Program-made: the position numbers and the translations under genes | Part shown: piece by piece, positions 1-64,000 of the stretch | Layout of the letters: each line of letters begins with the position of its first letter | How positions within the stretch are numbered: the stretch's first letter is position 1 | Notes under the pieces: model-generated | What the model saw: the letters and a program-made list of their open reading frames with translations, nothing else | The model's database searches: none | What the model was told of the DNA's origin: nothing | Assembly: GCA_003818285.1 (NCBI GenBank) | Contig: RPRB01000002.1 | Span: 62,001-126,000, forward strand | DNA: 64,000 nt | DNA from: Myxococcaceae bacterium | GTDB taxonomy: Bacteria; Myxococcota; Myxococcia; Myxococcales; Myxococcaceae | Reading direction: 5' to 3'

Positions 1-904
1 CTGCGCCGGTCCTGGGGTCCTTGCCGTGCACCGGCGGGATGTCCAGCGGCGAGGGCAGCAAGTCCACCACGGCGTCCAGCAGCGGCTGCACGCCCTTGTG
101 CTTGAAGGCCGAGCCGCAGAGCACCGGGAACAGCTTCCGGGCGATGCAGCCCTTCCGGAGGGCAGCGAGCAGCTCGGCGTCGGACGGCTCCTTCCCGTCC
201 AGGTAGAGCTGCATCACGTGATCGTCCTGCTCGGCGCACGCCTCGATCAGGTGGGCCCGCGCCGCCTTCGCGGCGTCCATCAGCGCCGGCGGGACGTCCA
301 CCACCTCGAAGCGGCTTCCGAGCTCCGACTCGTCGAAGGTGATGCCCTTCATCCGCACCAGGTCGATGACCCCCTGGTGCTGCTCCTCGCCGCCCCAGGG
401 AATCTGGATCGGCACCGCGTTGGCCCTCAGCTTCTCCTTGATGCTCCGGACCGACATGTCGAAGTCGGCCCCCAGGCGGTCCATCTTGTTGATGAAGCAG
501 ATGCGGGGCACCCCGTAGCGGTCCGCCTGGCGCCACACCGTCTCGCTCTGGGGCTCGACCCCGTTGGCCGCATCGAACACCGCGATGGCGCCGTCCAGGA
601 CGCGAAGGGAGCGCTCCACCTCGATGGTGAAGTCCACGTGCCCCGGGGTGTCGATGATGTTGATCCGGTAACGCTGATCGTTGCGGGCCCAGAAGGCGGT
701 GATCGCCGCCGAGGTGATGGTGATCCCGCGCTCGCGCTCCTGCACCATCCAGTCGGTGGTGGTGTTCGCGTCGTCGACGTCCCCCATCTTGTGGATGGTG
801 CCGGTGTAGAAGAGGATCCGCTCGGTGGTGGTCGTCTTCCCGGCGTCGATGTGCGCCATGATGCCGATGTTGCGGTAGCGCTCGAGCGGGAAGTCGCGGG
901 CCAT
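1..904 (-). CDS. fusA: Elongation factor G, N-terminal part (runs off the window edge)
   Basis: This gene encodes the translocase GTPase that moves tRNA and mRNA through the ribosome. Reading the minus strand from the ATG at 904 gives [20 protein letters not shown], followed by AGKTTTTER (P-loop/G1), DTPGH (G3) and NKMD (G4), the order expected for a translational GTPase. About 301 codons are present and the reading frame is open to base 1, so roughly the last 55-60% of a normal ~690-residue EF-G is missing. It is the third gene of the str operon, 67 bases after rpsG, with a strong hairpin in that gap. The ribosome binding site is weak (AGAGA about 8 bases upstream). The identification is secure; the 3' end cannot be seen. 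Confidence 0.97.
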
Positions 905-925
905 GATCGGTCTCTACAAATGACA

Positions 926-946
926 ACGGCCGGGAAGCCCGGCCGT
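926..946 (-). terminator. Perfect hairpin between rpsG and fusA (attenuator or processing site)
   Basis: A 9-bp perfect inverted repeat (ACGGCCGGG and its complement) with a 3-base loop sits in the 67-base rpsG-fusA gap. On the transcript it is followed by TGTCATTTGT, which is only moderately U-rich, so it is a poor full terminator. It could reduce fusA read-through, protect an rpsG-end transcript, or mark a processing site. Function is inferred from position only. Confidence 0.45.
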
Positions 947-971
947 CGGAACATCGCACGAGCGGGGCTCG

Positions 972-1442
972 TTACCAGCGGTAGTGCGCGAAGGCCTTGT
1001 TGGCCTCGGCCATCTTGTGTGTGTCCTCGCGCTTCTTCACCGCGTTCCCGCGGTTGTTCGCCGCGTCCATGATCTCCCCGGCGAGCTTCTCCTCCATCGT
1101 CTTCTCACCACGGGCCTTGGCGTAGATGATCAGCCAGCGCATTCCCAGCGCCACCCGGCGGTCCTGCCGGACCTCCACCGGGACCTGGTAGGTCGCGCCA
1201 CCGACCCGGCGGCTCTTGACCTCGAGAACCGGCTTCACGTTGTCCAGCGCCTTCTTGAAGGTGCGGAGCGGCTCCTCTTTCGCCCGCTCCTCGATCAGGG
1301 CGAAGGCGCCGTAGCAGACGCGCTCGGCAATGGACTTCTTGCCCTTGCGCATCAGGTCGTTGACGAACTTGGTGACCAGCCGGTCCTGGAACTTCGGGTC
1401 GGGGAGAATCTTCCGCTTGGCGACGACGCGACGACGAGGCAT
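972..1442 (-). CDS. rpsG: 30S ribosomal protein S7
   Basis: S7 nucleates assembly of the 3' domain of 16S rRNA in the small subunit. The 156-residue product begins [20 protein letters not shown] and contains the typical [16 protein letters not shown] and [12 protein letters not shown] segments and a C-terminal AFAHYRW. Its length matches the family. The start is 15 bases after the rpsL stop; the stop codon region itself forms the Shine-Dalgarno sequence (TAAAGGAACC), so the gene is probably translationally coupled to rpsL. Order rpsL-rpsG-fusA is the classical str operon. In E. coli S7 regulates its own operon; whether that occurs here is not visible. Confidence 0.98.
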
Positions 1443-1457
1443 CTGAATCCGGTTCCT

Positions 1458-1829
1458 TTAGCTCGGGCGCTTCGCGCCGTACTTGCTTCGGCCCTGCTTC
1501 CGACCCTGCACGCCGACCGAGTCCAGGGTGCCGCGGATGATGTGGTACCGCACGCCGGGGAGGTCCTTCACCCGGCCTCCGCGAATCATCACCACCGAGT
1601 GCTCCTGGAGATTGTGACCCACGCCAGGGATGTAGGACGTCACCTCGATGCCGTTGGTCAGCCGGACGCGGGCCACCTTCCGCAGCGCCGAGTTCGGCTT
1701 CTTCGGAGTGGTGGTGTAGACGCGGGTGCACACCCCACGCTTCTGGGGAGACTCCTTGAGCGCGGGGCTCTTCCCCTTCACCACGAGCTTCTCGCGCCCC
1801 TTGCGCACCAGCTGACTGATGGTCGGCAT
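1458..1829 (-). CDS. rpsL: 30S ribosomal protein S12
   Basis: S12 lies at the decoding centre and controls fidelity. I chose the ATG at 1829 because it gives the conserved N-terminus [16 protein letters not shown], a 123-residue protein of the usual length, and an AAGGGACGG ribosome binding site directly upstream; a longer frame extending to 1937 adds 36 non-homologous residues and crosses the promoter. The segment [18 protein letters not shown] contains the lysine (PKKPNSA) whose substitution gives streptomycin resistance in other bacteria; here it is wild type. First gene of the str operon, with a sigma70-like promoter about 80 bases upstream. Confidence 0.98.
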
Positions 1830-1908
1830 CCGTCCCTTGTCCGTCGTACGGCGGAGGCCGCCGTGCGGGTACACGCCCGCCGCGAAAGCCCCCGAAAAGA
1901 GGGCGCGG

Positions 1909-1937
1909 TCTATCACGCTGAACGGCCTGGAAGTCAA
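1909..1937 (-). promoter_or_regulatory. Sigma70-type promoter for the rpsL-rpsG-fusA operon
   Basis: On the minus strand TTGACT (1937-1932) and GATAGA (1914-1909) are separated by exactly 17 bases. The first hexamer matches the -35 consensus at five of six positions; the -10 is weaker. The site lies between the GC hairpin/repeat that follows rimI and the rpsL start, giving a leader of about 75 bases that contains a CCCTC-TTTT-GGGGG stretch. It is the only obvious promoter for this highly expressed operon. Confidence 0.55.
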
Positions 1938-1964
1938 GCGTCAGGCGTCATGGCCACGCCGGGC

Positions 1965-1985
1965 GCCCCCCCGGGCGAGGGGGGC
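1965..1985. terminator. GC-rich stem-loop after rimI
   Basis: A 7-bp stem (GCCCCCC paired with GGGGGGC) encloses a 7-base loop. It immediately follows the repeat copy at 1986-2048 and lies between the rimI stop and the str promoter, so it probably insulates the two transcription units. There is no T-tract on either strand, so it is not a canonical intrinsic terminator. Confidence 0.4.
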
Positions 1986-2048
1986 TCAGCCCCCCGCACC
2001 AGGGGGACGCCTGCGGAGCGGCGCAGGAGTGCCGCGCGACCAGGCTCA
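1986..2048 (-). repeat. Stop-codon-linked repeat, copy A (after rimI)
   Basis: Reading the minus strand from the rimI stop codon, the sequence TGAGCCTGG begins a unit that continues through CTGCGCCGCTCCGCAGGCGT and ends in the hairpin CCCCCTGGTGCGGGGG, then starts again with CTGAGC. The same organisation follows plsB (11712-11831) and, in three tandem 61-bp units, the gene ending at 13752. The first bases of the unit are the stop codon of the preceding gene. See the findings for the family comparison. Confidence 0.8.
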
Positions 2049-2525
2049 GAGGTCGAGGACCATGACGATCGCGTCCTCCCCCTCGTCCACGTAGTAGTTC
2101 GGCCGGATTCCCACCGGGCGGAAGCCGAAGGACCGGTAGAGCTCCAGCGCCGCGGCATTGCTCCGCCGCACCTCCAGCGTGGCCAGGGTGCACCGCTTCT
2201 GCCGGCCCACGTCGAGCGCCGCCTGCAGCACCGCCCGGGCGACCCCGCGGCGCCGGTGCTCGGGTGCGGTGGCCACGTTCAGGACGTGCAGCTCGTCGTG
2301 CACGACCCAGAAGATGACGAAGCCGAGCAGCGTCATCCCCCGCGAACCCGGCTCCTCCGCCACCAGGATGGTGGACCAGTCGTGGCCCAGCTCCCGGGCC
2401 AGGAGGTCCCGGCTCCAGGGGTTCCGGAACGCCACCTGCTCGATCTCCATCACCCGCGGCAGATCGGCCGAGGTCATCGGGCGGAGCAGGAACGCCCCTT
2501 CCGGGGTGTCCTTGAGCTTCCTCAC
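2046..2525 (-). CDS. rimI: Ribosomal-protein-alanine N-acetyltransferase (GNAT family)
   Basis: RimI-type GNAT enzymes transfer acetyl from acetyl-CoA to the N-terminal alanine of S18. The 159-residue product has LLRPMTSADLPRVMEIEQVA at the N-terminus, a NPWS motif typical of RimI, the beta4/beta5 segment LHVLNVATAPEHRRRGVA carrying the acetyl-CoA pyrophosphate-binding RRRGVA, and ELYRSFGFRPVGIRPNYY near the C-terminus. I chose the GTG at 2525, which overlaps the upstream gene's stop as GTGA and has GGAGG upstream; longer frames lie inside that gene. The stop codon is also the start of repeat copy A. Substrate specificity beyond S18 is not proven by sequence. Confidence 0.9.
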   Translation of the reverse strand: MRKLKDTPEGAFLLRPMTSADLPRVMEIEQVAFRNPWSRDLLARELGHDWSTILVAEEPGSRGMTLLGFVIFWVVHDELHVLNVATAPEHRRRGVARAVLQAALDVGRQKRCTLATLEVRRSNAAALELYRSFGFRPVGIRPNYYVDEGEDAIVMVLDL

Positions 2526-3232
2526 CGGGCGGCCTCCCCGAGCCCCAGCTGCTCCCGCGCCAGCTCTTCCGGCCGGGCGATGATCCGGACCGGGATCGAG
2601 CTCCGCAGCTGCGCCAGCGCTTCCCGGGCGAGCACGTAGGCCCGCTCGCGCTGCATCCGCTCGCGGAGTCGCCCCCGAGCTTCCTCCCACGTGCGGCCGC
2701 CGTGGTCCGCTTCCCAGGCCTTCCGCACCTCGCTCTCCGGCACCTGGGAGCGGAGGCGCACCCGCCCCTCGACGAACTTCTCGGTCCGCACCGCCCGGGC
2801 GAGCACCTCGGCGAGCGAGGCCCGGTCCGCGTCGTGCGCCTTCAGGAACGACTGGAAGGCGGCCGCGCTCGGGAAGCGCGACTCGAACGTACGCAGGCGC
2901 TGGTCGATCTCCGCCGGCTCCACCGGGTAGGAGTTGAGCTTGTCGGCCTCGGCCGTCGCCGCGCGCTGCGCGATGGCGAGGTCCAGCGCGTTCTGGATCG
3001 TCGAGGCGTCCAGCGGCGCAGTGGCAGCCTCCACCCCCCCGCGATCGATGAGCATCACCCGGGCCTCGAAGTCGAGCTGGCTCCAGCTGAGCACGCGCCC
3101 GTCCACCAGCGCCACCACCCGGTCGAGGACCCGCCCGCCCGCGACGTCAGCGACGAGCAGCGCACCGAGGACGAGGAGCGCCCTCGTCCCCTGGCACCGG
3201 CGTCGCGGACGGTTAAGCTCCCTCGACTGCAT
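2522..3232 (-). CDS. SurA-like periplasmic protein lacking a PPIase domain
   Basis: The 236-residue product has a signal peptide ([16 protein letters not shown]) followed by [22 protein letters not shown], the typical opening of SurA/PpiC-type chaperones (VVDRIVAVVNGxxI). The rest is helical and charged, and ends near residue 236 without a parvulin PPIase domain, so it resembles the N-terminal chaperone module alone. It probably acts on outer-membrane or secreted proteins in the periplasm; this is inferred from fold similarity. It overlaps rimI by 4 bases and is its likely operon partner. Its ATG (3232-3230) overlaps the ATG of divergent dnaJ in a single CATG, leaving no intergenic space; a later start inside the signal region is possible. 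Confidence 0.7.
3191..3219 (+). promoter_or_regulatory. Candidate promoter for dnaJ giving a nearly leaderless mRNA
   Basis: CTGGCA and TAAGCT are separated by 17 bases (four and three consensus matches). The end of the -10 element lies 11 bases before the dnaJ ATG, so initiation would leave a leader of only about 4-5 bases. No Shine-Dalgarno sequence precedes dnaJ, which fits. The promoter lies inside the 5' coding end of the divergent SurA-like gene. Weak evidence, based on consensus matching alone. Confidence 0.35.
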
Positions 3233-4406
3233 GGCTGAGGACCTCTACCAGCTGCTCGGCGTCTCCCGCGGCGCCAGCGAGGACGAGATCAAGAAGGCGT
3301 ACCGGAAGCTGGCGCGCAAGTACCACCCGGACGTCAACCCCGGCAACAAGGCTGCCGAGGAGAAATTCAAGCAAGTGAGCGCCGCCTTCGAGGTCCTGTC
3401 CAATTCCGAGAAGCGGAAGCTGTACGACGAGTTTGGCGCGGACGCCGCCAAGCTGGGCTACGACCCGAAGAAGGCCGAGGCTTACCGGGCGTACCGTGAC
3501 GCCGCGGCCCGAGGGGGCGGTCCTCCCGGCGGGGGTTACCCCGGCGGCATGCCCGACGTGGAAGGCTTCGATCTCGGCGACCTCTTCGGCGAGCTGTTCC
3601 GCAACCGCCGGGCAGGTGGCGCAGGCGGCGCCGGCATCGAGGACCTCTTCGGAGGCGAGGTCGAGGGCCCTGCGCGCGGCGAGGACCTGCACGCCCAGGT
3701 ACGCCTGTCGCTCCGGGAGGCAGTCACCGGGACCGAGCGCAGCCTGTCCATCACCCGGCCCGGCAGGTGCCCGAAGTGCAAGGGTTCCGGGCACTTCGGC
3801 AAGCCCGGGACCTGCCCCACATGCAAGGGCTCGGGGAAGATCCGCCAGGGGCGCGGACCGCTGTCCATGACCAGCACCTGCCCCACCTGCGGCGGGAGCG
3901 GGAAGGTGGCGCCGCCGTGCGATCGTTGCGGCGGGAGCGGCCGGGTCGAGGAGACCACCCGCGTGACGGTGAAGATTCCACCTGGCGTCCAGACCGGCTC
4001 GCAGGTCCGCGTCGCCGGCCAGGGCGCGGCCGGAACCCAGGGCGGACCGCCGGGCGACCTCTTCCTCGAGGTGCAGGTCGAGCCGCATCCCGTCGTCCGC
4101 CGCGAGGGCGACGACCTCTACGTGCCGCTGCCGGTCACGGTGCCGGAGGCGATGCTCGGGGCGGAAGTACGCGCTCCCACCTTCACCGGCGAGGTGACGG
4201 TGACCGTGCCGCCTCACAGCCAGTCCGGCCGCAAGCTCCGGCTCAAGGGACAGGGCGTGCCCGCGCTGAAGGGCAACGGACGCGGCGACCTGTACTACGA
4301 GCTCCGGGTGCAGGTGCCGGAGAAGACCACCCCCGAGGTGAAGGCCGCCGCGGAGACGCTCGGCCGCGGCTACCAGCACGACGTGCGCGCCGACCTGCGG
4401 CTCTGA
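3231..4406 (+). CDS. dnaJ: Chaperone DnaJ (Hsp40)
   Basis: DnaJ delivers unfolded clients to DnaK and stimulates its ATPase. The 391-residue protein has the J domain at residues 1-70 with H32-P33-D34, a Gly/Phe-rich linker at about 95-145 including [12 protein letters not shown], and a zinc-binding region with four CxxCxGxG repeats (Cys 180/183, 195/198, 217/220, 230/233), followed by the CTD substrate-binding sheets ([16 protein letters not shown]). All catalytic and metal-binding residues are present. The ATG at 3231 gives the standard [20 protein letters not shown] start. No dnaK or grpE lies nearby. The residue 90-140 linker is unusually rich in Gly and Ala. Confidence 0.97.
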
Positions 4407-4537
4407 ACCCCAGGAACGCGGGGCGCACCTGGGCGCACCACTGAGCGCGCACTTCTGTCCGAAGTTCGTCGGATGAGTCGCTCGAGACCGCCCCTTGCGT
4501 CGGATGCGCTAGGACGTAAAAGCTGCCGGGCTCTCGA

Positions 4538-4972
4538 ATGGATCCTCAGTCACACACCATCACCGTCCCCACCCGCGGACGCGGACTCCACGACATCACC
4601 CGGGAGGTGACGGACTTCGTGCAGCGGCTCAAGGTGGCCGCGCCCGGGCCACGGACCGGCGTCCTCACCTGCTTCATCCGCCACACGTCGGCCAGCCTCC
4701 TCGTCCAGGAGAACGCCGACCCCGAGGTGCTCGCCGACATGGAGCGGTTCTTCTCCCGGCTCGTCCCGGATGGCGACCGCATCTTCCACCACACCACCGA
4801 GGGCCCGGACGACATGCCCAGCCACGTCCGCGCCGCGCTGACCCAGACCTCTCTCTCCATCCCGGTGGTGGAGGGCGACGTCGCGCTCGGCACCTGGCAG
4901 GCCATCTACCTCTACGAGCACCGCACCCGCGCCCACCGGCGCGAGGTGGTGCTGGTCTACGTCGGTCGCTGA
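4538..4972 (+). CDS. YjbQ / UPF0047 family protein
   Basis: The 144-residue product matches the YjbQ family throughout: LHDITREVTDFVQ, TGVLTCFIRHTSASLLVQEN, DMERFF and the C-terminal GTWQAIYLYEHR. Members are small trimeric proteins with a conserved His/Asp/Glu pocket (here RHTSAS and TTEGPDDMPSH); E. coli YjbQ shows weak thiamine-phosphate synthase activity, but the physiological role is unsettled. A 131-base gap separates it from dnaJ, in which I see no RNA gene. The next gene follows after 26 bases with its own AAGGAG. The family call is firm; the function is not. Confidence 0.88.
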   Translation: MDPQSHTITVPTRGRGLHDITREVTDFVQRLKVAAPGPRTGVLTCFIRHTSASLLVQENADPEVLADMERFFSRLVPDGDRIFHHTTEGPDDMPSHVRAALTQTSLSIPVVEGDVALGTWQAIYLYEHRTRAHRREVVLVYVGR

Positions 4973-4998
4973 CCCGGGCAAGGAGACAGGACACTTCC

Positions 4999-5748
4999 GT
5001 GGGTATCCTCGACATCTTCGGCGGCAAGAGCCCCGAGCGCGCCACCAAGCTGAGAGCCAAGGTGGTCCAGAAGTACGGCGGCCCCGAGGCGCGGCAGAAG
5101 GCCATCCAGCAGCTGGGGGAGATGGAGTTCCCCGAGGCGACCGCGTCGCTCCTCGCGCGGTTCACCGTGGCCGTGGAGCCCGCCACCACCGACACCGACG
5201 AGAAGGAGCACGTGTTCGGCCTCATCCGCTCCCGGGGCGAGGCCGCGGTGGACCCCGTCCGCACCTTCCTCCGCCGGAACGACCAGGCCAGCTCCTGGGC
5301 GGTGCGCCTGCTCCGCGACATCCTGCCCGCCGACCGGTACGTGACGACCGTGGTGGAGCATCTGCGCGAGCTCGGCGAGGTCTACACCCGGGACCCGGAG
5401 AAGAAGCTGGTGCTCCTCCACGAGGCCGAGTCGCTCGAGGACTCGCGGATCGCGCCCACGGTGCTCCCTCTCCTGGAGGACATGGCGGACGACGTGAAGA
5501 TCGGCGCGCTGAGGGTGCTGGGCCCCAGGGCGTACGCCGAGGCCCGCGAGCCGATGCTGAAGCTGCTCACCGCTGCGGAGACCGCGCGCCGGGTACAGGC
5601 CGCGGCCGTCGAGGCGATCGCCCGCAGCGGCTTCGGCGTACAGGGGTACCGCGAGAAGGTGGAGTCGCTCCTCCCCGAACCGTTCTTCGTCGACAAAGCG
5701 GGCATCCTCAAGCGCCGCGGCGTCCCTGCCCCGGGTCAGTCGGAGTAA
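4999..5748 (+). CDS. HEAT-repeat protein
   Basis: The 249-residue protein is made of helical repeats with alternating hydrophobic residues (for example QKAIQQLGEMEFPEATASLL and PTVLPLLEDMADDVKIGALR), typical of HEAT/PBS-lyase-type solenoids used as protein-binding scaffolds. The GTG start at 4999 is supported by AAGGAG eight bases upstream. There is no signal peptide or catalytic motif. It lies 26 bases after the YjbQ gene and 15 bases before a histidine kinase, so it may be co-transcribed with both, but no direct functional link can be read from the sequence. Relatives are common and uncharacterised in myxobacteria. Confidence 0.75.
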   Translation: MGILDIFGGKSPERATKLRAKVVQKYGGPEARQKAIQQLGEMEFPEATASLLARFTVAVEPATTDTDEKEHVFGLIRSRGEAAVDPVRTFLRRNDQASSWAVRLLRDILPADRYVTTVVEHLRELGEVYTRDPEKKLVLLHEAESLEDSRIAPTVLPLLEDMADDVKIGALRVLGPRAYAEAREPMLKLLTAAETARRVQAAAVEAIARSGFGVQGYREKVESLLPEPFFVDKAGILKRRGVPAPGQSE

Positions 5749-5763
5749 GCACGGACCTGTTCC

Positions 5764-7434
5764 ATGGCGCGCTCGTCCAAGACCCCCACCCGGCGACGCT
5801 CGAAGGCGCTGGTCGAGCTCTTTCCGCATCTCGGCCCTGCGTCCGAGGGTCCCCCGGGGCCCAACGCGGCAGCCGAGACGCTCAAGAAGATGGCCGACGC
5901 CATCCATCGCACCCCCACGCTCGCCGAGTGCCAGAAGACGCAGCTGGCCTTCATCGCCGGGCTCCTCGGACCGCGGAGCGCGTACCTCGCCGAGTACATC
6001 CATCTGCGTGACCGGCTGGAGATCGCCGCCGTCCGGGGACGCAACGAGCCGCGCATCGCCGCCGTCCGACCGAAGGAGGGTCCGGTGGGGGAGGCCTTCG
6101 CCGAGAACAAGCTCGTCCGCGACGGGGACCTGGTGGCGGTGCCGCTCCAGGGCGCTTCGGCGCCCCTGGGCGCGCTGGTGCTGATCTCCCCGAAGGTCGA
6201 CGCTCCCGACGCGCTCCTCGAGGCCCTCGCCGCTCAGGCCGCCGCGGCGTGGGAGTACGCACGGCTGCGCGAAGACACCGCCCGGCGAGAGAAGGACCTC
6301 CAGACCGCGCTCGCGGGCCTGAAGTCGATGGAGAAGAACCGCGAGGAGCTCCTCGCCAACGTCTCCCACGACCTCAAGACCCCGCTCACCACGGTGAAGG
6401 CCTATCTGGCCATGCTCGGACAGGGGCGGCTGGGCGAGCTCGCGGAGAAGCCGCTCCACGCGGTGCACGTCGCCGAGCGCAACGCGGACCGGCTCCTCCG
6501 GATGCTCAACGACGTGCTCCTGCTCTCGCGCCTCCAGACCGGCAAGATGCAGCTCACCAGCCGGCCCTTCGGTCTCCGGGCGCTGGTGAGCGACGTCATG
6601 GCCGCGCTCGCCAGCTCGGGCGAGCTGTCGCGGGTGCGCCTCACCCTCCTCCCCGCCCCCGAGGTCTTCGTGAAGGGCGACCGGGAGCGGCTGTTCGAGG
6701 CGGTGCACAACCTGGTGGAGCACGCGCTGTTCCTCTGCAGCCCGGACGGGGAGGTGCAGGTCGAGGTCGGCTCCGAGCCGGGGCTGGCCGTGCTCACGGT
6801 GCGCGACGACGGGATGGGGCTCCCCCCCGAGGACCTGGAGGGCCTCTTCGACGCGTTCCACCGGAGCCGGACCGGTCCCGGCAGCAGCGTGGGCCTCGGC
6901 CTCCCGATCACCGCGAAGATCGTCCAGCTCCACGGGGGCCGGGTCGAGGCGGCGACCGTGTCCGCGGCGGGCACGCTCCGCCGGGTGGTGCTGCCCGCCT
7001 TCGCCGCCCAGGTGGGCGTGGCCGGCGCGGAGGAGGGCGTTCCCCCTCAGGCTGGCCACATCCTCCTGGTCGAGGACGACCGGGACTGCCGCGAGGTGCT
7101 CCAGGAATTGCTCGAGCAGGAGGGCTACAGCGTGGCCTCTGCGGCCGGAGCCGAGGAGGCCCGGGTGCTGCTCGAGGGGCTCCGCCCGGCGATGGTGCTG
7201 CTCGACCTCCGGCTGTCGGAGGAGGACGGCCGCAGCGTGCTCCGCCACCTCCGCGGCCAGCCCGACATGGCCGGGACGCCGGTGTACATCATCTCCGGCG
7301 CCTCCGAGGTCGCCTCCCTGAGCACCGGGACGGGTCTGGACCGCATCGACGGGTTCTTCGAGAAGCCGCTCCAGCTGCCGAAGTTGCTGGACACCGTGGC
7401 CTCGGTGGTGCGACCCGTTCGCTCCGTCCGATGA
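5764..7434 (+). CDS. Hybrid sensor histidine kinase (GAF-HisKA-HATPase-REC)
   Basis: A cytosolic 556-residue signalling protein without membrane segments. Residues ~40-165 look like a GAF sensor; 165-195 is a coiled-coil linker; the phosphoacceptor histidine is H202 in NVSHDLKTPLTT; the ATPase domain has DDGMGL (348-353) and GLGLPIT (378-384); a C-terminal receiver has EDD (437-439), phosphoacceptor D481 (VLLDLRL) and K536-region FFEKP. In the N-box the second asparagine, which normally coordinates Mg-ATP, is replaced by histidine (NLVEH, residues 316-320), so kinase activity may be altered. The stop overlaps the argS start as ATGA, an unusual partner. The signal sensed is unknown. Confidence 0.88.
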   Translation: MARSSKTPTRRRSKALVELFPHLGPASEGPPGPNAAAETLKKMADAIHRTPTLAECQKTQLAFIAGLLGPRSAYLAEYIHLRDRLEIAAVRGRNEPRIAAVRPKEGPVGEAFAENKLVRDGDLVAVPLQGASAPLGALVLISPKVDAPDALLEALAAQAAAAWEYARLREDTARREKDLQTALAGLKSMEKNREELLANVSHDLKTPLTTVKAYLAMLGQGRLGELAEKPLHAVHVAERNADRLLRMLNDVLLLSRLQTGKMQLTSRPFGLRALVSDVMAALASSGELSRVRLTLLPAPEVFVKGDRERLFEAVHNLVEHALFLCSPDGEVQVEVGSEPGLAVLTVRDDGMGLPPEDLEGLFDAFHRSRTGPGSSVGLGLPITAKIVQLHGGRVEAATVSAAGTLRRVVLPAFAAQVGVAGAEEGVPPQAGHILLVEDDRDCREVLQELLEQEGYSVASAAGAEEARVLLEGLRPAMVLLDLRLSEEDGRSVLRHLRGQPDMAGTPVYIISGASEVASLSTGTGLDRIDGFFEKPLQLPKLLDTVASVVRPVRSVR

Positions 7435-9149
7435 CCCAGTTCCTCCACGACCGGCTCTTCGAGGCCTTCGCCTCCGCGCTCGCCGCCGCCGTCGGCCAGC
7501 CGGTGGACGCGATCCGCGCCCAGGTGAAGCCCGCCGAGCCCGAGCACGGCGACCTCGCCTTCCCCACCTTCCCGCTGGCGAAGCAGCTCCGGAAGGGTCC
7601 GCCCGCCATCGCCGCCGAGCTCGCCGGGAAGCTCTCGGTCCCGGGCCTGCAGGTCGCGGCCGCCGGCCCCTACGTGAACGCCCGCTTCGAGCCGCGGGCG
7701 TTCATGGACGGGGTCCTCTCCGAGGCGCGCGGCGCGGGCGTCGGCTACGGCTCGAGCGACACCGGCAGGGGCAAGACGGTGGTCATCGACTACAGCTCGC
7801 CGAACATCGCCAAGCCCATCGCCTTCCACCACCTGCGCACCACCCTCATCGGCCACGCGATCGCCAACCTCTACCGGGGCCAGGGCTGGCAGGTGGAGGG
7901 CATCAACTACCTCGGCGACTGGGGCAAGCAGTTCGGCCTCGTCGCGGTAGGGCTCCAGGAGTACGGCGATCCGGCCCGCCGCGGGGAGATGGCCCACCTC
8001 GTGGACGTGTACGTCAAGGCCAACGCCCGCGCCGAGACGGACCCCGCCTTCGACGCCGAGGCCCGGGCCTTCTTCCGCAAGATGGAGGAGGGAGACCCCG
8101 AGGCCCGGGCCCTGTGGAGCGAGCTCCGCGAGACCTCGCTCCGCGGCTTCCAGCCCACCTACGAGCGGCTCGGCATCCGCTTCGAGCACGTCGACGGAGA
8201 GAGCCTCTACGAGGACCGGATGGACGCGGTCATCGAGGAGATTGCCCGCACCGTGGGGGTGAAGGAGAGCGAGGGCGCCCTCATCGTCGACCTGCCCTAC
8301 GCCGAGGGCGAGCCTCCGGTCCTGCTCAGGAAGGCCGACGGGAGCACCCTCTATGCGACTCGCGACCTGGCCGCCGCCGAGGATCGCTGGGAGCGCTTCC
8401 ACTTCGACCGCTCGCTCTACGTCGTGGCTCGCGACCAGTCGCTTCACTTCGCCCAGGTGTTCGGGGTCCTGAAGGCCATGGGCAAGCCGTGGGCGGACCG
8501 CTGCGTCCACGTCTCGTTCGGGCGGATCATGGGGATGTCCACCCGGGCCGGGAGGCTGGTGCTCCTCAACCAGGTCCTCGACGAGGCGCGCGCCCGGGCG
8601 CTGGAGAAGGTCAAGGAGAGCGCCGCCTCGGGCCGCATCCACACCGAGGAGCCCGAGCGCCTCGCCGAGCAGGTGGGCCTCGGGGCAGTCGTCTTCGGGG
8701 ACCTCAAGAATCGCCGGAACACCGACTACACGTTCGACTGGGACGAGGTCCTCGAGTTCGACGGCCACACCGGGCCCTACCTCCAGTACGCGCACGCCCG
8801 GGCCTGCAACCTCCTCAAGCGCGGAGGAGGCGCGCCCGCCCGGGCGGACGCGGGGCTGCTCACGCTTCCCGAGGAGCAGCAGCTCGCCCGGATGCTGGCT
8901 CGCTTCCCGGTCCAGGTCAGGGCCGCGGTGGAGCAGGACGAGCCCTCCTTCGTCGCCCGGCACCTCATCGACGTCGCGGTCGAGTTCAGCCGCTGGTACA
9001 CGCTCGGCAACCAGGATCGGGACAAGCGCGTGGTGCACGAGACGGACGCGGCGCTGCGTGCGGCGCGGCTCGCACTGGCTGACGCGGTGCGCATCGTCCT
9101 CGCCACGGGCCTGCAGCTTCTGGGCATCGCCGCCCCGGAGAGCATGTAA
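7431..9149 (+). CDS. argS: Arginyl-tRNA synthetase
   Basis: This class I synthetase charges tRNA-Arg. The 572-residue product has an N-terminal Add1-type tRNA-binding domain, then DYSSPNIAKPIAFHHLRT containing the ArgRS form of the class I nucleotide-binding signature, GINYLGDWGKQFG, the KMSKS-equivalent MGMSTRAGR, and the C-terminal DALR anticodon-binding domain (YLQYAHARACNLL). Length and motif order are normal. Translation starts at the ATG at 7431 inside the histidine-kinase stop (ATGA), which indicates coupled expression; a far longer upstream frame is an overlap with the kinase gene. Nothing is missing. Confidence 0.97.
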   Translation: MTQFLHDRLFEAFASALAAAVGQPVDAIRAQVKPAEPEHGDLAFPTFPLAKQLRKGPPAIAAELAGKLSVPGLQVAAAGPYVNARFEPRAFMDGVLSEARGAGVGYGSSDTGRGKTVVIDYSSPNIAKPIAFHHLRTTLIGHAIANLYRGQGWQVEGINYLGDWGKQFGLVAVGLQEYGDPARRGEMAHLVDVYVKANARAETDPAFDAEARAFFRKMEEGDPEARALWSELRETSLRGFQPTYERLGIRFEHVDGESLYEDRMDAVIEEIARTVGVKESEGALIVDLPYAEGEPPVLLRKADGSTLYATRDLAAAEDRWERFHFDRSLYVVARDQSLHFAQVFGVLKAMGKPWADRCVHVSFGRIMGMSTRAGRLVLLNQVLDEARARALEKVKESAASGRIHTEEPERLAEQVGLGAVVFGDLKNRRNTDYTFDWDEVLEFDGHTGPYLQYAHARACNLLKRGGGAPARADAGLLTLPEEQQLARMLARFPVQVRAAVEQDEPSFVARHLIDVAVEFSRWYTLGNQDRDKRVVHETDAALRAARLALADAVRIVLATGLQLLGIAAPESM

Positions 9150-9167
9150 GACTGCCCCGCGAGGGCC

Positions 9168-11714
9168 ATGGCCACCGCGCTCGTGAAGCTCGAGGACACC
9201 GAGCCCGCGCTCCGCTCCGAGTTCGGCCCCATCGGCCGGGCGCTGGGGAAGCGCTACTGCCCGCACGTCCGGATCGGGCCCGCGGCCGAGGCCGAGCTGC
9301 AGCGGCTCGGCGCCGAGGGCCTCGTGGTCCACGTCCAGCGAACCGCAGCCTGGGTGAGCTTTCTCTACCTCGCCTGGCTCCTGGTCAGCCGCGGGTTGCC
9401 GCCGATCCGCGCCGTCTTCAACATGCGCCGCTGGTTCGGCCGGCCCTGGCGGCGCGTGGCCCAGCGCGGACCGCTCGACGTGCGGCTCGAGTTCGCCCGG
9501 CGCAAGGGCGGCTCGGCCCTGGTCTTCCTCCAGACCACCGCCATCGGCCGGGCCGGTGGGCGGAGCGGGCGCGAGGACCCCTTCCCCGCCCTGGTCGCAC
9601 TGGCGCGGAAGAGCGACCACCCGGTGTTCCTCGTTCCCGAGCTGGTGGTCTGGGAGAAGTGGAGCACACGCCTCAAGCCGGCCTGGGCGGATTACGTCTT
9701 CGGCTCCCCGGAGGCGCCTGGCTTCCTGCACTCGGTGCTGGCCTTCTGGCGCAACCACAAGCGCGCGCAGTTCCGCCTCGGCACGCCCATCGACCTCCGG
9801 GCGTTCGCCTCCGACAACCCCGGCGACGCCGACACGGTGGTGGCCAGGAAGGTGCGCGCAGCCCTGCACGTCCACCTGGCGCGCGAGACCCGTGCGGTGT
9901 TCGGCCCGCCCTACAAGCCGCCCGAGCGGGTCATCGACGAGACGCTCCGAGACCGGACGCTCCGCCAGATCATCGAGCAGACCGCCGCCCGGAGCGGCAA
10001 GGATCCCTCTGTCCTGGAGCGCGAGGCCCGGCGCCACCTCAACGCCATCGCCGCGCGCCTGCATCCGACGGTGCTGGCGATCCTCGCGCCGATGATGGGC
10101 TGGATGTTCGATCGGATCTACGACGGCATCGACGTCGACGAGGCGGGGCTGGAGCGGGCGGTCGCCGTCGGCCGCGGGGGCGCCCCGATCGTCATCTGCC
10201 CCAGCCACAAGAGCCACATCGACTACCTGGTGATGTCCTGGGTGCTGTGGAAGCGCGGGTACCAGGTTCCGGTCGTGGCCGCCGGCGCGAACCTCTCCTT
10301 CTTCCCGCTCGGGCCCGTGCTCCGCCGGGCAGGCGCCTTCTTCCTCCGCCGGAGCTTCGGCTCGGACCGGCTCTACACCGCGACCTTCAAGGCCTACGTC
10401 CGCAAGCTGGTGCGGGACGGGGTCCTTCAGGAGTTCTTCCCCGAGGGAGGACGCTCGCGGACCGGCAAGCTCCTCCCGGCCAAGCTCGGGCTCCTCGGCT
10501 GGGAGGTGGAGGCCGTCCTGGACGGCGCGCGGAACGACCTGGCCTTCCTCCCGGTCGCCATCGACTACGAGAAGATCGTCGAGGGAAGCAGCTACAGCAA
10601 GGAGCTCCTCGGGGGCGAGAAGCAGCCCGAGGACGTGGGTGCGCTCATCCGCGCGCCGAAGGTTCTCCTCCGCAGATACGGCACCATCCATCTCCGGTTC
10701 GACGAGCCGGTGCTGCTACGGGACTTCATGCGCAGCCGCGGGCTCGAGGACCTGGCGACGGTCGGCGAGGAGGAGAAGCGCGCGCTGGTCCGGGCGCTGG
10801 GACACCGGATCATGTGGGGGATCGCGCGGGTCTCCACGGTCACCCCGCACGCGCTGGTGAGCACCGCGCTCCTCTCCCATCCGGGGCGCGGGCTGCCGGC
10901 TTCGGTCCTCGCGGCCCGGGTCGAGGGGCTGCGACGGATGGTGCTCGAGGACGGCTCGTCGCTCTCCACCGGGCTCGAGGCCGCGCCCACCGACCCCATG
11001 GTGCCCGGTCCGGTCCGGGACGCGGTGCTCGGCTTCGTCGAGGACAAGCTGGTCCGCACCGAGCAGGCCAAGGGCGAGACGGTGTACCTCCCGGTCGACG
11101 AGCGCCGGGTCCAGCTCGCCTACTACAAGAACACCATCCTCAACCTCGTGGCCCCCCGGGCGCTGGTGGCCTGCGCCACCCTCCGGGGATTGCTCGACGC
11201 CTCGGAGGAGTCCGTCCGCACCAAGGCGCTCTTCCTCTCGCGGCTCTTCAAGCTCGAGTTCATCTACCGGGTGGGAACGCCGTTCGAGATCATCTTCGCG
11301 GAGACCGTGGACCGGCTGGTGGCGGCCGGCCTCCTGGTTCGCAGGGATGGGACCCTCCTCCCGCCCGACGTCCAGGCCCGCAGGAAGCTCGAGTTCCTCG
11401 CGGACATCATCCGCGACTACCTCCAGTCCTATCTCCTGTCCGCCCTGACGCTCGAGGATCTCGCCGCAGGACCGATGGACCGGAAATCCTTCCTCCGCGC
11501 CGCGCTGGAAACCGGCCGGATGGAGTTCCTCCAGGGCCGCATCGACGCGGCCGAAGCCGTCAGCCGGACCACGCTGGAGAACGCACTGGCCTGGCTGGTG
11601 GAGCAGGAGATGGTGGCCGAGCGCGACCGGAAGCTGGTCCTCGGGCCGGTCGCCGAGCGGCCGGAGCAGCGCGAGGCGTTCCGGACCGAGCTCCGGTCCT
11701 ATCTCGGTCGGTGA
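9168..11714 (+). CDS. plsB: Glycerol-3-phosphate 1-O-acyltransferase PlsB
   Basis: PlsB performs the first acylation of phospholipid synthesis, using acyl-ACP or acyl-CoA at the inner membrane. The 848-residue length fits the PlsB/GPAT1 family (about 800 residues) rather than PlsY. The catalytic HX4D block is SHKSHIDYLVMS near residue 345, followed by FFLRRSF and the phosphate-binding FFPEGGRSRTGKL. The N-terminal third (1-280) is less conserved, as usual. The start lies 18 bases after argS. The stop codon TGA begins repeat copy B. The segment GRAGGRSGREDPFPALVALA in the N-terminal region has no motif I recognise. Confidence 0.93.
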   Translation: MATALVKLEDTEPALRSEFGPIGRALGKRYCPHVRIGPAAEAELQRLGAEGLVVHVQRTAAWVSFLYLAWLLVSRGLPPIRAVFNMRRWFGRPWRRVAQRGPLDVRLEFARRKGGSALVFLQTTAIGRAGGRSGREDPFPALVALARKSDHPVFLVPELVVWEKWSTRLKPAWADYVFGSPEAPGFLHSVLAFWRNHKRAQFRLGTPIDLRAFASDNPGDADTVVARKVRAALHVHLARETRAVFGPPYKPPERVIDETLRDRTLRQIIEQTAARSGKDPSVLEREARRHLNAIAARLHPTVLAILAPMMGWMFDRIYDGIDVDEAGLERAVAVGRGGAPIVICPSHKSHIDYLVMSWVLWKRGYQVPVVAAGANLSFFPLGPVLRRAGAFFLRRSFGSDRLYTATFKAYVRKLVRDGVLQEFFPEGGRSRTGKLLPAKLGLLGWEVEAVLDGARNDLAFLPVAIDYEKIVEGSSYSKELLGGEKQPEDVGALIRAPKVLLRRYGTIHLRFDEPVLLRDFMRSRGLEDLATVGEEEKRALVRALGHRIMWGIARVSTVTPHALVSTALLSHPGRGLPASVLAARVEGLRRMVLEDGSSLSTGLEAAPTDPMVPGPVRDAVLGFVEDKLVRTEQAKGETVYLPVDERRVQLAYYKNTILNLVAPRALVACATLRGLLDASEESVRTKALFLSRLFKLEFIYRVGTPFEIIFAETVDRLVAAGLLVRRDGTLLPPDVQARRKLEFLADIIRDYLQSYLLSALTLEDLAAGPMDRKSFLRAALETGRMEFLQGRIDAAEAVSRTTLENALAWLVEQEMVAERDRKLVLGPVAERPEQREAFRTELRSYLGR

Positions 11715-11831
11715 GCCTCATCGCTGGCGCGCTGCTGCGCGCGTGAGTCTGGACGCGCGGCGCCCCTGCGCCGCTCCGCGAGCCTCCCCCTGGTGCGGGG
11801 GGTTCCTCGGGCGTCCCCCTGGTGCGGGGGG
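11712..11831 (+). repeat. Stop-codon-linked repeat, copy B (after plsB)
   Basis: Starting at the plsB stop, TGAGCCTCATCGCTGGCGCG is a partial unit; a second unit starts at 11744 with TGAGTCTGGACG and runs through GCGGCGCCCCTGCGCC into two hairpins of the form CCCCCTGGTGCGGGGG (11786-11801 and 11815-11830). The element fills the gap between convergent plsB and the selenoprotein gene, ending in the palindrome TGAGCAGTGCTCA that contains the latter's stop. It probably serves as a transcription-end structure, though it has no T-tract. Confidence 0.8.
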
Positions 11832-11841
11832 TGAGCAGTGC

Positions 11842-12327
11842 TCAGCGGCGGGCGGTGGCGAGCAGGCCGTCGAGCTTCCGCGACAGCGTCTCGTTCGAGA
11901 CCAGCCCCTGGTACCGCTCGACCATCACCCCCTCCGCCGAGACGAGGAAGGTGGCGGGCACGGTCTCGAGCTCGAGCGGGGCCAGCATCTCGCTTTCAGC
12001 CGCGGCCACCGGCATCGTCCGGAGACCCATCTCCTCCACCGCGACGCGGATCCGGCTCCGTTCGGGGGCAATGGACACCGCGACGAACCCCACCCGTCCC
12101 TCGTACTGCTTCGCCAGCTTCTCCAGCTCGGGCAACTCCCGAGCGCAGGTGCCTCACCCTGGCATCCAGAGGTTCACCAGCCAGGGCCGCCCGCGCATGG
12201 TGTCCGGGGTGACCACGGCGCCGTCGAGACCCCGGGCACGGAACGAGGCGGGCAGCGTCCGCGCGTCGTGGGAGCGCTGGCACGCGGCGCCGAGCAGGAG
12301 AACGAGGAGAACGGTGAAACGTCGCAT
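11842..12327 (-). CDS. TlpA/thioredoxin-like lipoprotein, predicted selenoprotein (UxxC active site)
   Basis: Read with an in-frame UGA as selenocysteine, this is a 161-residue TlpA-like thiol-disulfide protein. It starts at the ATG at 12327 with a lipoprotein signal (LLVLLLGAAC, Cys16), then RPWLVNLWMPG, the UGA (12156-12154, residue 58), and GTCARELPELEKLAKQYEG. The redox motif is W-x-x-x-U-G-T-C, with the same spacing as TlpA W-x-x-x-C-x-P-C, so UGA replaces exactly the first, nucleophilic cysteine. Homology continues without shift (GFVAVSIAPE, cis-proline segment ETVPATFLVSAEG). A 7-bp hairpin begins 9 bases after UGA with GU in its loop. Without read-through it would be a 57-residue fragment. 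Faces the periplasm; reductase or peroxidase role is inferred. Confidence 0.85.
12126..12156 (-). promoter_or_regulatory. Bacterial SECIS-like element (UGA plus hairpin)
   Basis: On the minus strand the UGA (12156-12154) is followed after 9 bases by GCTCGGG-AGTTG-CCCGAGC, a perfect 7-bp stem with a 5-base loop (12144-12126). The loop holds the G-U pair of bases that SelB recognises in E. coli-type elements, 18-19 bases after the UGA, inside the known 16-37 range. The stem also encodes ARELPE of the thioredoxin fold, so it is under two constraints. No selA, selB, selC or selD gene lies in this window. Confidence 0.75.
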
Positions 12328-12390
12328 GCCTTCGGTCGTCCACGCTTTCACAGGCCGCGCCGGACTGGCAAGGTGCGGCGGTTCGCGCCC

Positions 12391-13545
12391 GTGCTCGTGC
12401 CCACCGTTTCCCCCTCCGACCCACCTCCGCAGGCGCCGGTGCCCGCGGAGCGTCTCGGCTGGCTCGCGCTGGTCGGCGCCCTCGCGCTCTTCTTCCTGAT
12501 CGGCGTCGCGCTGCAGATGGTGAACGCCGGGGCTGGCATCTGGTTCACCGAGGTCTTCCTCTTCTTCGGATTTGGCTGGGCGCTGGTGCGCTGGAGCGGC
12601 CGTTCCCCGGTCGCTTACCTGGGGTTGTCCCGGCCTGGCACGTGGCCGATGGTGTTCGCCCTCGGCATCGCGGTGGCCAACTACTTCGCGGCGGTCATCC
12701 CGCTGCAGTTCCTGGCCCAGCTCGTGGCGCCCCGCGCCTGGGTGGAGATGTTCGACCAGACCCAGGTCTTCGAGCGCCAGCGAGGGCTGGACCTCTTCCT
12801 GGCCATGACCGGCGCGGTGGCCGCCGCGCCGATCGGGGAGGAGGTCATCTTCCGCGGGCTGCTCCTCCAGGGGCTCCTCCGTCGCGGAGTGCAGATGCTG
12901 CCGGCAGTCGTGGCCTCGGCAGCCATCTTCAGCCTCTGCCACGTCAACCTCATCGGGCTGCCGGCCCTGTTCGAGCTGGGGCTGGTGTTCGGTCTTCTGT
13001 ACGCCCGGACGCGAAGCGTGTTGCCGGGGATGGTGGCGCACCTCGGCAGCAACCTCACCGCCACCCTGCTCTACGCGGTCGGCAAGGGGCAGGACCCCGG
13101 ACCGATGGAGCTCTCCGCGCAGGTGCCCGCGGTGCTCGCCGCCAGCGTTCTGGGCTGGCTGGTCCTCGGGGCGCTCCTCCTCGGTGCGCGGCGCGTTCCG
13201 GCCGCCTGGGGAACGCCTCGCGAGGTCGACGTGCTCCGCCCTCGCGTCCCGTTCTCGCAGGCGCTCGCACCCTGGGCAGTGGCCGCGCTCGTGTCGCTCG
13301 GCGTGTGGGGCGTGGCCAACCGCCGGGGTCTGGAGCTCGACCTGGCGGACGTCCAGGTCCGGGTTCCGCCCTCGCACCCGGAGGAGCCGGACTGGCTGCG
13401 CGAGCGAAGGAGCGAGGTGGAGGCGCTGCGCGACGACGTCCGCAGGGGAACCGCCTCGCTGGACAGCTACCTCCGGGCCCGCCGGGCGCTCGCCGCGGCA
13501 GCGGAGCGCTCCGACGCCGGGAGCCGGGACCGTCCGGTCGACTGA
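12391..13545 (+). CDS. CPBP-family intramembrane metalloprotease (CAAX protease/bacteriocin-processing type)
   Basis: A polytopic membrane protein with the CPBP glutamate motif EEVIFRGLLLQGLLRRG, the second motif FSLCHVNLIG and HLGSNLT near the membrane exit; these supply the Glu and His ligands of the metalloprotease site. Hydrophobic helices occur at WLALVGALALFFLIGVAL, VFLFFGFGW, FALGIAVANYFAAVIPL and several later positions, and a C-terminal periplasmic or cytosolic tail of about 70 charged residues follows. The start is uncertain: GTG at 12391 is chosen, GTG at 12373 or 12397 is possible; the long open frame to 11743 runs through repeat copy B and the selenoprotein gene and is not coding. 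Divergent from the selenoprotein with a 63-base gap. Substrate unknown. Confidence 0.8.
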   Translation: MLVPTVSPSDPPPQAPVPAERLGWLALVGALALFFLIGVALQMVNAGAGIWFTEVFLFFGFGWALVRWSGRSPVAYLGLSRPGTWPMVFALGIAVANYFAAVIPLQFLAQLVAPRAWVEMFDQTQVFERQRGLDLFLAMTGAVAAAPIGEEVIFRGLLLQGLLRRGVQMLPAVVASAAIFSLCHVNLIGLPALFELGLVFGLLYARTRSVLPGMVAHLGSNLTATLLYAVGKGQDPGPMELSAQVPAVLAASVLGWLVLGALLLGARRVPAAWGTPREVDVLRPRVPFSQALAPWAVAALVSLGVWGVANRRGLELDLADVQVRVPPSHPEEPDWLRERRSEVEALRDDVRRGTASLDSYLRARRALAAAAERSDAGSRDRPVD

Positions 13546-13559
13546 GTTCCCGGCGCCAG

Positions 13560-13754
13560 CGTCCAGGCTCAGTCCCCCGCACCAGGGGGACGCCTGTGGA
13601 AGCGCGCAGGGGCGCGCCAGCGTCCAGGCTCAGTCCCCCGCACCACGGGGACGCCTGTGGAAGCGCGCAGGGGCGCGCCACCGTCCAGGCTCAGTCCCCC
13701 GCACCAGGGGGACGCCTGTGGAAGCGCGCAGGGGCGCGCCACCGTCCAGGCTCA
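13560..13754 (-). repeat. Three tandem 61-bp units of the stop-codon-linked repeat, copy C
   Basis: Units begin at 13560, 13621, 13682 and a partial fourth at 13743, an exact period of 61 bp with only a few substitutions (AGCGTCC versus ACCGTCC, CACCAG versus CACCAC). Read on the minus strand each unit starts TGAGCCTGGACG, passes GGCGCGCCCCTGCGCGC and ends in CCCCCTGGTGCGGGGG. The first unit's TGA is the stop codon of the gene at 13752-13967. The array fills the convergent gap behind the CPBP gene. Confidence 0.9.
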
Positions 13755-13967
13755 GAGCACGCGGTAGCCGCGCACCTTCAGGATCGGGCCCACCATCGCG
13801 ACGCCCATCGCCGCATCGTCCACGTCGCCGTCGATCTCCACCCGCTGCCCCTCCTTGAGCAGCGAGGAGCGGCCACCGGAGATCTGGTACGTCCGTCCGT
13901 CCTCCCCGACGAGCACCCAGACGCCCATCTCCACGTCCCGGAACTCGACGGTTCCCCGGACCTTCAT
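13752..13967 (-). CDS. Small OB/beta-barrel-like protein (DUF5818-like)
   Basis: A 71-residue soluble protein starting MKVRGTVEFRDVEMGVWVL, with GGGAGG eight bases before the ATG at 13967. The alternating pattern (VLVGEDGRTYQIS, LLKEGQRVEIDGDV, PILKVRGYRVL) is that of a five-stranded OB-like barrel as found in DUF5818/YgiW-like proteins. The start overlaps the S8 protease stop by 4 bases (ATGA), so it is made with that protease and could be a partner or inhibitor; this is inference from order only. Its stop codon is the first base triplet of repeat copy C. Confidence 0.75.
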   Translation of the reverse strand: MKVRGTVEFRDVEMGVWVLVGEDGRTYQISGGRSSLLKEGQRVEIDGDVDDAAMGVAMVGPILKVRGYRVL

Positions 13968-15736
13968 CGACGGGCCTCCCTCCGGAGCATCGATCGGCAT
14001 ATCAGCGCCGCCGCGATCCCGTTGAGCACCAGCCAGGGCCGGGCGAGGAACGTGAACGGAAGGTAGGCAATCCCGGGAGCCTTCGCCCAGGCTGCGTAGA
14101 GCAGGAATCCCGCAAATCCGAGCGACAGTCCGGCGACGACCGGCCGGAGCGCGCGCAAGCGCACGGCGAGGAGCGCGGCGACTCCGGGCACGAGCGCGCT
14201 GTACATGAGCGGGCTGGCCAGCCGCCCGCGGCCGAAGAGGATGCGCTCCCAGTCGGGGATGGGCAACGAGAGCAACTCGGCCGCCGCCGGAGGATGCCCG
14301 ACGAACCGCTGCCAGAGCAGCTTCAGGAACCACAGGCCCACGGTGCTGAGGAGCAGCGGCAGCAGGGTGGCCGGATTCAGGAGGACGTTCAGGTATCCGG
14401 GCCGGACCTTGACCTTCAAGGAGAGCATGAGGAGCGCGAGAAGCGCCGCGCTCCAGATCAGCGGCGCCCAGTCGACCGGCGCACTGCCCTTCCCCAGGGC
14501 CTCCAGCGCCCCGAGCGCATCGAGTCGCCCGTGCCCGGCGCGCGGGGTCCACGCTCCCTCGGACTGGGCGCCCTCGAACAGGGCCTTCTCCACCTCGCCC
14601 GGAGTCCGGGCGCCGGCGGCGAAGAGCAGCGCCGCCACCCCCGCGACGTGAGGGGTGGCCATCGAGGTGCCCTGGTACTCGGCGAGGACGGGCCTGCGGA
14701 AGTCCGCGCGGTCGATCGTGGCCTGGAGGATGCCGTTGCCCGGGCCGAGCCGGGTGTTGCCACCCGGTGCGATCAGATCCAGGGCCTCTCCCCAGGACGA
14801 GTACGGCGCGAGCTGCCCGTCGGGGCCGACGGCACCCACTGCCACCGCACCGGCATAGGCGGCGGGGTACGAGACCTGCCCGGTCCCGGCGTTCCCGGCG
14901 GCGCACACCACCACCGCGCCCTTCTGCCGCGCGTAGGCCACCGCGCGCTCCATCACCGCCGAGTAGCCCGGACCGCCGAGGGAGAGGTTCAGCACCTTCG
15001 CCCCGTGGTCCACCGCCCAGCGGATGGCGTCGGCGATGTCCGCCGAGTTCCCGATCCCCGAGCGATCGAGCACCTTGAGCGGCATCAAACGGGCCTCGAA
15101 CGCCACCCCGGCCACCCCCAGACCGTTGTTGGTCCGCTGGGCGATGGTTCCGGCGACGTGGGTGCCGTGGCCGTTGTCGTCGTTGGGGTGCTCGGTGTCG
15201 TGGACGAAGTCGTAGCCGTCGGCGAAGCGCGCCCCGGCGAGGTCCGGCACCCGCACGAAGTCGCCCCGGTCCTCGTAGGCGATGCCGGTGTCGATGACCG
15301 CGACGACCACGCCCTTGCCGCGTGACCGCTCCCACGCCTCGGGCATGTGGATCATCCGGAGGTTCCACTGCTTCGGGAACTCCGGGTCGTTGGGGGTGAA
15401 GGCCAGGGCCTCCATCCGGACCAGGGGCTCCGCTTCCTCGACGTCCGCGTCTCCCTTGATGCGGGCGAGCGCGGCATCCACGTCGTCCACTCCCTCGGCG
15501 ATGGCGATGCCCGAGCGGACGCCCTCCACCGAGTTGAGCCGGAGCGACAGGCCCCACCGCCGGGCGCGCTCCGCGACGTCGCCGGCGGCGGTTCCATCGC
15601 GGAAGTCCACCACCAGGGCATGCGGCACGGCGGAGGCGCGCGCGTCCCCGGGTGCGGTCACCTTGGTGCGGGCCGGCTGGGGCGCGCACGCCGCCAGGAG
15701 GGAGACTACCCCCAGGAGACACCACTGAGACCGCAT
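13964..15736 (-). CDS. Subtilisin-family (S8) lipoprotein protease with C-terminal membrane domain
   Basis: A 590-residue serine protease. The ATG at 15736 is preceded by GAAGGAG and gives a lipoprotein signal (VVSLLAAC, Cys17). An inhibitor-I9-like prodomain spans ~35-110; the catalytic domain has D149 (AVIDTGIAYED), H190 (NGHGTHVAG), oxyanion N282 (AAGNAG) and S358 (GTSMATPHVAG). After residue ~415 come about five hydrophobic helices (for example ATLLPLLLSTVGLWFLKLLW), an unusual tail for a lipidated protease, which would leave the catalytic domain in the periplasm held at both ends. It is followed in operon by the small OB-like protein. Substrate unknown. Confidence 0.9.
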   Translation of the reverse strand: MRSQWCLLGVVSLLAACAPQPARTKVTAPGDARASAVPHALVVDFRDGTAAGDVAERARRWGLSLRLNSVEGVRSGIAIAEGVDDVDAALARIKGDADVEEAEPLVRMEALAFTPNDPEFPKQWNLRMIHMPEAWERSRGKGVVVAVIDTGIAYEDRGDFVRVPDLAGARFADGYDFVHDTEHPNDDNGHGTHVAGTIAQRTNNGLGVAGVAFEARLMPLKVLDRSGIGNSADIADAIRWAVDHGAKVLNLSLGGPGYSAVMERAVAYARQKGAVVVCAAGNAGTGQVSYPAAYAGAVAVGAVGPDGQLAPYSSWGEALDLIAPGGNTRLGPGNGILQATIDRADFRRPVLAEYQGTSMATPHVAGVAALLFAAGARTPGEVEKALFEGAQSEGAWTPRAGHGRLDALGALEALGKGSAPVDWAPLIWSAALLALLMLSLKVKVRPGYLNVLLNPATLLPLLLSTVGLWFLKLLWQRFVGHPPAAAELLSLPIPDWERILFGRGRLASPLMYSALVPGVAALLAVRLRALRPVVAGLSLGFAGFLLYAAWAKAPGIAYLPFTFLARPWLVLNGIAAALICRSMLRREARR

Positions 15737-15821
15737 CCAGGCTCCTTCATGCCCCGGGACAGGGCTCGACGTCTGAGTCATACGTCCCGGAGCGTTCTCC
15801 ATTGGCCCGTCACGCGTTTCT

Positions 15822-16448
15822 TCACGATTCCGCGTGCTTGCCGGCTCCCTCGAGCCAGCGGAGCGCCAGGCGTCCGACCTCGGGAAGGTTCCGCTGGAAG
15901 CGCGCGTCGGCCCCGGCGACCACCTCGACCCGCCCACCGCCTTCCGCTGCCGAGGCGACGAGTCCGGCCCGGCCCGGCTCGTCCTCGCCGAGGATGCAGA
16001 GGAGCGGGCACCCCACCGCTGCGCCGAGGACACCCGCCGGCGGGCTAACCAGGACCAGGGCGACGATGCCCGGGTGCTGCCTGGCCAGGGCGAGCGCCGC
16101 CTCCGCCGAGCCGCCCACCGCCGCCACGGCCACGTCCACCGCGCCGGTGTTCTCCCGGAGGAGCCGGAGGGCGCCGGCCCCGTCCTCCACGCGCGACCCG
16201 GCATCGCCACGGCTGCCCTGGCTCGCGCCCACCCCGCGGTAGTTGAAGCGGAGCACCGGACGCCCGGCCCGGGCCGCGGCCCAGGCGAGCTCGGCGCAGA
16301 CGACGTGGTCCATCGACCCCGCCTCGGGAGGCGGCGGCAGCACCAGGACCGGCGGCGCCTTCCTTCCCCGGTGCCAGAGGCCCTCCAGCACCACCGGGCC
16401 GACCGGAATGAGCGCCGGGCGCTCGAGGTACTGCCCCCGGCTCACCAT
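15822..16448 (-). CDS. Alpha/beta hydrolase (COG2945-like)
   Basis: The 208-residue product opens with GPVVLEGLWHRGRKAPPVLV and PPPPEAGSMDHVV, then FNYRGVGASQGSRGDAGSRVED, the typical strand-loop of COG2945-type alpha/beta hydrolases (RFNFRGVGxSxG). The nucleophile elbow is AVGGSAEAALAL (Ser in GGSAE), atypical compared with the usual GxSxGG. The final histidine is less clear. Chemistry is unknown; the family includes dienelactone-hydrolase-like esterases. It overlaps the downstream end of the RlmI-type methyltransferase by 7 bases and is therefore the third gene of a HAD-RlmI-hydrolase operon on the minus strand. Confidence 0.75.
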   Translation of the reverse strand: MVSRGQYLERPALIPVGPVVLEGLWHRGRKAPPVLVLPPPPEAGSMDHVVCAELAWAAARAGRPVLRFNYRGVGASQGSRGDAGSRVEDGAGALRLLRENTGAVDVAVAAVGGSAEAALALARQHPGIVALVLVSPPAGVLGAAVGCPLLCILGEDEPGRAGLVASAAEGGGRVEVVAGADARFQRNLPEVGRLALRWLEGAGKHAES

Positions 16449-17638
16449 GGCGTCACCCGCAGCACCAGGAACTTGAGGTAGCGCCCCTCGGGGAACTGGA
16501 GGCGGATGGGATGGTCCGGCGGCTGGTAACGCTCCTCGACCAGCGTCAGGTCCACCCCGGCCTTGAAGCCCGCCTCCTTCACCGCGCCTTCGAAGGCCTC
16601 CGGCGTCACGCGGGCCGAGCAGGACGCGGTGACCAGCAGGCCGCCCGGCGCCACCACCTCCAGCGCTTGGCGGTTGAGCGAGGCGTAACCGTCGATGGCC
16701 GCCTCCACCGCGCGCTGGCTCTTGGCGAAGGCCGGCGGGTCGAGGATGACGACGTCGAACCGTCGTCCTTCCTCACGGAACGAGGAGAGGAGCGTGAAGA
16801 CGTCCGCGGCCAGGAAGTCGTGCGCGTTGGGGTCGAGGCCGTTGCGGGCAAAGTTCTCACGCGCCAGGGCAATGGCGTCGGCGTCCTGGTCCACGCTGAA
16901 CACCCGCGACGCCCCGCCGAGCGCCGCGTTGACGCTGAATCCCCCGGAGAAGCTGAAGCCGTTGAGGACGCCCGCTCCGCGCGACAGCCGCCGCACCAGC
17001 GCTCGGTTCTCGCGCTGATCGAGGAAGAAGCCGGTCTTCTGCCCCCGCCGCACGTCGACGCCGAAGCGGACGCCGCGCTCGAGGATCACCACCGGGTCCG
17101 GAGGCTCCTCGCCCCACAGGAGCCGCGCTCCACCCTTCCGCTCCTCGGCGCCCTCCTCGCCGGCCAGCTGGTCCCGGCCCAGCACCGCGCGGACGCCCGG
17201 AAGGGCGCGCAGAGAGTCCACCAGCATGCCGCGCACCGGGGTGAGGCCGGCCGAGTAGAGCTTCAGCACCACCGTGCCCGCGTAGAGGTCGGCCACCACC
17301 CCCGGGAGGCCGTCCGACTCCCCGTGCACCAGCCGGAAGCTGTCGGTGTCGGTCCGGTCGAGGAGCCTCTCCCGCAGCTCCCAGGCGGATCGAACGCGGC
17401 GGCGGAAGAAATCTCCGTCGATGGCCTCGCGCGAGTCGCGGGTCAGCACCCGGACGGCGATGGGGCTCAGCGGGTCGAAGTACCCGCGGGCGACGAACTT
17501 CCCGCCCTCGGTGAGGTCCACCACGCTGCCCGGCGGAATCCTCGGCAGCCTCTCCACGGCCTTCCGGAACACCCACGGGTGCCCGGCGCGGAGATGGCGT
17601 CCGAGCCCGCGCTGCAGCTCGAGGCGAACCAGGCTCAC
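16442..17638 (-). CDS. Class I SAM-dependent rRNA methyltransferase (RlmI/YccW family)
   Basis: The 398-residue product has an N-terminal PUA domain (LQRGLGRHLRAGHPWVFRKAVE, GKFVARGYFDP), a middle EEHD-like region (TGFFLDQRENRALVRRL) and a Rossmann methyltransferase domain with NGFSFSGGFSVNAALGGA (SAM-binding motif I), VFSVDQD, VILDPPAFAKSQ (catalytic NPPY-like motif IV) and CSARVTPE. E. coli RlmI makes m5C1962 in 23S rRNA; the PUA-type domain order is the same, but the conserved cysteine is in TASCSA. The start overlaps the HAD gene's stop (ATGA). Target base not proven. Confidence 0.87.
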   Translation of the reverse strand: MSLVRLELQRGLGRHLRAGHPWVFRKAVERLPRIPPGSVVDLTEGGKFVARGYFDPLSPIAVRVLTRDSREAIDGDFFRRRVRSAWELRERLLDRTDTDSFRLVHGESDGLPGVVADLYAGTVVLKLYSAGLTPVRGMLVDSLRALPGVRAVLGRDQLAGEEGAEERKGGARLLWGEEPPDPVVILERGVRFGVDVRRGQKTGFFLDQRENRALVRRLSRGAGVLNGFSFSGGFSVNAALGGASRVFSVDQDADAIALARENFARNGLDPNAHDFLAADVFTLLSSFREEGRRFDVVILDPPAFAKSQRAVEAAIDGYASLNRQALEVVAPGGLLVTASCSARVTPEAFEGAVKEAGFKAGVDLTLVEERYQPPDHPIRLQFPEGRYLKFLVLRVTPW

Positions 17639-18435
17639 CGCGCGCCCTCCCTCGCCCGCAGCACGGCCCGCGCCACCTCCTCGAACCCTGCTCCCTCGGG
17701 CGAACGGGTCACGAAGCGGGGCCGGTGTGGCAGCAGCCCCAGCACGGAGCGCACGTTCGCCACGCCCACGCTCAGGGCGAAGGCGGCGAAGAGCGGTGCG
17801 TCGTTCACGCTGTCACCCACGTAGACCCAGCGCCGGTCGTCCGGCGCGAGTCGCTCGCGGAAGACCGTCCGGAGGAAGCGGCGCACCATCCAGGCCTTGT
17901 CGAAGGGCCCGATCCACGCGTTGAGGTGGACGCTGGAGCGCACCGCGTTCACCCCGCGCGCGGCCAGGAACGCCTCCAGCCTCTGCGCGGCCTCCGGCGG
18001 GAGCCGGACCTCCTCGTTGACGTCGATGGCCAGATCCACCTCGGTGTAACGGCTGTCGGTGGACATGCGCGCCCCGGGCACGACGCGCAACGCGGAGTGG
18101 ATCACCTGGGACAGCCGGCGGCGCTCCCGGGCGCGGACCGACGCCGGACGGGCGTAGGCCTTGCGGAGCGCGCCGCGAGCGTCGAGCCGCACCGACACCC
18201 CGCCGTTCTCGGCGATGACCCCCGAGACGGGGAGCGTGCGGGCCCAGGCCTCGGCGAACCCGGCAGGGCGCCCCGTCACCAGGACCACCGGGACCCCCGC
18301 CCGGTCGAGGCGCTCCAGCGCCGCGAGAGTGGAGGCGCGGAGTCGGCCGGCGGTGGTGAGGGTGCCGTCCACGTCGGTGAAGACGGCCTCCACCCGGGAG
18401 AGGTCGGCCTCGCGCAGCGGTCGGAGCTCGGACAT
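17635..18435 (-). CDS. HAD-superfamily phosphatase (Cof / sugar-phosphatase type)
   Basis: The 266-residue protein contains HAD motif I VFTDVDGTLTTAGRL, motif II VVLVTGRPAGFAEAW and IAENGGVSVRL, typical of Cof-type (subclass IIB) enzymes such as mannosyl-3-phosphoglycerate phosphatase, and motif IV VYVGDSVNDAPLFAAF. These enzymes remove phosphate from sugar phosphates or phosphorylated cofactors in the cytosol. The large cap region (residues ~95-185) determines substrate and cannot be matched by eye. First gene of a minus-strand operon with the RlmI-type methyltransferase, with 4-base overlap. Confidence 0.85.
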   Translation of the reverse strand: MSELRPLREADLSRVEAVFTDVDGTLTTAGRLRASTLAALERLDRAGVPVVLVTGRPAGFAEAWARTLPVSGVIAENGGVSVRLDARGALRKAYARPASVRARERRRLSQVIHSALRVVPGARMSTDSRYTEVDLAIDVNEEVRLPPEAAQRLEAFLAARGVNAVRSSVHLNAWIGPFDKAWMVRRFLRTVFRERLAPDDRRWVYVGDSVNDAPLFAAFALSVGVANVRSVLGLLPHRPRFVTRSPEGAGFEEVARAVLRAREGAR

Positions 18436-18476
18436 CGGGGCGGGCGCACCCTACCCCATGGAACAAACCGGGTGCG

Positions 18477-19673
18477 TCACTCGGAGAAGGGGAGGCTGGC
18501 GAGCAGCGCGCGGAACTCCTCGACCACCGGTCCCACCTCCTCGGCAGGGACCAGAGCCAGGCTCCGCTTCCGCGCCCGGCGGAGGAACTCGTCGAGCGCG
18601 TCGCTCCTTCCGTAGAGGCCGGCGGCGACCTCGGCCGCCTCGGCCAGGGCCACGGCCGCGGCGCGCCGGTCGATGGCCAGGAGCGCCTCGGCCTGCTCCA
18701 GCCTCACCCCGCTCCGCGCCCAGACCTCGTGATCGTGCCGGACGAGGAGCGCCCGCTGGTTCACCACCGCCAGTCCCGTCACCAGCTCGAGCACCCGCTG
18801 GCAGGCCTCCATCACGTCCGCCTTCGCCGGGAGCGGCTGCGTGGCCATTTCCCGCACCGCGTGGCGGTACTCGATGAGCCGCCGCTTGTCCTGGGCTCGA
18901 AGCGAGCGGTAGGGGGCCGTTCGCCCGAAGGCGTCCATCTCCTGCTCGAGGTGCTGGGCGTGCCACTGCACGTCCTCGGAGCTGGCCTGGCGGAGCTTGG
19001 CGGCGCGCGCCTCGAGGATGCGGCGCAGGTCGGCCACCGCCGCGCGGACGCTCACCGCGCCGCCCACCTCGTCGGCGTGACCGGGCACCACCTCCGAGCG
19101 CTCGACGTCGGCGAACGGTGCCACGAGGTCGAACACCAGCGTGCCGATCTGCTCCCGGAAGCGGGTCCGCGAGGCCTGCACCTCGGCGAGGAGGTTCCAG
19201 CGGTCGGCGACGACGCCCGGCTCGCGCACCTTCACCCCGAGCGTCTGCACCTGCTCGAAGAGCTGTGACGCGGCCGACTCGAGCACCCGCTCCAGCCGGG
19301 CGCGGGCTGCATCGTCGAGCACCGCGTCCTCCACGAGCGAGGCCAGCCCGTTGCCCTTCGGCGAGGGCTGCCCGGCGGCGAGCTGCGTGCGGACGAGGTC
19401 GATGAAGGCGTTCACGTCCCGGAGCGTGGCGGCGACCACCGGAGCCATCTCCTCCCAGGTGGAGAGGTCGAGGCTGGCAGCAGTCACCGGGGACTCGTAC
19501 TGGAGCAGGTCCAGGTCGGTGAGCCGGGCGAGCGTCGATGCCGCCCCGTGGCAGACCTGACGGAGACGGACGGCCTGAGACTCCGGGATCGAGGCGAGTG
19601 CCGACTCGAGGGCAGGGGGTAGCAAGGGACCGTCCGAAAGCTTGCACGGAGTGCTCGCGCCGATCCATGTCAC
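18477..19673 (-). CDS. Unrecognised 398-residue helical protein
   Basis: I do not recognise this family. The product is almost entirely helical and charged, with LARLTDLDLLQYES, LEQEMDAFGRTAPYRSLRAQDKRRLIEYRHAV and a C-terminal ARKRSLALVPAEEVGPVVEEF, no signal peptide, no membrane segment and no catalytic signature. Cysteines are rare (Cys10, Cys43 and one near residue 286). The start is uncertain: the GTG at 19673 overlaps the 5' end of the divergent hydrolase gene, and a TTG about 45 bases inside could be used. Codon usage is like its neighbours, and the long open frame with strong third-position GC supports coding. Possibly a lineage-specific myxobacterial protein. Confidence 0.65.
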   Translation of the reverse strand: MTWIGASTPCKLSDGPLLPPALESALASIPESQAVRLRQVCHGAASTLARLTDLDLLQYESPVTAASLDLSTWEEMAPVVAATLRDVNAFIDLVRTQLAAGQPSPKGNGLASLVEDAVLDDAARARLERVLESAASQLFEQVQTLGVKVREPGVVADRWNLLAEVQASRTRFREQIGTLVFDLVAPFADVERSEVVPGHADEVGGAVSVRAAVADLRRILEARAAKLRQASSEDVQWHAQHLEQEMDAFGRTAPYRSLRAQDKRRLIEYRHAVREMATQPLPAKADVMEACQRVLELVTGLAVVNQRALLVRHDHEVWARSGVRLEQAEALLAIDRRAAAVALAEAAEVAAGLYGRSDALDEFLRRARKRSLALVPAEEVGPVVEEFRALLASLPFSE

Positions 19674-19678
19674 GGACC

Positions 19679-20479
19679 ATGCCTACATGGACCGCGCCTG
19701 GAGGAATGCGTCTCCATTTTCGCGACGTCGGCAGCGGGCCGCCGGTGGTGCTGCTCCACGCCTTCCCGCTCCTGGGCGAGATGTTCGATCCGCAGTGGAG
19801 CGCGCTCGCGGGCCGCGCGCGATTCATCGTGCCCGACCTGCGCGGGTTCGGGGGGAGCGGTACGGGCGCCGGCCCGAGCGAGATGGGCGCGATGGCGGAC
19901 GACGTGCTCGCGCTGCTCGATCACCTCGCCGTCGATTCGGCGGTGGTGGGCGGGGTGTCCATGGGCGGGTACGCGTCCCTGGCGCTGCTCCGGAGCGACC
20001 CCGGCCGGGTCCGCGCCCTGATCCTCGCCGACACGCAAACCGCTGCCGACGATGCGGAGGCGCGGGTGCGCCGCGAGACGAGCGCCCAGGAGGTGCTGGC
20101 GAAGGGCTCGACGGTGCTCCTGCCGAGCGTCGCTCGGCTACTCGGACCCTCGGCCTCTCCCGAGCTCCGGGCCCGGGTCTCGGCATGGATCACCGCCCAG
20201 TCTCCCGAGGGTCTGGCCGCGGCCCAGCAGGGAATGGCGCTCCGCTCCGATGCGCGGGACATCCTCGCCCGCTTCGGAGGGCCGGTCCTGGTGCTGGTCG
20301 GTCGCGACGATGTCCTGACGCCGCCGGCGAAGGCACGGGCGATGGCGGAGCTGGTGCCGGGGGCGGAGCTCGTGGAGATCCCCGCCGCCGGTCACCTGGC
20401 GAACCTCGAGCAGCCCGAGGCGTTCAACGCGGCGCTCGGCCGCTTCCTCGACCGGGTGCGAGCCCGGTCAGGCAATTAG
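19679..20479 (+). CDS. Alpha/beta-fold hydrolase
   Basis: The product has the classical order of an alpha/beta hydrolase: PPVVLLHAFPLLGEMF with oxyanion LLHAF, DLRGFGGSG, nucleophile elbow GGVSMGGYASLAL (Ser in SMGG), acid region VLVGRDDVLTPPA and histidine AAGHLANLEQPE near the C-terminus. Members include esterases and 3-oxoadipate enol-lactonases (the closest style here), but specificity cannot be read. About 266 residues, no signal peptide, cytosolic. Start candidates are ATG at 19667, 19679 and 19706; I use 19679. The next gene follows after nine bases with AGGAGGAGG, so the two are probably co-transcribed. Confidence 0.82.
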   Translation: MPTWTAPGGMRLHFRDVGSGPPVVLLHAFPLLGEMFDPQWSALAGRARFIVPDLRGFGGSGTGAGPSEMGAMADDVLALLDHLAVDSAVVGGVSMGGYASLALLRSDPGRVRALILADTQTAADDAEARVRRETSAQEVLAKGSTVLLPSVARLLGPSASPELRARVSAWITAQSPEGLAAAQQGMALRSDARDILARFGGPVLVLVGRDDVLTPPAKARAMAELVPGAELVEIPAAGHLANLEQPEAFNAALGRFLDRVRARSGN

Positions 20480-20488
20480 GAGGAGGAC

Positions 20489-21139
20489 ATGCCCACCTTT
20501 CCGATTCCCCGCACCCTCGAGGAAGCGGTCGATCCCGAGCAGATGGCGCTGCTCGTCTATGACATGCAAGTGGGCATCGTCCGGCAGATCGCCGACGGCG
20601 CCCGGATCATGGAACGGGTTCAGCGGGCCGTGTCGGCCGCCCGCGACGCCAGGATGCGCGTGCTCTTCACGCGGCACCTGTCACTTCCGCACGAGCTCAT
20701 GGGGGCCTCGCAGTACCGGATGGCGATGGCCTGGCAGAAGGTGGACCGGCCGGAGCTGGTGAAACCGTGGTTCCTGCGCGACTCGCCGGGCTTCGCCTTG
20801 GCGCCCGAGCTGCAGCCACGGCCCAGTGAGGCGATCTTCGACAAGCTGGCCATGTCCGCCTTCGAGGGGACTCCGCTCCAGTTCGCGCTGCGGGACTGCG
20901 GGGTCATCGCCGTGGCCCTGGTCGGCATCGCACTCGAGATCGGGATCGAGCCGACCGCCCGGCACGGGGCGGATCTGGGCTTCCTCCCCATCCTGATCGA
21001 AGACGCCTGTGGCGCGGGCCACCCGGATGCAGCCGCCCGGTCCATCGAGAGCCTGCGATTCGCCGGCGACACGCTGTTCACGGACGTCGAGACCTTCTGC
21101 CGGCTTCTCGCCGCTCGCCCTCGGTCCGGTCCGCGCTGA
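20489..21139 (+). CDS. Isochorismatase-family hydrolase without the catalytic cysteine
   Basis: A 216-residue isochorismatase-like protein: LLVYDMQVGIV supplies D25, IFDKLAMSAF supplies K119, and LVGIALEIGIEPTARHGADLG is the block that in cysteine hydrolases reads GxxTxxCVxxTA. Here the Cys position is Gly152. The same Gly occurs in true isochorismatases (EntB/PhzD type), which hydrolyse vinyl ethers without a nucleophilic Cys, so an amidase role is unlikely. AGGAGGAGG precedes the ATG. It follows the alpha/beta hydrolase by nine bases, suggesting a short catabolic or detoxifying operon. No chorismate genes are adjacent. Confidence 0.8.
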   Translation: MPTFPIPRTLEEAVDPEQMALLVYDMQVGIVRQIADGARIMERVQRAVSAARDARMRVLFTRHLSLPHELMGASQYRMAMAWQKVDRPELVKPWFLRDSPGFALAPELQPRPSEAIFDKLAMSAFEGTPLQFALRDCGVIAVALVGIALEIGIEPTARHGADLGFLPILIEDACGAGHPDAAARSIESLRFAGDTLFTDVETFCRLLAARPRSGPR

Positions 21140-21151
21140 GGGTCGAGCGAA

Positions 21152-22246
21152 CTACCCTGGGCGGCGCCGGTCGAGCCGCGGCTCCGCCCCACCCTCGTCA
21201 CCGCGGGCTGACCGCCGTTCGAGCTCCCCCAGCACCTCGGTCAGGAACCGGCGGAGGTTCAGCCCGAGGATGCGCTCCACCCGGGCCCGGGGGTGACCGC
21301 GCTGCAGGAGGATCGCCGTCAGCTTCCACAGGTCGGTGACGTCCCGCATGCCGGCCGGGAGCGGGACAAGGCCGTCGAAGTCGCTGCCGAGGCAGACCGC
21401 CTCCTCCCCCGCGACCCGGACGGCGTGCTCCAGATGGTCCGCCACCGCCTCCAGGCGCCGGCTTCCGAGGTAGGGCGTTCCGAAGATGATCCCGACGACG
21501 CCCCCGCGGTCGGCGATGCGGCGGAGCGCGGCATCGTCGAGGTTGCGCCACCTCGGTCCGAGCGCGGCCACCCCGGTGTGGGAGCAGAAGACTCGGGCCT
21601 CCCGCTGCTCGAGCAGGGCCGCGAGGAGCCGCCGCGAGGCATGGGCCACGTCGACCGCGAGCCCGTGCGCCGCCATCGCCTCGAGCACCCGTGCTCCGAG
21701 CGCGGTGAGGCCCCGCCGTCCGCGGAAGGGAAAGGATGAGCCGCCGAGCTCGTTCGGCACGAGATGGGTGAGGCCCATGAACGCCACGCCCTGACGGGCC
21801 AGCTCGCCCACCCGCTCCACCTGGCCCTCGATGGCGTGGCCCCCCTCGATGCCCAGGACGCAGGCGAGCCGCCCTTCCCGTTCGGCCACCGCCAGGTCCA
21901 CGGGTCTCCTCGCGAGCACGGCCGGACCCCCATCGCACGCACGGGTCATCCGGTCGATCTGGAACAGGGTGCGCGTCCAGGGGCTCCGGACGGCGTCGAG
22001 CGGCCAGCCGTGGGCGAGGGCGAAGGCCGGGAAACCCCCGATGAACGGGAACCCGCGGGAGACGACGGTGAAGACCTGAAGTCGCACCCCGGCCTCGGCG
22101 AGGCGGACGAAGTCCACGTGCCCTCGCCGGTGCCGGACCCGGAGGTCCCGGTTCCAGAGGAGCGCGTCCGCGTGCGCGTCGGCGACGTAGGCCGTGCGGT
22201 GCAGGGCTCTCGCCTCCTCCGCGATCTCCGTGTCAGTCGGGCTCAC
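21152..22246 (-). CDS. Membrane dipeptidase (peptidase family M19)
   Basis: Zinc-dependent renal-dipeptidase-like enzyme that cleaves dipeptides, including D-amino-acid ones. The 364-residue product contains VADAHADAL (metal-binding HxD), VLGIEGGHAIEG (bridging Glu), FMGLTH, VDVAHASR (His), FCSHTGV (His) and CLGSDFDG (Asp), the complete M19 metal set. No signal peptide is evident despite the family name, so it is probably cytosolic. The start is GTG at 22246, overlapping the preceding DUF2625-like gene by 14 bases. Convergent with the isochorismatase-like gene across 12 bases. Confidence 0.9.
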   Translation of the reverse strand: MSPTDTEIAEEARALHRTAYVADAHADALLWNRDLRVRHRRGHVDFVRLAEAGVRLQVFTVVSRGFPFIGGFPAFALAHGWPLDAVRSPWTRTLFQIDRMTRACDGGPAVLARRPVDLAVAEREGRLACVLGIEGGHAIEGQVERVGELARQGVAFMGLTHLVPNELGGSSFPFRGRRGLTALGARVLEAMAAHGLAVDVAHASRRLLAALLEQREARVFCSHTGVAALGPRWRNLDDAALRRIADRGGVVGIIFGTPYLGSRRLEAVADHLEHAVRVAGEEAVCLGSDFDGLVPLPAGMRDVTDLWKLTAILLQRGHPRARVERILGLNLRRFLTEVLGELERRSARGDEGGAEPRLDRRRPG

Positions 22247-22946
22247 CGGGCCCACCGAGCTGCGACGCAAAGTCCTGGCCCAGGGCCCAGAGCTCGCGGG
22301 CGGGAACTGCACGCCGGCTCACCCGACTCAGGTCCTTTCCTTCCTTCATGAAAGGGGGCGGGTAGAGCGACAGTGCATGGTCGAAGGGAACTTCAGCCGC
22401 CTCGCTTTCCCAGGCCCTCCATCGAAGCGGGTAGTAGGCGTCGAGATCCGCCTGGAGAAGGAAGTGGACGAGCCCGGTGTACCCTCGCTCGAGACGGTCC
22501 CATCCGAGCGTGTCGGGCGCGAAGTAGATCGCCTCTCCACCTGCAGCGCCGTCGAGGGCGAAGAAACCGCCGATCAGGTCGTAGCCGACAATGAACAGAC
22601 CGCTCGCACCGTCGAGCTGCGGCGTCTCGGCGAGGCCGTTCCAGTCCGCGAGACCCTCCCCGCGTTCGCAACCCCCGCCGAGGAGCCGGATCCAACCACG
22701 GTCGATGAGAAGGCCCCCGGTCTCGTACGCCACTGCGCCGAGGGTCGACTGAGCCGTGACCTGAAGCGCGTCCAAGGTCGCGGCGCTCCGGGCCGCATCC
22801 CGAGGCAGGACCTCGACACCGTTCCGTGCCCCGGCGAACGCGTCCTCGAGCCCGGGCCATGCGGGGGAGTCGACCTCGACCAGCGCTCGGAGGCTCCGTG
22901 GACCCAACGTGGCATGCAGGTTACCGCGGGAGGAAGCCCCGGGCAC
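22233..22946 (-). CDS. DUF2625-like protein
   Basis: The 237-residue product carries the DUF2625 features in order: LGAVAYETGGLLIDRGWIRLLGGG, LADWNG, LFIVGYDLIGGFFALDG, AIYFAPDTLGWDRLERGYTGLVHFLL and FYPLRW-like AYYPLRWRAWE. No function is known for this family; it resembles SMI1/KNR4-type recognition proteins seen as immunity partners in toxin systems, but no toxin gene is adjacent. The GTG start at 22946 has no strong ribosome binding site. Its 3' end overlaps the M19 dipeptidase start, so they share a transcript. Confidence 0.75.
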   Translation of the reverse strand: MPGASSRGNLHATLGPRSLRALVEVDSPAWPGLEDAFAGARNGVEVLPRDAARSAATLDALQVTAQSTLGAVAYETGGLLIDRGWIRLLGGGCERGEGLADWNGLAETPQLDGASGLFIVGYDLIGGFFALDGAAGGEAIYFAPDTLGWDRLERGYTGLVHFLLQADLDAYYPLRWRAWESEAAEVPFDHALSLYPPPFMKEGKDLSRVSRRAVPARELWALGQDFASQLGGPGEPD

Positions 22947-22987
22947 CCCGCGTTAGACTGTTCGCCGTGGACCCGGGAAAGAGCCCG

Positions 22988-23818
22988 ATGCGCGTGAGCC
23001 GCGACGAGCTGCGCTTCGACTTCGCCGGGGCGCGGTTCCGGCTGCCGCGCGACCGCGCGCTGCTCGCCTGGATCGTGGACCAGTTCCTCTACGGCGAGGT
23101 GACCGGCATCCAGGTCGGGCACTGGCTGTACGGCGCGCCGTCGCTCGAGGCCGCCACCTTCTTCGCCCGGCAGGCGAGCGAGGAGCTCGCCCACGTCCGG
23201 GTGTTCCTGCGGATTCACGCCCTGCTCGGGACGACCCCCGGACCACCCCACCCCGTGGTGCGCTTCCTCTCCACTGGCGCGATGGGGACCGACTACGCCG
23301 AGCACGTGGCGACCGAGATGGCGGTGGGCGAGGGGCTGGTGCTCGCCGTGTTCCAGGCCCTGATCGATACCGTGGACTCGCCGGAGATCGTCCGGCTGCT
23401 CGAGGGGGCTGCGCGCCAGGAGGAGCGGCACGTCGCCTTCGGGGAGACGGAGACGGTCCGGCTCCTGGCCGAGCGCCCCGGCCTCGCCGACGACCTGCTC
23501 GGGGCGAACCTCCTCACCCTGCTCGCGCTTCCGCGGCTGGCGCGCTTCATCCAGCGGCGGCTCGGCACCGAGCACGAGGTGCTCCGCCACACCGAGCCCT
23601 TCCTCGCCCACGTGGTCCAGCTCACCGAGCTGCGGCTCCAGCGTCTGGGAGTCCTCCGCGCCGCGCTGCGGGACCTCGGCTGGGGGCGGCGGGCACGGCT
23701 GCTGGCCGGGGCCTTCTTCCGCCATCAGCTCAACCGGTTCCGGCGCCCGCGGCGATTGACCGACACCTACCTGTCGGATCCGCTGCTCCGGCGCCAGCCC
23801 TCGGAGGCGGCGGAGTGA
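22988..23818 (+). CDS. Ferritin-like diiron protein upstream of thiS
   Basis: A 276-residue, all-helical protein with a complete four-helix diiron ligand set: YGEVTGIQ (Glu), [11 protein letters not shown] (Glu and His), [13 protein letters not shown] (Glu) and [14 protein letters not shown] (Glu and His). The arrangement is that of ferritin-like oxygenases or hydroxylases (tRNA hydroxylase/DUF455-like), not iron-storage ferritin. The ATG at 22988 has GGAAAGAG upstream; a GTG at 22967 is possible. Its last codons overlap the thiS start (GTGA), so it is translationally coupled to thiazole synthesis genes. No ThiO or ThiH, which would supply dehydroglycine, lies in the window; whether this oxidase fills that role is speculation. 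Confidence 0.78.
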
Positions 23819-24015
23819 GGTTGACCGTCAACGGAGAGCCGCGGGAGGTCGCCGACGGGCTGACGGTCGCCGCGCTCGTGGCCCAGCTCGGGGTCAGGGG
23901 CCGGGTGGCGGTGGAGCTCAACGGCGAGGTGCTTCGCCAGGCGCAGCATCCGGAAGTCGCCCTCCGCGAGGGCGATACGCTGGAAGTGGTGACGTTCGTG
24001 GGCGGAGGGGTTTAG
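23815..24015 (+). CDS. thiS: Sulfur carrier protein ThiS with an extra C-terminal residue
   Basis: A 66-residue ubiquitin-fold protein ([42 protein letters not shown]). ThiS carries thiocarboxylate sulfur to ThiG on its C-terminal Gly-Gly. Here the reading frame ends GGC GGA GGG GTT TAG, giving GGGV instead of a terminal GG. The extra valine would have to be removed, or tolerated, for adenylation by ThiF. The GTG start at 23815 overlaps the ferritin-like gene stop. The next gene thiG starts 10 bases later. Identity is strong from context; activity as written is uncertain. Confidence 0.88.
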
Positions 24016-24025
24016 AAGTCCCGCC

Positions 24026-24795
<770 letters not shown>

Positions 24796-24799
<4 letters not shown>

Positions 24800-25401
24800 G
24801 GCTTCCGCGGCTCATCGTCGTCACCGACTGGACCCTGCCGGAGGAGGCCCACCGCGCGGCGCTCGAGGCCGTGGCCGCGCTCGGCCCGGAGGTGTGCATC
24901 CAGCACCGTGACCCGGGCGCACCGGTGCGTGGCTTCCTCGAGCGGGCCCGGTGGCTCGCGGCGCTCACCGGAACGTCCGGCGCCCAGCTGGCGGTGAACG
25001 GGCGGCTCGACGTGGCGCTCCTGGTGGAGGCTCACCTGCATCTTCCGGTCGATGCGCCGCGCCCCCGGGAGGTGCGTCCCTGGCTTCCTCCCGGACGGTG
25101 GATCAGCGCCGCGGTGCACTCCGAGGCCGAGCTCGCGGAGGTTCGCGGCTGCGATGCCGTCCTCCTCTCCCCGGTCTTCGCTCCCGGGTCCAAGCCCCAT
25201 GATGCACGGGCGCCACTCGGCCCGGAGGGGTTCGCGCGCCTCGCCCGACTTGCATCGCCGCTGCCCTGCTTCGCGCTCGGGGGGATGACCCCCGTCCGGC
25301 TGGCGATCCTCGCCGGGTGCCATGGCGCGGCGGTCCAGAGCGGAGTTTTGCAATCGCCCGACCCGGCCGCCGTCGCGCGCGCCTTCCTCGCGCCTCGCTG
25401 A
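24796..25401 (+). CDS. thiE: Thiamine-phosphate synthase / TenI-family protein
   Basis: The 201-residue TIM-barrel has [25 protein letters not shown] (the lQxRxK block), [42 protein letters not shown] (the characteristic SPVFxTxSKP) and [11 protein letters not shown]. ThiE joins thiazole and pyrimidine phosphates; TenI relatives isomerise the thiazole instead, and these cannot be separated by eye. The start is odd: the only in-frame candidate at the correct place is CTG at 24796, overlapping the thiG stop (CTGA); no ATG, GTG or TTG occurs nearby. The N-terminus is therefore less certain than the family call. Confidence 0.82.
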
Positions 25402-25639
25402 CCGTCGTTTCGCCCCCGGCCGGAACCCGCTCGCCGGCGATCGGGGAGCTCCGTGGCCCCGCGCCGCTGGCGTGAGGAGCCGCGGGCCGCGCCGCGCGCT
25501 GTGCCCGACCGTGCACACCGCGGAACAATCCAAGCGATGGGCGGTCGACAGTGAACATCACCGGGTTGGGCACCGTTCCGCGTGGCCGACCCAGTGCCCA
25601 TCCATGGGCCGCTCGGGGTGTACCCAGGGAGGCAGCGCG

Positions 25640-26479
25640 ATGAAGCGGTTCGTGGCGGCAATGGCGGCGGTCCTGACGGTGGCGTGGCTGGGCTGCAGCG
25701 ACGATTCGGACGGCGGCGGCGGGAACAACGGTCCGCCGCAGAACAAAGCGTGGGTTCGCTTCGGGAACCTCTCCCCCGACGCGCCGCCCATCGACATCTG
25801 CGTCAAGCAGTCCGCGAGCCAGAGCTGGGGATCCCCGGTGCTCGCGGCCAACCAGATCAGCGGAGGCCTCACGTACCCGGCGATGAGCCGCGTCATCTAC
25901 ATCGACCCCGGGGCGTCGCTCGACTTCCGCGCGGTGGCTCCCGGGGGGACCTGTGACACCGCGGTGGGGACCGACCTCACGGAACAGACCATCAACGCGC
26001 ACGGCACATACACCATCACCGCCGTGGGTCTGCTCGCCGCCGGGTCGCAGGGACCATACCGGCTGCAGCAGTACATCGAGCACGCCGAGGCGCCGGCGGC
26101 CGGGAAGGCGCGGTTCCGGTTCGTCACCGTGATGCCGAATGCGCCCCCGATCGCCGACGGCATCGCAGACGGAGGAACCTGGGAACGTTCCCTCACCGAG
26201 GCGTCGATGTCCTTCCGGCAGGGAGCGTCCGGCGTCGGGATCGTCGATGGCTATCAGGACATCGACCCGAACCCCGCCCTTCCCCTGACCATTCGACCGT
26301 CACCCCCGGAGACCAACCTCGATCTCTACACGGCGCCGATCAACTTCCGCGCCGGCATCATCACCGCCGTCTGGGCGGTCGGCCTGGTGGGTGGGACGGG
26401 CGATCAGCGGATCGGCTACTTCGTCTGTGACGAGGGGCCGGCAGCCGACGGCGGCGTGACCAGCTGCGCGCGGCAGTAG
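25640..26479 (+). CDS. DUF4397 lipoprotein
   Basis: A 279-residue secreted lipoprotein: the ATG at 25640 has GGGAGG seven bases upstream, and the signal ends in VAWLGC (Cys19) followed by a Ser/Asp/Gly-rich linker SDDSDGGGGNNG. The rest contains two DUF4397-type beta repeats (WVRFGNLSPDAPPIDICV, RFRFVTVMPNAPPIADGI, ending in a short Cys-containing tail, FVCDEGPAADGGVTSCARQ). DUF4397 proteins are extracellular and uncharacterised, often in surface polymers. The preceding 238-base gap contains no gene. The gene is convergent with the beta-helix paralogue 1 across 12 bases. Confidence 0.82.
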   Translation: MKRFVAAMAAVLTVAWLGCSDDSDGGGGNNGPPQNKAWVRFGNLSPDAPPIDICVKQSASQSWGSPVLAANQISGGLTYPAMSRVIYIDPGASLDFRAVAPGGTCDTAVGTDLTEQTINAHGTYTITAVGLLAAGSQGPYRLQQYIEHAEAPAAGKARFRFVTVMPNAPPIADGIADGGTWERSLTEASMSFRQGASGVGIVDGYQDIDPNPALPLTIRPSPPETNLDLYTAPINFRAGIITAVWAVGLVGGTGDQRIGYFVCDEGPAADGGVTSCARQ

Positions 26480-26491
26480 GAAGCGGCACCC

Positions 26492-27904
26492 TCAGTTGAC
26501 CGCGCCGGGACTGTTCCACTCGTTCTGGTCCCGGTCGGCACAGTGGTAGTCCTCGGCCGGCATGTCCCACTCGGACCACGGCGCCACGGTCCAGCGTTGC
26601 CACGCCCCCGATCGCCAGCGGTACGCCCAGGTATACGTGCCGTAGGGGTCGTTGATGCCGGGGTTGTAGGTGCTCCAACTCCAGTCGTAAGTCTTGTTCT
26701 TGTCCACGTTCCAGGCGCCCCACTCGCCCGTCGAGAACCACGACCACCCGCTGGCGTTGAGCACGATGTTCTGTCGGAGCCTGCTGTTCGACGAGGGCCA
26801 GCCCCACTCCGGAGTATCGAAGCGGATCGGTGAATACTTGGTCCGGTTGAAGTCGTTGAACCCGACGTAGAGGCTGCCGTAGGTGTCGGTCACGCTCCCG
26901 CCGGAGTGGGCTCGCCAGTAGCGGAGTCCCTGGCTCACCCACTCGACGATGTTGTTCGTGATCCGGATGTTCTTGAGGGACCACCCGACCCAGGTGCTCT
27001 CGTTGGCGAGCTGGATTCCGCTGGCCCGGTAACCGAGGTCGCGGCGGTTGTACTTGTCGGTGTTGGCGTAGATCCAGTTCCGGTTGACGGTGACGTTCTG
27101 GGAGTTGGAGACGAAGAGGTTCACCGAGACGCAGTTGTAGATCCGGTTCCCCTCCACCGTTGCCCCGTCGACGGCCAGGACGTCGGCGCACTCGCCGTAG
27201 CTGTCGTGAATGGAGTTGCCGATGAGCTTCCAGCTCCACTGGTTCTTGGTCGGCTTGCTCGAGACCGCGGCGTCCCAGTAGTTCGACTGCCAGTACTGGT
27301 TCCGCATCACCGTGTTGTAGACCTCGTTTCCGACGATCTCCATCGAGCTGCCGTCGGTGATGATCCCGTGCCGGGCCGTGTCGTGAACGGTGTTGTAGTA
27401 GAGCTTGATCGAGCTCGACTCGGACACGTTGATGCCGTAGCCGCCGTGCTCGGCGTCCGGCACCCCGGTGTTCTGCACCGTGAGTCCTTGGATGGCGACG
27501 TTGTTCACCCGCCAGAGCCCGAGCACCGCACCGAAGTCGGGGACACCGCCCCAGCCGTCGATGACCGGATTCTCGCCGGGAGCGTTGGTGATCAGGATGC
27601 GGTCGCTCGGCCAGAGATTCATGAGCAGGACGGGACCGTACGTCCCGCCGTGCACGTAGATCGTGTCCTTGCCCTTGGCGCACTTCGCCGCCGCGGCGAT
27701 GGTCCGGAAGGTGTAGCCGTTCCCTGGACACCACCCCGGGTCCGTGCCCCACGTGGCGACGTGGAACAACCGTGCACTCCAGTCAGGTTGGAGCCGCGCC
27801 GGCTTCGCGCAGGACGTCCAGCTTCCGTCCGCGCCGGCGGCGAGCGCGCCGGACGCGAGCAGCACCACGGCCAGTCCCAGGATCCTTCCGATCGCGTGCA
27901 ACAC
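26492..27904 (-). CDS. Secreted right-handed beta-helix protein, paralogue 1
   Basis: The 470-residue product has a signal peptide (GRILGLAVVLLASGALA), a conserved N-terminal cap (FHVATWGTDPGWCPGNGYTF, AAAKCAKGKDTIYVHGGTYG) and a run of PbH1-like parallel beta-helix coils rich in stacked Asn and Ile/Val (VNRNWIYAN, NIRITNNIVEWVSQGLRYW). It ends WNSPGAVN. Such solenoids bind or cleave polysaccharides; no catalytic set could be assigned. Very similar proteins follow at 28129-29538 and 29793-31208. GTG at 27904 or the adjacent TTG (27901), the start used by the paralogues, may be the initiator; GAGGAGGCG lies upstream. An operator-like dyad lies 63-82 bases before the start. Confidence 0.82.
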   Translation of the reverse strand: MLHAIGRILGLAVVLLASGALAAGADGSWTSCAKPARLQPDWSARLFHVATWGTDPGWCPGNGYTFRTIAAAAKCAKGKDTIYVHGGTYGPVLLMNLWPSDRILITNAPGENPVIDGWGGVPDFGAVLGLWRVNNVAIQGLTVQNTGVPDAEHGGYGINVSESSSIKLYYNTVHDTARHGIITDGSSMEIVGNEVYNTVMRNQYWQSNYWDAAVSSKPTKNQWSWKLIGNSIHDSYGECADVLAVDGATVEGNRIYNCVSVNLFVSNSQNVTVNRNWIYANTDKYNRRDLGYRASGIQLANESTWVGWSLKNIRITNNIVEWVSQGLRYWRAHSGGSVTDTYGSLYVGFNDFNRTKYSPIRFDTPEWGWPSSNSRLRQNIVLNASGWSWFSTGEWGAWNVDKNKTYDWSWSTYNPGINDPYGTYTWAYRWRSGAWQRWTVAPWSEWDMPAEDYHCADRDQNEWNSPGAVN

Positions 27905-27966
27905 CGCCTCCGCCTCCTCGGCTCTGGTGAGGCGGGCCTCTTACGACGCAGACGGCTATGAATCTT

Positions 27967-27986
27967 TGTAAACAGTTTGGGTACAT
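27967..27986 (-). promoter_or_regulatory. Operator-like dyad, box 1 (paralogue 1)
   Basis: On the plus strand the sequence is TGTAAACAGTTTGGGTACAT; TGTA and TACA form the arms of a dyad with 11 bases between, and AAAC-A-GTTT is a shorter palindrome within. It lies 63-82 bases before the start codon of paralogue 1. Boxes 2 and 3 occupy the same distance before the other two paralogues. Probably a regulator site; the regulator is unknown. Confidence 0.5.
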
Positions 27987-28128
27987 CCGAAGCAGGTCGT
28001 GCGGCTGACAGGGGAGCGATCGCCTGCTCCGAGAGATGCTCGCTCGCCTCCTCACCATCCGGAAGGTCGCAGGGTCGAGTCCGACGTTGGCCGGTACTCG
28101 CGGCGCCCGTGCCGAGCTCGGGGAGGAT

Positions 28129-29538
28129 TCAGTTGACCGCGCCGGGCGTGTTCCAGTCGTCCTGGCTTCGGCTCTGGCAGTGGTAGTCCACCGAGGGCAT
28201 CTCCGGCTCGGACCAGGGCGCCACCGTCCAGCGGATCACCGAACCCGGCTTCAGCTCGTACGCGGGGATGTAGCTGCCCCAGGTGTCCGCGATGCCCGGG
28301 CTGCTCGCGGTCGTGCTCGGGCCGTAGTTCCAGTTGCCCTCGACGTCCCAGGCCCCCCAGCTGTCGGTGGAGAACCAGCTGTAGCCGCTCTGGTTCAGCA
28401 CCAGGTTGTGATGAAGCCGGCTGCCCGCGCTGGGCCATCCCCCGTCGGGGGCGTCGAAGCGGATGGGGCCAAACTGCGTCCGGTTGAAGTTATTGAAGCC
28501 GACGTAGAGGTTTCCGTACGTGTCGGCGACGGCTCCGCCGGTCCGGGCGTGCCAGTAGCGCAGGCCCTGCGAGACCCACTCGACGATGTTGTTCGTGATC
28601 CGGACGTTGCTGACCGACCACCCCACCGAGCTGCCCTCGTTCGCCAGCAGGATGCCGGTGGCCCGGTAGGCGTAGTCCGGCCGGTTGTACTGGTCGTTCG
28701 CCGCGAAGATCCAGTTCCGGTTCACGGTCACGTTCCGTGAGCCGGAGATGAAGAGGTTCGCGCTGACGCAGCTGGAGATCTTGTTCCCCTCCACCGTGGC
28801 CCCGTCCACCGCCAGGACGTCGGCGCACTCGCCCCAGCTGTCGTGGATGGAGTTGCCGATGAGCTTGTACCCCCACTGGTTGCGGTGCGGATCGCTGGCC
28901 ACCGCCGCGTCCCAGTAGTCCGCCTGCCACCACCGGTTCCGCATGACGGTGTTGTAGACCTCGTTGCCGACCACCTCCATCTGGTGGCCGTCGGTGATGA
29001 TGCCGTGCCTCGCGGTGTCGTGGACCGTGTTGAAGTACAGCTTCACGTGGGTCGACTGGCTCACCCGGATCCCGTACCCACCGTGCTCGGCGTCGGAGAC
29101 CCCGGTGTTGCGGACGGTGAGCCCCTGGATGGCAAAGTTGCTGACCTGCCACAGGCCGAGGATCGCCGCGTAGTCGGCCACGCCGCTCCAGCCGTCGATC
29201 ACCGGGCTCTCCCCCGGCGCATTGGTGATCAGCACCCGGTCCGACGGCCAGAGGTTGGAGATCAGCACCGGACCGTACGTCCCGGCGTGGACGTAGATGG
29301 TGTCCTTTCCCCGCGCGCACTTCGCGGCGGCGCCGATGGTCCGGAAGGTGTAGCCGTCGCCGGGACAGGTCCCCGGATTCGTTCCCCAGGTCGCGACGTG
29401 GAATGTCCGACCGGCCGGGTCGGGGGTGAGACGCAGGGGCGGCGCGCAGTCGGTCCAGCTTCCATCCGCGCCAGCAGCCAGGGCAGCGAGGGAGAAGAGT
29501 CCTGCCGCCAGGCCCAGGGTCCTTCCAAGTGCGTGCAA
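28129..29538 (-). CDS. Secreted right-handed beta-helix protein, paralogue 2
   Basis: The 469-residue product is a close paralogue of the genes on either side, sharing the start MHALGRTLGLAAGLF, the signal peptide ending SLAALAAG, FHVATWGTNPGTCPGDGYTF, the helix coils NVTVNRNWIFAANDQYNRPD and NIVEWVSQGLRYWHARTG, and the C-terminal DDWNTPGAVN. The start is TTG at 29538, with AGGAGGCGCTG directly upstream; the same codon is used in paralogue 3. Compared with paralogue 1 the helix is conserved and the N-terminal 50 residues vary more. It is separated from paralogue 3 by 254 bases without a gene. Function as for paralogue 1: secreted polysaccharide-binding or -modifying, inferred from fold. Confidence 0.82.
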   Translation of the reverse strand: MHALGRTLGLAAGLFSLAALAAGADGSWTDCAPPLRLTPDPAGRTFHVATWGTNPGTCPGDGYTFRTIGAAAKCARGKDTIYVHAGTYGPVLISNLWPSDRVLITNAPGESPVIDGWSGVADYAAILGLWQVSNFAIQGLTVRNTGVSDAEHGGYGIRVSQSTHVKLYFNTVHDTARHGIITDGHQMEVVGNEVYNTVMRNRWWQADYWDAAVASDPHRNQWGYKLIGNSIHDSWGECADVLAVDGATVEGNKISSCVSANLFISGSRNVTVNRNWIFAANDQYNRPDYAYRATGILLANEGSSVGWSVSNVRITNNIVEWVSQGLRYWHARTGGAVADTYGNLYVGFNNFNRTQFGPIRFDAPDGGWPSAGSRLHHNLVLNQSGYSWFSTDSWGAWDVEGNWNYGPSTTASSPGIADTWGSYIPAYELKPGSVIRWTVAPWSEPEMPSVDYHCQSRSQDDWNTPGAVN

Positions 29539-29600
29539 CAGCGCCTCCTAGGGGCTCGAGAGAGGGGCGCAAGGTACGACGCAGGGATGTTTTGCCGCGT

Positions 29601-29620
29601 TGTGAACATTTGCCCACAAT
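29601..29620 (-). promoter_or_regulatory. Operator-like dyad, box 2 (paralogue 2)
   Basis: TGTGAACATTTGCCCACAAT on the plus strand. The left arm is TGTG and the right arm CACA, so the base changes relative to box 1 (TGTA/TACA) preserve the pairing, which argues for a real dyad. Position is 63-82 bases upstream of the TTG start. Spacing between arms is one base shorter than in boxes 1 and 3. Confidence 0.5.
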
Positions 29621-29792
29621 TAAGCTCGGTCGGTAAGCAGGCGTGCGAGCGTCGGCCGCAGTCGAGCGCCTACCTGGATGCACCCGTGGCAGGCAACCCG
29701 GCAAGGCGGAGCCACCCGTCCGGATGGACCCGCGGCGGGCGGCCCGTCGATCGCAAGCCACCCGCCGCGAGATCAGCGCGCCCGAGCGACCG

Positions 29793-31208
29793 TCAGTTGA
29801 TGGCGCCGGGCGTGTTCCAGTCGTTCTGGCTGCGTGACTTGCAGTGGAAGTCAGTCGAGGGCATGTCCGGCTCGGACCACGGCGGGACCGTCCAGCGGAT
29901 CACCGCGCCGGAGCGCAGATCGTACGCCGGGATGTAGCTGCCCCAGGTGTCCTGGATGCCCGGGTTGGCGGCAGTGACGTTCTTTCCGTAGTTCCAGCTC
30001 CCGGTCAGATCCCACGAGCCCCACTGGTCCGTGGAGAACCAGCTGTACTTGCTCGAGTTGAGGACCAAGTTGCGGCGGAAGCGGTTGGTCCCGCGCGGGG
30101 CCCACCCTTCGGGGGTGTCCAGCCGGACGGGGGAGAACTGGGTCCGGTTGAAGTTGTTGAACGCCACGTAGAGGTTCCCGTAGGTGTCCTTCACCGCCTG
30201 GCCCGAGTGCGGCGCCTTCCAGTACCGGATGCCCTGGCTGACCCACTCGATGATGTTGTTGGTGACGCGGATGTTGTTCAGGGTCCAGCCGACCGACTTC
30301 CCCTCGTTCGCGAGCTGGATGCCGGTGGCGCGCGTCCCGTAGTCGCGACGGTTGAACTTGTCGCTGTTGGCGTAGATCCAGTTCCGGTTCACCGTGACGT
30401 TCTGGGACGTGGAGACGAAGAGGTTGCTGCTGACGCAGTTGTAGATCCGGTTCCCCTCGACCGTGGCTCCGTCGACGGCCAGCACGTCGGCGCACTCCCC
30501 GTAGCTGTCGTGGATGGAGTTGCCGATGAGCTTGTAGCCCCACTGGTTGCGGTCCGGCTGGCTGGTGACCGCCGCGTCCCAGTAGTCGGCCTTGAACCAC
30601 TGGTTCCGCATCACGGTGTTGTAGATCTCGTTGCCCACCACCTCGATCTGGTGCCCGTTGGTGAGGATGCCGTGCCGGGCCGTGTCGTGGACCGTGTTGA
30701 AGTAGATCTTCACGAAGGTCGACTCGTAGGCATGGATGCCGTAGCCGCCGCGCTCCGGGTCGCTCACCCCGGTGTTCCGGATGGTGAGCCCCTGGATGGC
30801 GATGTTGCTCACCCGCCACATGCCGACGATCGCGCCGAAGTCGGGGATGCCGCCCCAGCCCTCGATGACCGGGCTCTCGCCGGGAGCGTTGGCGATGAGG
30901 ACGGTGTCGCTCGGCCAGAGGTTGCTGAGCTGCACCGGACCGTAGGTTCCGGCGTGGACGTAGATGGTGTCCTTGCCCCGCGCGCACTTGGCGGCCGCGG
31001 AGATGGTACGGAAGGTGTAGCCCGACCAGTCCGGGCAGGACCTCGGGTCACTGCCCGACGTCCTCACGTGGAAGGTCCGCCCGGCGGGGTTCGCCGCGAG
31101 TCGCTTGGGTTGTGAGCACCAGGACCAGCTTCCGTCCGCTCCAGCAGCCAGGGCAGCAAGGGAAAAGAGTCCTGCTGCCAGTCCCAGGGTCCTTGCGAGT
31201 GCGTGCAA
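29793..31208 (-). CDS. Secreted right-handed beta-helix protein, paralogue 3
   Basis: The 471-residue product begins MHALARTLGLAAGLFSLAAL, nearly identical to paralogue 2, and has SWCSQPKRLAANPAGRTFHV, CPDWSGYTFRTISAAAKC and the same coil order (IYNTVMRNQWFKADYW, NVTVNRNWIYANSDKFNRRD, NIIEWVSQGIRYW, NDWNTPGAIN). A WxxP-type extra cysteine pair (CSQP, CPDW) recurs among the three. The TTG start at 31208 has AGGAGGCGCTG upstream. As first gene in the direction of transcription it is preceded by 182 bases containing dyad box 3. The triplet arose by tandem duplication; whether they form heteromers is unknown. Confidence 0.82.
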   Translation of the reverse strand: MHALARTLGLAAGLFSLAALAAGADGSWSWCSQPKRLAANPAGRTFHVRTSGSDPRSCPDWSGYTFRTISAAAKCARGKDTIYVHAGTYGPVQLSNLWPSDTVLIANAPGESPVIEGWGGIPDFGAIVGMWRVSNIAIQGLTIRNTGVSDPERGGYGIHAYESTFVKIYFNTVHDTARHGILTNGHQIEVVGNEIYNTVMRNQWFKADYWDAAVTSQPDRNQWGYKLIGNSIHDSYGECADVLAVDGATVEGNRIYNCVSSNLFVSTSQNVTVNRNWIYANSDKFNRRDYGTRATGIQLANEGKSVGWTLNNIRVTNNIIEWVSQGIRYWKAPHSGQAVKDTYGNLYVAFNNFNRTQFSPVRLDTPEGWAPRGTNRFRRNLVLNSSKYSWFSTDQWGSWDLTGSWNYGKNVTAANPGIQDTWGSYIPAYDLRSGAVIRWTVPPWSEPDMPSTDFHCKSRSQNDWNTPGAIN

Positions 31209-31271
31209 CAGCGCCTCCTCGGGCTCGTGAGAGAGGAGCGCACGCTACGACGCGGGGCTGTTACGCAGCCT

Positions 31272-31291
31272 GGTAAACAGTTTCGGTACAC
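31272..31291 (-). promoter_or_regulatory. Operator-like dyad, box 3 (paralogue 3)
   Basis: GGTAAACAGTTTCGGTACAC on the plus strand, with GTA and TAC arms at the spacing of box 1. It lies 64-83 bases before the paralogue 3 start codon, within one base of the other two boxes. All three are followed, nearer the gene, by a shared TACGACGC block (plus-strand sense) at about 40-50 bases from the start. Confidence 0.5.
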
Positions 31292-31390
31292 CAAAGGTCG
31301 GTCGGAGGGCGGGCTGGCAATCGACGAAATCGCCACGGCCACCCGAGCTGCGAGCTGCGAGCTGCGGACCCGGGCTGCTGGACCGAGCCC

Positions 31391-32497
31391 CTAGCCGCGA
31401 CCGCCCGCGTCGACCCGTGCGAGGAATGCCTGGGCCGATCCGGCCAGCGCGTCCACGGCGCGATCGAGGGTGAAGCGCTCCAGGACCCGGGCCCGTCCCC
31501 GCCGCCCCAGCTCTGCGCAGCCGTCGAGGTCCGTGCAGAGCTCCACCACCGCGTCGGCCAGCGCGTCCGCGTCGCCCCGCGGCACCAGCCGGCCGCAGTC
31601 GCCGACCACCTCCGGCAGCCCGCCCACGTCCGAGGCCACCACCGCCGCCTCGGAGCACATGGCCTCGGCCGCCGACAGCCCGAACGACTCGTTCACCAGC
31701 GTCGGGGCGAGAAGGACGTCGATGTCCCGGAACAGCGGCCCGAGCCCCCGCACCGTCCCGAGCAGCTGGACTGCCCTGGCCCGGGCCCACCCTCCCAGCT
31801 GCTCCCGCTCGGGACCCTCGCCGGCGAGGAAGAGCTCCACCCCGGGCAGCCGTCGCTCGAGCCGCTCGAAGGCGCGCTGCATCACGTGAATGCCCTTCTC
31901 CGGGTGCAGCCGACCCGCGTAAGCCAGGCGGGGCGGACCGGGCCGGCGCGCCCCGCTCCGGCCGGGCCAGCGTCCGACGTCGATGCCGTTGTGGACCACC
32001 TTCACCCGCTCCGGGTCCAGCCCGAGCGAGACCAGCCGCCGGGCCACGAAGCTGGAGACCCCGATGGCCTCGTCCACCAGCCGCCGGGCGACGGCGCCCC
32101 GGAGGCGCTCGGCGCCGCGCATCAGCGGCCCCTTGTGGGAGACGAGATTCCCCGCGTGGTCCACCGCCTGGAGGCGCGCGATGCGGCCGGTGGCCCGCGC
32201 GAGGAGCAGGAGCGGATCGAACGGGGAGACGAAGTGCGACTGGACCACCACCGGGCCCCCGGCGAGCCCCCTCCAGAAACGGGCCGGGTCCTTGCGCAGC
32301 GGGAAGGGAGCCGTGCCCCATTCGATGCCTGCCGACTCCATCTCCCGGGCGAACTCCGGCGTGGGCGGAGCGTAGAAGAGCATCCGCACCGGCCACCCCG
32401 CCTTCCGGACCTGGCGGCCCATCCGGCCGAAGAACAGGTCGAGGGTACGGTCCCCGCGGGGGGTGAAGTCGGCCAGGACGACCAGCGTCGCGCCCAT
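31391..32497 (-). CDS. GT4-family glycosyltransferase
   Basis: The 368-residue product is a GT-B retaining glycosyltransferase: IGVSSFVARRLVSLGLDPERVKVVHNGIDV, PRLAYAGRLHPEKGIHVM, LFLAGEGPEREQL and NESFGLSAAEAMCSEAAVVASDVGG, which holds the EX7E motif (Glu in ESFG and AEAM). Such enzymes add a sugar to a lipid-linked oligosaccharide from a nucleotide sugar. It starts 11 bases after the flippase gene, with which it forms a small surface-polysaccharide unit. The acceptor and donor are unknown. No signal peptide; cytosolic face of the inner membrane. Confidence 0.87.
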   Translation of the reverse strand: MGATLVVLADFTPRGDRTLDLFFGRMGRQVRKAGWPVRMLFYAPPTPEFAREMESAGIEWGTAPFPLRKDPARFWRGLAGGPVVVQSHFVSPFDPLLLLARATGRIARLQAVDHAGNLVSHKGPLMRGAERLRGAVARRLVDEAIGVSSFVARRLVSLGLDPERVKVVHNGIDVGRWPGRSGARRPGPPRLAYAGRLHPEKGIHVMQRAFERLERRLPGVELFLAGEGPEREQLGGWARARAVQLLGTVRGLGPLFRDIDVLLAPTLVNESFGLSAAEAMCSEAAVVASDVGGLPEVVGDCGRLVPRGDADALADAVVELCTDLDGCAELGRRGRARVLERFTLDRAVDALAGSAQAFLARVDAGGRG

Positions 32498-32508
32498 CGT
32501 TCGCGCCC

Positions 32509-34062
32509 TCAGAGGACCGGAGCCTCGGCGGGCTCCCCGGGGTCGGGCTGGGCCGGGAGGACCGGGGCCGTCGCCGGACGGGGGCGCCGGAGCAGCGACA
32601 GCACCCGGAACACCCGGATCCCCTGTGCGTGGAGCACGGCCACGTAGGTGACGTGGAAGACCAGCGCGTCCGAGGCGAGCGGGACCAGGCGCCAGAAGAA
32701 GGTGTGCGGCAGGAAGTCGAAGCGGCCGGCGATGACCCGGTGCCAGATCAGCATCACCGCCACCGAGACGCCGGCGGCCAGGGTCGCCTGGAGCCCGTCC
32801 CGGAACGGCACCAGCCCCAGCAGCTTCCGCGGAGAGGCGAGCTGCAGCGCCCGGGGCAGTCGGGCCACGAGGAGGACCTTCCCCACTGCCTCGGCGAGCA
32901 ACCAGGAGAGGACCCCGCCGATCAGCCCGAACATCCCGACCAGGAGGAGCACCATCGGGACCGTGATCAGCGCCTTCACCATGTAGGAGAGGAGGATGGC
33001 GCGGGTCTCACCCCGGGCCCGGAGCAGGCCATCGAGCGGGAAGCACCCGAAGAGCACCGCCAGCGTGCTCACCCGGAAGAGGGGCACCGCGTCCAGGAAC
33101 TTCGGCCCGAACACTCCCTCGATGAACGCCGGCGCCGCGGCGATCAGGAAGGCGCAGGTGGGGACGAAGACGAAGGCCAGCCGCGCCGAGGCGTCGCGAG
33201 AGAGAGCCACCGCGTCCGCCAGGCGTCCCGCCCGCTCGAGCTCGCCCACGTGCACCATCAGCACCTCCGTGGTGGGCGTGTAGAGCAGGTCCACGATGGG
33301 GAACTGGAAGCAGCCCACGGTGTAGATGGCGAACAGCGCCGGGTCGAACTGGGCGCTGACCACCCACTGGTGCAGCGAATGCTGTGGCACCGAGATGGCC
33401 ATGGCCGCTCCGAACGGAAGCGCGTAGGCGAGCTGGGCCCGCAGCGCCGCCCCGTTCCACCACGGGCCTGGAGCGGCATTCGCCGCCAGCGTCCAGGTGG
33501 CCAGGGTCCGCACCACCATCAGTCCGGCCACGCTCCACATCGTCGCGTGCAGCCCGAGCCCGAGGAGGATGGGCACGGTCATCGCCGCCGCCCGGAGCGA
33601 GTCCCAGACCAGGTAGTTCACCGCGGCCACACCGGTGCGGCCCTGGCTGGTGAAGAGCGTCTCCAGCGGCGAGGCGGCGAGGAAGAAGCCGGCGTAGGTG
33701 GCGAGCGCGTACCGGTAGTCGGGAAGGCTCGGCGCGGAGAACAGCTCGCCGATCCACGGCGTGGCCACGAGGACCAGCGTCGCCGCCACCGCGCCTGCCC
33801 CGGCGAGGAGCACCAGGACGTGGACGATGTACGGCCGTCCCTGCTCGGTCCGCGGGAGGAAGTAGTAGAGGCTCTGCGGGACGCCGAAGGCGAGGATGGA
33901 GGTCAGCGTCACCCCGACCAGGAAGAGCTGCTTGTACGTGCCGTATTCCTCGATGGCCATCGCCCGGGCGAGAACCAGCGGGACGACAGTGGTCACCACC
34001 GCACTCGCGAACCGGGCCACGACCAGCGGTCCGGCCCGACGGAGGAAGGAGTGAGAGGTCAT
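32509..34062 (-). CDS. Polysaccharide flippase (Wzx-like, MOP superfamily)
   Basis: The 517-residue product has about 12-14 hydrophobic helices (FASAVVTTVVPLVLARAM, YIVHVLVLLAGAGAVAATLV, AVALFGCFPL region, VPMVLLLVGMFGLIGGVLSW) and opens MTSHSFLRRAGPLVVARFAS, with YGTYKQLFLVG, a recognised Wzx/MatE-type sequence (EYGxY). It would translocate an undecaprenyl-linked repeat unit to the periplasm. The ATG at 34062 gives a normal N-terminus; a longer frame to 34359 has no support. The promoter side is the 351-base gap shared with ccmA. C-terminal proline-rich tail (PATAPVLPAQPDPGEPAEAP) is unusual. Confidence 0.85.
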   Translation of the reverse strand: MTSHSFLRRAGPLVVARFASAVVTTVVPLVLARAMAIEEYGTYKQLFLVGVTLTSILAFGVPQSLYYFLPRTEQGRPYIVHVLVLLAGAGAVAATLVLVATPWIGELFSAPSLPDYRYALATYAGFFLAASPLETLFTSQGRTGVAAVNYLVWDSLRAAAMTVPILLGLGLHATMWSVAGLMVVRTLATWTLAANAAPGPWWNGAALRAQLAYALPFGAAMAISVPQHSLHQWVVSAQFDPALFAIYTVGCFQFPIVDLLYTPTTEVLMVHVGELERAGRLADAVALSRDASARLAFVFVPTCAFLIAAAPAFIEGVFGPKFLDAVPLFRVSTLAVLFGCFPLDGLLRARGETRAILLSYMVKALITVPMVLLLVGMFGLIGGVLSWLLAEAVGKVLLVARLPRALQLASPRKLLGLVPFRDGLQATLAAGVSVAVMLIWHRVIAGRFDFLPHTFFWRLVPLASDALVFHVTYVAVLHAQGIRVFRVLSLLRRPRPATAPVLPAQPDPGEPAEAPVL

Positions 34063-34413
34063 CGGTGGCGCGAAGTTGGGTCCGGTGGGGCGGCCGGACA
34101 GCGGGATGGACGCGACGTGTCGGGCAGCGGGCGGGCGCCCCCCTCGCCACCGCGAAGCGCCCGCCCGCCCAGCCACCGCCCGGACCCACCCCAACGGCGC
34201 AAATGCGTCGCCCTCACCCGTCCGCACCCTCCCCGGGAGCGCACCGACTGCAGCCCGGGTGCCAGCCGGGCGGCCTTGAATCCCGCGGAGATTCCCCGAA
34301 AGCGCGCCGATCGGCTGTAACAATTCCGGCTTACCGAGGCCAGGCTCGGCAGGTGGCACGTCACCTGCTTGCCTTCGCGGACGATTTCGGACAGTTCAGC
34401 CCTCCTCGGACCC
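34063..34413. other. 351-base divergent intergenic region between flippase and ccmA
   Basis: No gene is seen here. It contains an inverted repeat of 10 bp (GGGCGGGCGC at 34129-34138 paired with 34157-34166) with an 18-base loop on the flippase side, an AT-richer patch (CTGTAACAATTCCGGCTTACC, 34314-34334), and a sigma54-like promoter (34354-34369) on the ccm side. The repeat could be a terminator or a protein-binding site; nothing else stands out. Confidence 0.5.
34354..34369 (+). promoter_or_regulatory. Sigma54 (-24/-12) promoter candidate for the ccm operon
   Basis: TGGCACGTCACCTGCT matches the sigma54 consensus TGGCACRNNNNTTGCW except for one T-to-C change; the invariant GG and GC are 12 bases apart as required. 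Transcription would start near 34380, leaving about 34 bases to the ccmA GTG. The same bases also form an AGGTG-N6-CACCT palindrome (34351-34366), so an alternative reading is a repressor operator. Confidence 0.5.
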
Positions 34414-35064
34414 GTGGAACTCGCCCCCGCCCTCCAGCTACACGAGGTCAGCAAGCGCTTCGGGGCGCGCTGGGCGCTCGTGCGTCTCTCGCTCACGGTG
34501 CGCCGCGGCACCGCGCTCCTGCTGACCGGGCACAACGGCTCGGGCAAGACCACGCTCCTTCGCGTGCTGGCCACCGCGGTCCGGCCGTCCGCGGGGAAGG
34601 TGGAGGTGCTCGGCGTCGATGCCGCCCGCGACCCTGAATCGGTGCGCGCGCAGGTCGGCCTCCTGGGCCACGCGAACTACGTCTACGAGGACCTCTCCGG
34701 CCTCGAGAACCTGGCGGTCCTGGCCCGGCTCCTCGGCGCGCCGGCCTCCGCCGGGTCCGAGGCCCTGGAGCGGCTCGGGCTCTCCCCGAAGGACGACCGC
34801 CCGGTCCGGACCTACTCCGCGGGCATGCGCCGCCGGCTGGCCCTGGCGCGCCTCTTCCTCAAGCAGCCCGCGGTGGCCCTCCTGGACGAGCCGTTCGTCG
34901 AGCTCGATCCGGCCGGCGTCTCGGAGCTCGAGGCCCGCATCCGGGAGCTGCACGCCGCCGGGACCACGCTCGTCCTCGCCACACATCACATCGAACAGGG
35001 GCTTCAGCTCTGCACGGACCGATTGCATCTGGAACAGGGACGATCGATCGCGATCGCCGCATGA
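34414..35064 (+). CDS. ccmA: Cytochrome c maturation ABC ATPase CcmA
   Basis: CcmA powers release of heme-loaded CcmE in system I. The 216-residue ATPase has Walker A TGHNGSGKTTLLRVL, Q-loop LLGHANYVYEDL, signature SAGMRRRLALARLFL, Walker B ALLDEPFVELD and switch H-loop ATHHIEQG. I chose GTG at 34414 because it gives a protein of family length starting VELAPALQLHEVSKRFG; a TTG at 34369 would add 15 non-conserved residues. ccmB follows with a 4-base overlap. First gene of a nine-gene, fully overlapping operon; the candidate promoter is 50 bases upstream. Confidence 0.93.
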   Translation: MELAPALQLHEVSKRFGARWALVRLSLTVRRGTALLLTGHNGSGKTTLLRVLATAVRPSAGKVEVLGVDAARDPESVRAQVGLLGHANYVYEDLSGLENLAVLARLLGAPASAGSEALERLGLSPKDDRPVRTYSAGMRRRLALARLFLKQPAVALLDEPFVELDPAGVSELEARIRELHAAGTTLVLATHHIEQGLQLCTDRLHLEQGRSIAIAA

Positions 35065-35747
35065 GGCGCCCTGGCCTCCTGGCCTCGACGTGGGTCCTCT
35101 TCTGGAAGGACCTGCTGCTCGAGTGGCGCTCGCGCGCGCGGGTGAACGCGCTGGTCTTCTTCTCCCTCGCCACCCTGCTCCTGTTCTCCTTCGCGCTCGG
35201 GCCCGACACCGCCCTGCTCCGCCGCAACGCCGGGGGGTACCTCTGGCTCGCGCTCCTCCTCTCCTCGGTCCTGGCGCTCGGCGAATCCTTCCGGGTGGAG
35301 CGCGAGAACAGCTCCCTCGAGGGGCTGCGACTCGTCCCGGTGGACACGCGGTCGATCTTCCTCGCGAAGGGGATCGCCAACGCGGTGCTGCTGGCTGCGC
35401 TCGGCGTGCTCCTGGTGCCGGTGCTGGTGGCGCTGCTCGACGTGCGGATCGTCCTCTCCTGGGGCCGGCTGGTGACCATCATCGCGCTCGGCTGCCTGGC
35501 CATCGCCGCGCCGGGCACCCTCTACGGGGCCATCGCCAGCCACGCGCGCGCCCGCGACGTGCTCCTGCCCCTGCTGCTCTTCCCCATCCTCATCCCCGCG
35601 CTGGTCGCCGCGGCCAAGGGAACGGCGCTGGTCTTCGAGGGGGACCCGATGACGCAGTTCCCCTCGTGGATCGCCCTGCTCGGGAGCTTCGACCTGCTCT
35701 ACTGGGGGCTGGGGTTCGTGTTGTTCCCCCGGGTGGTCGAGGAGTAG
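35061..35747 (+). CDS. ccmB: Cytochrome c maturation membrane protein CcmB
   Basis: The 228-residue integral membrane partner of CcmA has six hydrophobic helices (VNALVFFSLATLLLFSFAL, YLWLALLLSSVLALGE, AVLLAALGVLLVPVLVALL, LVTIIALGCLAIAAPG, VLLPLLLFPILIPALV, WIALLGSFDLLYWGLGF). Conserved FRxERENSSLEGL (here FRVERENSSLEGL) is typical of CcmB. It begins in the ccmA stop (ATGA). With CcmA, CcmC and CcmE it releases holo-CcmE. Family length about 220 residues, so it is complete. Confidence 0.94.
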   Translation: MRRPGLLASTWVLFWKDLLLEWRSRARVNALVFFSLATLLLFSFALGPDTALLRRNAGGYLWLALLLSSVLALGESFRVERENSSLEGLRLVPVDTRSIFLAKGIANAVLLAALGVLLVPVLVALLDVRIVLSWGRLVTIIALGCLAIAAPGTLYGAIASHARARDVLLPLLLFPILIPALVAAAKGTALVFEGDPMTQFPSWIALLGSFDLLYWGLGFVLFPRVVEE

Positions 35748-35754
35748 ACAGCCG

Positions 35755-36456
35755 ATGGAGATGCGGATGAGACGTCGACTGGAGATCGCCGCGGTGCTGG
35801 GCACCCTGGGCATCTTTGCCTACGCGGCCTGGACGGGTCTGGTGTGGGCCCCGCCGGACCGCGAGATGGGCGACGTGCAGCGGATCATGTACGCCCACGT
35901 CCCGATGGTGCAGATGATGCTCCTCTCCGGGACGATCAACTTCGTCTGCTGCGTCGTCTACCTCTTCCGCGCCTCGTGGAAGACCGACGCCCTGGCCGAG
36001 GCGTCGGCGGAGACCGCGCTCGTCTTCGGAGCGATCGGCACCACCCTCGGCGCGATCTGGGGCCGTCCCACCTGGGGCGTCTACTGGGCCTGGGACCCGC
36101 GGCTGACGACGGTGGCCATCCTCCTCGTCGCCTACGCGGGGTACATGGCGCTCCGGCGCTTCGTGGACGACCCGGAACGGCGCGCGGTCTGGTCGGCAGT
36201 CACCGGCATCATCATCGCGGTCGACGTCCCGATCATCTACTTCAGCGTGAAGTGGTGGAAGAGCCTCCACCAGGTCCAGTCGACCCCGCGAACGGTGGAC
36301 CCGCAGATGGTCTACGCGCTCCGGTGGAACATCACCGCGTTCTTCTTGGTTCTGATCGTCTTCCTGGTCGCTCGTTACCGGATCGCGCTCGCGGCCCGGT
36401 TGCGGGAGACTACCGTCCCCGAGCCGGCGCCGGGGGCTCAACAGGTGGTGGCATGA
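35755..36456 (+). CDS. ccmC: Heme transporter / synthetase component CcmC
   Basis: The 233-residue protein has six membrane helices and the WWD tryptophan-rich periplasmic motif WGRPTWGVYWAWDPRLT, which binds heme and hands it to CcmE; flanking heme-axial histidines fit AHVPMVQ and the later region. MYAHVPMVQMM is a CcmC hallmark. Starts ATG 35755, seven bases after ccmB; the last bases overlap ccmD (ATGA). Nothing missing. It precedes ccmD as in the standard operon. Confidence 0.94.
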   Translation: MEMRMRRRLEIAAVLGTLGIFAYAAWTGLVWAPPDREMGDVQRIMYAHVPMVQMMLLSGTINFVCCVVYLFRASWKTDALAEASAETALVFGAIGTTLGAIWGRPTWGVYWAWDPRLTTVAILLVAYAGYMALRRFVDDPERRAVWSAVTGIIIAVDVPIIYFSVKWWKSLHQVQSTPRTVDPQMVYALRWNITAFFLVLIVFLVARYRIALAARLRETTVPEPAPGAQQVVA

Positions 36457-36611
36457 TGAACGCGCTGCACTCGGTGCTCGCTGCGGTGGGAGAGGGGCGG
36501 ATCCAGGGAGGCTGGGAGTACGTCAAGGCGGCGTACGCGATCTGCTGGACCGGGCTGGCGCTGTACGCGGTGTCCCTGTGGGCGCGCCGCCCTCGGGAGG
36601 AGCCAAAGTGA
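36453..36611 (+). CDS. ccmD: Small membrane protein CcmD
   Basis: A 52-residue protein with one membrane helix (YAICWTGLALYAVSLWA) and a short basic tail ARRPREEPK, the standard shape of CcmD, which stabilises the CcmABC-CcmE complex and helps release holo-CcmE. The ATG at 36453 lies inside the ccmC stop (ATGA). It ends by overlapping ccmE's GTG start (GTGA). Too short to be assigned from sequence alone, but position between ccmC and ccmE makes it secure. Confidence 0.85.
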   Translation: MMNALHSVLAAVGEGRIQGGWEYVKAAYAICWTGLALYAVSLWARRPREEPK

Positions 36612-37081
36612 CCTCTTCCACCCGCAACCGACTGTTCGCCCTCGGGGCCCTGCTGGTCGCCGGAGCCGGCCTGGCCTATGTGGCGTTCGGCAACATCGGA
36701 CAGAACCTCGTCTTCTACTGGACCCCGGGCGAGATGCTGGCCCAGGGGAGCAAGGCCTATGGCCCCACCATCCGCCTCGGCGGCGTCGTGCAGCCGGGGA
36801 GCCTCCGCTGGGACGCGGCGCATACCCACCTCAGCTTCCGGGTGGCGGACACCGACCAGCCCGGAGCCCCCTCGGTCCCGGTGCTCTCGAGCGAGACTCC
36901 GCCCCAGATGTTTCGCGAGCGGATCGGCGTGGTGGTGGAGGGCACCTTCGACAGGTCGCAGACCTTCACCTCCTCCCGGCTGATGGTGAACCACTCCAAC
37001 GAGTACCGTCCGCCCAAGCCCGGCGACGGGCCGGACAAGTGGAAGACCACGGTCTCGGCCCCCACGGCGGAGGCCCGATGA
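36608..37081 (+). CDS. ccmE: Heme chaperone CcmE
   Basis: CcmE covalently binds heme on a periplasmic histidine and passes it to CcmF. The 157-residue protein has a signal anchor (LFALGALLVAGAGLAYVAF), an OB-fold beta barrel (IRLGGVVQPGSLRW, LSFRVADTD, VVVEGTFD) and the heme motif NHSNEYRPP, in which H129 is the covalent heme site and Y133 the axial ligand (HxxxY as in the E. coli H130-Y134 pair). GTG start 36608 overlaps the ccmD stop. The next gene begins in its stop codon. Confidence 0.95.
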   Translation: MTSSTRNRLFALGALLVAGAGLAYVAFGNIGQNLVFYWTPGEMLAQGSKAYGPTIRLGGVVQPGSLRWDAAHTHLSFRVADTDQPGAPSVPVLSSETPPQMFRERIGVVVEGTFDRSQTFTSSRLMVNHSNEYRPPKPGDGPDKWKTTVSAPTAEAR

Positions 37082-39090
37082 CCTCCCCCCTGGGCACGGC
37101 CCTGGTCCTCGGAGGCCTGCTCGCCGCAGCCTTCGGCGCGGTGGTGGGCATCGAGGGGGGCCTTCGCCACCGGGCCGGAGCGCTGAGGATCGTCCTCGGC
37201 GCCGTCACCGCCTTCCTGCTGTGCATGGTCGGCGCGAATCTGGTGATGGTGTACGCGCTGGTGACGCACGACTTCAGCGTCCACTACGTGTCGATGGTGG
37301 GCAGCCGGGCGACCCCGCTGGTCTACACCGTGGTGTCGCTGTGGAGCGCCCTGGAGGGCTCCATCCTCTTCTGGGGCGCGATCCTCGCCGTCTACGTCTT
37401 CGGCTTCTCCCGGGCCCACCGGCACGACCCGCCCACCAACCCCCTGCTCGCCCTGGGGACGATGCTCGCGGTGGGGGTCTTCTTCTCCTTCCTCATCGCC
37501 GGCCCGGCGAACCCCTTCGGCCGGGTGAGCCCGGTCCCGCCGGACGGTCCCGGTCCGAATCCCCTCCTCCAGAACCACATCCTGATGGTGGTCCACCCCC
37601 CCATGCTCTACCTGGGCTACGTGGGGATGGTGGTGCCGTTCGGCATCGCTGTGGCCGCCCTGATACGAGGCCAGCTCGGCGACGCCTGGATGGCGACGCT
37701 CCGCCGCTGGACCCTCATCCCCTGGACCTTCCTCTCGGTGGGCATCGTCCTCGGGGCGTGGTGGGCCTACGCGGTGCTCGGCTGGGGCGGCTACTGGGCC
37801 TGGGATCCGGTGGAGAACGCCTCGTTCCTGCCCTGGCTCACCGCCACCGCGTTCCTCCACTCGGGGATGGTGCAGGAGCGGCGGCACACCCTGAAGCTGT
37901 GGACGGTGAGCCTGTCGCTGGCGAGCTTCCTCCTCACCATCCTCGGCACCTTCATGACCCGGAGCGGGGTCTTCAACTCGGTGCACTCCTTCACCCAGTC
38001 GGAGATCGGCCCCACCTTCCTGGTGTTCCTCGGCGCGGTGCTGGTGGTCTCCATCCTCCTCATCGCGGTGCGCGGGCCCCTGCTCGTCCCCGAGGGCACC
38101 CTGGGCGGGGTCGCCTCCCGCGAGACCTCCATCCTCCTCAACAACCTCCTCTTCGCCGCCCTCACCTTCACCGTGCTGCTGGGGACAGTGTTCCCCCTGG
38201 TCCGCGAGGCCTTCTCCGGGGTGCGGATCAGCGTGGGTGCCCCCTACTTCAACCGCATGGCCGTGCCGCTGGGCATCGCCATCCTCTTCCTGATGGGCGT
38301 GGGTCCGTCGCTGCCCTGGGGGCGCGCCTCGCCCGAGACGGTGCGACGGCAGTTCCTCGTGCCGGCGGCGGTGGGCGTGGCGGTGGTCGCCGTCTGCCTC
38401 GCCGCGGGCCTCCGCGGCGGACTGACCCTGCTCACCTTCGGCCTGGCGGGGTTCGCGGCCACGGTGACCCTCCGCGAGATGCTCCTCCCGGTGCGGGTGC
38501 GGATGCGCGAGCAGAGGGAACCCCTGCCTCAGGCGCTCTTCCGCAGCGCGGCGCGTGCCCGGCGCCGCTTCGGAGGCTACGTGGTCCACCTCGGGGTGGT
38601 GATGGTGTTCGTGGCCATCGCCGCCTCCCAGTCCTACGTGGTTCACACCACCGCCACCCTCAAGCCCGGGGAGCGGTTCCAGCTCGGGCCCTACACGGTC
38701 CAGCTCGCGGGCCTGCGCAACGGCATCGAGCCCCACCGGCGATGGACCGCGGCCGAGATCCAGGTGACCGACGGCAGGGGCCGCCAGCAGGCGCTTGCCC
38801 CGCGGATGAACTTCTACGAGCGGAGCACCGATCCCGTCGGCAGCCCCGCCATTCGCTCGGCGGCCTTCGAGGACCTGTACCTGACGCTGCTGGCCTTCGA
38901 CCAGGCCACGCCCTCGGCCAGCTTCAATGCCTGGATCTTCCCGATGGTGGGGTGGATCTGGTGGAGCCTGCCGCTGTTCGTCTTCGGCGCCCTGTTCGCC
39001 GCCTGGCCCGAGCGCCGCCGCGTCCGGTCCGGTGCCACCGAGCGCCTCCCGGTGCCGAACGAGGCACCCAGCCCGGGGGCGGCGGCGTGA
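37078..39090 (+). CDS. ccmF: Cytochrome c heme lyase component CcmF
   Basis: CcmF is the large membrane protein that attaches heme to apocytochrome c together with CcmH. The 670-residue product carries WWD motif WGGYWAWDPVENASFLPWL, HPPMLYLGYVG and the multi-helix architecture. PxxFxxRxxV-like LVFLGAVLVVS and the ending periplasmic segments are typical. The ATG at 37078 overlaps the ccmE stop; a 13-codon longer frame lies inside ccmE. Family length about 650 residues. The gene ends with a GTGA overlap with ccmG. Confidence 0.95.
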   Translation: MTSPLGTALVLGGLLAAAFGAVVGIEGGLRHRAGALRIVLGAVTAFLLCMVGANLVMVYALVTHDFSVHYVSMVGSRATPLVYTVVSLWSALEGSILFWGAILAVYVFGFSRAHRHDPPTNPLLALGTMLAVGVFFSFLIAGPANPFGRVSPVPPDGPGPNPLLQNHILMVVHPPMLYLGYVGMVVPFGIAVAALIRGQLGDAWMATLRRWTLIPWTFLSVGIVLGAWWAYAVLGWGGYWAWDPVENASFLPWLTATAFLHSGMVQERRHTLKLWTVSLSLASFLLTILGTFMTRSGVFNSVHSFTQSEIGPTFLVFLGAVLVVSILLIAVRGPLLVPEGTLGGVASRETSILLNNLLFAALTFTVLLGTVFPLVREAFSGVRISVGAPYFNRMAVPLGIAILFLMGVGPSLPWGRASPETVRRQFLVPAAVGVAVVAVCLAAGLRGGLTLLTFGLAGFAATVTLREMLLPVRVRMREQREPLPQALFRSAARARRRFGGYVVHLGVVMVFVAIAASQSYVVHTTATLKPGERFQLGPYTVQLAGLRNGIEPHRRWTAAEIQVTDGRGRQQALAPRMNFYERSTDPVGSPAIRSAAFEDLYLTLLAFDQATPSASFNAWIFPMVGWIWWSLPLFVFGALFAAWPERRRVRSGATERLPVPNEAPSPGAAA

Positions 39091-39644
39091 CCAGGCGCGG
39101 CCTCTGGATCGGCCTGTCGCTCGCGGCGGTCACCGCGGTGCTTCTCTTCGTCCTGGCCAAGGGCTTCGGGCGAGATCCCCACGAGGTCCCCTTTCAGCTG
39201 CGGGGAAAGCCGGCTCCGGACTTCACCCTGAAGCGGCTGGACACCGGCGCCCCGGTGAAGCTCTCCGAGCTGAAGGGCAAGCCCCTGGTGCTCAATTTCT
39301 GGGCGAGCTGGTGTGGACCGTGCAAGGCCGAGCACCCGGTGGTGGCCATGGCTGCGAGGCGGTTCGGCCAGGAGTTCCAGTTCTACGGCGTGGTGTTCGA
39401 GGACACCGAGGAGAACGCGCGGGCGTTCGCCGGTCTGCCGGACCCGGCCTTCCCCCAGCTCATGGACGAGCGCTCCCGCATGGCGGTGGACTACGGTGTG
39501 ACCGGCGTGCCCGAGACCTACTTCATCGACGCCCAGGGCATCATCCGGGAGAAGGTGGCCGCCCCCCTCGACCCCCGGACGATGATGGAAAAGCTCGCCG
39601 CGCTGAAGCAGCCGGCCGGTCCCGTCTCGGAGGTGGTCCGATGA
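39087..39644 (+). CDS. ccmG: Thiol:disulfide oxidoreductase CcmG/DsbE
   Basis: A 185-residue membrane-anchored thioredoxin (anchor WIGLSLAAVTAVLLFVLA) that keeps the apocytochrome CXXCH cysteines and CcmH reduced. Active site FWASWCGPCKAEHP gives Cys76 and Cys79; FGQEFQFYGVVFEDTEEN and the cis-proline GVPETYFID are typical. Start GTG 39087 overlaps the ccmF stop. It is an ordinary CxxC enzyme, in contrast to the UxxC TlpA-like lipoprotein at 11.8-12.3 kb. Confidence 0.95.
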   Translation: MTRRGLWIGLSLAAVTAVLLFVLAKGFGRDPHEVPFQLRGKPAPDFTLKRLDTGAPVKLSELKGKPLVLNFWASWCGPCKAEHPVVAMAARRFGQEFQFYGVVFEDTEENARAFAGLPDPAFPQLMDERSRMAVDYGVTGVPETYFIDAQGIIREKVAAPLDPRTMMEKLAALKQPAGPVSEVVR

Positions 39645-40123
39645 CCGCCTGGGTCCTCGGCCTCGTCCTCGCCTCCTACGCTCCGCAGCAGGCGGGAAGT
39701 ACGCTGCTCGACCCGGCACGCGAGGCCCGCGTCCAGGCGCTGGGGAAGCAGCTCCGCTGCCCGATGTGCCAGGGCCTGTCCATCGCCGACTCGAACTCCT
39801 CGGCGGCTCGCGCGCAGATGGACAAGGTCCGCGAGCTGGTGGCCTCGGGAAGGACTGACGAGGAGATCCGCGGCTACTTCACCTCTCGCTACGGCGAGTG
39901 GGCCCTCCTCGAGCCACCGGCCACCGGGATGAATCTCCTGGTCTGGCTGCTCCCGCTCCTGCTGCTCCTGGGAGGGGCGGTGGCCATTGCCCGGACCATC
40001 CGCCGGCCCGCGTCCGCCCCTCCTGCTCCCCCCGCCAAGCCCGCCGAGCCGGAGACGGACAAGGACCGGCCGCCGCCCGACGATCCGTGGCTGGAGGCGG
40101 TCCGGGCGGAGCTGCGCCGGTGA
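39641..40123 (+). CDS. ccmH: Cytochrome c biogenesis protein CcmH (CycL-type)
   Basis: The 160-residue protein has a short signal sequence, the LRCPMCQGLSIADSNS motif (Cys40, Cys43; heme ligation thiol pair), the helix AQMDKVRELVASGRTDEEI, a YFTSRYGEWALLEPP segment and one C-terminal membrane helix (VWLLPLLLLLGGAVAIARTI). The tail is Pro-rich. It reduces apocytochrome cysteines with CcmG. ATG overlaps the ccmG stop (ATGA), and the stop overlaps the next gene's GTG. The split arrangement (CcmH plus separate CcmI) is the common one. Confidence 0.94.
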   Translation: MTAWVLGLVLASYAPQQAGSTLLDPAREARVQALGKQLRCPMCQGLSIADSNSSAARAQMDKVRELVASGRTDEEIRGYFTSRYGEWALLEPPATGMNLLVWLLPLLLLLGGAVAIARTIRRPASAPPAPPAKPAEPETDKDRPPPDDPWLEAVRAELRR

Positions 40124-41061
40124 CCGAGAGCCACTGGATTCCAGGCATCGTCGTCCTCTCGCTCGGGCTCATCGCCGGGGCGCTCTACCTCTTCTTCGGC
40201 AGGAAGTCGGCGCCGGCGCCTGCCGCCGAACGGGTGAGCGACGCCCAGCGCAGGCTGGACTCGCTCCTCGCCCAGCTGCGCGAGCACCGGGCCGAGAAGC
40301 ACCAGATGGGCCCGGCCGCCTGGCAGCAGGAGCAGGACCGGCTGGAGCGGGCCGCCGCCGATGCGATGCGCGCCCGCGACGAGGTGGCGAAGGCACCGGA
40401 GCGGGCCGGCGCCAAGGGCAAGAAGGCGGAGCCCGCGGCGGCCCCGGCCCCGCCGGGCCGCTTCTTCGGCCGGCACCCGCAGCTCGTGGGGGCGGCCTGG
40501 GGCGCGGGGGTGGTCGTCTTCTTCGGGGCGCTCGGGCTCTGGCTGTCGCAGGAGCAGAAGCCGCGTGGGGAGGGCGACGTCGCCACCGGCACGGTGGGCC
40601 GCGGCGGCCCCGCGACCCCGAGCGCGGAGGGAGACGACCGCGACTTCGAGGCCGCGCTGGCCCGGACCCGAGCCGATCCCGGGGGCGACCTCGCGCTCAC
40701 CGGCGAGGTCATCCGCGAGCTGATCGCCCGGAGTGACTTCCAGAAGGCCCAGGAGATCAACGAGCGGGCCCTGGCCTCGGACCCGTTCCGCACCGACCTC
40801 CGGGTGCACCGCGCCTTCCTGAAGGTGGTTCACGGACAGCGGGAGGCCGGGATGGCCGAGCTGGGCCGGCTGGCGGATCTCTACCCGGAGGGGAGCTCCG
40901 CGCTCATCTTCCGCGGGATGGTCCACATGCAGGAGCAGCAGCCGAAGGCGGCTCTCCAGGACTTCGAGGGGTACCTGGCGGTGACCCCGCCCCAGAACGT
41001 TCCGCCCCAGCTTCGGGCCGGCGTGGCCCAGCTGCGACGCCAGGTCTCCGGAGCACCCTGA
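40120..41061 (+). CDS. ccmI: CcmI-like TPR apocytochrome chaperone
   Basis: The 313-residue product has an N-terminal anchor (WIPGIVVLSLGLIAGALYLFF), a helical coiled section (AERVSDAQRRLDSLLAQLRE), a second membrane helix (LVGAAWGAGVVVFFGALGLWL) and a C-terminal TPR part (DFQKAQEINERALASDPFRTDLRVHRAFLKV, ALIFRGMVHMQEQQPKAALQDF). This is the CcmI layout, in which the TPR domain binds the apocytochrome C-terminus. The coiled section has the charged-alanine composition typical of the inner-membrane segment I1. GTG start 40120. Less conserved than other Ccm genes, so confidence is lower. Confidence 0.82.
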   Translation: MTESHWIPGIVVLSLGLIAGALYLFFGRKSAPAPAAERVSDAQRRLDSLLAQLREHRAEKHQMGPAAWQQEQDRLERAAADAMRARDEVAKAPERAGAKGKKAEPAAAPAPPGRFFGRHPQLVGAAWGAGVVVFFGALGLWLSQEQKPRGEGDVATGTVGRGGPATPSAEGDDRDFEAALARTRADPGGDLALTGEVIRELIARSDFQKAQEINERALASDPFRTDLRVHRAFLKVVHGQREAGMAELGRLADLYPEGSSALIFRGMVHMQEQQPKAALQDFEGYLAVTPPQNVPPQLRAGVAQLRRQVSGAP

Positions 41062-41069
41062 CCGGTCCC

Positions 41070-41744
41070 ATGCGTCAGGAGAAGGCCGGACGTCGCCCCC
41101 GTGGCGTCATCTTCGATCTCGACGGCACGCTCGCCGACTCGCTCGACGACATCGCCTCGGCGATGAACCGCACGCTCCGGGCGCACGGCTTCCCCGAGCA
41201 TCCCGTGCCGGCCTACCGCACGTTCGTCGGCGAGGGGGTGCGGAAGCTCGTGGAGCGCTCGCTGCCCCCGGAGACCGAGGCGCTCCGCGATGCCTTCGTC
41301 GCCGCCTATCAGGCGGACTACGCCGAGCACATGCTCGACGAGACACGATTGTTTCCCGGCATCCCGGAGGTCCTCGACGCGCTGGCCGCGGCCGAGGTCC
41401 CGGTGGGGGTCCTGAGCAACAAGCCGGAGGGCCCGACCCGGACGCTGGTGGACGCGCTCTGCGGCCGCTGGAACTTCCGCGCGGTGTTCGGGGAGCGCCC
41501 CGGTGTGCCCCGGAAGCCGGACCCCGGCTCGGCGCTCGCCCTGGCCGATGCGCTCGCTGCGCCTCCGGAAGCGGTGGCCTTCGTGGGAGACACGGGCGTG
41601 GACATGCTCACCGCGCGGGCGGCCTCGATGCGCCCGGTGGGAGTGCTCTGGGGCTTCCGCCCGAGGGAGGTGCTCGCCTCGGGCGCGGAGGCGGCCAGGA
41701 CCGGGGCGGAGCTCGTGCGGCTCCTCGGCGTCGACGGGCCGTAG
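41070..41744 (+). CDS. gph: HAD-family phosphoglycolate phosphatase-like
   Basis: The 224-residue product has HAD motif I GVIFDLDGTLADSLDDIASAMN, helical cap residues with VGEGVRKLVERSLP (typical of Gph), motif II PVGVLSNKPEGPT (Ser/Asn), motif III lysine RKPDPGSALALADAL and motif IV VAFVGDTGVDMLTARAAS. Phosphoglycolate phosphatases repair oxidised nucleotide ends and recycle 2-phosphoglycolate. It lies nine bases after ccmI, without its own obvious promoter, and looks like the last gene of the operon. Substrate inferred from family resemblance only. Confidence 0.85.
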   Translation: MRQEKAGRRPRGVIFDLDGTLADSLDDIASAMNRTLRAHGFPEHPVPAYRTFVGEGVRKLVERSLPPETEALRDAFVAAYQADYAEHMLDETRLFPGIPEVLDALAAAEVPVGVLSNKPEGPTRTLVDALCGRWNFRAVFGERPGVPRKPDPGSALALADALAAPPEAVAFVGDTGVDMLTARAASMRPVGVLWGFRPREVLASGAEAARTGAELVRLLGVDGP

Positions 41745-41774
41745 CGGCCCGTGGGAGCGCGCCGCGCGAGCCCG

Positions 41775-42581
41775 TCAGCCGGGCTTCGTCCCCCGGACCG
41801 CCCACGCCCGCGCGTTGAGCCGGATCGAGCCGTCCGGGTTCGGCGCCAGGCGGGTTCGCAACCCCTCGCGGATAGCGTCCTGCCGAGCCTCGGGGAGAGA
41901 GGCCAGGAACGCCGGTGCCGGCCCCTGGCCGCCGAGGAAGGGGGTCCAGTAGTCGTCGAAGTCACGAAACACCGTCGGGACGTCGATGGCCTGGCTGACC
42001 ACGTCCGACAGCCCCGCTTCGGTGAAGAGGGCCTCCAGCGACTCGGGGGCGCAGAGCTCCCGGAACCGCCCCGGCTCCGCGAGCGCCGCCGCGGAGGGGT
42101 CGGCCACGGTCGCGACCTCCCAGAACCGGGCGATCAGCTCCACCGCCCCGGACATGTCCCACACGTAGAGGGCAATCGTGCCACCCGGCCTCGCCGCGCG
42201 CACCATCTCCGCGACCATCCTCGCCGGCTCGGGGACGAAGTTCAGGGCCAGACCCGAGACGACCGCGTCGAAGTCCACCGACCCCACGGGGAGCGCCAGC
42301 GCGTCGCCCTGGAGGAACTGGACCTCCGCCGTTTCGAAGGTGCGAGCGCGTGCGTGCTGCACGAAGCCGGCCGACGCGTCGACGCCGACCACCGAGCGCG
42401 CCTCACCGGCCTCGACCACCACCTCGGTCAGCGCGCCGGTCCCACACCCCACGTCGAGCCACCGGCGCCGGGCTGGAACCGCCAGCCAGCGCACGAACTC
42501 GCAGGCCACGAGACGGCTCCACCGTCCGATGTACGCCTCGTACGCCGGCGCGACCGCGAACACATCGTACCGTCCACTCAA
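41775..42581 (-). CDS. Class I SAM-dependent methyltransferase (UbiE/SAM-11 type)
   Basis: The 268-residue product contains WLDVGCGTGALTEVV (SAM motif I), VVGVDASAGFVQHAR, EVQFLQGDALALPVGSVDFDAVVSGLALNFVPE and RPGGTIALYVWDMSG, the standard seven-strand methyltransferase fold. The N-terminal MSGRYDVFAVAPAYEAYIGRWSR is typical of methyltransferases acting on small molecules, quinones or lipids. The start is TTG at 42581; GTG at 42563 would also fit. It is convergent with gph. Its substrate cannot be read, and it stands alone between 42582 and the gene at 42722, which is on the same strand. Confidence 0.8.
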   Translation of the reverse strand: MSGRYDVFAVAPAYEAYIGRWSRLVACEFVRWLAVPARRRWLDVGCGTGALTEVVVEAGEARSVVGVDASAGFVQHARARTFETAEVQFLQGDALALPVGSVDFDAVVSGLALNFVPEPARMVAEMVRAARPGGTIALYVWDMSGAVELIARFWEVATVADPSAAALAEPGRFRELCAPESLEALFTEAGLSDVVSQAIDVPTVFRDFDDYWTPFLGGQGPAPAFLASLPEARQDAIREGLRTRLAPNPDGSIRLNARAWAVRGTKPG

Positions 42582-42721
42582 GGCCGGACCCCCTGTCTGC
42601 GCTCGCCTGATCCCAATGCTCTATCGCAGGTGACCACTCGCCGACAGCTCGCCCAGGCTCTCGGCCCGGCAGGGGAGAGCCTCATCCAGGTGTGGACGGA
42701 CTCGCCCGCCGTGACCGTCGA

Positions 42722-43882
42722 TCAGCCCTCGGCGGCGCGGGAGCGGCGCGTCCGGTCGCGGCTCAGAGCCCGAAGCGCCGCCCGGGCCACGTGCGCCACG
42801 TGCGCCGGGCCCAGGTCCTGGTGGCAGGGGAGCTCGAGCACGTGCTGGCGGAGCCGGGCGGCATCGGGGAACTCGGCGCCATCGCACCGCGGGTGGAAAC
42901 TGCGCCACCCCTCCTTGGCCTCCACGTTCTCCGCCCGGAGGCAGGCCAGCGCCTCGTCCTGGTCCGGTACCCACAGCGGATAGTGGAGCGGGCACACCCC
43001 CGACGGGAGCTCGCTCACCAGCGGAGGCGTGACGCCCCGCAGGGCCCCGAGCAGGTGGAAGAAGTTCCGCCGGCGGCGCTCCACCACCCGCGCCAGCTCG
43101 TGTGCCCGCGCGATCCGCTGCACCAGCGGCGAGGCCCCGAGCTCGAGCTGTTCTCGGGCGAATTGCCTTGCCCACTCGGGGCGACGTCCGGTGCGGAAGT
43201 GGCGCGAGAACCACTCCCCGAGACCGCGGAGCAGGCGACCCTGGTTCGGCAGCCGGAACTCGCCCCGGAGGAGCAGCCTGGCCCACAGGCCGCGGAGGGT
43301 GGGTCCCAGGGCGGGCCTGGCGAGGGCGGGGAGCTGGTAGCCGCGACGCCCGTTGAACACCAGCGCGCCTCCGTGCGGCACGGGCAGGGTCTTGCGGAGG
43401 GAGAAGACCGCCGCGTCGCCGGTGGCGCCCACCGGTCACTCCCCGTCCACCGACAGGAGCGCCTGCGCACAGTCCTCGAGGAGCACCAGACCGTGGCGAT
43501 CGGCGAGCGCGCGCAGCTGCGTTGCAGGGCCAGGGAAGCCCGCGAAGTGGGTCATGACCAGGCCGCGGGTCCGGGGGCCGATGCGCCGCTCGAGCTCCTC
43601 GAGATCCAGCGTCCACCGCGTGCCCACGGGGTAGAACGCCGGATGGGCTCCCGCCGAGAGGAGCGCGTCCACCTCGACTCCATGGTGGTAGGCGGGCACG
43701 AGCACTTCCCGGCCCTCCAGTCCGAGCACTCGCGCCGCCAGGTGCAGCGCGCCTCGCCCGAGATGGGTCCAGGTCACGGCGTCCGCGGAGAATGGGTACT
43801 CGGTGAGGGGGCGGGCGGTGGCCCGGAGCTGCTCCCACCCGAGCGTCGGTTCCGACGGGACGTACGGCCTGGACTTCGCCAT
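42722..43882 (-). pseudogene. DegT/DnrJ/EryC1-type aminotransferase interrupted by an in-frame UGA
   Basis: Reading from the ATG at 43882, the first 148 residues have LTEYPFSADAVTWTHLGRGALHLAAR, EVLVPAYHHGVEVDALLSAG and LLEDCAQALLSVDGE, then a UGA at 43438-43436, and the frame resumes without shift: PVGATGDAAVFSLRKTLPVPHGGAL with the PLP lysine in SLRKT, then ~230 more residues. A full-length protein would be ~386 residues, typical of this family. The UGA is at a position that usually holds Arg (CGA to TGA change). A 7-bp stem with GCG loop follows it immediately. It is downstream of yvcK in the polysaccharide operon. Whether it is a pseudogene, a sequencing error or recoded is open. Confidence 0.75.
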
Positions 43883-43922
43883 CGCTCTAGGACGTGTGCA
43901 CTCGCCGCTCGTCCGTCCAGGC

Positions 43923-44971
43923 TCAGCCCTGTCCTGCCGCCACGGAGATCAGGGCCTTCCCGAGCTTCCGGGCATCGTGCCTCAGGCGGTGTCCGGCCTT
44001 GAGCAGATCCGCCTCGACGGGAACCACGCCCAGCGCCCGGATGCCGTCCAGATCGGTCGGCACCGGTTCGGCTCCGGTCCGCGCGTAGCGGTCCAGCCGG
44101 GCAGCATCGAGCGGCGTGGAGTTGAGGAGGACCACGTCCACCACCGGGCCGGCATGCTCCAGCACCGCGCGGACGTGATCCACCGCACCCATGCCCGCAG
44201 TCTCGCCGGGCTCGGTCATGAGATTGGCCACCAGGATGCGTCGCGCCCGGGTGGTGCGGAGCGCCTCCGCCACCCCGTCCACCAGCAGATTCGGAAGCAC
44301 GCTCGAGTACAGCGATCCCGGACCGAGGGTGATCAGATCCGCCGAGGCGATGGCCTCCAGGACGCCCTCGGCGGCGGCCGGACGCGACGGATGGAGGAAC
44401 ACCCGGCGGACGCACGTCCCGGCGCGCACGAGGTGGCGCTCGCCCAGCACCCGCCGGCCATCCTCCAGCTCGGCGACCAGCTGCACGGGATCCACGGTCG
44501 AGGGGAGCACCGTTCCCCGCGTGTCGAGCAGCCTGGAGGCCGATCGGATGGCCTGGAGGAAATCGCCGTGCATCTCGACGAGCGCGGCGCGGACCAGGTT
44601 GCCGAGGGCGTGCCCGGCGAGCGACCCCTCCCCCCGAAGCGATGCTGCAGCACCTCGGCCAGCGGACCCTTCGGCGACGCGAGCGCCACCAGGCAATTGC
44701 GTAGATCTCCGGGCGGGAGCAGCCCCCGGGTCCGGCGCAGTCGTCCGGAGCTCCCACCGTCGTCGCTCATCGCCACCACCGCGGTGAGGTCGACCCCGGG
44801 CCGGCCCTTCCGCGGCCTGACGTGCCGGGCGAGGCCGCGGAGCACCACCGGGAGCCCGGTTCCACCGCCCAGCGCGACGACGCGCAGGGGGCGCGCCGGC
44901 TGCGCCCGGAGACGCGGAGCGATCCGGATGACCGGGGGGAGCTCGAGGGACACCCGCCCGGGGAGGGTCAT
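43923..44971 (-). pseudogene. yvcK: YvcK/CofD-like protein with a frameshift in a C6 tract
   Basis: YvcK-type proteins bind UDP-GlcNAc and control carbon and cell-wall metabolism. The N-terminus MTLPGRVSLELPP runs to VVALGGGTGLPVVLRGL, AVVAMSDDGGSSGRL, LLPPGDLRNCLVALAS and GPLAEVLQHRFGG; at 44630-44635 (six C on the plus strand) the frame breaks and the next frame continues with EGSLAGHALGNLVRAALVEMHGDF, ITLGPGSLYSSVLPNLLVDG, LVANLMTEPGETAGM and the C-terminus. Removing two bases, or adding one, restores an intact ~350-residue protein. The start overlaps the sugar transferase stop by 4 bases. Its stop, TGAGCCTGGACG, matches the first 12 bases of the repeat family. Confidence 0.75.
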
Positions 44972-46338
44972 CGGGCTCCCCGGCCCAACAGCACGTGCCG
45001 CACGGTGTGGAAGATGATCGCGATGTCGAGGAACAGCGTGCCGTTCTTCACGTAGTACAGGTCGAACTCCAGCTTGTTTCGCCCGTCCTCGACGGAGGCG
45101 CCGTAGGGGTACCGGATCTGCGCCCAGCCGGTGATGCCCGGCTTCACTCCCTCGCGGAGCGCGTAGTACGGGACATCGCGGGAGATGATGTCGATGAACA
45201 CCCGACGCTCCGGCCGCGGTCCCACGAAGCTCATGTCACCGCGGAGGACGTTGAGCACCTGGGGAATCTCGTCCATCCGCGTCTTGCGGATGAACCGCCC
45301 CACCCGGGTCACCCGGTCGTCATTGGCGCGCGCCCAGACCGCGCCGTTCTTCTCCGCGTCCAGCCGCATGCTCCGGAACTTCCACAGCGCGTACTCCCTG
45401 CCGTTCTGCCCCACCCGGTCCTGGCGGTAGAGAGCCGGCCCCTTCGAGTCGAGCCGGATCAGCACCACCAGCACCCCCATCAGCGGCGCGGCGAGAATCA
45501 GGAGACCACTTGCCACGAGGATGTCGAAGCCCCGCTTGCAGGCGCGGCGCAGCGGCCCCTGCGTCAGCTCGTCGGCGGTGGCGAACTGCACGCCGTCGAG
45601 GACGTGCACCGGGATGCGGCGCAGGATGCGCTCGCAGTACTGGGCGGCGCGGTAGACCCGCACCCCCGAGTAGCGGCACCGGGCGAGGTCCTCCGCGGTC
45701 GCCCGCTCCTGTCCGGGCTCCGTGGCGAGGATGACCGCCTCGGCGCGGGCCCGGCGCGCCACCTCCAGCAGGTGCTCCCGTCCGGGGTCCAGGCGGTAGG
45801 GATCCACCAGTGCCGCCACCTCGATGCCCTCCTCGGCCTCCTCGAGGACCTCGAGCATCCGCTGGACGCGTGGGCCATGGCCCACGATGAGGACCCGGCT
45901 CGGGTGGGCGAGCGCATTGCCCAGGACGCCGCGGGCGACGAGGACCCCGACGATGGCCCCGAAGGCCCCACCCAGCACCACCCCCTCGGGGGGACGCACC
46001 CGGAGCAGGGTGAGGAGCATCGCCATCGCGAACCCGGCGAAGCCCAGCGCCCGGACCAGCCGCGCTCCCCGCCCCCGGTCCTCCGCCGCCACGCGCAGGT
46101 CGTAGAGGTCGAGGAAGTAGAGCGCCGACTGGTAGAGAGCGACGAAGCACACCGAGAGCAGAATCAGCAGGCCGCTGGTGACGACCTCGTGGTGGGTGCG
46201 GCTCGCGGTGCTGTCGATCGCCAGCGCGTGCGCCAGCGTCACCGAGCCCGTGGCGCAGGCGGCGGCGATCGCCGCGCTCTCTGCCACGAACAGCAACGTC
46301 TTTCGTCCCGAGACCCAATGGTTGAAGACCCGATACAT
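44968..46338 (-). CDS. Initiating sugar transferase (EpsB/PEP-CTERM-type, bacterial sugar transferase family)
   Basis: The 456-residue enzyme transfers sugar-1-phosphate to undecaprenyl phosphate to start repeat-unit synthesis. Hydrophobic helices occur at LLFVAESAAIAAACATGSVTLAHAL, LLILLSVCFVALYQSALYF, FAGFAMAMLLTLLRV and FGAIVGVLVARGVLG; then a CoA-like NAD-binding fold (RVLIVGHGPRVQRMLEVLEE); and the C-terminal catalytic region FDILVASGLLILAAPLMGVL, GRFIRKTRMDEIPQVLNVLRGDMSFVGPRPE, GVKPGITGWAQIRYPYG. This is the EpsB/XrtA-associated subtype. The start ATG 46338 is chosen (GGGGAG adjacent); a longer GTG frame to 46377 is possible. Overlaps yvcK. Confidence 0.9.
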   Translation of the reverse strand: MYRVFNHWVSGRKTLLFVAESAAIAAACATGSVTLAHALAIDSTASRTHHEVVTSGLLILLSVCFVALYQSALYFLDLYDLRVAAEDRGRGARLVRALGFAGFAMAMLLTLLRVRPPEGVVLGGAFGAIVGVLVARGVLGNALAHPSRVLIVGHGPRVQRMLEVLEEAEEGIEVAALVDPYRLDPGREHLLEVARRARAEAVILATEPGQERATAEDLARCRYSGVRVYRAAQYCERILRRIPVHVLDGVQFATADELTQGPLRRACKRGFDILVASGLLILAAPLMGVLVVLIRLDSKGPALYRQDRVGQNGREYALWKFRSMRLDAEKNGAVWARANDDRVTRVGRFIRKTRMDEIPQVLNVLRGDMSFVGPRPERRVFIDIISRDVPYYALREGVKPGITGWAQIRYPYGASVEDGRNKLEFDLYYVKNGTLFLDIAIIFHTVRHVLLGRGAR

Positions 46339-46395
46339 CTCCCCTGCCCGCCCTTCCGCCGCCCGCGAAACACCCACCCCGCCGCCCAGACGTCT

Positions 46396-47142
46396 TCAGC
46401 GCTCGTAAGCTCTCAGGTACGGCGTGCTCGCCGCCGCCGCGCCGTTCAGCACGCACCCCACGACGCTCGACCCCGCCAGGTGCTCCAGCGCCTGGTGGAC
46501 GTGCTTCCCCGCCGTCGCGTTGGCCCGCACCACCAGCACCACCGCGTCGGACAGCGTCCCGAGGATCGAGGCATCGGCGAAGGGAAGCGCCGGCGGCAGG
46601 TCGAGGTACACCTCGTCGAACCCCTCGCGGACCGCGCGGAGCAGCTCCTTCATCCGCGGGCTCGCCAGGAGCTGCGTCGGCTCCTCCGGCGCCTGCCCGG
46701 AGGGGATGACCGCCAGCCGATTCGCCTTGAACCGGCGCACCACCTCGCGCAGGTCGGCGTCGCCCTGGAGGAGCTCGGAGAGCCCGGGACGCGCCCGGAA
46801 GGCGAGCAGCTCCGCCACCTGCCCCCGCCGCAGGTCCGCGTCGATCAGGAGGATCCGGCGGTCCGGGTTGGCCCGGGCCGAGGTGAGCGCCAGGTTCACC
46901 GCGGTGACCGTCTTCCCCTCGCCCGAGAGCGCGGAGGTGAAGGCGACGAGGCGCATGGGCCGCTGGTCCCGCAGCCGCTCCAGCCGGTAGTAGAGCGACC
47001 GGTACTGCTCGGCGGCCACCGAGCCCGGCGCGGTGAGCGAAACGACCCGGTCGTTCACCGGAGCGGGGCTCACCGCGCTGCCGTCGGCACGATGGAGGAA
47101 GTTCGCCGTCATCGTCTCGTTCTCTGGCATCACGGAGTGCAT
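46396..47142 (-). CDS. Polysaccharide-biosynthesis tyrosine kinase (CpsD/CapB-like)
   Basis: The 248-residue cytosolic ATPase is the stand-alone kinase half of a bacterial tyrosine kinase: Walker A FTSALSGEGKTVTAVN, Walker A' RRILLIDADLRRG, Walker B-like DEVYLDLPPALPFADAS. C-terminal YLRAYER supplies two tyrosines for autophosphorylation, fewer than in Wzc. Its partner would be the membrane chain-length protein encoded four bases upstream (47146-48552). It follows that gene in the operon and precedes the sugar transferase by 57 bases. Chain-length control of the exopolysaccharide is the inferred role. Confidence 0.87.
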   Translation of the reverse strand: MHSVMPENETMTANFLHRADGSAVSPAPVNDRVVSLTAPGSVAAEQYRSLYYRLERLRDQRPMRLVAFTSALSGEGKTVTAVNLALTSARANPDRRILLIDADLRRGQVAELLAFRARPGLSELLQGDADLREVVRRFKANRLAVIPSGQAPEEPTQLLASPRMKELLRAVREGFDEVYLDLPPALPFADASILGTLSDAVVLVVRANATAGKHVHQALEHLAGSSVVGCVLNGAAAASTPYLRAYER

Positions 47143-47145
47143 TCC

Positions 47146-48552
47146 TCAGTTCAGGCCGTCCGCGTTCTCGCGCGGGGAGCTGCGCAAGGGAGACGCGGGT
47201 AGAAGGACACGGCGCTCGCTCCGGCCATTCATCACCGGAACGATGGCCAGGACCGGCAGCGGGAGCTCGCCGCGGAGCTGCCGCTCGTCGTGGATGCTCT
47301 CGTCGCGGAGCTCGAGCATCACCCCGGAGAGCACGCCGGCTCCGAGCGCGGCCACCAGCACCACCATCAGGCCTCCGAAGCGATCCGGCTTGGCAGGAGC
47401 CACCGGGGGTGCCGCGGGGCTGACCAGGCTGAACAGCCGGGGCGCGTTCCGTGCCTCGATCTGCTGGGCAATCTCCGCCTCGACCTTTCGTCCCAGGACC
47501 GACTGGTACTTGGTCTTGGCGATGTCGTACTCGCGCTCGAGCCCGGCCAGCTCCGCCGCCCAGCGCGGCGTCTGGTCCAGGCGGGCCTGGTAGGTCTGCT
47601 TCTCCTTCTCCAGCGCGTCGAGGTCGCGCTGGATGGCCCCGGCCTCGCGGCCAGCGCGGGTCCGCTCGTCTCGCTGGATGCCCAGGCGCGCATCGGCCTC
47701 ACGCGCCCGGGTGCGGGCCGACTTCACCTCCCGGGTCAGGCGAACCACCTCCGGGTGATCGTCGGTGTACTGGGTCCGGGCCGCACCCAGCTGCTGCTCG
47801 AGCTGGTCCACCACCGCCTGCGCCCGACCCACCTCCGTGTCACCACCGTTGCGCATCAGGGCGAGATCGCTCCGCCTTGCCTCGGTGGCCCGCAGCTGCT
47901 CGGTGCGCGCCCGGACCTCGCCCGAGAGCCGGTCCAGCTGGCGCATGTTGGCTTCCATCTGCTCCGGCAGCTCCCCCACGTGAGCCACCTTGAAGGCGAT
48001 GATCTTCTGCTGCCAGGCGTTGACCGCCTCCTGGAGCTCCTTGACCTGGGCGTCGAACACCCGGGTCGCGTCCGCGGCCTGTGCGGCGCGGGTCTCGTTG
48101 GTGAGCTGGGCGAAGACGGTGGGAACGAGGTTGGCGATCTCCGCCGCCTGCTTCGGGTCGCTGGCGCTCACCGTGACCTCGAAGGCGTTCCAGGTCGGCT
48201 TGACGTCGATCGCCTCCCGCAGCTGCTCGATCGCCGCGTCCTTCCCGCGCCGCGCCACCAGCTCCGGGTAGAGCTTGAGCTGGTCCACGACCCGCCCCAG
48301 CACCGGACCGCCGAGCATCGCCTGCCGCAGGCTGAGGAGCCTCGGCTCCACGTCGCCCACCGTGCGCTGCACCAGCTGGGCGTCGGTCTGCTGCGGCTCG
48401 ACGCGGACCACCGAGGTGGCCTTCCACACCCGGGGGCGAGTCATGACGTAGGCCGTGCCCGCCACGAGCACCACCGCGATGACGGCGATGACCACCCACG
48501 GCCGCCGCCAGAGCGCCCTCGCCACGTCGTCCACGGTCAGTCCACGATCCAT
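47146..48552 (-). CDS. Chain-length determinant / exopolysaccharide membrane protein (GumC/Wzz-like)
   Basis: The 468-residue product has two membrane helices (VVIAVIAVVLVAGTAYVM and FGGLMVVLVAALGAGVLSGVML) enclosing a long periplasmic coiled coil (RARTEQLRATEARRSDLAL, EARNAPRLFSLVSPAAPPVAPAKPDRF), the PCP-2a form without a cytosolic kinase. KPxWxATSVVRV in the N-terminal region is the Wzz signature region. ACGGAGAG lies upstream of the ATG at 48552. It pairs with the kinase downstream (4-base gap) and with the OPX lipoprotein and beta-barrel to span the envelope. Confidence 0.88.
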   Translation of the reverse strand: MDRGLTVDDVARALWRRPWVVIAVIAVVLVAGTAYVMTRPRVWKATSVVRVEPQQTDAQLVQRTVGDVEPRLLSLRQAMLGGPVLGRVVDQLKLYPELVARRGKDAAIEQLREAIDVKPTWNAFEVTVSASDPKQAAEIANLVPTVFAQLTNETRAAQAADATRVFDAQVKELQEAVNAWQQKIIAFKVAHVGELPEQMEANMRQLDRLSGEVRARTEQLRATEARRSDLALMRNGGDTEVGRAQAVVDQLEQQLGAARTQYTDDHPEVVRLTREVKSARTRAREADARLGIQRDERTRAGREAGAIQRDLDALEKEKQTYQARLDQTPRWAAELAGLEREYDIAKTKYQSVLGRKVEAEIAQQIEARNAPRLFSLVSPAAPPVAPAKPDRFGGLMVVLVAALGAGVLSGVMLELRDESIHDERQLRGELPLPVLAIVPVMNGRSERRVLLPASPLRSSPRENADGLN

Positions 48553-48562
48553 CGTCTCTCCG

Positions 48563-49798
48563 TCAGAACGCATCCACCGTGAGCCGCGCGGCCACGATGT
48601 TGCGGGTGAGGCTGGTCTGTGCGGGGTCGACGCTCCCCACCTGGTCGAGCCGGTCGTAGCTGGCCTGGATCGCCGCGTGCCGGTTGAAGCGCCACTCCGC
48701 ACCTGCTCCGAGCCCGTATCCGGCCGCCACGCCCTTCTCCTGGTCCACCTTCAGCGGAAACACGCCGATGTTGGGCATGGGACCGTTGCGAAAGAAGCTG
48801 CCGTACCCGAAGAGCCGCAGCTTCTCGAGCAGTTGCCAGCTCAATGTCACGCTGGAGTAATCCGCCCATACGGCAGTACTGAACCCGCTGGCACCCACCA
48901 GGTCGTGCCCCACGGTGAAGATCCAGTCCAGCCGCTTGCTGATCCGCTGGGCGACATCGATCTGGAACCGCGGGACCACCCCGTTCTTCGACGGGTCGAG
49001 GTGCTCCCGGTAGAAGGCTGCGCCGGCCGACACCTTGATGTTCGCCGTCCGGCTGATCCGGTACTTCCAGATCAGGCCCGGGCTGTGGGCGATGCCGTTG
49101 TTGTCCCCGAACTTGAAGAGCTGCAGCCGGTACTCGGCGCCGATGTCCGCCCGCCGGGTCAGCCGGTAATCGACCTCGATGGAGGGCGAGTTCAGGAATC
49201 CCGGCGGATGATCCGGCTCCTCCACCTTCGCCCCCTCGAAGCGATAGCCGAGGAGGAAGCTCCAGCGGGGGGCGAACTGCTGGCGCCACCCCACCTGACC
49301 GATTCCGTAGAAGGTCCGGGCCAGGGTCCTGGCCAGCCCCTGCCGGGGAAGGGAGAGCGGATCCGAGGTATCCCAGAACCGCCCCACCGCATCGAGCTGG
49401 GAAGTCCGCGACAGATCGGTGTGGAGCTCCAGCGCGGCGCGATGATCGAGCTGCACCTGGCCCGAGCTGCTCCGGTACAGGATGTCCGGACCGTAGAAGG
49501 TCTCGAACTTGGTCAGGCGCTGGTTCAGGCGCAGCCCCACCTGGGGCATGATCTTGGTGAGGAACGCCCCCGGACCGTCCTGGCTGCCGGTGAGCAGCAC
49601 GTCGTCGTCGTACCGCTCCTCCACCGCCACTCGGAGGATCGGCTCGATGGGCCCGGAGTGCTCCGAGGGCCGCTCGGTCCGCAGGTCGGCTCGCGCCTCT
49701 GCCGGGACGAGGGCGAGGACCGCACCCAGGAGTCCCCCGAGCACGCCATTCCTTGCCTGCCGCCGGGGCGGACACGGACATCTGGTCAGGAGGCCCAC
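48563..49798 (-). CDS. Outer-membrane beta-barrel paired with the OPX lipoprotein (Wzp-like porin)
   Basis: The 411-residue product has a signal peptide (VLGGLLGAVLALVPAEARA) and repeated amphipathic strands with alternating aromatic residues (FLTKIMPQVGLRLNQRLTKF, WSFLLGYRFEGAKVE, SIEVDYRLTRRADIGAEYRL, AAIQASYDRLDQV) ending LTVDAF, an outer-membrane targeting C-terminus ending in Phe. Myxococcus has WzpX/WzpS/WzpB beta-barrels next to OPX proteins that lack their own pore; this gene has the same length and position. It starts 13 bases after the OPX gene at GTG 49798 (GGAG upstream). The role, a polysaccharide outlet, is inferred. Confidence 0.75.
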   Translation of the reverse strand: MGLLTRCPCPPRRQARNGVLGGLLGAVLALVPAEARADLRTERPSEHSGPIEPILRVAVEERYDDDVLLTGSQDGPGAFLTKIMPQVGLRLNQRLTKFETFYGPDILYRSSSGQVQLDHRAALELHTDLSRTSQLDAVGRFWDTSDPLSLPRQGLARTLARTFYGIGQVGWRQQFAPRWSFLLGYRFEGAKVEEPDHPPGFLNSPSIEVDYRLTRRADIGAEYRLQLFKFGDNNGIAHSPGLIWKYRISRTANIKVSAGAAFYREHLDPSKNGVVPRFQIDVAQRISKRLDWIFTVGHDLVGASGFSTAVWADYSSVTLSWQLLEKLRLFGYGSFFRNGPMPNIGVFPLKVDQEKGVAAGYGLGAGAEWRFNRHAAIQASYDRLDQVGSVDPAQTSLTRNIVAARLTVDAF

Positions 49799-49811
49799 CG
49801 GCGGGCTCCGC

Positions 49812-50396
49812 TCACGGCACGACGACGGTGTCGCCGGGTTGCAGCGGGAAGTCCGCGCCCTGCGTGCGCCGTTCGACCAGGTCGGAGTATCGCACGGGGA
49901 TGCGCGGACCGTTCTTCGCCCGGATCACCATCATCCCGTTCCGGTCCGCGAACTCGGTCAGGCCGCCCGCCATCGCCAGCGCCTGGAGAACCGTGACCGG
50001 TCCGCGCAGGGGGAAGGCCCCCGGCTTCTGCACCTCGCCGGTGACGTAGACGCGGGCGCTGTTCACCTCGCGCACCATGACCGTCACCCGCGGGCTCTGG
50101 ATGTACTTCTGCAGCCGCCCGGCGATGTCCTGCTCCAGCTCGACCGTCGTGCGCCCCTCGGCCTGCACCTCGCCCACCATCGGCAGGGTGATGAAGCCGT
50201 CCGGTCGGACCGGCAGAGTTCGCGACAGGTCCGCGTCCCGCCACACCGAGACGTCGAGCACGTCCTCCCTGCCGATCCGGTACGGCTCCTCCGCGGTCGC
50301 GACCGGCGCCACCGCCTGCTCGTGGGCACAGCCGCCGAGCAGCAGCGCCCCCGTCAGCAGCCCCCCGATCCACCCTCCAGTCCGTGTCGTCTGCAC
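49812..50396 (-). CDS. Short polysaccharide-export (OPX) lipoprotein
   Basis: The protein has a lipoprotein signal (IGGLLTGALLLGGC) followed by PES domain EEPYRIGREDVLDVSVWRDADLSRTLPVRPDGFITLPMVGEV, and one SLBB domain (ARVYVTGEVQKPGAFPLRGPVTVLQALAMAGGLTEFADR), ending QPGDTVVVP. It lacks the C-terminal amphipathic helix that forms the outer-membrane ring in Wza, so it belongs with the short class that needs a partner porin, here the next gene. The start is uncertain: GTG at 50396 gives a clean signal peptide of 23 residues; TTG at 50441 adds 15 residues. First gene of the EPS operon. Confidence 0.85.
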   Translation of the reverse strand: MQTTRTGGWIGGLLTGALLLGGCAHEQAVAPVATAEEPYRIGREDVLDVSVWRDADLSRTLPVRPDGFITLPMVGEVQAEGRTTVELEQDIAGRLQKYIQSPRVTVMVREVNSARVYVTGEVQKPGAFPLRGPVTVLQALAMAGGLTEFADRNGMMVIRAKNGPRIPVRYSDLVERRTQGADFPLQPGDTVVVP

Positions 50397-50683
50397 GCCG
50401 GCCGGGGAAGCAGCGCTTGTGCCAAGCGGTGGCCGGGCCAACCCCGCGGGATGTCCGGTGATCCGGCCCCGGGAGGTGCCGATGACCGTAAGAAGTTCCG
50501 CCCGCGGAACGAACGACGAGCCGGTGCGAGGAGCGCCTGGCTGCTCTCCGTGGGCGCGAGCGCCGAGTGTCGGGCCGCTCGACAGTCGGGATCGGCGCGC
50601 GGTGCGGCGCGCTGCACACCGTACGACCAGTTCCTAGTTTCCGCGCTCAGTCAGGGTCGGCGAGCGAGGCGGCGGGGAGTCCT

Positions 50684-50899
50684 ATGTGGAAGGCGGCGGC
50701 GGCGGCGGTGGTGTCGTTCACGATGGGGGGAGCGGCGATGACGGTGCTCGGAACGCTGCTCGGGGGCTACGCGGAACCCGCCGCGCTCGGCCTCGCAGGC
50801 ATCGCGCTCATGGCCTCGAGCCCGCTCCTCGGTCACCAGTTCCTCGGCACGCGTCACGCCGAGGTTGCGCGTGCGCCGGAGTCCAAGGTCGGCGCATGA
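50684..50899 (+). CDS. Small membrane protein, unknown
   Basis: A 71-residue protein, MWKAAAAAVVSFTMGGAAMT followed by VLGTLLGGYAEPAALGLAGIALMASSPLL, with one or two hydrophobic stretches and a short soluble tail HQFLGTRHAEVARAPESKVGA. The ATG at 50684 has GGGGAG five bases upstream, a good ribosome binding site. The 287-base region before it (50397-50683), divergent from the OPX gene, contains no other gene. I do not recognise the family. The following small gene overlaps its stop (ATGA), which supports translation of both. Confidence 0.6.
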   Translation: MWKAAAAAVVSFTMGGAAMTVLGTLLGGYAEPAALGLAGIALMASSPLLGHQFLGTRHAEVARAPESKVGA

Positions 50900-51051
50900 C
50901 CTCCGTCGCGGTCTACCGCCACCTCGGCGGTCCTCCGCTCCGGCTCCGCGTCCGGCCCTACCCCACCTTCCGGGCGCACGACTCCGGTCCGGACGGCTCG
51001 GAGCCGCGGGGCGTCGCCGAGGCGCTCAGGGTCTGGCTGGCGACGGGCTGA
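50896..51051 (+). CDS. Hypothetical 51-residue protein
   Basis: MTSVAVYRHLGGPPLRLRVR followed by PYPTFRAHDSGPDGSEPRGVAEALRVWLATG. Translation starts in the upstream gene's stop codon (ATGA overlap at 50896-50899), the main reason to believe it. It is Arg/Pro-rich with no motif, no signal peptide and no cysteines. It may be a non-coding extension of the transcript; coding probability is modest. Confidence 0.4.
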   Translation: MTSVAVYRHLGGPPLRLRVRPYPTFRAHDSGPDGSEPRGVAEALRVWLATG

Positions 51052-51183
51052 TCCTGCGTGCGGCTGGACGTCGCAGCGGGCAGCACGCGGCCCGTCGGGC
51101 GAGGAGGCGGTGAGGCAAGGGTTCCACGCGGCGCCACCGGTCGGCACATTGCCCTGGGTCAAACCCGAAGGAGGAACGACCTC

Positions 51184-51942
51184 ATGAGACTGACGCACAG
51201 CCTCGCGCTGACGGCGATGTTCGTCGGCGCCGCGGCCTTCGCCCAGACCAGCCCCGGCACGCCCGCGGACCCCACCTCCGCCACCCGGTCGCCGGCGCCG
51301 GCCCCGAGCGCCGCGGAGACCGGAAAGAGCGCGGCTGCGATGAGCCCGTCGGCCGTGCTCTCGATGCTTCACCAGGTGAACCAGGACGAGATCAAGCTCG
51401 GCCGGATCGCCCAGCCCAAGGCGCAGAACGACAAGGTGAAGGACTACGCCAAGGACATGATCGACGACCACACCGCGCTGGACAAGAAGATCAGCGACTT
51501 CGTCCAGAAGGACGGCAAGGGGAAGGTGACGCTCTCCTCGAGCCAGATTCCCGCACCGAAGCGCCGGGAGATGAAGACCATGAGCGACGATGCGGAGCGC
51601 ACGCTGAGCTCCGCGACCGGTGCCACCTTCGACCGGAGCTACATGTCGGAGATGGTGAAGGGCCACGAGGCAGTTCTCTCGGATCTCGAGGCCGCCCTGC
51701 CCTCGCTCAAGGGACAGGCCAAGGTCTATGACCTCGTCTCGGACGCACGTGACAAGGTCAAGGCTCACCGCGACCACGCCAGGGACGTCCTGAAGGACCT
51801 CGACCGCAGCAGTGCCACCGGCGGCAGCGGGACACAGGGCACCAGCGGCTCGAGCACCGGGACCCGCGACACCAGCAGCCCGAGCTCGACGACGACCCCC
51901 GGGTCCACCACGCCGAGCACCAGCGGCGGCACCGGACGCTAG
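51184..51942 (+). CDS. DUF4142 secreted protein
   Basis: A 252-residue exported protein with signal peptide LALTAMFVGAAAFAQ. The core at ~50-190 is the DUF4142 ferritin-like helical domain (HQVNQDEIKLGRIAQPKAQN, VKDYAKDMIDDHTALDKKI, YMSEMVKGHEAVLSDLEA, ARDKVKAHRDHARDVLKDL); conserved histidines and acidic residues are present, but metal binding is not proven. The C-terminal ~50 residues are a Ser/Thr/Gly low-complexity tail. AAGGAGG precedes the ATG at 51184. A clear intrinsic terminator follows the stop. Confidence 0.85.
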   Translation: MRLTHSLALTAMFVGAAAFAQTSPGTPADPTSATRSPAPAPSAAETGKSAAAMSPSAVLSMLHQVNQDEIKLGRIAQPKAQNDKVKDYAKDMIDDHTALDKKISDFVQKDGKGKVTLSSSQIPAPKRREMKTMSDDAERTLSSATGATFDRSYMSEMVKGHEAVLSDLEAALPSLKGQAKVYDLVSDARDKVKAHRDHARDVLKDLDRSSATGGSGTQGTSGSSTGTRDTSSPSSTTTPGSTTPSTSGGTGR

Positions 51943-51968
51943 TCGCGGCAGGACCCTCGAGACGACCG

Positions 51969-52010
51969 GCCCCCCGGGGACGCCATCGCGCTCTCCCCGG
52001 GGGCTTTCTT
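51969..52010 (+). terminator. Intrinsic terminator after the DUF4142 gene
   Basis: An 11-bp GC-rich stem (GCCCCCCGGGGA at 51969-51980, complement at 51994-52004, one bulged base) closes a 13-base loop and is followed by TTTCTT (52005-52010). It lies 27 bases after the DUF4142 stop codon and 38 bases before the next gene. It is the only textbook rho-independent terminator in the window. Confidence 0.8.
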
Positions 52011-52047
52011 CGTCCGGTCCGTCCCGCGGTGGCCTAGTCTTCCTCCC

Positions 52048-52536
52048 GTGCCTGCCCACTGGCTGATCAAGAGTGAGCCCTCCGCGTACTCCTTCGCGCG
52101 CCTCCAGGCGGACGGCCGCACCGAGTGGACCGGCGTCCGGAACTTCGAGGCGCGGAACAACCTGCGGGCGATGGCGGCGGGCGACCTGTGCCTCTACTAC
52201 CACTCGACGGAAGAGAAGGCCGTCGTGGGGGTCGCCCGCGTGTCCCGGACGGCGCGGCCGGATCCCACAGCCCCCGGAGAGGACTGGTCATCGGTGGAGG
52301 TCGAGCCCGTCGAGCCGCTGGCCACCCCGGTGACGCTGGAGCGCATCCGCGCCGATGCCGCGCTGAAGGACTTCCAGCTCGTGACCCGAGGGCGGTTGAG
52401 CGTCGTTCCGGTCACGCCGGCGCAGTACGCGCGCCTGCTCGCCCTGTCGCGGCGCCGCGAGGCGTCCTCGCCGGCCCTGGCGCGGAAGCGGTCCACGGCA
52501 CGCCGGAGCCCCACCCGCCGGAAACGCGCCCGCTGA
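52048..52536 (+). CDS. EVE-domain protein
   Basis: The 162-residue product matches the EVE (thymocyte nuclear protein 1-like) domain: HWLIKSEPSAYSFARL, EWTGVRNFEARNNLRAMAAGD, CLYYHSTEEKAVVGVARVSR and ARPDPTAPGEDW. EVE domains bind modified bases (for example 5-methyl- or hydroxymethyl-cytosine) in RNA or DNA, and many bacterial members belong to defence or modified-base pathways, but no such neighbour is seen. GTG start at 52048. The C-terminal 25 residues are Arg/Lys-rich (nucleic-acid contact). Confidence 0.88.
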   Translation: MPAHWLIKSEPSAYSFARLQADGRTEWTGVRNFEARNNLRAMAAGDLCLYYHSTEEKAVVGVARVSRTARPDPTAPGEDWSSVEVEPVEPLATPVTLERIRADAALKDFQLVTRGRLSVVPVTPAQYARLLALSRRREASSPALARKRSTARRSPTRRKRAR

Positions 52537-52598
52537 GCTCCGCAGAAGGCCGGCGCCTGGAGCACCGCTCGACCGCGCAGCCGGGACGGCTCCGGCGC

Positions 52599-53513
52599 TC
52601 AGCTCAGCACCGGCGTCTGCACCACCTCGAGCTGCGGCATACCGGTGAACGCAGCCGCCAGGAGGCGCCGCGCGTTCCCCCGGAGGTCGGGGAAGGCCGT
52701 GCACCCGATGGACACCGCGGTGCGGACGATGCGTCCGTCCACCTGGAACCGCGCGCGGTCGAACCGCTCCGCCAGACGGGAGCGGACCCAGTGCAGTCCC
52801 TCCTGCGGCGTCGAGGGAAGGAGCACGGCGAAGCGATGGTCCGCCACCCGCGCCACGACGTCGGCCTCCCGGGAGGCCTGGAGCAGCACCGTGCTCGCGT
52901 ACAGCACCAGCCGGTCCGCCATCGTCCGCCCGAAGGTTCGCCGCAGGTGGCGGAATCCCTGCAGCTCGATGCCCAGCACTCCGAAGCCCCCTCCGTGACG
53001 TTCGCAGCGAAGCAGCTCCTGCTGCACGAAGGCAGTCATCGCCCGGCGGCTCCAGGTCCCGGTCAGCCGGTCCCGCAGACCCGTCACCTCGTCGTCCGCC
53101 GGGCGGGACATGCGCCGCACGCCCTCGCGGAGGCGGAGCAGGCCCCGCACGCGGGCCACGAGCTCCCGCAGCTCCAGCGGCTTCGCCAGGGCATCCACGC
53201 CGTGTCCTCGCTCGAGCACGTGGAGCCGGAGCTCCGGATCCGGCGCGTCGAGCAGATAGACGAAGGGGACCGCTCCGCTGGTGAGTCTCTGGAGACGCCG
53301 GGCCACCGCCACCGAGGCGAATCCCGGAGCGTGCACCGCCATCAGAACCACGTGCGGCCGGAACAGCGTCCATAGCGGGAGCGCCGCCTCCGCGCTTCCC
53401 AGCGCGGTCACGAGAAATCCCGCCTGGCGGAGCGCCTCGCCCACCTGGGTCCGGGCGGCCTCGGACTCGTCGACCACCATCACCCTCGGCGTGTGTGGGT
53501 CCTGCTGGGGCAC
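52599..53513 (-). CDS. Receiver-GGDEF protein with both active sites degenerate
   Basis: The 304-residue protein has a receiver domain at 8-125 (RVMVVDESEAA; conserved Lys111 in ALAKPLE) in which the phospho-acceptor Asp is replaced by Ala59 (VVLMAVHAPG instead of VLLDV). The C-terminal GGDEF-type domain has DRLTGTWSRRAMTAFV and LGIELQGFRHLR, but the active-site loop is VADHRF (222-227) instead of GGDEF. The protein therefore probably cannot be phosphorylated at Asp or make c-di-GMP, and may act as a binding or scaffold protein. Unlinked to a kinase in this window. Start ATG 53513. Confidence 0.8.
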   Translation of the reverse strand: MPQQDPHTPRVMVVDESEAARTQVGEALRQAGFLVTALGSAEAALPLWTLFRPHVVLMAVHAPGFASVAVARRLQRLTSGAVPFVYLLDAPDPELRLHVLERGHGVDALAKPLELRELVARVRGLLRLREGVRRMSRPADDEVTGLRDRLTGTWSRRAMTAFVQQELLRCERHGGGFGVLGIELQGFRHLRRTFGRTMADRLVLYASTVLLQASREADVVARVADHRFAVLLPSTPQEGLHWVRSRLAERFDRARFQVDGRIVRTAVSIGCTAFPDLRGNARRLLAAAFTGMPQLEVVQTPVLS

Positions 53514-53595
53514 GGTCGTTTTTCCAGGGACGCCTCACCCGGCATCCGTCAGAAGTTCAGGCTCCGGCTCGCCCGGATGGGGGTGCCGGGCTGTT

Positions 53596-53841
53596 CTACG
53601 CAACGCTCGTGCCACGCAGCCGGTCTTCGAGCCCCTTCTCATCCACCCGGAGCCGGGCGATCTCCTCTCCATCCAGGGTGACCACGGGCACCGCGTGTCG
53701 GTACCGCTCCCAGGTGTCGCGGTCGTCCCGGATGTCCACCACCTCCAGGACGAAATCGACCCGGGTCCGGAGCTCCTCGAGCACCCGGCGTGCTTCGACG
53801 CACAGCGCGCAGCGGGGTTTCGTGTAGATCCGAACCGTCAC
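53596..53841 (-). CDS. Glutaredoxin/thioredoxin-like small redox protein
   Basis: An 81-residue thioredoxin-fold protein: MTVRIYTKPRCALCVEARRV has a CALC active site (Cys11, Cys14), then VDFVLEVVDIRDDRDTWERY, VPVVTLDGEE with the cis-proline PVV, and LRVDEKGL. This is the DUF836/glutaredoxin-like type reducing small thiols. GTG at 53841 is chosen for length and the normal N-terminus; ATG at 53862 would add seven residues and overlap the divergent DUF4388 start in CATG. Partner substrates are unknown. Confidence 0.8.
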   Translation of the reverse strand: MTVRIYTKPRCALCVEARRVLEELRTRVDFVLEVVDIRDDRDTWERYRHAVPVVTLDGEEIARLRVDEKGLEDRLRGTSVA

Positions 53842-53860
53842 GCCTGTGACACTAGCGCTC

Positions 53861-54994
53861 ATGCGCGGCCTTCTGGGCGACCTTGCGACCATGCCTCTCC
53901 GGGACCTGGTGGCCTATCTCGGCAACCGGAAGGCGACCGGCACGCTTCTGGTCGAGCGCCCGGACGAACGGCACCAGGTGGTCATCCGGGAAGGCGCGGT
54001 GATCCAGGCCGGGAGCAACGCGCCGCGCGAGTACCTCGCCCAGTTCCTGATGAACATGGGGATGATCACCGAGGACGAGTACACCGAGGCCTTCCAGCAG
54101 CAGCTCGCCACCAAGGTGGCGCTGGGGAAGATCCTCGTCGACTCGGGCAAGGTCCCGGAGGACGCGGTCCGGAACGCGCTCTCGCTCAAGTTCCGCGAGG
54201 CGCTGCTCGGCTGCTTCGACTGGATGGAGGGCCGCTTCACCTTCACGCCCGGCGACGCCGCCACGCCGGTGCACGGGCTGGACGTGAGCGTCAGCCTCCT
54301 CGACGTCCACCGCGAGGCGGACCTCCGGCAGACCGCGTGGCGCGCGATCCGCGAAGTGTTCCCCACCGGCCGAGTGCGGCTCCGGATCGACCGGGAGCAG
54401 CTCGCCGGCCCACCGGAGCCGGGAAGCCTGGACGACCGGCTATACGCCCTCATCGAGGAGGGCGCCACCATCGATGACCTGGTGCTCGGGCTTCACTCCA
54501 CCGACTTCTTCCTCTACCAGCGGCTGTTCGCGCTGCACCGGCTGGGCGCGGTCTCCGTCCTCCCCACCGAATCGCCCACGGTCCCCACCGCCGTGCCGGA
54601 GGTGCTCGGCAGCGAGCAGGGCCCGGACGAGATCCTCCGGGCAGCGCAGGCCTATTACGCCTCGGGCAACGTCGGCGACGCCGCCGCGCTCGCTCGCCGC
54701 GCGTACGAGGTCTCTCCCTCCGCCCAGACCGCGAACTTCCTTCGCCAGGCCGAGGCTGCGCTGGCGGACCAGCTGAAGGCCGAGCTGGTGCACGGGGGGA
54801 AGGTTCCGCGGCTCAAGGTGTCCCCCGGCCTCGTCCGGCAGATGCCGCTCAGCGCCCCGGAACGCTATCTGCTGTCGCGCATCGACGGCCAGCGAACGGT
54901 GGAGGCCATCATCCAGGTCTCCCCCATCCACGAGCTGGACGCGCTCCGGTGCTTCAAGGGCTTCGTCGACCAGGGGCTGATCGACCTGCGCTGA
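53861..54994 (+). CDS. DUF4388-domain protein
   Basis: The product (377 residues from the ATG at 53861; a GTG at 53846 is possible) begins with the DUF4388/PATAN-type domain MRGLLGDLATMPLRDLVAYL, TGTLLVERPDERHQVVIREGAVIQAGS, followed by a low-complexity region with a winged-helix-like segment, a TPR-like stretch (PDEILRAAQAYYASGNVGDAAALARRAY) and a C-terminal LLSRIDGQRTVEAIIQVSPI repeat. DUF4388 proteins are common and multiplied in myxobacteria, where they regulate motility and signalling; this one is uncharacterised. Its 3' end overlaps the penicillin-binding protein gene by 41 bases in convergent orientation. Confidence 0.85.
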   Translation: MRGLLGDLATMPLRDLVAYLGNRKATGTLLVERPDERHQVVIREGAVIQAGSNAPREYLAQFLMNMGMITEDEYTEAFQQQLATKVALGKILVDSGKVPEDAVRNALSLKFREALLGCFDWMEGRFTFTPGDAATPVHGLDVSVSLLDVHREADLRQTAWRAIREVFPTGRVRLRIDREQLAGPPEPGSLDDRLYALIEEGATIDDLVLGLHSTDFFLYQRLFALHRLGAVSVLPTESPTVPTAVPEVLGSEQGPDEILRAAQAYYASGNVGDAAALARRAYEVSPSAQTANFLRQAEAALADQLKAELVHGGKVPRLKVSPGLVRQMPLSAPERYLLSRIDGQRTVEAIIQVSPIHELDALRCFKGFVDQGLIDLR

Positions 54995-56234
54995 CCGAGG
55001 CCAGCCGACCCGCGCCACCCACCGCTTCCAGCCCCAGGCGCATCGCCTCGCGGGCCAGCCAGGGAGCACGGATGCGCCACCGGGGCTCGTTCACCACCAC
55101 CGCCGCCACCGCGATCCGGGGCGCCTCGCGAGGCGCGAACCCGACGAACCAGGAGTAATCGCGGAAGGGATTGCGGTCGGCGAGAGAGCCGGTCTTCCCC
55201 ACCGCGCCGCGGAGCTCGCGCAGCCGGAAGAACCGCCGGGCGGTGCCGTGGGTGACCGTCTCCTCCATCATGGTGGTCAGCGCTGCGGCGCGCTCCTCGC
55301 TGAGGACCCGCTCGGGATCGGGCGCCTCGGCCAGGTCTCGCTCGAAGAGGATGGGCGCCCGCCAGAGGCCGCCGTTCGCCGCCACCGCTGCGATCAGCGC
55401 CCCGTGGAGGGGAGAGAGGAACACGTCGCCGAAGCCAGCGCCGGTGCGGGCGAGCTCCAGCGGCTCGTCGGGGACGGAGGCCAGCGAGGGCTCCGTGGGG
55501 ATGGCGAAGGGAATGCGACGGTTGAACCGGAAGAGCTCGGCGGCGGAGCGGAGCTTGTCCGCGTCCAGGTAGCGGTGAGTCAGCTTCGCGAACACCACGT
55601 TGGCGCTCCGCCCCAGGGCCTCGGAGAGGCTCACGCACTCCCGGTCGCGCTGAGTGTCGGCGAGCAGCGATTCGCTCACCCGCCGCTTCCCACCGTGGTA
55701 GCAGGACTCGTCCTCGGGACTGACGCCCTCGTCCAGGAGCGCGCTGGCGGTCACCAGCTTGAAGATGCTGGCCGCGGGGAACACCGCCTTGACCGGAAGC
55801 CCCCGCAGCCCCGGCGCCGCCTCGCTGTGCTCCACCATCGCCAGCACCCGGCCGGTGGATGGCTCCAGCACCACCACCGCCGCCCAGGGCGTCTGATAGT
55901 CCTTGAGCGTGCGGGTGAGGCTCTCCTGCACCGAGGGCACCAGGGTGAGCGCCGCCTCGCCCTCGCCGCCGCTCAGCACGTAGTGCGCGCCGTCCCGCCT
56001 GGCGCGCGAGATCAGATCCTCGGCCGGCGCCAGCGGGCGCGCCGAGGCCAGCGGCGGCGTCTTGACCCGGCTGGGCACCGGCAGCGGAGCGGCTGCTGGA
56101 GCCACCGGTTCCGGAGCCTCGGCGGGCGCCGGGACGGTGGTGCCCGGAAGCATGGTGGGGTCGAGCGCCTCGTCCTCGGGAGTGAAGCCGGTGAGCAACA
56201 CGGCGAGGCACGGAAGCCAGAGCGCAGCGCGCAT
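54954..56234 (-). CDS. Penicillin-binding protein transpeptidase domain protein
   Basis: The 426-residue exported protein (signal peptide MRAALWLPCLAVLLTGF, then a Pro/Ala linker to residue ~65) is a single transpeptidase domain without the N-terminal dimerisation domain of class B PBPs. The catalytic motifs are SIFK (S156-K159), SAN (S210-N212) and KTG (K347-G349). It could be a class B-like D,D-transpeptidase or a beta-lactam-sensing relative; the short form resembles soluble PBPs found in sporulating or differentiating bacteria. No cell-division gene is adjacent. ATG at 56234; longer frames run into the divergent ABC permease. Confidence 0.85.
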   Translation of the reverse strand: MRAALWLPCLAVLLTGFTPEDEALDPTMLPGTTVPAPAEAPEPVAPAAAPLPVPSRVKTPPLASARPLAPAEDLISRARRDGAHYVLSGGEGEAALTLVPSVQESLTRTLKDYQTPWAAVVVLEPSTGRVLAMVEHSEAAPGLRGLPVKAVFPAASIFKLVTASALLDEGVSPEDESCYHGGKRRVSESLLADTQRDRECVSLSEALGRSANVVFAKLTHRYLDADKLRSAAELFRFNRRIPFAIPTEPSLASVPDEPLELARTGAGFGDVFLSPLHGALIAAVAANGGLWRAPILFERDLAEAPDPERVLSEERAAALTTMMEETVTHGTARRFFRLRELRGAVGKTGSLADRNPFRDYSWFVGFAPREAPRIAVAAVVVNEPRWRIRAPWLAREAMRLGLEAVGGAGRLASVSAGRSAPGRRSP

Positions 56235-56311
56235 GTCCCGCCATCGTACGACGGCCTCCTCTCCCCGGTGAAGACTTCGGCCGGTGTCCTCTGGTAGGCC
56301 CTGGGCCCACG

Positions 56312-57175
56312 TTGAGCCCCTTTCTCGAGACGCTGTCCGTGACCCGGACCGAGTTGCTTCGCACCCTCCGGAACGCGCGGGTCCTGGTCCTCCTCCTCCT
56401 CTTCGGCACCTCCACCGCACTCATCGGCCTGATGCTGGGGCTGCTCACTCGCGGGCTCGACGCGCAGGGACCGGAGACGGCCGCGGCCGCCGGCGCCAGC
56501 ATCCTCGGTTTCCTCTGGGGCGTTGACGGCGGGGCCGTCGAGCACCTCTCCGAGCTGCCCCTGCTGGTTCCGCTGGTGTTCGGCGCCGACCTCTTCTTCC
56601 TTCCGCTGTTCATCGCCCTGCTCGGCTACGACCAGCTCAGCGCCGAGGTGGCCACCGGCAGCGTCCGCTACCTCGCGGTGCGCGCCCGGCGGGGGAGCGT
56701 CCTCGCCGGGAAGTTCCTCGCCCAGGCGGTGGTCATGGGGCTGTTGCTCGCGCTGGTGGTGGCGGGGCTCTTCGCCGCCGGGGCCGGGCTGCGGTCGGGG
56801 CTCGAGCCCGTCTCCTATGCCGCGGCCGCGGCGCGCTTCTGGGCGGGGGGCGCGGCGCTCGCCTTCGGGTATCTCGCCCTCACCGCGCTCTCCTCGGCAA
56901 TGACCTCGAGCCCGGGGAGCAGCCTTCTGCTGAACGTGGGCGCGCTGTTCGGGTTCTGGCTCCTCCACGCCGTCGGGAGTCGCGCGGCGCTGGTGCATCG
57001 AATGGGCGGCTCCGCGTCGTGGACGGAGGACCTCCGCTGGCTCTCGCCCTCGGCCTACGCCTCCGGAGTCCTCGGCTCGACGACCACGCTCCTCACCTCA
57101 GTGGCGGCGTACGCGGCGTTCGGCGCGGTCTTTCTCGGCGTGGCCTGGGCAGTCTTCCGGGCCAGGGACGTGTGA
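56312..57175 (+). CDS. ABC exporter permease
   Basis: The 287-residue membrane protein has six hydrophobic helices (VLVLLLLFGTSTALIGLMLG, LLVPLVFGADLFFLPLFIALL, AVVMGLLLALVVAGLFAAG, ALAFGYLALTALSSAM, SLLLNVGALFGFWLL, LTSVAAYAAFGAVFLGVAWAV) and AVRARRGSVLAGKFLA, typical of ABC-2 permeases. It is followed six bases later by an ATPase, so the two form a two-gene exporter. Start TTG 56312 or GTG 56339. Substrate not inferable. Confidence 0.82.
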   Translation: MSPFLETLSVTRTELLRTLRNARVLVLLLLFGTSTALIGLMLGLLTRGLDAQGPETAAAAGASILGFLWGVDGGAVEHLSELPLLVPLVFGADLFFLPLFIALLGYDQLSAEVATGSVRYLAVRARRGSVLAGKFLAQAVVMGLLLALVVAGLFAAGAGLRSGLEPVSYAAAAARFWAGGAALAFGYLALTALSSAMTSSPGSSLLLNVGALFGFWLLHAVGSRAALVHRMGGSASWTEDLRWLSPSAYASGVLGSTTTLLTSVAAYAAFGAVFLGVAWAVFRARDV

Positions 57176-57181
57176 GAGACC

Positions 57182-58099
57182 GTGGACGCCGCGCTCAGCT
57201 TCGACACGGTGACCAAGCGCTACGGCAGCACGGTGGCGCTCGACCGGGTGAGCTTCCAGGTTCGCCCCGGGAGCTGCCACGGGCTGGTGGGCCCGAACGG
57301 CGCCGGCAAGACCACCACCTTCGGGCTGGCCGCGGGCTTCCTCCGCCCCGGGACCGGCACCATCCGGGTGCTGGGCAGGGAGCCGCGCGACCGCGGGCCC
57401 CGCCGGCCCCGCCTCGGCGTGCTGCCCCAGGACGCGGACCTCCCGGCCTACCTGGACGTGGGCACGCTCCTCACCAGCTGGGCGAGGCTCTCGGGCGAGG
57501 CTCGGCCCGAGGCGGCAGCCCGGGTCGCGCTCGAGCGGGTGCAGCTTCCCGACGCCTGGGACGCCTCGCCCCGTGCACTGTCGCACGGGGTCGCGAAGCG
57601 GGTGGCGCTCGCCCAGGCGCTGCTCGGTGAGCCGGCGCTCCTCCTCCTGGACGAGCCCACCTCCGGCCTCGACCCGCGCGCCGCGGCGGAGGTGCGCAGC
57701 CTGCTCTCCGGTCTCCGTGGCCAGCGGACGGTCATCATCAGCAGCCACAACCTCGCGGAGCTGGAGCGGCTGTGCGACGCCGTGACGGTCCTCGACCATG
57801 GAAAGGTGGTCCAGGACGGCACGCTGGCCGAGGTCACCCGCCGCGCGGCCGAGTTCTCCCTCCAGATCAGCCGGGGAGACGTGCCGCTCCCCGAGCTCCG
57901 GGCACTGCCCGGCGTGGCCCGGGTCGACCTCTCCCCGTCCGGTCAGCTCGCGGTGCGGCTCGCGCCCGACGCGCCGCCGGCCGAGGACGTCATCGCCGCG
58001 GTGCTCGAGGTCCTGCTCGCCCGGGGCGTGCGGATCACCGCCCTCATCCAGGGCAGCTCGCTCGAGCAGCGGGTCCTGGACGTGACCTCCGGCCCCTGA
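57182..58099 (+). CDS. ABC exporter ATP-binding protein
   Basis: The 305-residue ATPase has Walker A GPNGAGKTTTFGLAAG, Q-loop VLPQDADLPAYLDV, signature LSHGVAKRVALAQALL, Walker B LLLLDEPTSGLD and H-loop ISSHNLAELER. The layout with a C-terminal ~80 residue extension (ALPGVARVDLSPSGQLAVRL) resembles CcmA/NatA-type drug or multidrug ABC-2 transporters. GTG start six bases after the permease stop. The extension contains no obvious motif. Confidence 0.9.
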   Translation: MDAALSFDTVTKRYGSTVALDRVSFQVRPGSCHGLVGPNGAGKTTTFGLAAGFLRPGTGTIRVLGREPRDRGPRRPRLGVLPQDADLPAYLDVGTLLTSWARLSGEARPEAAARVALERVQLPDAWDASPRALSHGVAKRVALAQALLGEPALLLLDEPTSGLDPRAAAEVRSLLSGLRGQRTVIISSHNLAELERLCDAVTVLDHGKVVQDGTLAEVTRRAAEFSLQISRGDVPLPELRALPGVARVDLSPSGQLAVRLAPDAPPAEDVIAAVLEVLLARGVRITALIQGSSLEQRVLDVTSGP

Positions 58100-58226
58100 G
58101 CGTGTCGCTCGGGGCATCGCTCGCCGGGGAGTGCGCTGGGAGCCCCGGGGGCACGAGACCGAGGCAGGCCGGTTGGAAGGAGCGGTGCGCGCATGCCCCC
58201 GCCCGCCGCGTCTCCCCGGGGCCTTC

Positions 58227-59102
58227 TCAGTCCGGGTAGAAGAGCGGCTCGCGCTCGGCGACGAACTTGTGCAGCGCCTGGGTCGCCTCGGGCCCGAGCT
58301 CCACGAACCGCACCCCCACTCCGGGGAACACGTCCGGCACCCGGTCGTCGATCTCGCGGGTCCAGCGCACCTCGCCCTTCACCCTGAGCCGGGTGTTCCC
58401 GGGCAGCGAGAAGGTGAGGTCCACCGGGGTGCCCACCGGAAGCAGGTTGAGGGTGGCGACGAACACGCCGCCCTCGCCGAGGTTGGTGCTGAAGCCGGTG
58501 AACACGTTCGAGTCGCTCGACATGTCCACCTGGGTCTGCATCGGAATGCGGGCACCACTGCGGCCCGGGCCCGTGGCGACGGGTGCGGACATCTTCCCCA
58601 GCGGCTGGCCCCCAGGCCGGGAACGCGCGGGCGCCGGGGCGCCCTGCGGGGAGAGGACCGGTGCGGTGCTCGCGCGTCGCTCGGCGGTGGCCTGTGCCTC
58701 TCGTCGGGCGCGAGCCTGCTCCGCCTCCTTCCGCGCGGCCTCGGCCCGGCGAGCCTCCTCGGCGCGGGCCTGCTCGGCGGCGGCCTCCACGCGCTCGAGC
58801 TCGGCGGCGTCGCGGGCCAGCCCGGCCCGGTGCTCCTCGAGGGCGGCGAAGGTGGCCTGGAGCAGCATCCGCGCGGCGGGGCCCGAGAGGTCGGGGCTGG
58901 CGAGCCGGTGGGTCTGGAACCGGGCCAGGAGCCACTCCGCCTCCGGATTGCCAGCCTGGTGCAGCCGGGCGGCACGTTCGCTCAGCGCCTGGACGTCATC
59001 GGTGAGCTGCCCGATGGACTGCGCCAGCGTATCGGCGTCGGCGACGATGTCGGGCGCCGACACCGGATCGACACCGGGGACGGCCGAGTTGCGAAGTCTC
59101 AT
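58227..59102 (-). CDS. PilZ-domain protein (myxobacterial TIGR02266-like) with coiled-coil N-terminus
   Basis: The 291-residue product has a helical N-terminal half with Ala/Glu/Arg-rich coiled coil (EHRAGLARDAAELERVEAAAEQA, AEQARAEEARRAEAARKEAE) and a C-terminal PilZ domain: RIPMQTQVDMSSDSNVFTGFSTNLGEGGVFVATLNLLPVGTPVDLTFSLPG with FVELGPEATQALHKFVAERE at the end. The binding motif (RxxxR and DxSxxG-like) is SDSN and NLGEGG, typical of the deltaproteobacterial subtype. It is likely a c-di-GMP effector, but the RxxxR arginines are not clear. 126-base gap after the ABC ATPase; nothing there. Confidence 0.85.
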   Translation of the reverse strand: MRLRNSAVPGVDPVSAPDIVADADTLAQSIGQLTDDVQALSERAARLHQAGNPEAEWLLARFQTHRLASPDLSGPAARMLLQATFAALEEHRAGLARDAAELERVEAAAEQARAEEARRAEAARKEAEQARARREAQATAERRASTAPVLSPQGAPAPARSRPGGQPLGKMSAPVATGPGRSGARIPMQTQVDMSSDSNVFTGFSTNLGEGGVFVATLNLLPVGTPVDLTFSLPGNTRLRVKGEVRWTREIDDRVPDVFPGVGVRFVELGPEATQALHKFVAEREPLFYPD

Positions 59103-59145
59103 GGCCGCGGGTCACTTCAAGCCCGGTGCCAGGGAGCCCACCGCG

Positions 59146-59433
59146 TCATCCCGCGGTGTTGGACTCCTGGCCCCCCGGGGTCCCGGGAACCCAATCCCGT
59201 CCACGGGAGGTGAGCTGGACCCGGATGCTCCACCCACCCGGCCCCCGATCCGCAGACAGCACGCGGTGGCCGAAGCGCATGCACCAGGCGTCCACGTCCG
59301 GCCCGATCGCCGGGTCCGAGCCGGACAGATGCACCACATCCCCCGCGTCGAGTGCGCGCGCGCACTCGGCGAGCCGCACGATGGGCAGAGGACAGGGCAG
59401 CGCCCCGACCGGAAGCTGGACGACCCTGGCCAT
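59146..59433 (-). CDS. TusA/SirA-like sulfur-carrier-like protein
   Basis: The 95-residue product begins MARVVQLPVGALPCPLPIVRLAECA, with the CPxP motif (Cys14, Pro15, Pro17) of TusA/SirA sulfur-transfer proteins, followed by DAGDVVHLSGSDPAIGPDVDAWCMRFGHRVL. The family delivers persulfide sulfur in tRNA thiolation or related traffic. The C-terminal tail (~residues 80-95) is longer than usual and rich in Gly/Ser. It is divergent from the double-DsbA gene, 54 bases away, so a shared redox theme is possible but unproven. Confidence 0.78.
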   Translation of the reverse strand: MARVVQLPVGALPCPLPIVRLAECARALDAGDVVHLSGSDPAIGPDVDAWCMRFGHRVLSADRGPGGWSIRVQLTSRGRDWVPGTPGGQESNTAG

Positions 59434-59486
59434 GCCGGAGTATCCCTAACACGCCTGCCCAGCCTGCCCGAGGGCGGTCAAACACC

Positions 59487-60863
59487 ATGAAAGTCAGCCA
59501 CGTTCTCGTCCTCGCCGCAGGGCTCGTCCTGGGCTTCTTCGTCGGCAAGGCCACCCGCGACACCGTCCCCTCCTCCGCCGCCGTCGCCCAGCGGCCGGGC
59601 CCCACCCCTCCCACGCGCCAGCGACCCCCGCCGGACGCCACCGTGTACCGGCTTCCGGTGGAGGATTCGCCGGTCCGCGGCCCGGCCGATGCGCTGGTGA
59701 CGCTGATGGAGTTCAGCGACTACCAGTGCCCGTTCTGCCGCCAGGCCCACGCCACCGTCACCCAGGTGGAGAAGAAGTACGCCGGGAAGGTCCGGGTGGT
59801 GATGAAGCAGTTCCCCCTGGTGTCGCTCCACCCCCAGGCCATGGCCGCCGCCAAGGCGGCGATCGCGGCGGGCATCCAGGGCCGGTACTGGGAGATGCAC
59901 GACCGCCTCTTCGGGAGCTCCCAGTTCGATCCGGACACCCTGGAGCGGTACGCGAAGGAGATCGGCCTCGACGTCGACAGGTGGAAGCGCGACCAGGCCG
60001 ACCCCAAGGTGGCGGCGACCATCCAGCGGGACATGGACCTCGCGACGAACGTGAACGTGAGCGGCACGCCCGCGTTCTTCGTCAACGGCAGGCGGCTCCC
60101 GGGCGGTGCTGCCCCGCTCGATGCCTTCAGCAGCCTCATCGACGAGGAGCTGAGCAAGGCCGAGGCGTTGGTGCGCCAGGGCGTCCCGGCCGCGCAGGTT
60201 TACGCGAAGATCCAGGAGAAGTCGGTGGCCTCGGCGGTCCCGCCCCCGGTGGTCAAGAAGGTCGACGCGCCGGCTGACTCGGCCTCCTTCGGCCCGGCGA
60301 TGGCCAAGGTCACCATCGTGCAGTGGAGCGACTTCCAGTGCCCGTACTGCGCCCGGTCCGCTCCGCTGGTGGAGCAGCTCCGACAGGCCTACCCGAAGGA
60401 CGTCCGCTTCGTGTTCCGCCACCTCCCCCTGCCGATGCACCCGGACGCCCCCACGGCCGCGAAGGCCGGGATCGCCGCCCAGGCGCAGGGGAAGTTCTGG
60501 CAGATGCACGACTGGATGTACGCCCACCAGCGGGAGCTCGACCGAGCGTCGCTGGAGAAGGCCGCCGCCTCCATCGGCATGGACCTCGCGAAGTTCAGGG
60601 CCGTCATTGACAGCCCGGCGACCGATGCCCGAATCAAGGCAGACATGCAGGCCGCTCAGGGCGTGGGCGTCTCGGCCACTCCCACCTTCTTCGTGAACGG
60701 CCGCGAGCGCGTGGGCGGCTGGCCGACGTTCGATGCCTTGAAGGCGGAGATCGACAAGGAGATCGCCCGGGCGGACAAGCTCCTGTCGTCGGGCGTGAAG
60801 CCCGCCGATCTCTACGGACGGCTGGTGGCCGACTCCGCCGGCCCGTCCGGCGCGCGGAACTGA
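59487..60863 (+). CDS. Tandem DsbA-like double thioredoxin-fold protein
   Basis: The 458-residue exported protein has a signal anchor (VLVLAAGLVLGFFVG), a Pro-rich linker, and two DsbA/Thioredoxin_4-type domains: FSDYQCPFCRQ (Cys81, Cys84) and QWSDFQCPYCARS (Cys285, Cys288). Each has the cis-proline (SGTPAFFVNG at ~193, SATPTFFVNG). Between them residues ~250-270 form a Pro/Val linker. A single-chain duplication of this type is unusual; one domain may oxidise and the other isomerise substrate disulfides. ATG at 59487. No DsbB/VKOR gene is in the window. Possible role with c-type cytochromes, inferred only. Confidence 0.88.
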   Translation: MKVSHVLVLAAGLVLGFFVGKATRDTVPSSAAVAQRPGPTPPTRQRPPPDATVYRLPVEDSPVRGPADALVTLMEFSDYQCPFCRQAHATVTQVEKKYAGKVRVVMKQFPLVSLHPQAMAAAKAAIAAGIQGRYWEMHDRLFGSSQFDPDTLERYAKEIGLDVDRWKRDQADPKVAATIQRDMDLATNVNVSGTPAFFVNGRRLPGGAAPLDAFSSLIDEELSKAEALVRQGVPAAQVYAKIQEKSVASAVPPPVVKKVDAPADSASFGPAMAKVTIVQWSDFQCPYCARSAPLVEQLRQAYPKDVRFVFRHLPLPMHPDAPTAAKAGIAAQAQGKFWQMHDWMYAHQRELDRASLEKAAASIGMDLAKFRAVIDSPATDARIKADMQAAQGVGVSATPTFFVNGRERVGGWPTFDALKAEIDKEIARADKLLSSGVKPADLYGRLVADSAGPSGARN

Positions 60864-60873
60864 CCCGGGGGTT

Positions 60874-61260
60874 TCAGCCCACCGCGATCGCGTCGATCTC
60901 CACCCGCGCGCCCTTCGGCAAGGCGGCGACCTGCACCGTGGCCCTCGCCGGCGGGGCGTTCCGGAAGGCCTGGCCGTAGACCTTGTTGACCACGGTGAAG
61001 TCCGCGAGGTCCACCAGGTAGACGGTGCAGCGGACGACGTGATCGAAGGACACCCCGGCCGCGGTGAGCACCGCTCCGAGGTTCTTCATCACCTGGGCGG
61101 TCTGCGCGCCGACGTCACCGGGCACCAGCTCCCCCGTGGCCGGATCCAGGGGAATCTGCCCGGAGAGGAACACCATCCGGGTGGCGGGGACGGAGATCGC
61201 CTGGGAGTAGGGGCCGATGGCCTTCGGAGCCTGCAACGACTCGATGACGGAGCGGTGCAT
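60874..61260 (-). CDS. ridA: RidA family enamine/imine deaminase
   Basis: The 128-residue protein has the RidA order: APKAIGPYSQAISV, VFLSGQIPLDPATGELV, VMKNLGAVLTAAG, VVRCTVYLVDLADFTVVNKVY, PARATVQVAALPKGARVEIDAIAV, with the catalytic Arg in PARATVQV. RidA removes reactive 2-aminoacrylate intermediates. The ATG at 61260 gives the normal length; the upstream extension to 61395 is noncoding. Convergent with the double DsbA gene across 10 bases. Confidence 0.95.
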   Translation of the reverse strand: MHRSVIESLQAPKAIGPYSQAISVPATRMVFLSGQIPLDPATGELVPGDVGAQTAQVMKNLGAVLTAAGVSFDHVVRCTVYLVDLADFTVVNKVYGQAFRNAPPARATVQVAALPKGARVEIDAIAVG

Positions 61261-61466
61261 GGGCCGCCTGCTACCCCGGAGCCGCGGCCCCGGCAACTGC
61301 GGGCGCTTCCCGGAGCAATGCCCCCCGTCCCGGGGGTGACACCCTACCCGCCTCCTTCGGTCGACCCGGGCCCCCCGCGACGCGCTGGCGCGCAAGTGGC
61401 CGTTCCCGCTCGGAACGACGCGCCTCGGCGGCCGGGCGAGCGCGTTGCAAGCGCAGGTGTGCGCGC

Positions 61467-62033
61467 ATGCTCCCGCCCGTCACCCATACCCGAGATCCTC
61501 GCCTCGACATCTCCCAGGCCCGCCAGGTCCTCAAGGACGCCCTGCGCACCCAGGACGCCCGGGAGATCGTCCGCTGGCTCGAGGAGCACAGCCACGAGCT
61601 CACCCGGTCCCGCTTCTTCGAGCTGATGTTCTCCTTCGGCCCGCTGGCCGGCACGCTCCTGAACGCGGTGGGCCGGCTGCTCCCCACCGAGCGGCGGCTG
61701 CTGGGCGAGGCGCTGGGACGGGCCTTCGCCCTGGGCGCGGTCCGGCCCGCCGACGTGCGCCGCTCGGTTCCCGAGCACTGGAGCGGCGCCGCGCCGGGAG
61801 ACCCCCACCTGGGTCTGGCCGAGGTGATGATTCTCACCGGCCGGCCGGCGATGATCCACGTCTACGTCGAGCGGGAGCTGGAGATCGCCCGCAAGCCACA
61901 CGGCCAGGACCGCCAGCGGATCGCCGCCGCCCGGCTGGCATTCGTGGCCCTTCCCGCCGACGTGCGTGCCGACCTCGCCGCCCGCCACCCCGAGCTCTCC
62001 TCGAGCTCGGCCGATGTCGAGGCGGCGGCCTGA
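61467..62033 (+). CDS. Unrecognised 188-residue protein
   Basis: The product is helical and mostly hydrophilic: ISQARQVLKDALRTQDAREI, VRWLEEHSHELTRSRFFELM, FSFGPLAGTLLNAVGRLLPT, GLAEVMILTGRPAMIHVYVE. It has no signal peptide, no cysteines and no recognised motif. The N-terminal HEAT-like packing suggests a helical scaffold. Coding is supported by length, codon pattern and 206 bases of separate upstream space, but no family is recognised. Followed by a 130-base gap without a gene. Confidence 0.6.
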   Translation: MLPPVTHTRDPRLDISQARQVLKDALRTQDAREIVRWLEEHSHELTRSRFFELMFSFGPLAGTLLNAVGRLLPTERRLLGEALGRAFALGAVRPADVRRSVPEHWSGAAPGDPHLGLAEVMILTGRPAMIHVYVERELEIARKPHGQDRQRIAAARLAFVALPADVRADLAARHPELSSSSADVEAAA

Positions 62034-62163
62034 CCGAGACGACGGACGCCATCCAGGGATGACGGTTCGGCCGGCGCCGAAGCACTCCGGCGTCCGCGGG
62101 GCTATCTCCAGGCGATGGGGACCGAGGCCCCTCAGCGTGTCGGTGGGGTCCGCAGCCCGGCGC

Positions 62164-64000
62164 TCAGACCCGCTCCACCGAGTACACCCCGTTCAGGTTC
62201 TCGATGGTCCTCATCACGTCGGTGAGCTGCTTCAGGTCGGAGATCGTGACCTCGAAGGTGTTCACCGCCCGGTCGTCGCCGGTGACCCGGCAGTTGGCCT
62301 GACTGATGTTCACGCCCTTCTTGCTGAAGATGTTCGACATGTCGGCCAGCAACCCCGGCCGGTCGGCGGTGAGCACGCGGAGCGTGACCGCGCGCTTGTA
62401 GTCGCCGCGCACGTCCCAGGCCACGTCCACCCTGCGCTCGGGATCCGTGGCCAGCGCCCGCTCGCAGCCGACGGTGTGCACCGTCACCCCCTGGTTGCGG
62501 GTGATGAAGCCCACGATCGGGTCGCCGGGAACCGGATTGCAGCAGCGGCCGAAGCGCACCAGCACGTCGTCCACCCCGCCGATCAGCACCCCGGTGCGGC
62601 TCCGGCGACCGACCAGCTTCTTCGCCAGCTCGGTCACCCGGCCGAGGCTGTTCGCCATGCTCGCCGACGACCCGCTCTCGGCCCCGGCCTGGCCATTGAC
62701 TGGCTCGGCCCTCGCCTTCTCCTTCTCGGTCTCGGCGAGCTTCTCCGGCGGGAGCAGCCGGGACAGGAGCTGGTTGGGAACGACCTTGCCGTAGCCCACC
62801 GCGACCATCAGGTCGTCCTCGATGCGGTAGCCGAGCTCGGCGGCGACGGGCTTCAGCTCTCCCCCGCGAAGGAGCTTGTTCAGGTTGAGCCCCACCCGCC
62901 GGAACTCCTTGTCCAGGAGCTCGCGGCCGAGCTGCTGGCTCTTCTCCCGCTGCTGCTGCTTGATGAAGCTCCGGATGCGCTGCTGGGCCCGGCTGGTCTT
63001 GACGAAGGTCAGCCAGTCCTTGCTCGGGTGCGCGCTGGGGCTGGTGAGCACCTCCACCGTGTCCCCGTTCTTCAGCTTGTAGCGGAGGGGGACGATCTTC
63101 CCGTTCACCTTCGCCCCCACGCACCGGCCGCCCACGTCGGAGTGGATCGCGTAGGCGAAGTCCACCGGGGTCGCGCCCCGGGGCAGGCTCTTCACGTCGC
63201 CTTTGGGGGTGAAGACGAAGACCTCGTCGGTGAAGAGGTCCACCTTCACCGTCTCCAGGAACTCCTTGGGGTCCTTGAGGTCCTGCTGCCACTCCATCAG
63301 TTGCCGCAGCCAGGCGAACTTCTCGTCGTCCCGGCTGACCAGCGCCTTGCCTTCCTTGTAGGCCCAGTGAGCGGCGATGCCCTCCTCGGCGATGCGGTGC
63401 ATCTCCTCGGTGCGGATCTGCACTTCCACCCGCTCCCCCAGCGGCCCGATGACCGTGGTGTGGAGCGACTGGTACATGTTCGGTTTGGGGATGGCGATGA
63501 AGTCCTTGAACCGCCCCGGAACCGGCTTCCACAGCTGGTGAATGAGCCCCAGCGCCTCGTAGCAGCTGGGGATGCTGGGCATGATCAGCCGGAAGGCGAT
63601 CATGTCGTGCACCTGCTCGAAGTCGATGCCGTTGGCCCGCATCTTCTTCCAGATGCTGTAGAGGTGCTTGAACCGCCCCGAGACCTTGGCCTGGAGGTCG
63701 CGCTCGGCGAGTTTCCGCTCGATGAGACTGACCACGTCGTCGATGTACTGCTCGCGCTCCTTCTTCCGCCTGCCGACGCGCTCGGCGAGGTCGGCGTAGT
63801 CCGCAGGCTTGAGCCAGCGGAAGCTCAGGTCCTCCAGCTCGGTCTTGATCCAGCTGATGCCCAGCCGGTTGGCGAGCGGCGCGTAGATGTCCAGCGTCTC
63901 CTGGGCGATGCGCTGGCGCTTGTCCTCGCGCATGTACTCGAGCGTCCGCATGTTGTGGGTGCGGTCGGCGAGCTTCACCAGGATGACGCGGATGTCCTGC
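62164..64000 (-). CDS. RelA/SpoT bifunctional (p)ppGpp synthetase/hydrolase, C-terminal part
   Basis: This gene makes and breaks (p)ppGpp in the stringent response. The window holds about 612 codons of a gene that runs off the right edge. The partial hydrolase HD region ends in VKLADRTHNMRTLEYM (HD residues), followed by the synthetase domain (VSGRFKHLYSIWKKM, EQVHDMIAFRLIM, GRFKDFIAIPKPNMYQSLHT), TGS (VFVFTPKGDVKSLPRGATPVDFAYAIHSDVG), a conserved CCNPVPGD zinc-binding segment and ACT (VLTADRPGLLADMSNIF). The presence of the HD histidine-aspartate and synthetase motifs suits a bifunctional Rel/SpoT. N-terminal ~100 residues are outside the window. Confidence 0.95.
   Translation of the reverse strand, partial: QDIRVILVKLADRTHNMRTLEYMREDKRQRIAQETLDIYAPLANRLGISWIKTELEDLSFRWLKPADYADLAERVGRRKKEREQYIDDVVSLIERKLAERDLQAKVSGRFKHLYSIWKKMRANGIDFEQVHDMIAFRLIMPSIPSCYEALGLIHQLWKPVPGRFKDFIAIPKPNMYQSLHTTVIGPLGERVEVQIRTEEMHRIAEEGIAAHWAYKEGKALVSRDDEKFAWLRQLMEWQQDLKDPKEFLETVKVDLFTDEVFVFTPKGDVKSLPRGATPVDFAYAIHSDVGGRCVGAKVNGKIVPLRYKLKNGDTVEVLTSPSAHPSKDWLTFVKTSRAQQRIRSFIKQQQREKSQQLGRELLDKEFRRVGLNLNKLLRGGELKPVAAELGYRIEDDLMVAVGYGKVVPNQLLSRLLPPEKLAETEKEKARAEPVNGQAGAESGSSASMANSLGRVTELAKKLVGRRSRTGVLIGGVDDVLVRFGRCCNPVPGDPIVGFITRNQGVTVHTVGCERALATDPERRVDVAWDVRGDYKRAVTLRVLTADRPGLLADMSNIFSKKGVNISQANCRVTGDDRAVNTFEVTISDLKQLTDVMRTIENLNGVYSVERV

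Follow-up and report, generated by a model that had tools for sequence, protein, structure and literature searches.

The question raised by this locus is whether an in-frame TGA in a small gene of the 64,000-nucleotide stretch analysed here (the window) is a stop or a codon for selenocysteine (Sec), and what kind of protein would result. We put the probability at about 95% that this is a selenoprotein gene, in which UGA codon 58 is decoded as Sec and the product is an exported protein of the ResA/TlpA type. The minus strand carries the gene, which runs from the ATG at 12327 to a TGA stop at 11844-11842 (complete coding sequence 11842..12327); with the internal TGA read as Sec it encodes 161 residues, an assignment based on the translation, on orthologues with UGA and on purifying selection on either side of the UGA. 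The translated protein reads MRRFTVLLVLLLGAACQRS...LVNLWMPG-U58-GTC61-ARELPELEK...LETVPATFLV... Its active-site residues are W54-M-P-G-U58-G-T-C61, and U58-G-T-C61 lies at 12145..12156 of the minus strand, with the UGA codon at 12156-12154 and the TGC codon of the resolving cysteine at 12147-12145. A sequence-only reading of the window had located this UGA at the first active-site position (W-x-x-x-U-G-T-C, here WMPG-U-GTC) and had warned that naive annotation would leave a 57-residue fragment; both were borne out, and 57 residues indeed precede the UGA. The plus strand at 11842-12327 was also translated, and it gave an unrelated frame; the sequence-only reading had named no strand.

When the window protein was searched against 144 related genomes, 25 close relatives were found (the window's own copy counted in), each with a single internal stop; in every case this was a TGA, and it fell on the active-site codon. 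Three further members came from a profile search across the phylum, so that UGA stands at the same codon in 28 orthologues of the same order, among them those of Myxococcus and Corallococcus. Sequence identity with the window protein ranged from about 82% in the nearest genome, which belongs to the same genus (G001), down to about 30%. The relatives include those of Myxococcus xanthus AM003, Myxococcus sp. CA023 and RHSTA-1-4, and Corallococcus sicarius CA040B, in addition to several MAGs of Myxococcaceae or Myxococcales. Comparison of the source assembly (G000) with its congener G001 gave dN 0.09 and dS 0.57 downstream of the hairpin described below, and dN 0.18 and dS 0.74 upstream of the UGA, and the pattern was reversed in shifted frames. 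Purifying selection thus continues in frame past the UGA, and the downstream half must be translated in that frame. The unbroken thioredoxin frame that had been proposed across the UGA was upheld by this selection on both sides and by the fold predicted with AlphaFold.

The fold was modelled with the family alignment and with Cys put in place of Sec. The AlphaFold model reached a pLDDT of 92.9 and a pTM of 0.85, with residue 58 just ahead of helix 59-74, so a thioredoxin fold with a ResA/TlpA-type domain is predicted confidently. Among solved structures, Bacillus ResA and M. tuberculosis DsbF came closest in fold, with a TM-score (by target length) of up to 0.87, and the sequence profile agreed with the structure, its best matches being DsbF, ResA and CcmG-like proteins. 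The window protein matched Pfam Redoxin PF08534 above the cut-off. Among 24 family members, position 58 (Sec or Cys), Cys61, Trp54 and P124 were invariant, and the family motif is W-x-P-G-U-x-x-C-x-R-E. P124, whose codon lies at 11956..11958 (minus strand, within VPAT), corresponds to the cis-Pro that a thioredoxin fold is expected to have.

The N-terminus consists of a short MRR, a hydrophobic stretch and Cys16, which is present in at least 90% of the family. The predicted lipoprotein export signal (MRRFTVLLVLLLGAA-C16) occupies 12280..12327 of the minus strand and ends in a lipobox-like sequence. A Cys at this place, conserved and preceded by a short run of hydrophobic residues, makes the window protein a candidate lipoprotein. 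A lipoprotein signal and a ribosome binding site had both been claimed for this gene; in the window protein the lipobox LGAA-C is imperfect, although its Cys hardly varies across the family, and the ribosome binding site is present but weak, with GAAGG only 1 nt upstream of the ATG. In G093 and G098, which diverge most among the UGA members, we observed a membrane-anchor-like N-terminus, and the lipobox Cys is absent from G098.

From these features the following course of events can be proposed. The 161-residue product would be exported and lipid-anchored at Cys16, as its N-terminus suggests, with the thioredoxin domain facing the periplasm. Sec58 would act as the attacking selenolate on a disulfide or oxidised thiol, and Cys61 would be the thiol that resolves the selenenyl-sulfide. 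Most likely, the pair would serve as a reducing (or isomerising) thiol/selenol-disulfide oxidoreductase for exported proteins or other oxidised thiols of the periplasm. Re-reduction may come from a membrane protein of the DsbD/CcdA type, a pathway suggested by the family; DsbD_TM-type genes are present at two loci of the source genome. The direction of electron flow, the electron donor and the substrate are guesses on our part.

The strongest competitor, which we regard as unlikely, also takes the gene to be a selenoprotein gene, but has the product working as a peroxidase, or reducing oxidised (seleno)compounds or metal(loid)s, instead of acting as a protein-disulfide reductase. Sec is common in peroxidatic enzymes, all 24 members scanned matched both Redoxin and AhpC-TSA in Pfam, and the comparison of neighbourhoods revealed no conserved operon partner that would hint at a protein substrate. 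Against this, the closest solved structures are ResA, DsbF and CcmG, and the active site has the UxxC form, in which the resolving residue is an ordinary Cys, as found in thiol-disulfide reductases; the TxxU motif of Sec peroxiredoxins (PMC13188914, PMC1088965) is absent.

Still less probable is that the protein is an equivalent of CcmG or ResA dedicated to cytochrome c maturation. It shares with Bacillus ResA (PDB 1st9, 4nmu) the fold, the domain length, the position of the active site and the cis-Pro, and ResA was its best NCBIfam profile match (3e-13); with CcmG/DsbE it shares the character of a thioredoxin-fold periplasmic reductase. However, ResA carries CxxC and is only about 20-24% identical to the window protein, which scored 49.9 bits against a curated cut-off of 170 for ResA (NF002854) and 41.4 against 123 for CcmG/DsbE (TIGR00385); the NCBIfam models of ResA, DsbE, StoA and TlpA all matched only far under their cut-offs. 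The anchors also differ, being transmembrane in ResA and a predicted lipid in the window protein, and the active site is preceded by P-G, not by the usual T-W. Moreover, the window contains a separate, ordinary CcmG-like protein with W-C-G-P-C near 39.1 kb, which argues against the selenoprotein being the only reductase for cytochrome c maturation, and, as far as the neighbourhood of the selenoprotein gene was annotated, it showed no recognisable gene for cytochrome c biogenesis.

The preferred reading, a Sec-containing reductase, requires that the UGA be decoded as Sec, and the mRNA immediately downstream offers a candidate signal. A bSECIS hairpin lies at 12126..12144 of the minus strand, as judged from pairing, codon use and a held-out covariance model; its 7-bp stem (12144-12138/12132-12126, arms GCTCGGG and CCCGAGC) closes the loop AGTTG (12137-12133). 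It begins 9 nt past the UGA and has its GU at nt 18-19 past it; the window sequence reproduced exactly what the sequence-only reading had described in stem length, offset and position of the GU. In the 25 UGA sequences (17 distinct), the seven pairs were formed in 96.6% of the alignment cells, and 7 cells were changed on both sides where shuffles gave an expectation of 1.5; when the partner was slid by one base, pairing fell to 51-59%. The loop was invariant as A-G-U-U followed by G or U. Where its codon specifies Leu it was TTG in all 20 sequences, and where it specifies Phe it was TTT in all 5, whereas elsewhere in the same genes TTG made up 7 of 335 Leu codons and TTT 3 of 108 Phe codons, or about 2-3%. 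In the four genes that have Cys instead of Sec, the loop codon was TTC, GCC, CTC or CTG. The stem cannot form in three of these four; the fourth (G022) still pairs GCGCG with CGCGC, in a different loop context and with no GUU.

Folding of the hairpin as a single sequence was only mildly significant (z -1.8), and for this reason the case for it rests on comparative evidence. A covariance model from which the window and its congener had been left out matched 12156-12117 on the minus strand (52.5 bits, E 1.8e-9), the sole match in 64 kb, and this held-out match is the best sign that selection acts on the RNA itself. Together with the compensatory changes, it confirmed the element as a bSECIS, which the earlier reading had left to modelling. 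A search of the window against Rfam gave no match, which is to be expected since bacterial SECIS elements are diverse. When the whole genome was scanned with the family model, no other convincing element was found; the next best match had an E-value of 0.24, and the matches inspected lay outside a Sec-like context. The model is therefore family-specific. In the mRNA, the hairpin would recruit SelB carrying the Sec-tRNA-Sec made by SelA and SelD.

A search of the source genome for selA, selB, selC and selD had been named as a check, and all four were found in the assembly (5.77 Mb, 502 contigs): selA with 512 bits, selD with 385 bits and a tRNA-Sec with 73.3 bits and a UCA anticodon. The selB gene is split by a contig gap, with the N-terminal part at the end of contig C331 and the rest, including the C-terminus, at the end of contig C143; the two parts jointly make up the whole gene. 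We also noticed that selD (G000:C205:3761-4690) is itself a predicted selenoprotein gene, with an in-frame TGA in ...HCAG-UGA-AAK...

The distribution of Sec and Cys among the relatives agrees with this. The selA gene is present in 28 of the 28 UGA genomes, and tRNA-Sec scored 66-78 bits in G001, G006, G010 and G023. Four relatives have Cys (TGC or TGT) at the codon, namely G022, G025, G006 and G152, the last from another family of the phylum. G022 and G025, both with TGC, are without selA, and their best tRNA-Sec scores (47.6 and 45 bits) are at the level of the tRNA-Ser-like matches found in every genome; it had been asked whether homologues have Cys or UGA at the position, and the orthologues have UGA, or Cys in genomes that lack the Sec machinery, as in these two. 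G152 is likewise without selA and keeps a tRNA-Sec-like gene. G006 possesses both selA and tRNA-Sec, yet its gene carries Cys and lacks the hairpin, so Sec cannot be a strict requirement; in this genome Sec was lost, or never gained, with the machinery kept. For the co-occurrence of UGA and selA, Fisher's p was 0.008 in the first 28 genomes, a guide rather than a strict probability because the genomes are related. In the tree, which is poorly resolved, G093 and G098 stand outside the other Sec forms, so two origins of the Sec form are possible. Judged by comparison of sequences, the coding of Sec, the SECIS element, the predicted fold and the position of the active site can be regarded as demonstrated.

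Decoding of the UGA as another amino acid, such as Trp, through suppression, readthrough or reassignment would likewise give a full-length product, and we consider it very improbable: the position is catalytic and is occupied by Cys in the Cys-form relatives, with TGC where the Sec machinery was lost, TGA is the normal stop of the very same gene, and both the SECIS hairpin downstream and the presence of selA in every UGA genome point to Sec. That a TlpA-like gene was cut by a real or artefactual stop has a negligible chance of being correct, because, although the naive open reading frame is truncated and the window and its nearest genome are many-contig drafts (502 and about 520 contigs), the same TGA recurs at the same codon in 28 genomes from independent assemblies and many species, always as the one internal stop and with purifying selection beyond it, and several of these are single-contig assemblies (G048, G084, G023, G072, G165), which excludes an assembly error.

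The Sec reading thus stands, and its novelty can be judged against known families. Selenoproteins with UxxC in the Redoxin (PF08534) and thiol-disulfide isomerase-like (cd02966, TlpA-like) classes are on record, with one example accession per class in a 2026 review (PMC13188914), and also appear in PMC9312934; they share with the window family the Pfam class, the UxxC motif and Sec at the first active-site position. Since these classes are already in the literature, the kind is known, and we regard the subfamily as a new one within it; the earlier description as a new selenoprotein holds for the myxobacterial subfamily but not for the UxxC kind as such. The myxobacterial family looks new, being set apart from the examples in PMC13188914, by description, as a small putative lipoprotein with the family motif; that review, as far as we could find, does not mention myxobacteria. 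None of the NCBIfam selenoprotein models matched above threshold. One of them, NF041054, is a Sec-containing ResA-like family (WAxxUGC) but differs in having UGC instead of UxxC and a far longer profile of 354 positions, and two orthologues scored 25 bits against its cut-off of 300. The selenoproteins reported from Anaeromyxobacter include thioredoxins and a DsbA-like protein, none of them named TlpA- or ResA-like (PMC1794560). In the open-licence literature we found no paper on selenoproteins of the genera that carry this family, and nothing relevant to it on selenoproteins or selenocysteine in Myxococcota, Myxococcales, myxobacteria, Myxococcus xanthus or Corallococcus.

The evidence is evenly balanced for a wider reading, in which a periplasmic or surface ResA-like selenol reductase family has gone unrecognised in such well-studied genera as Myxococcus and Corallococcus, since it is covered by no curated protein model and would be cut short at the UGA on annotation, and in which the family may serve a redox task specific to myxobacteria outside cytochrome c maturation. 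Through this gene the myxobacteria gain a conserved selenoprotein family, and the gene is an example of one that standard annotation would truncate. Because the carrier genera are cultivable, selenium use in these social predators is directly testable. The two genomes without selA and tRNA-Sec (G022 and G025) provide a natural experiment, as the conserved SECIS loop and the rare codon are absent there together with the Sec codon.

Finally, the genomic neighbourhood was compared. The divergent membrane-protease neighbour reported earlier does exist as a CAAX-type protease, but it accompanies the gene only in the closest relatives and has no functional link to it; the ArgS/PlsB-type, CAAX-protease and S8-type protease neighbours are common to the nearest MAGs only. 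The gene is placed elsewhere in Myxococcus and Corallococcus, without a constant partner. In addition, a short palindromic repeat, CCCCCTGGTGCGGGGGG with its near copies, occurs 6 times in 64 kb, compared with 0.23 expected by chance. It was found at 11786-11831, 13573-13711 and 1990-2006, mostly in the gaps beside the selenoprotein and CAAX-protease genes, and three of the copies, near 13.6 kb, follow each other at a spacing of 61 bases.
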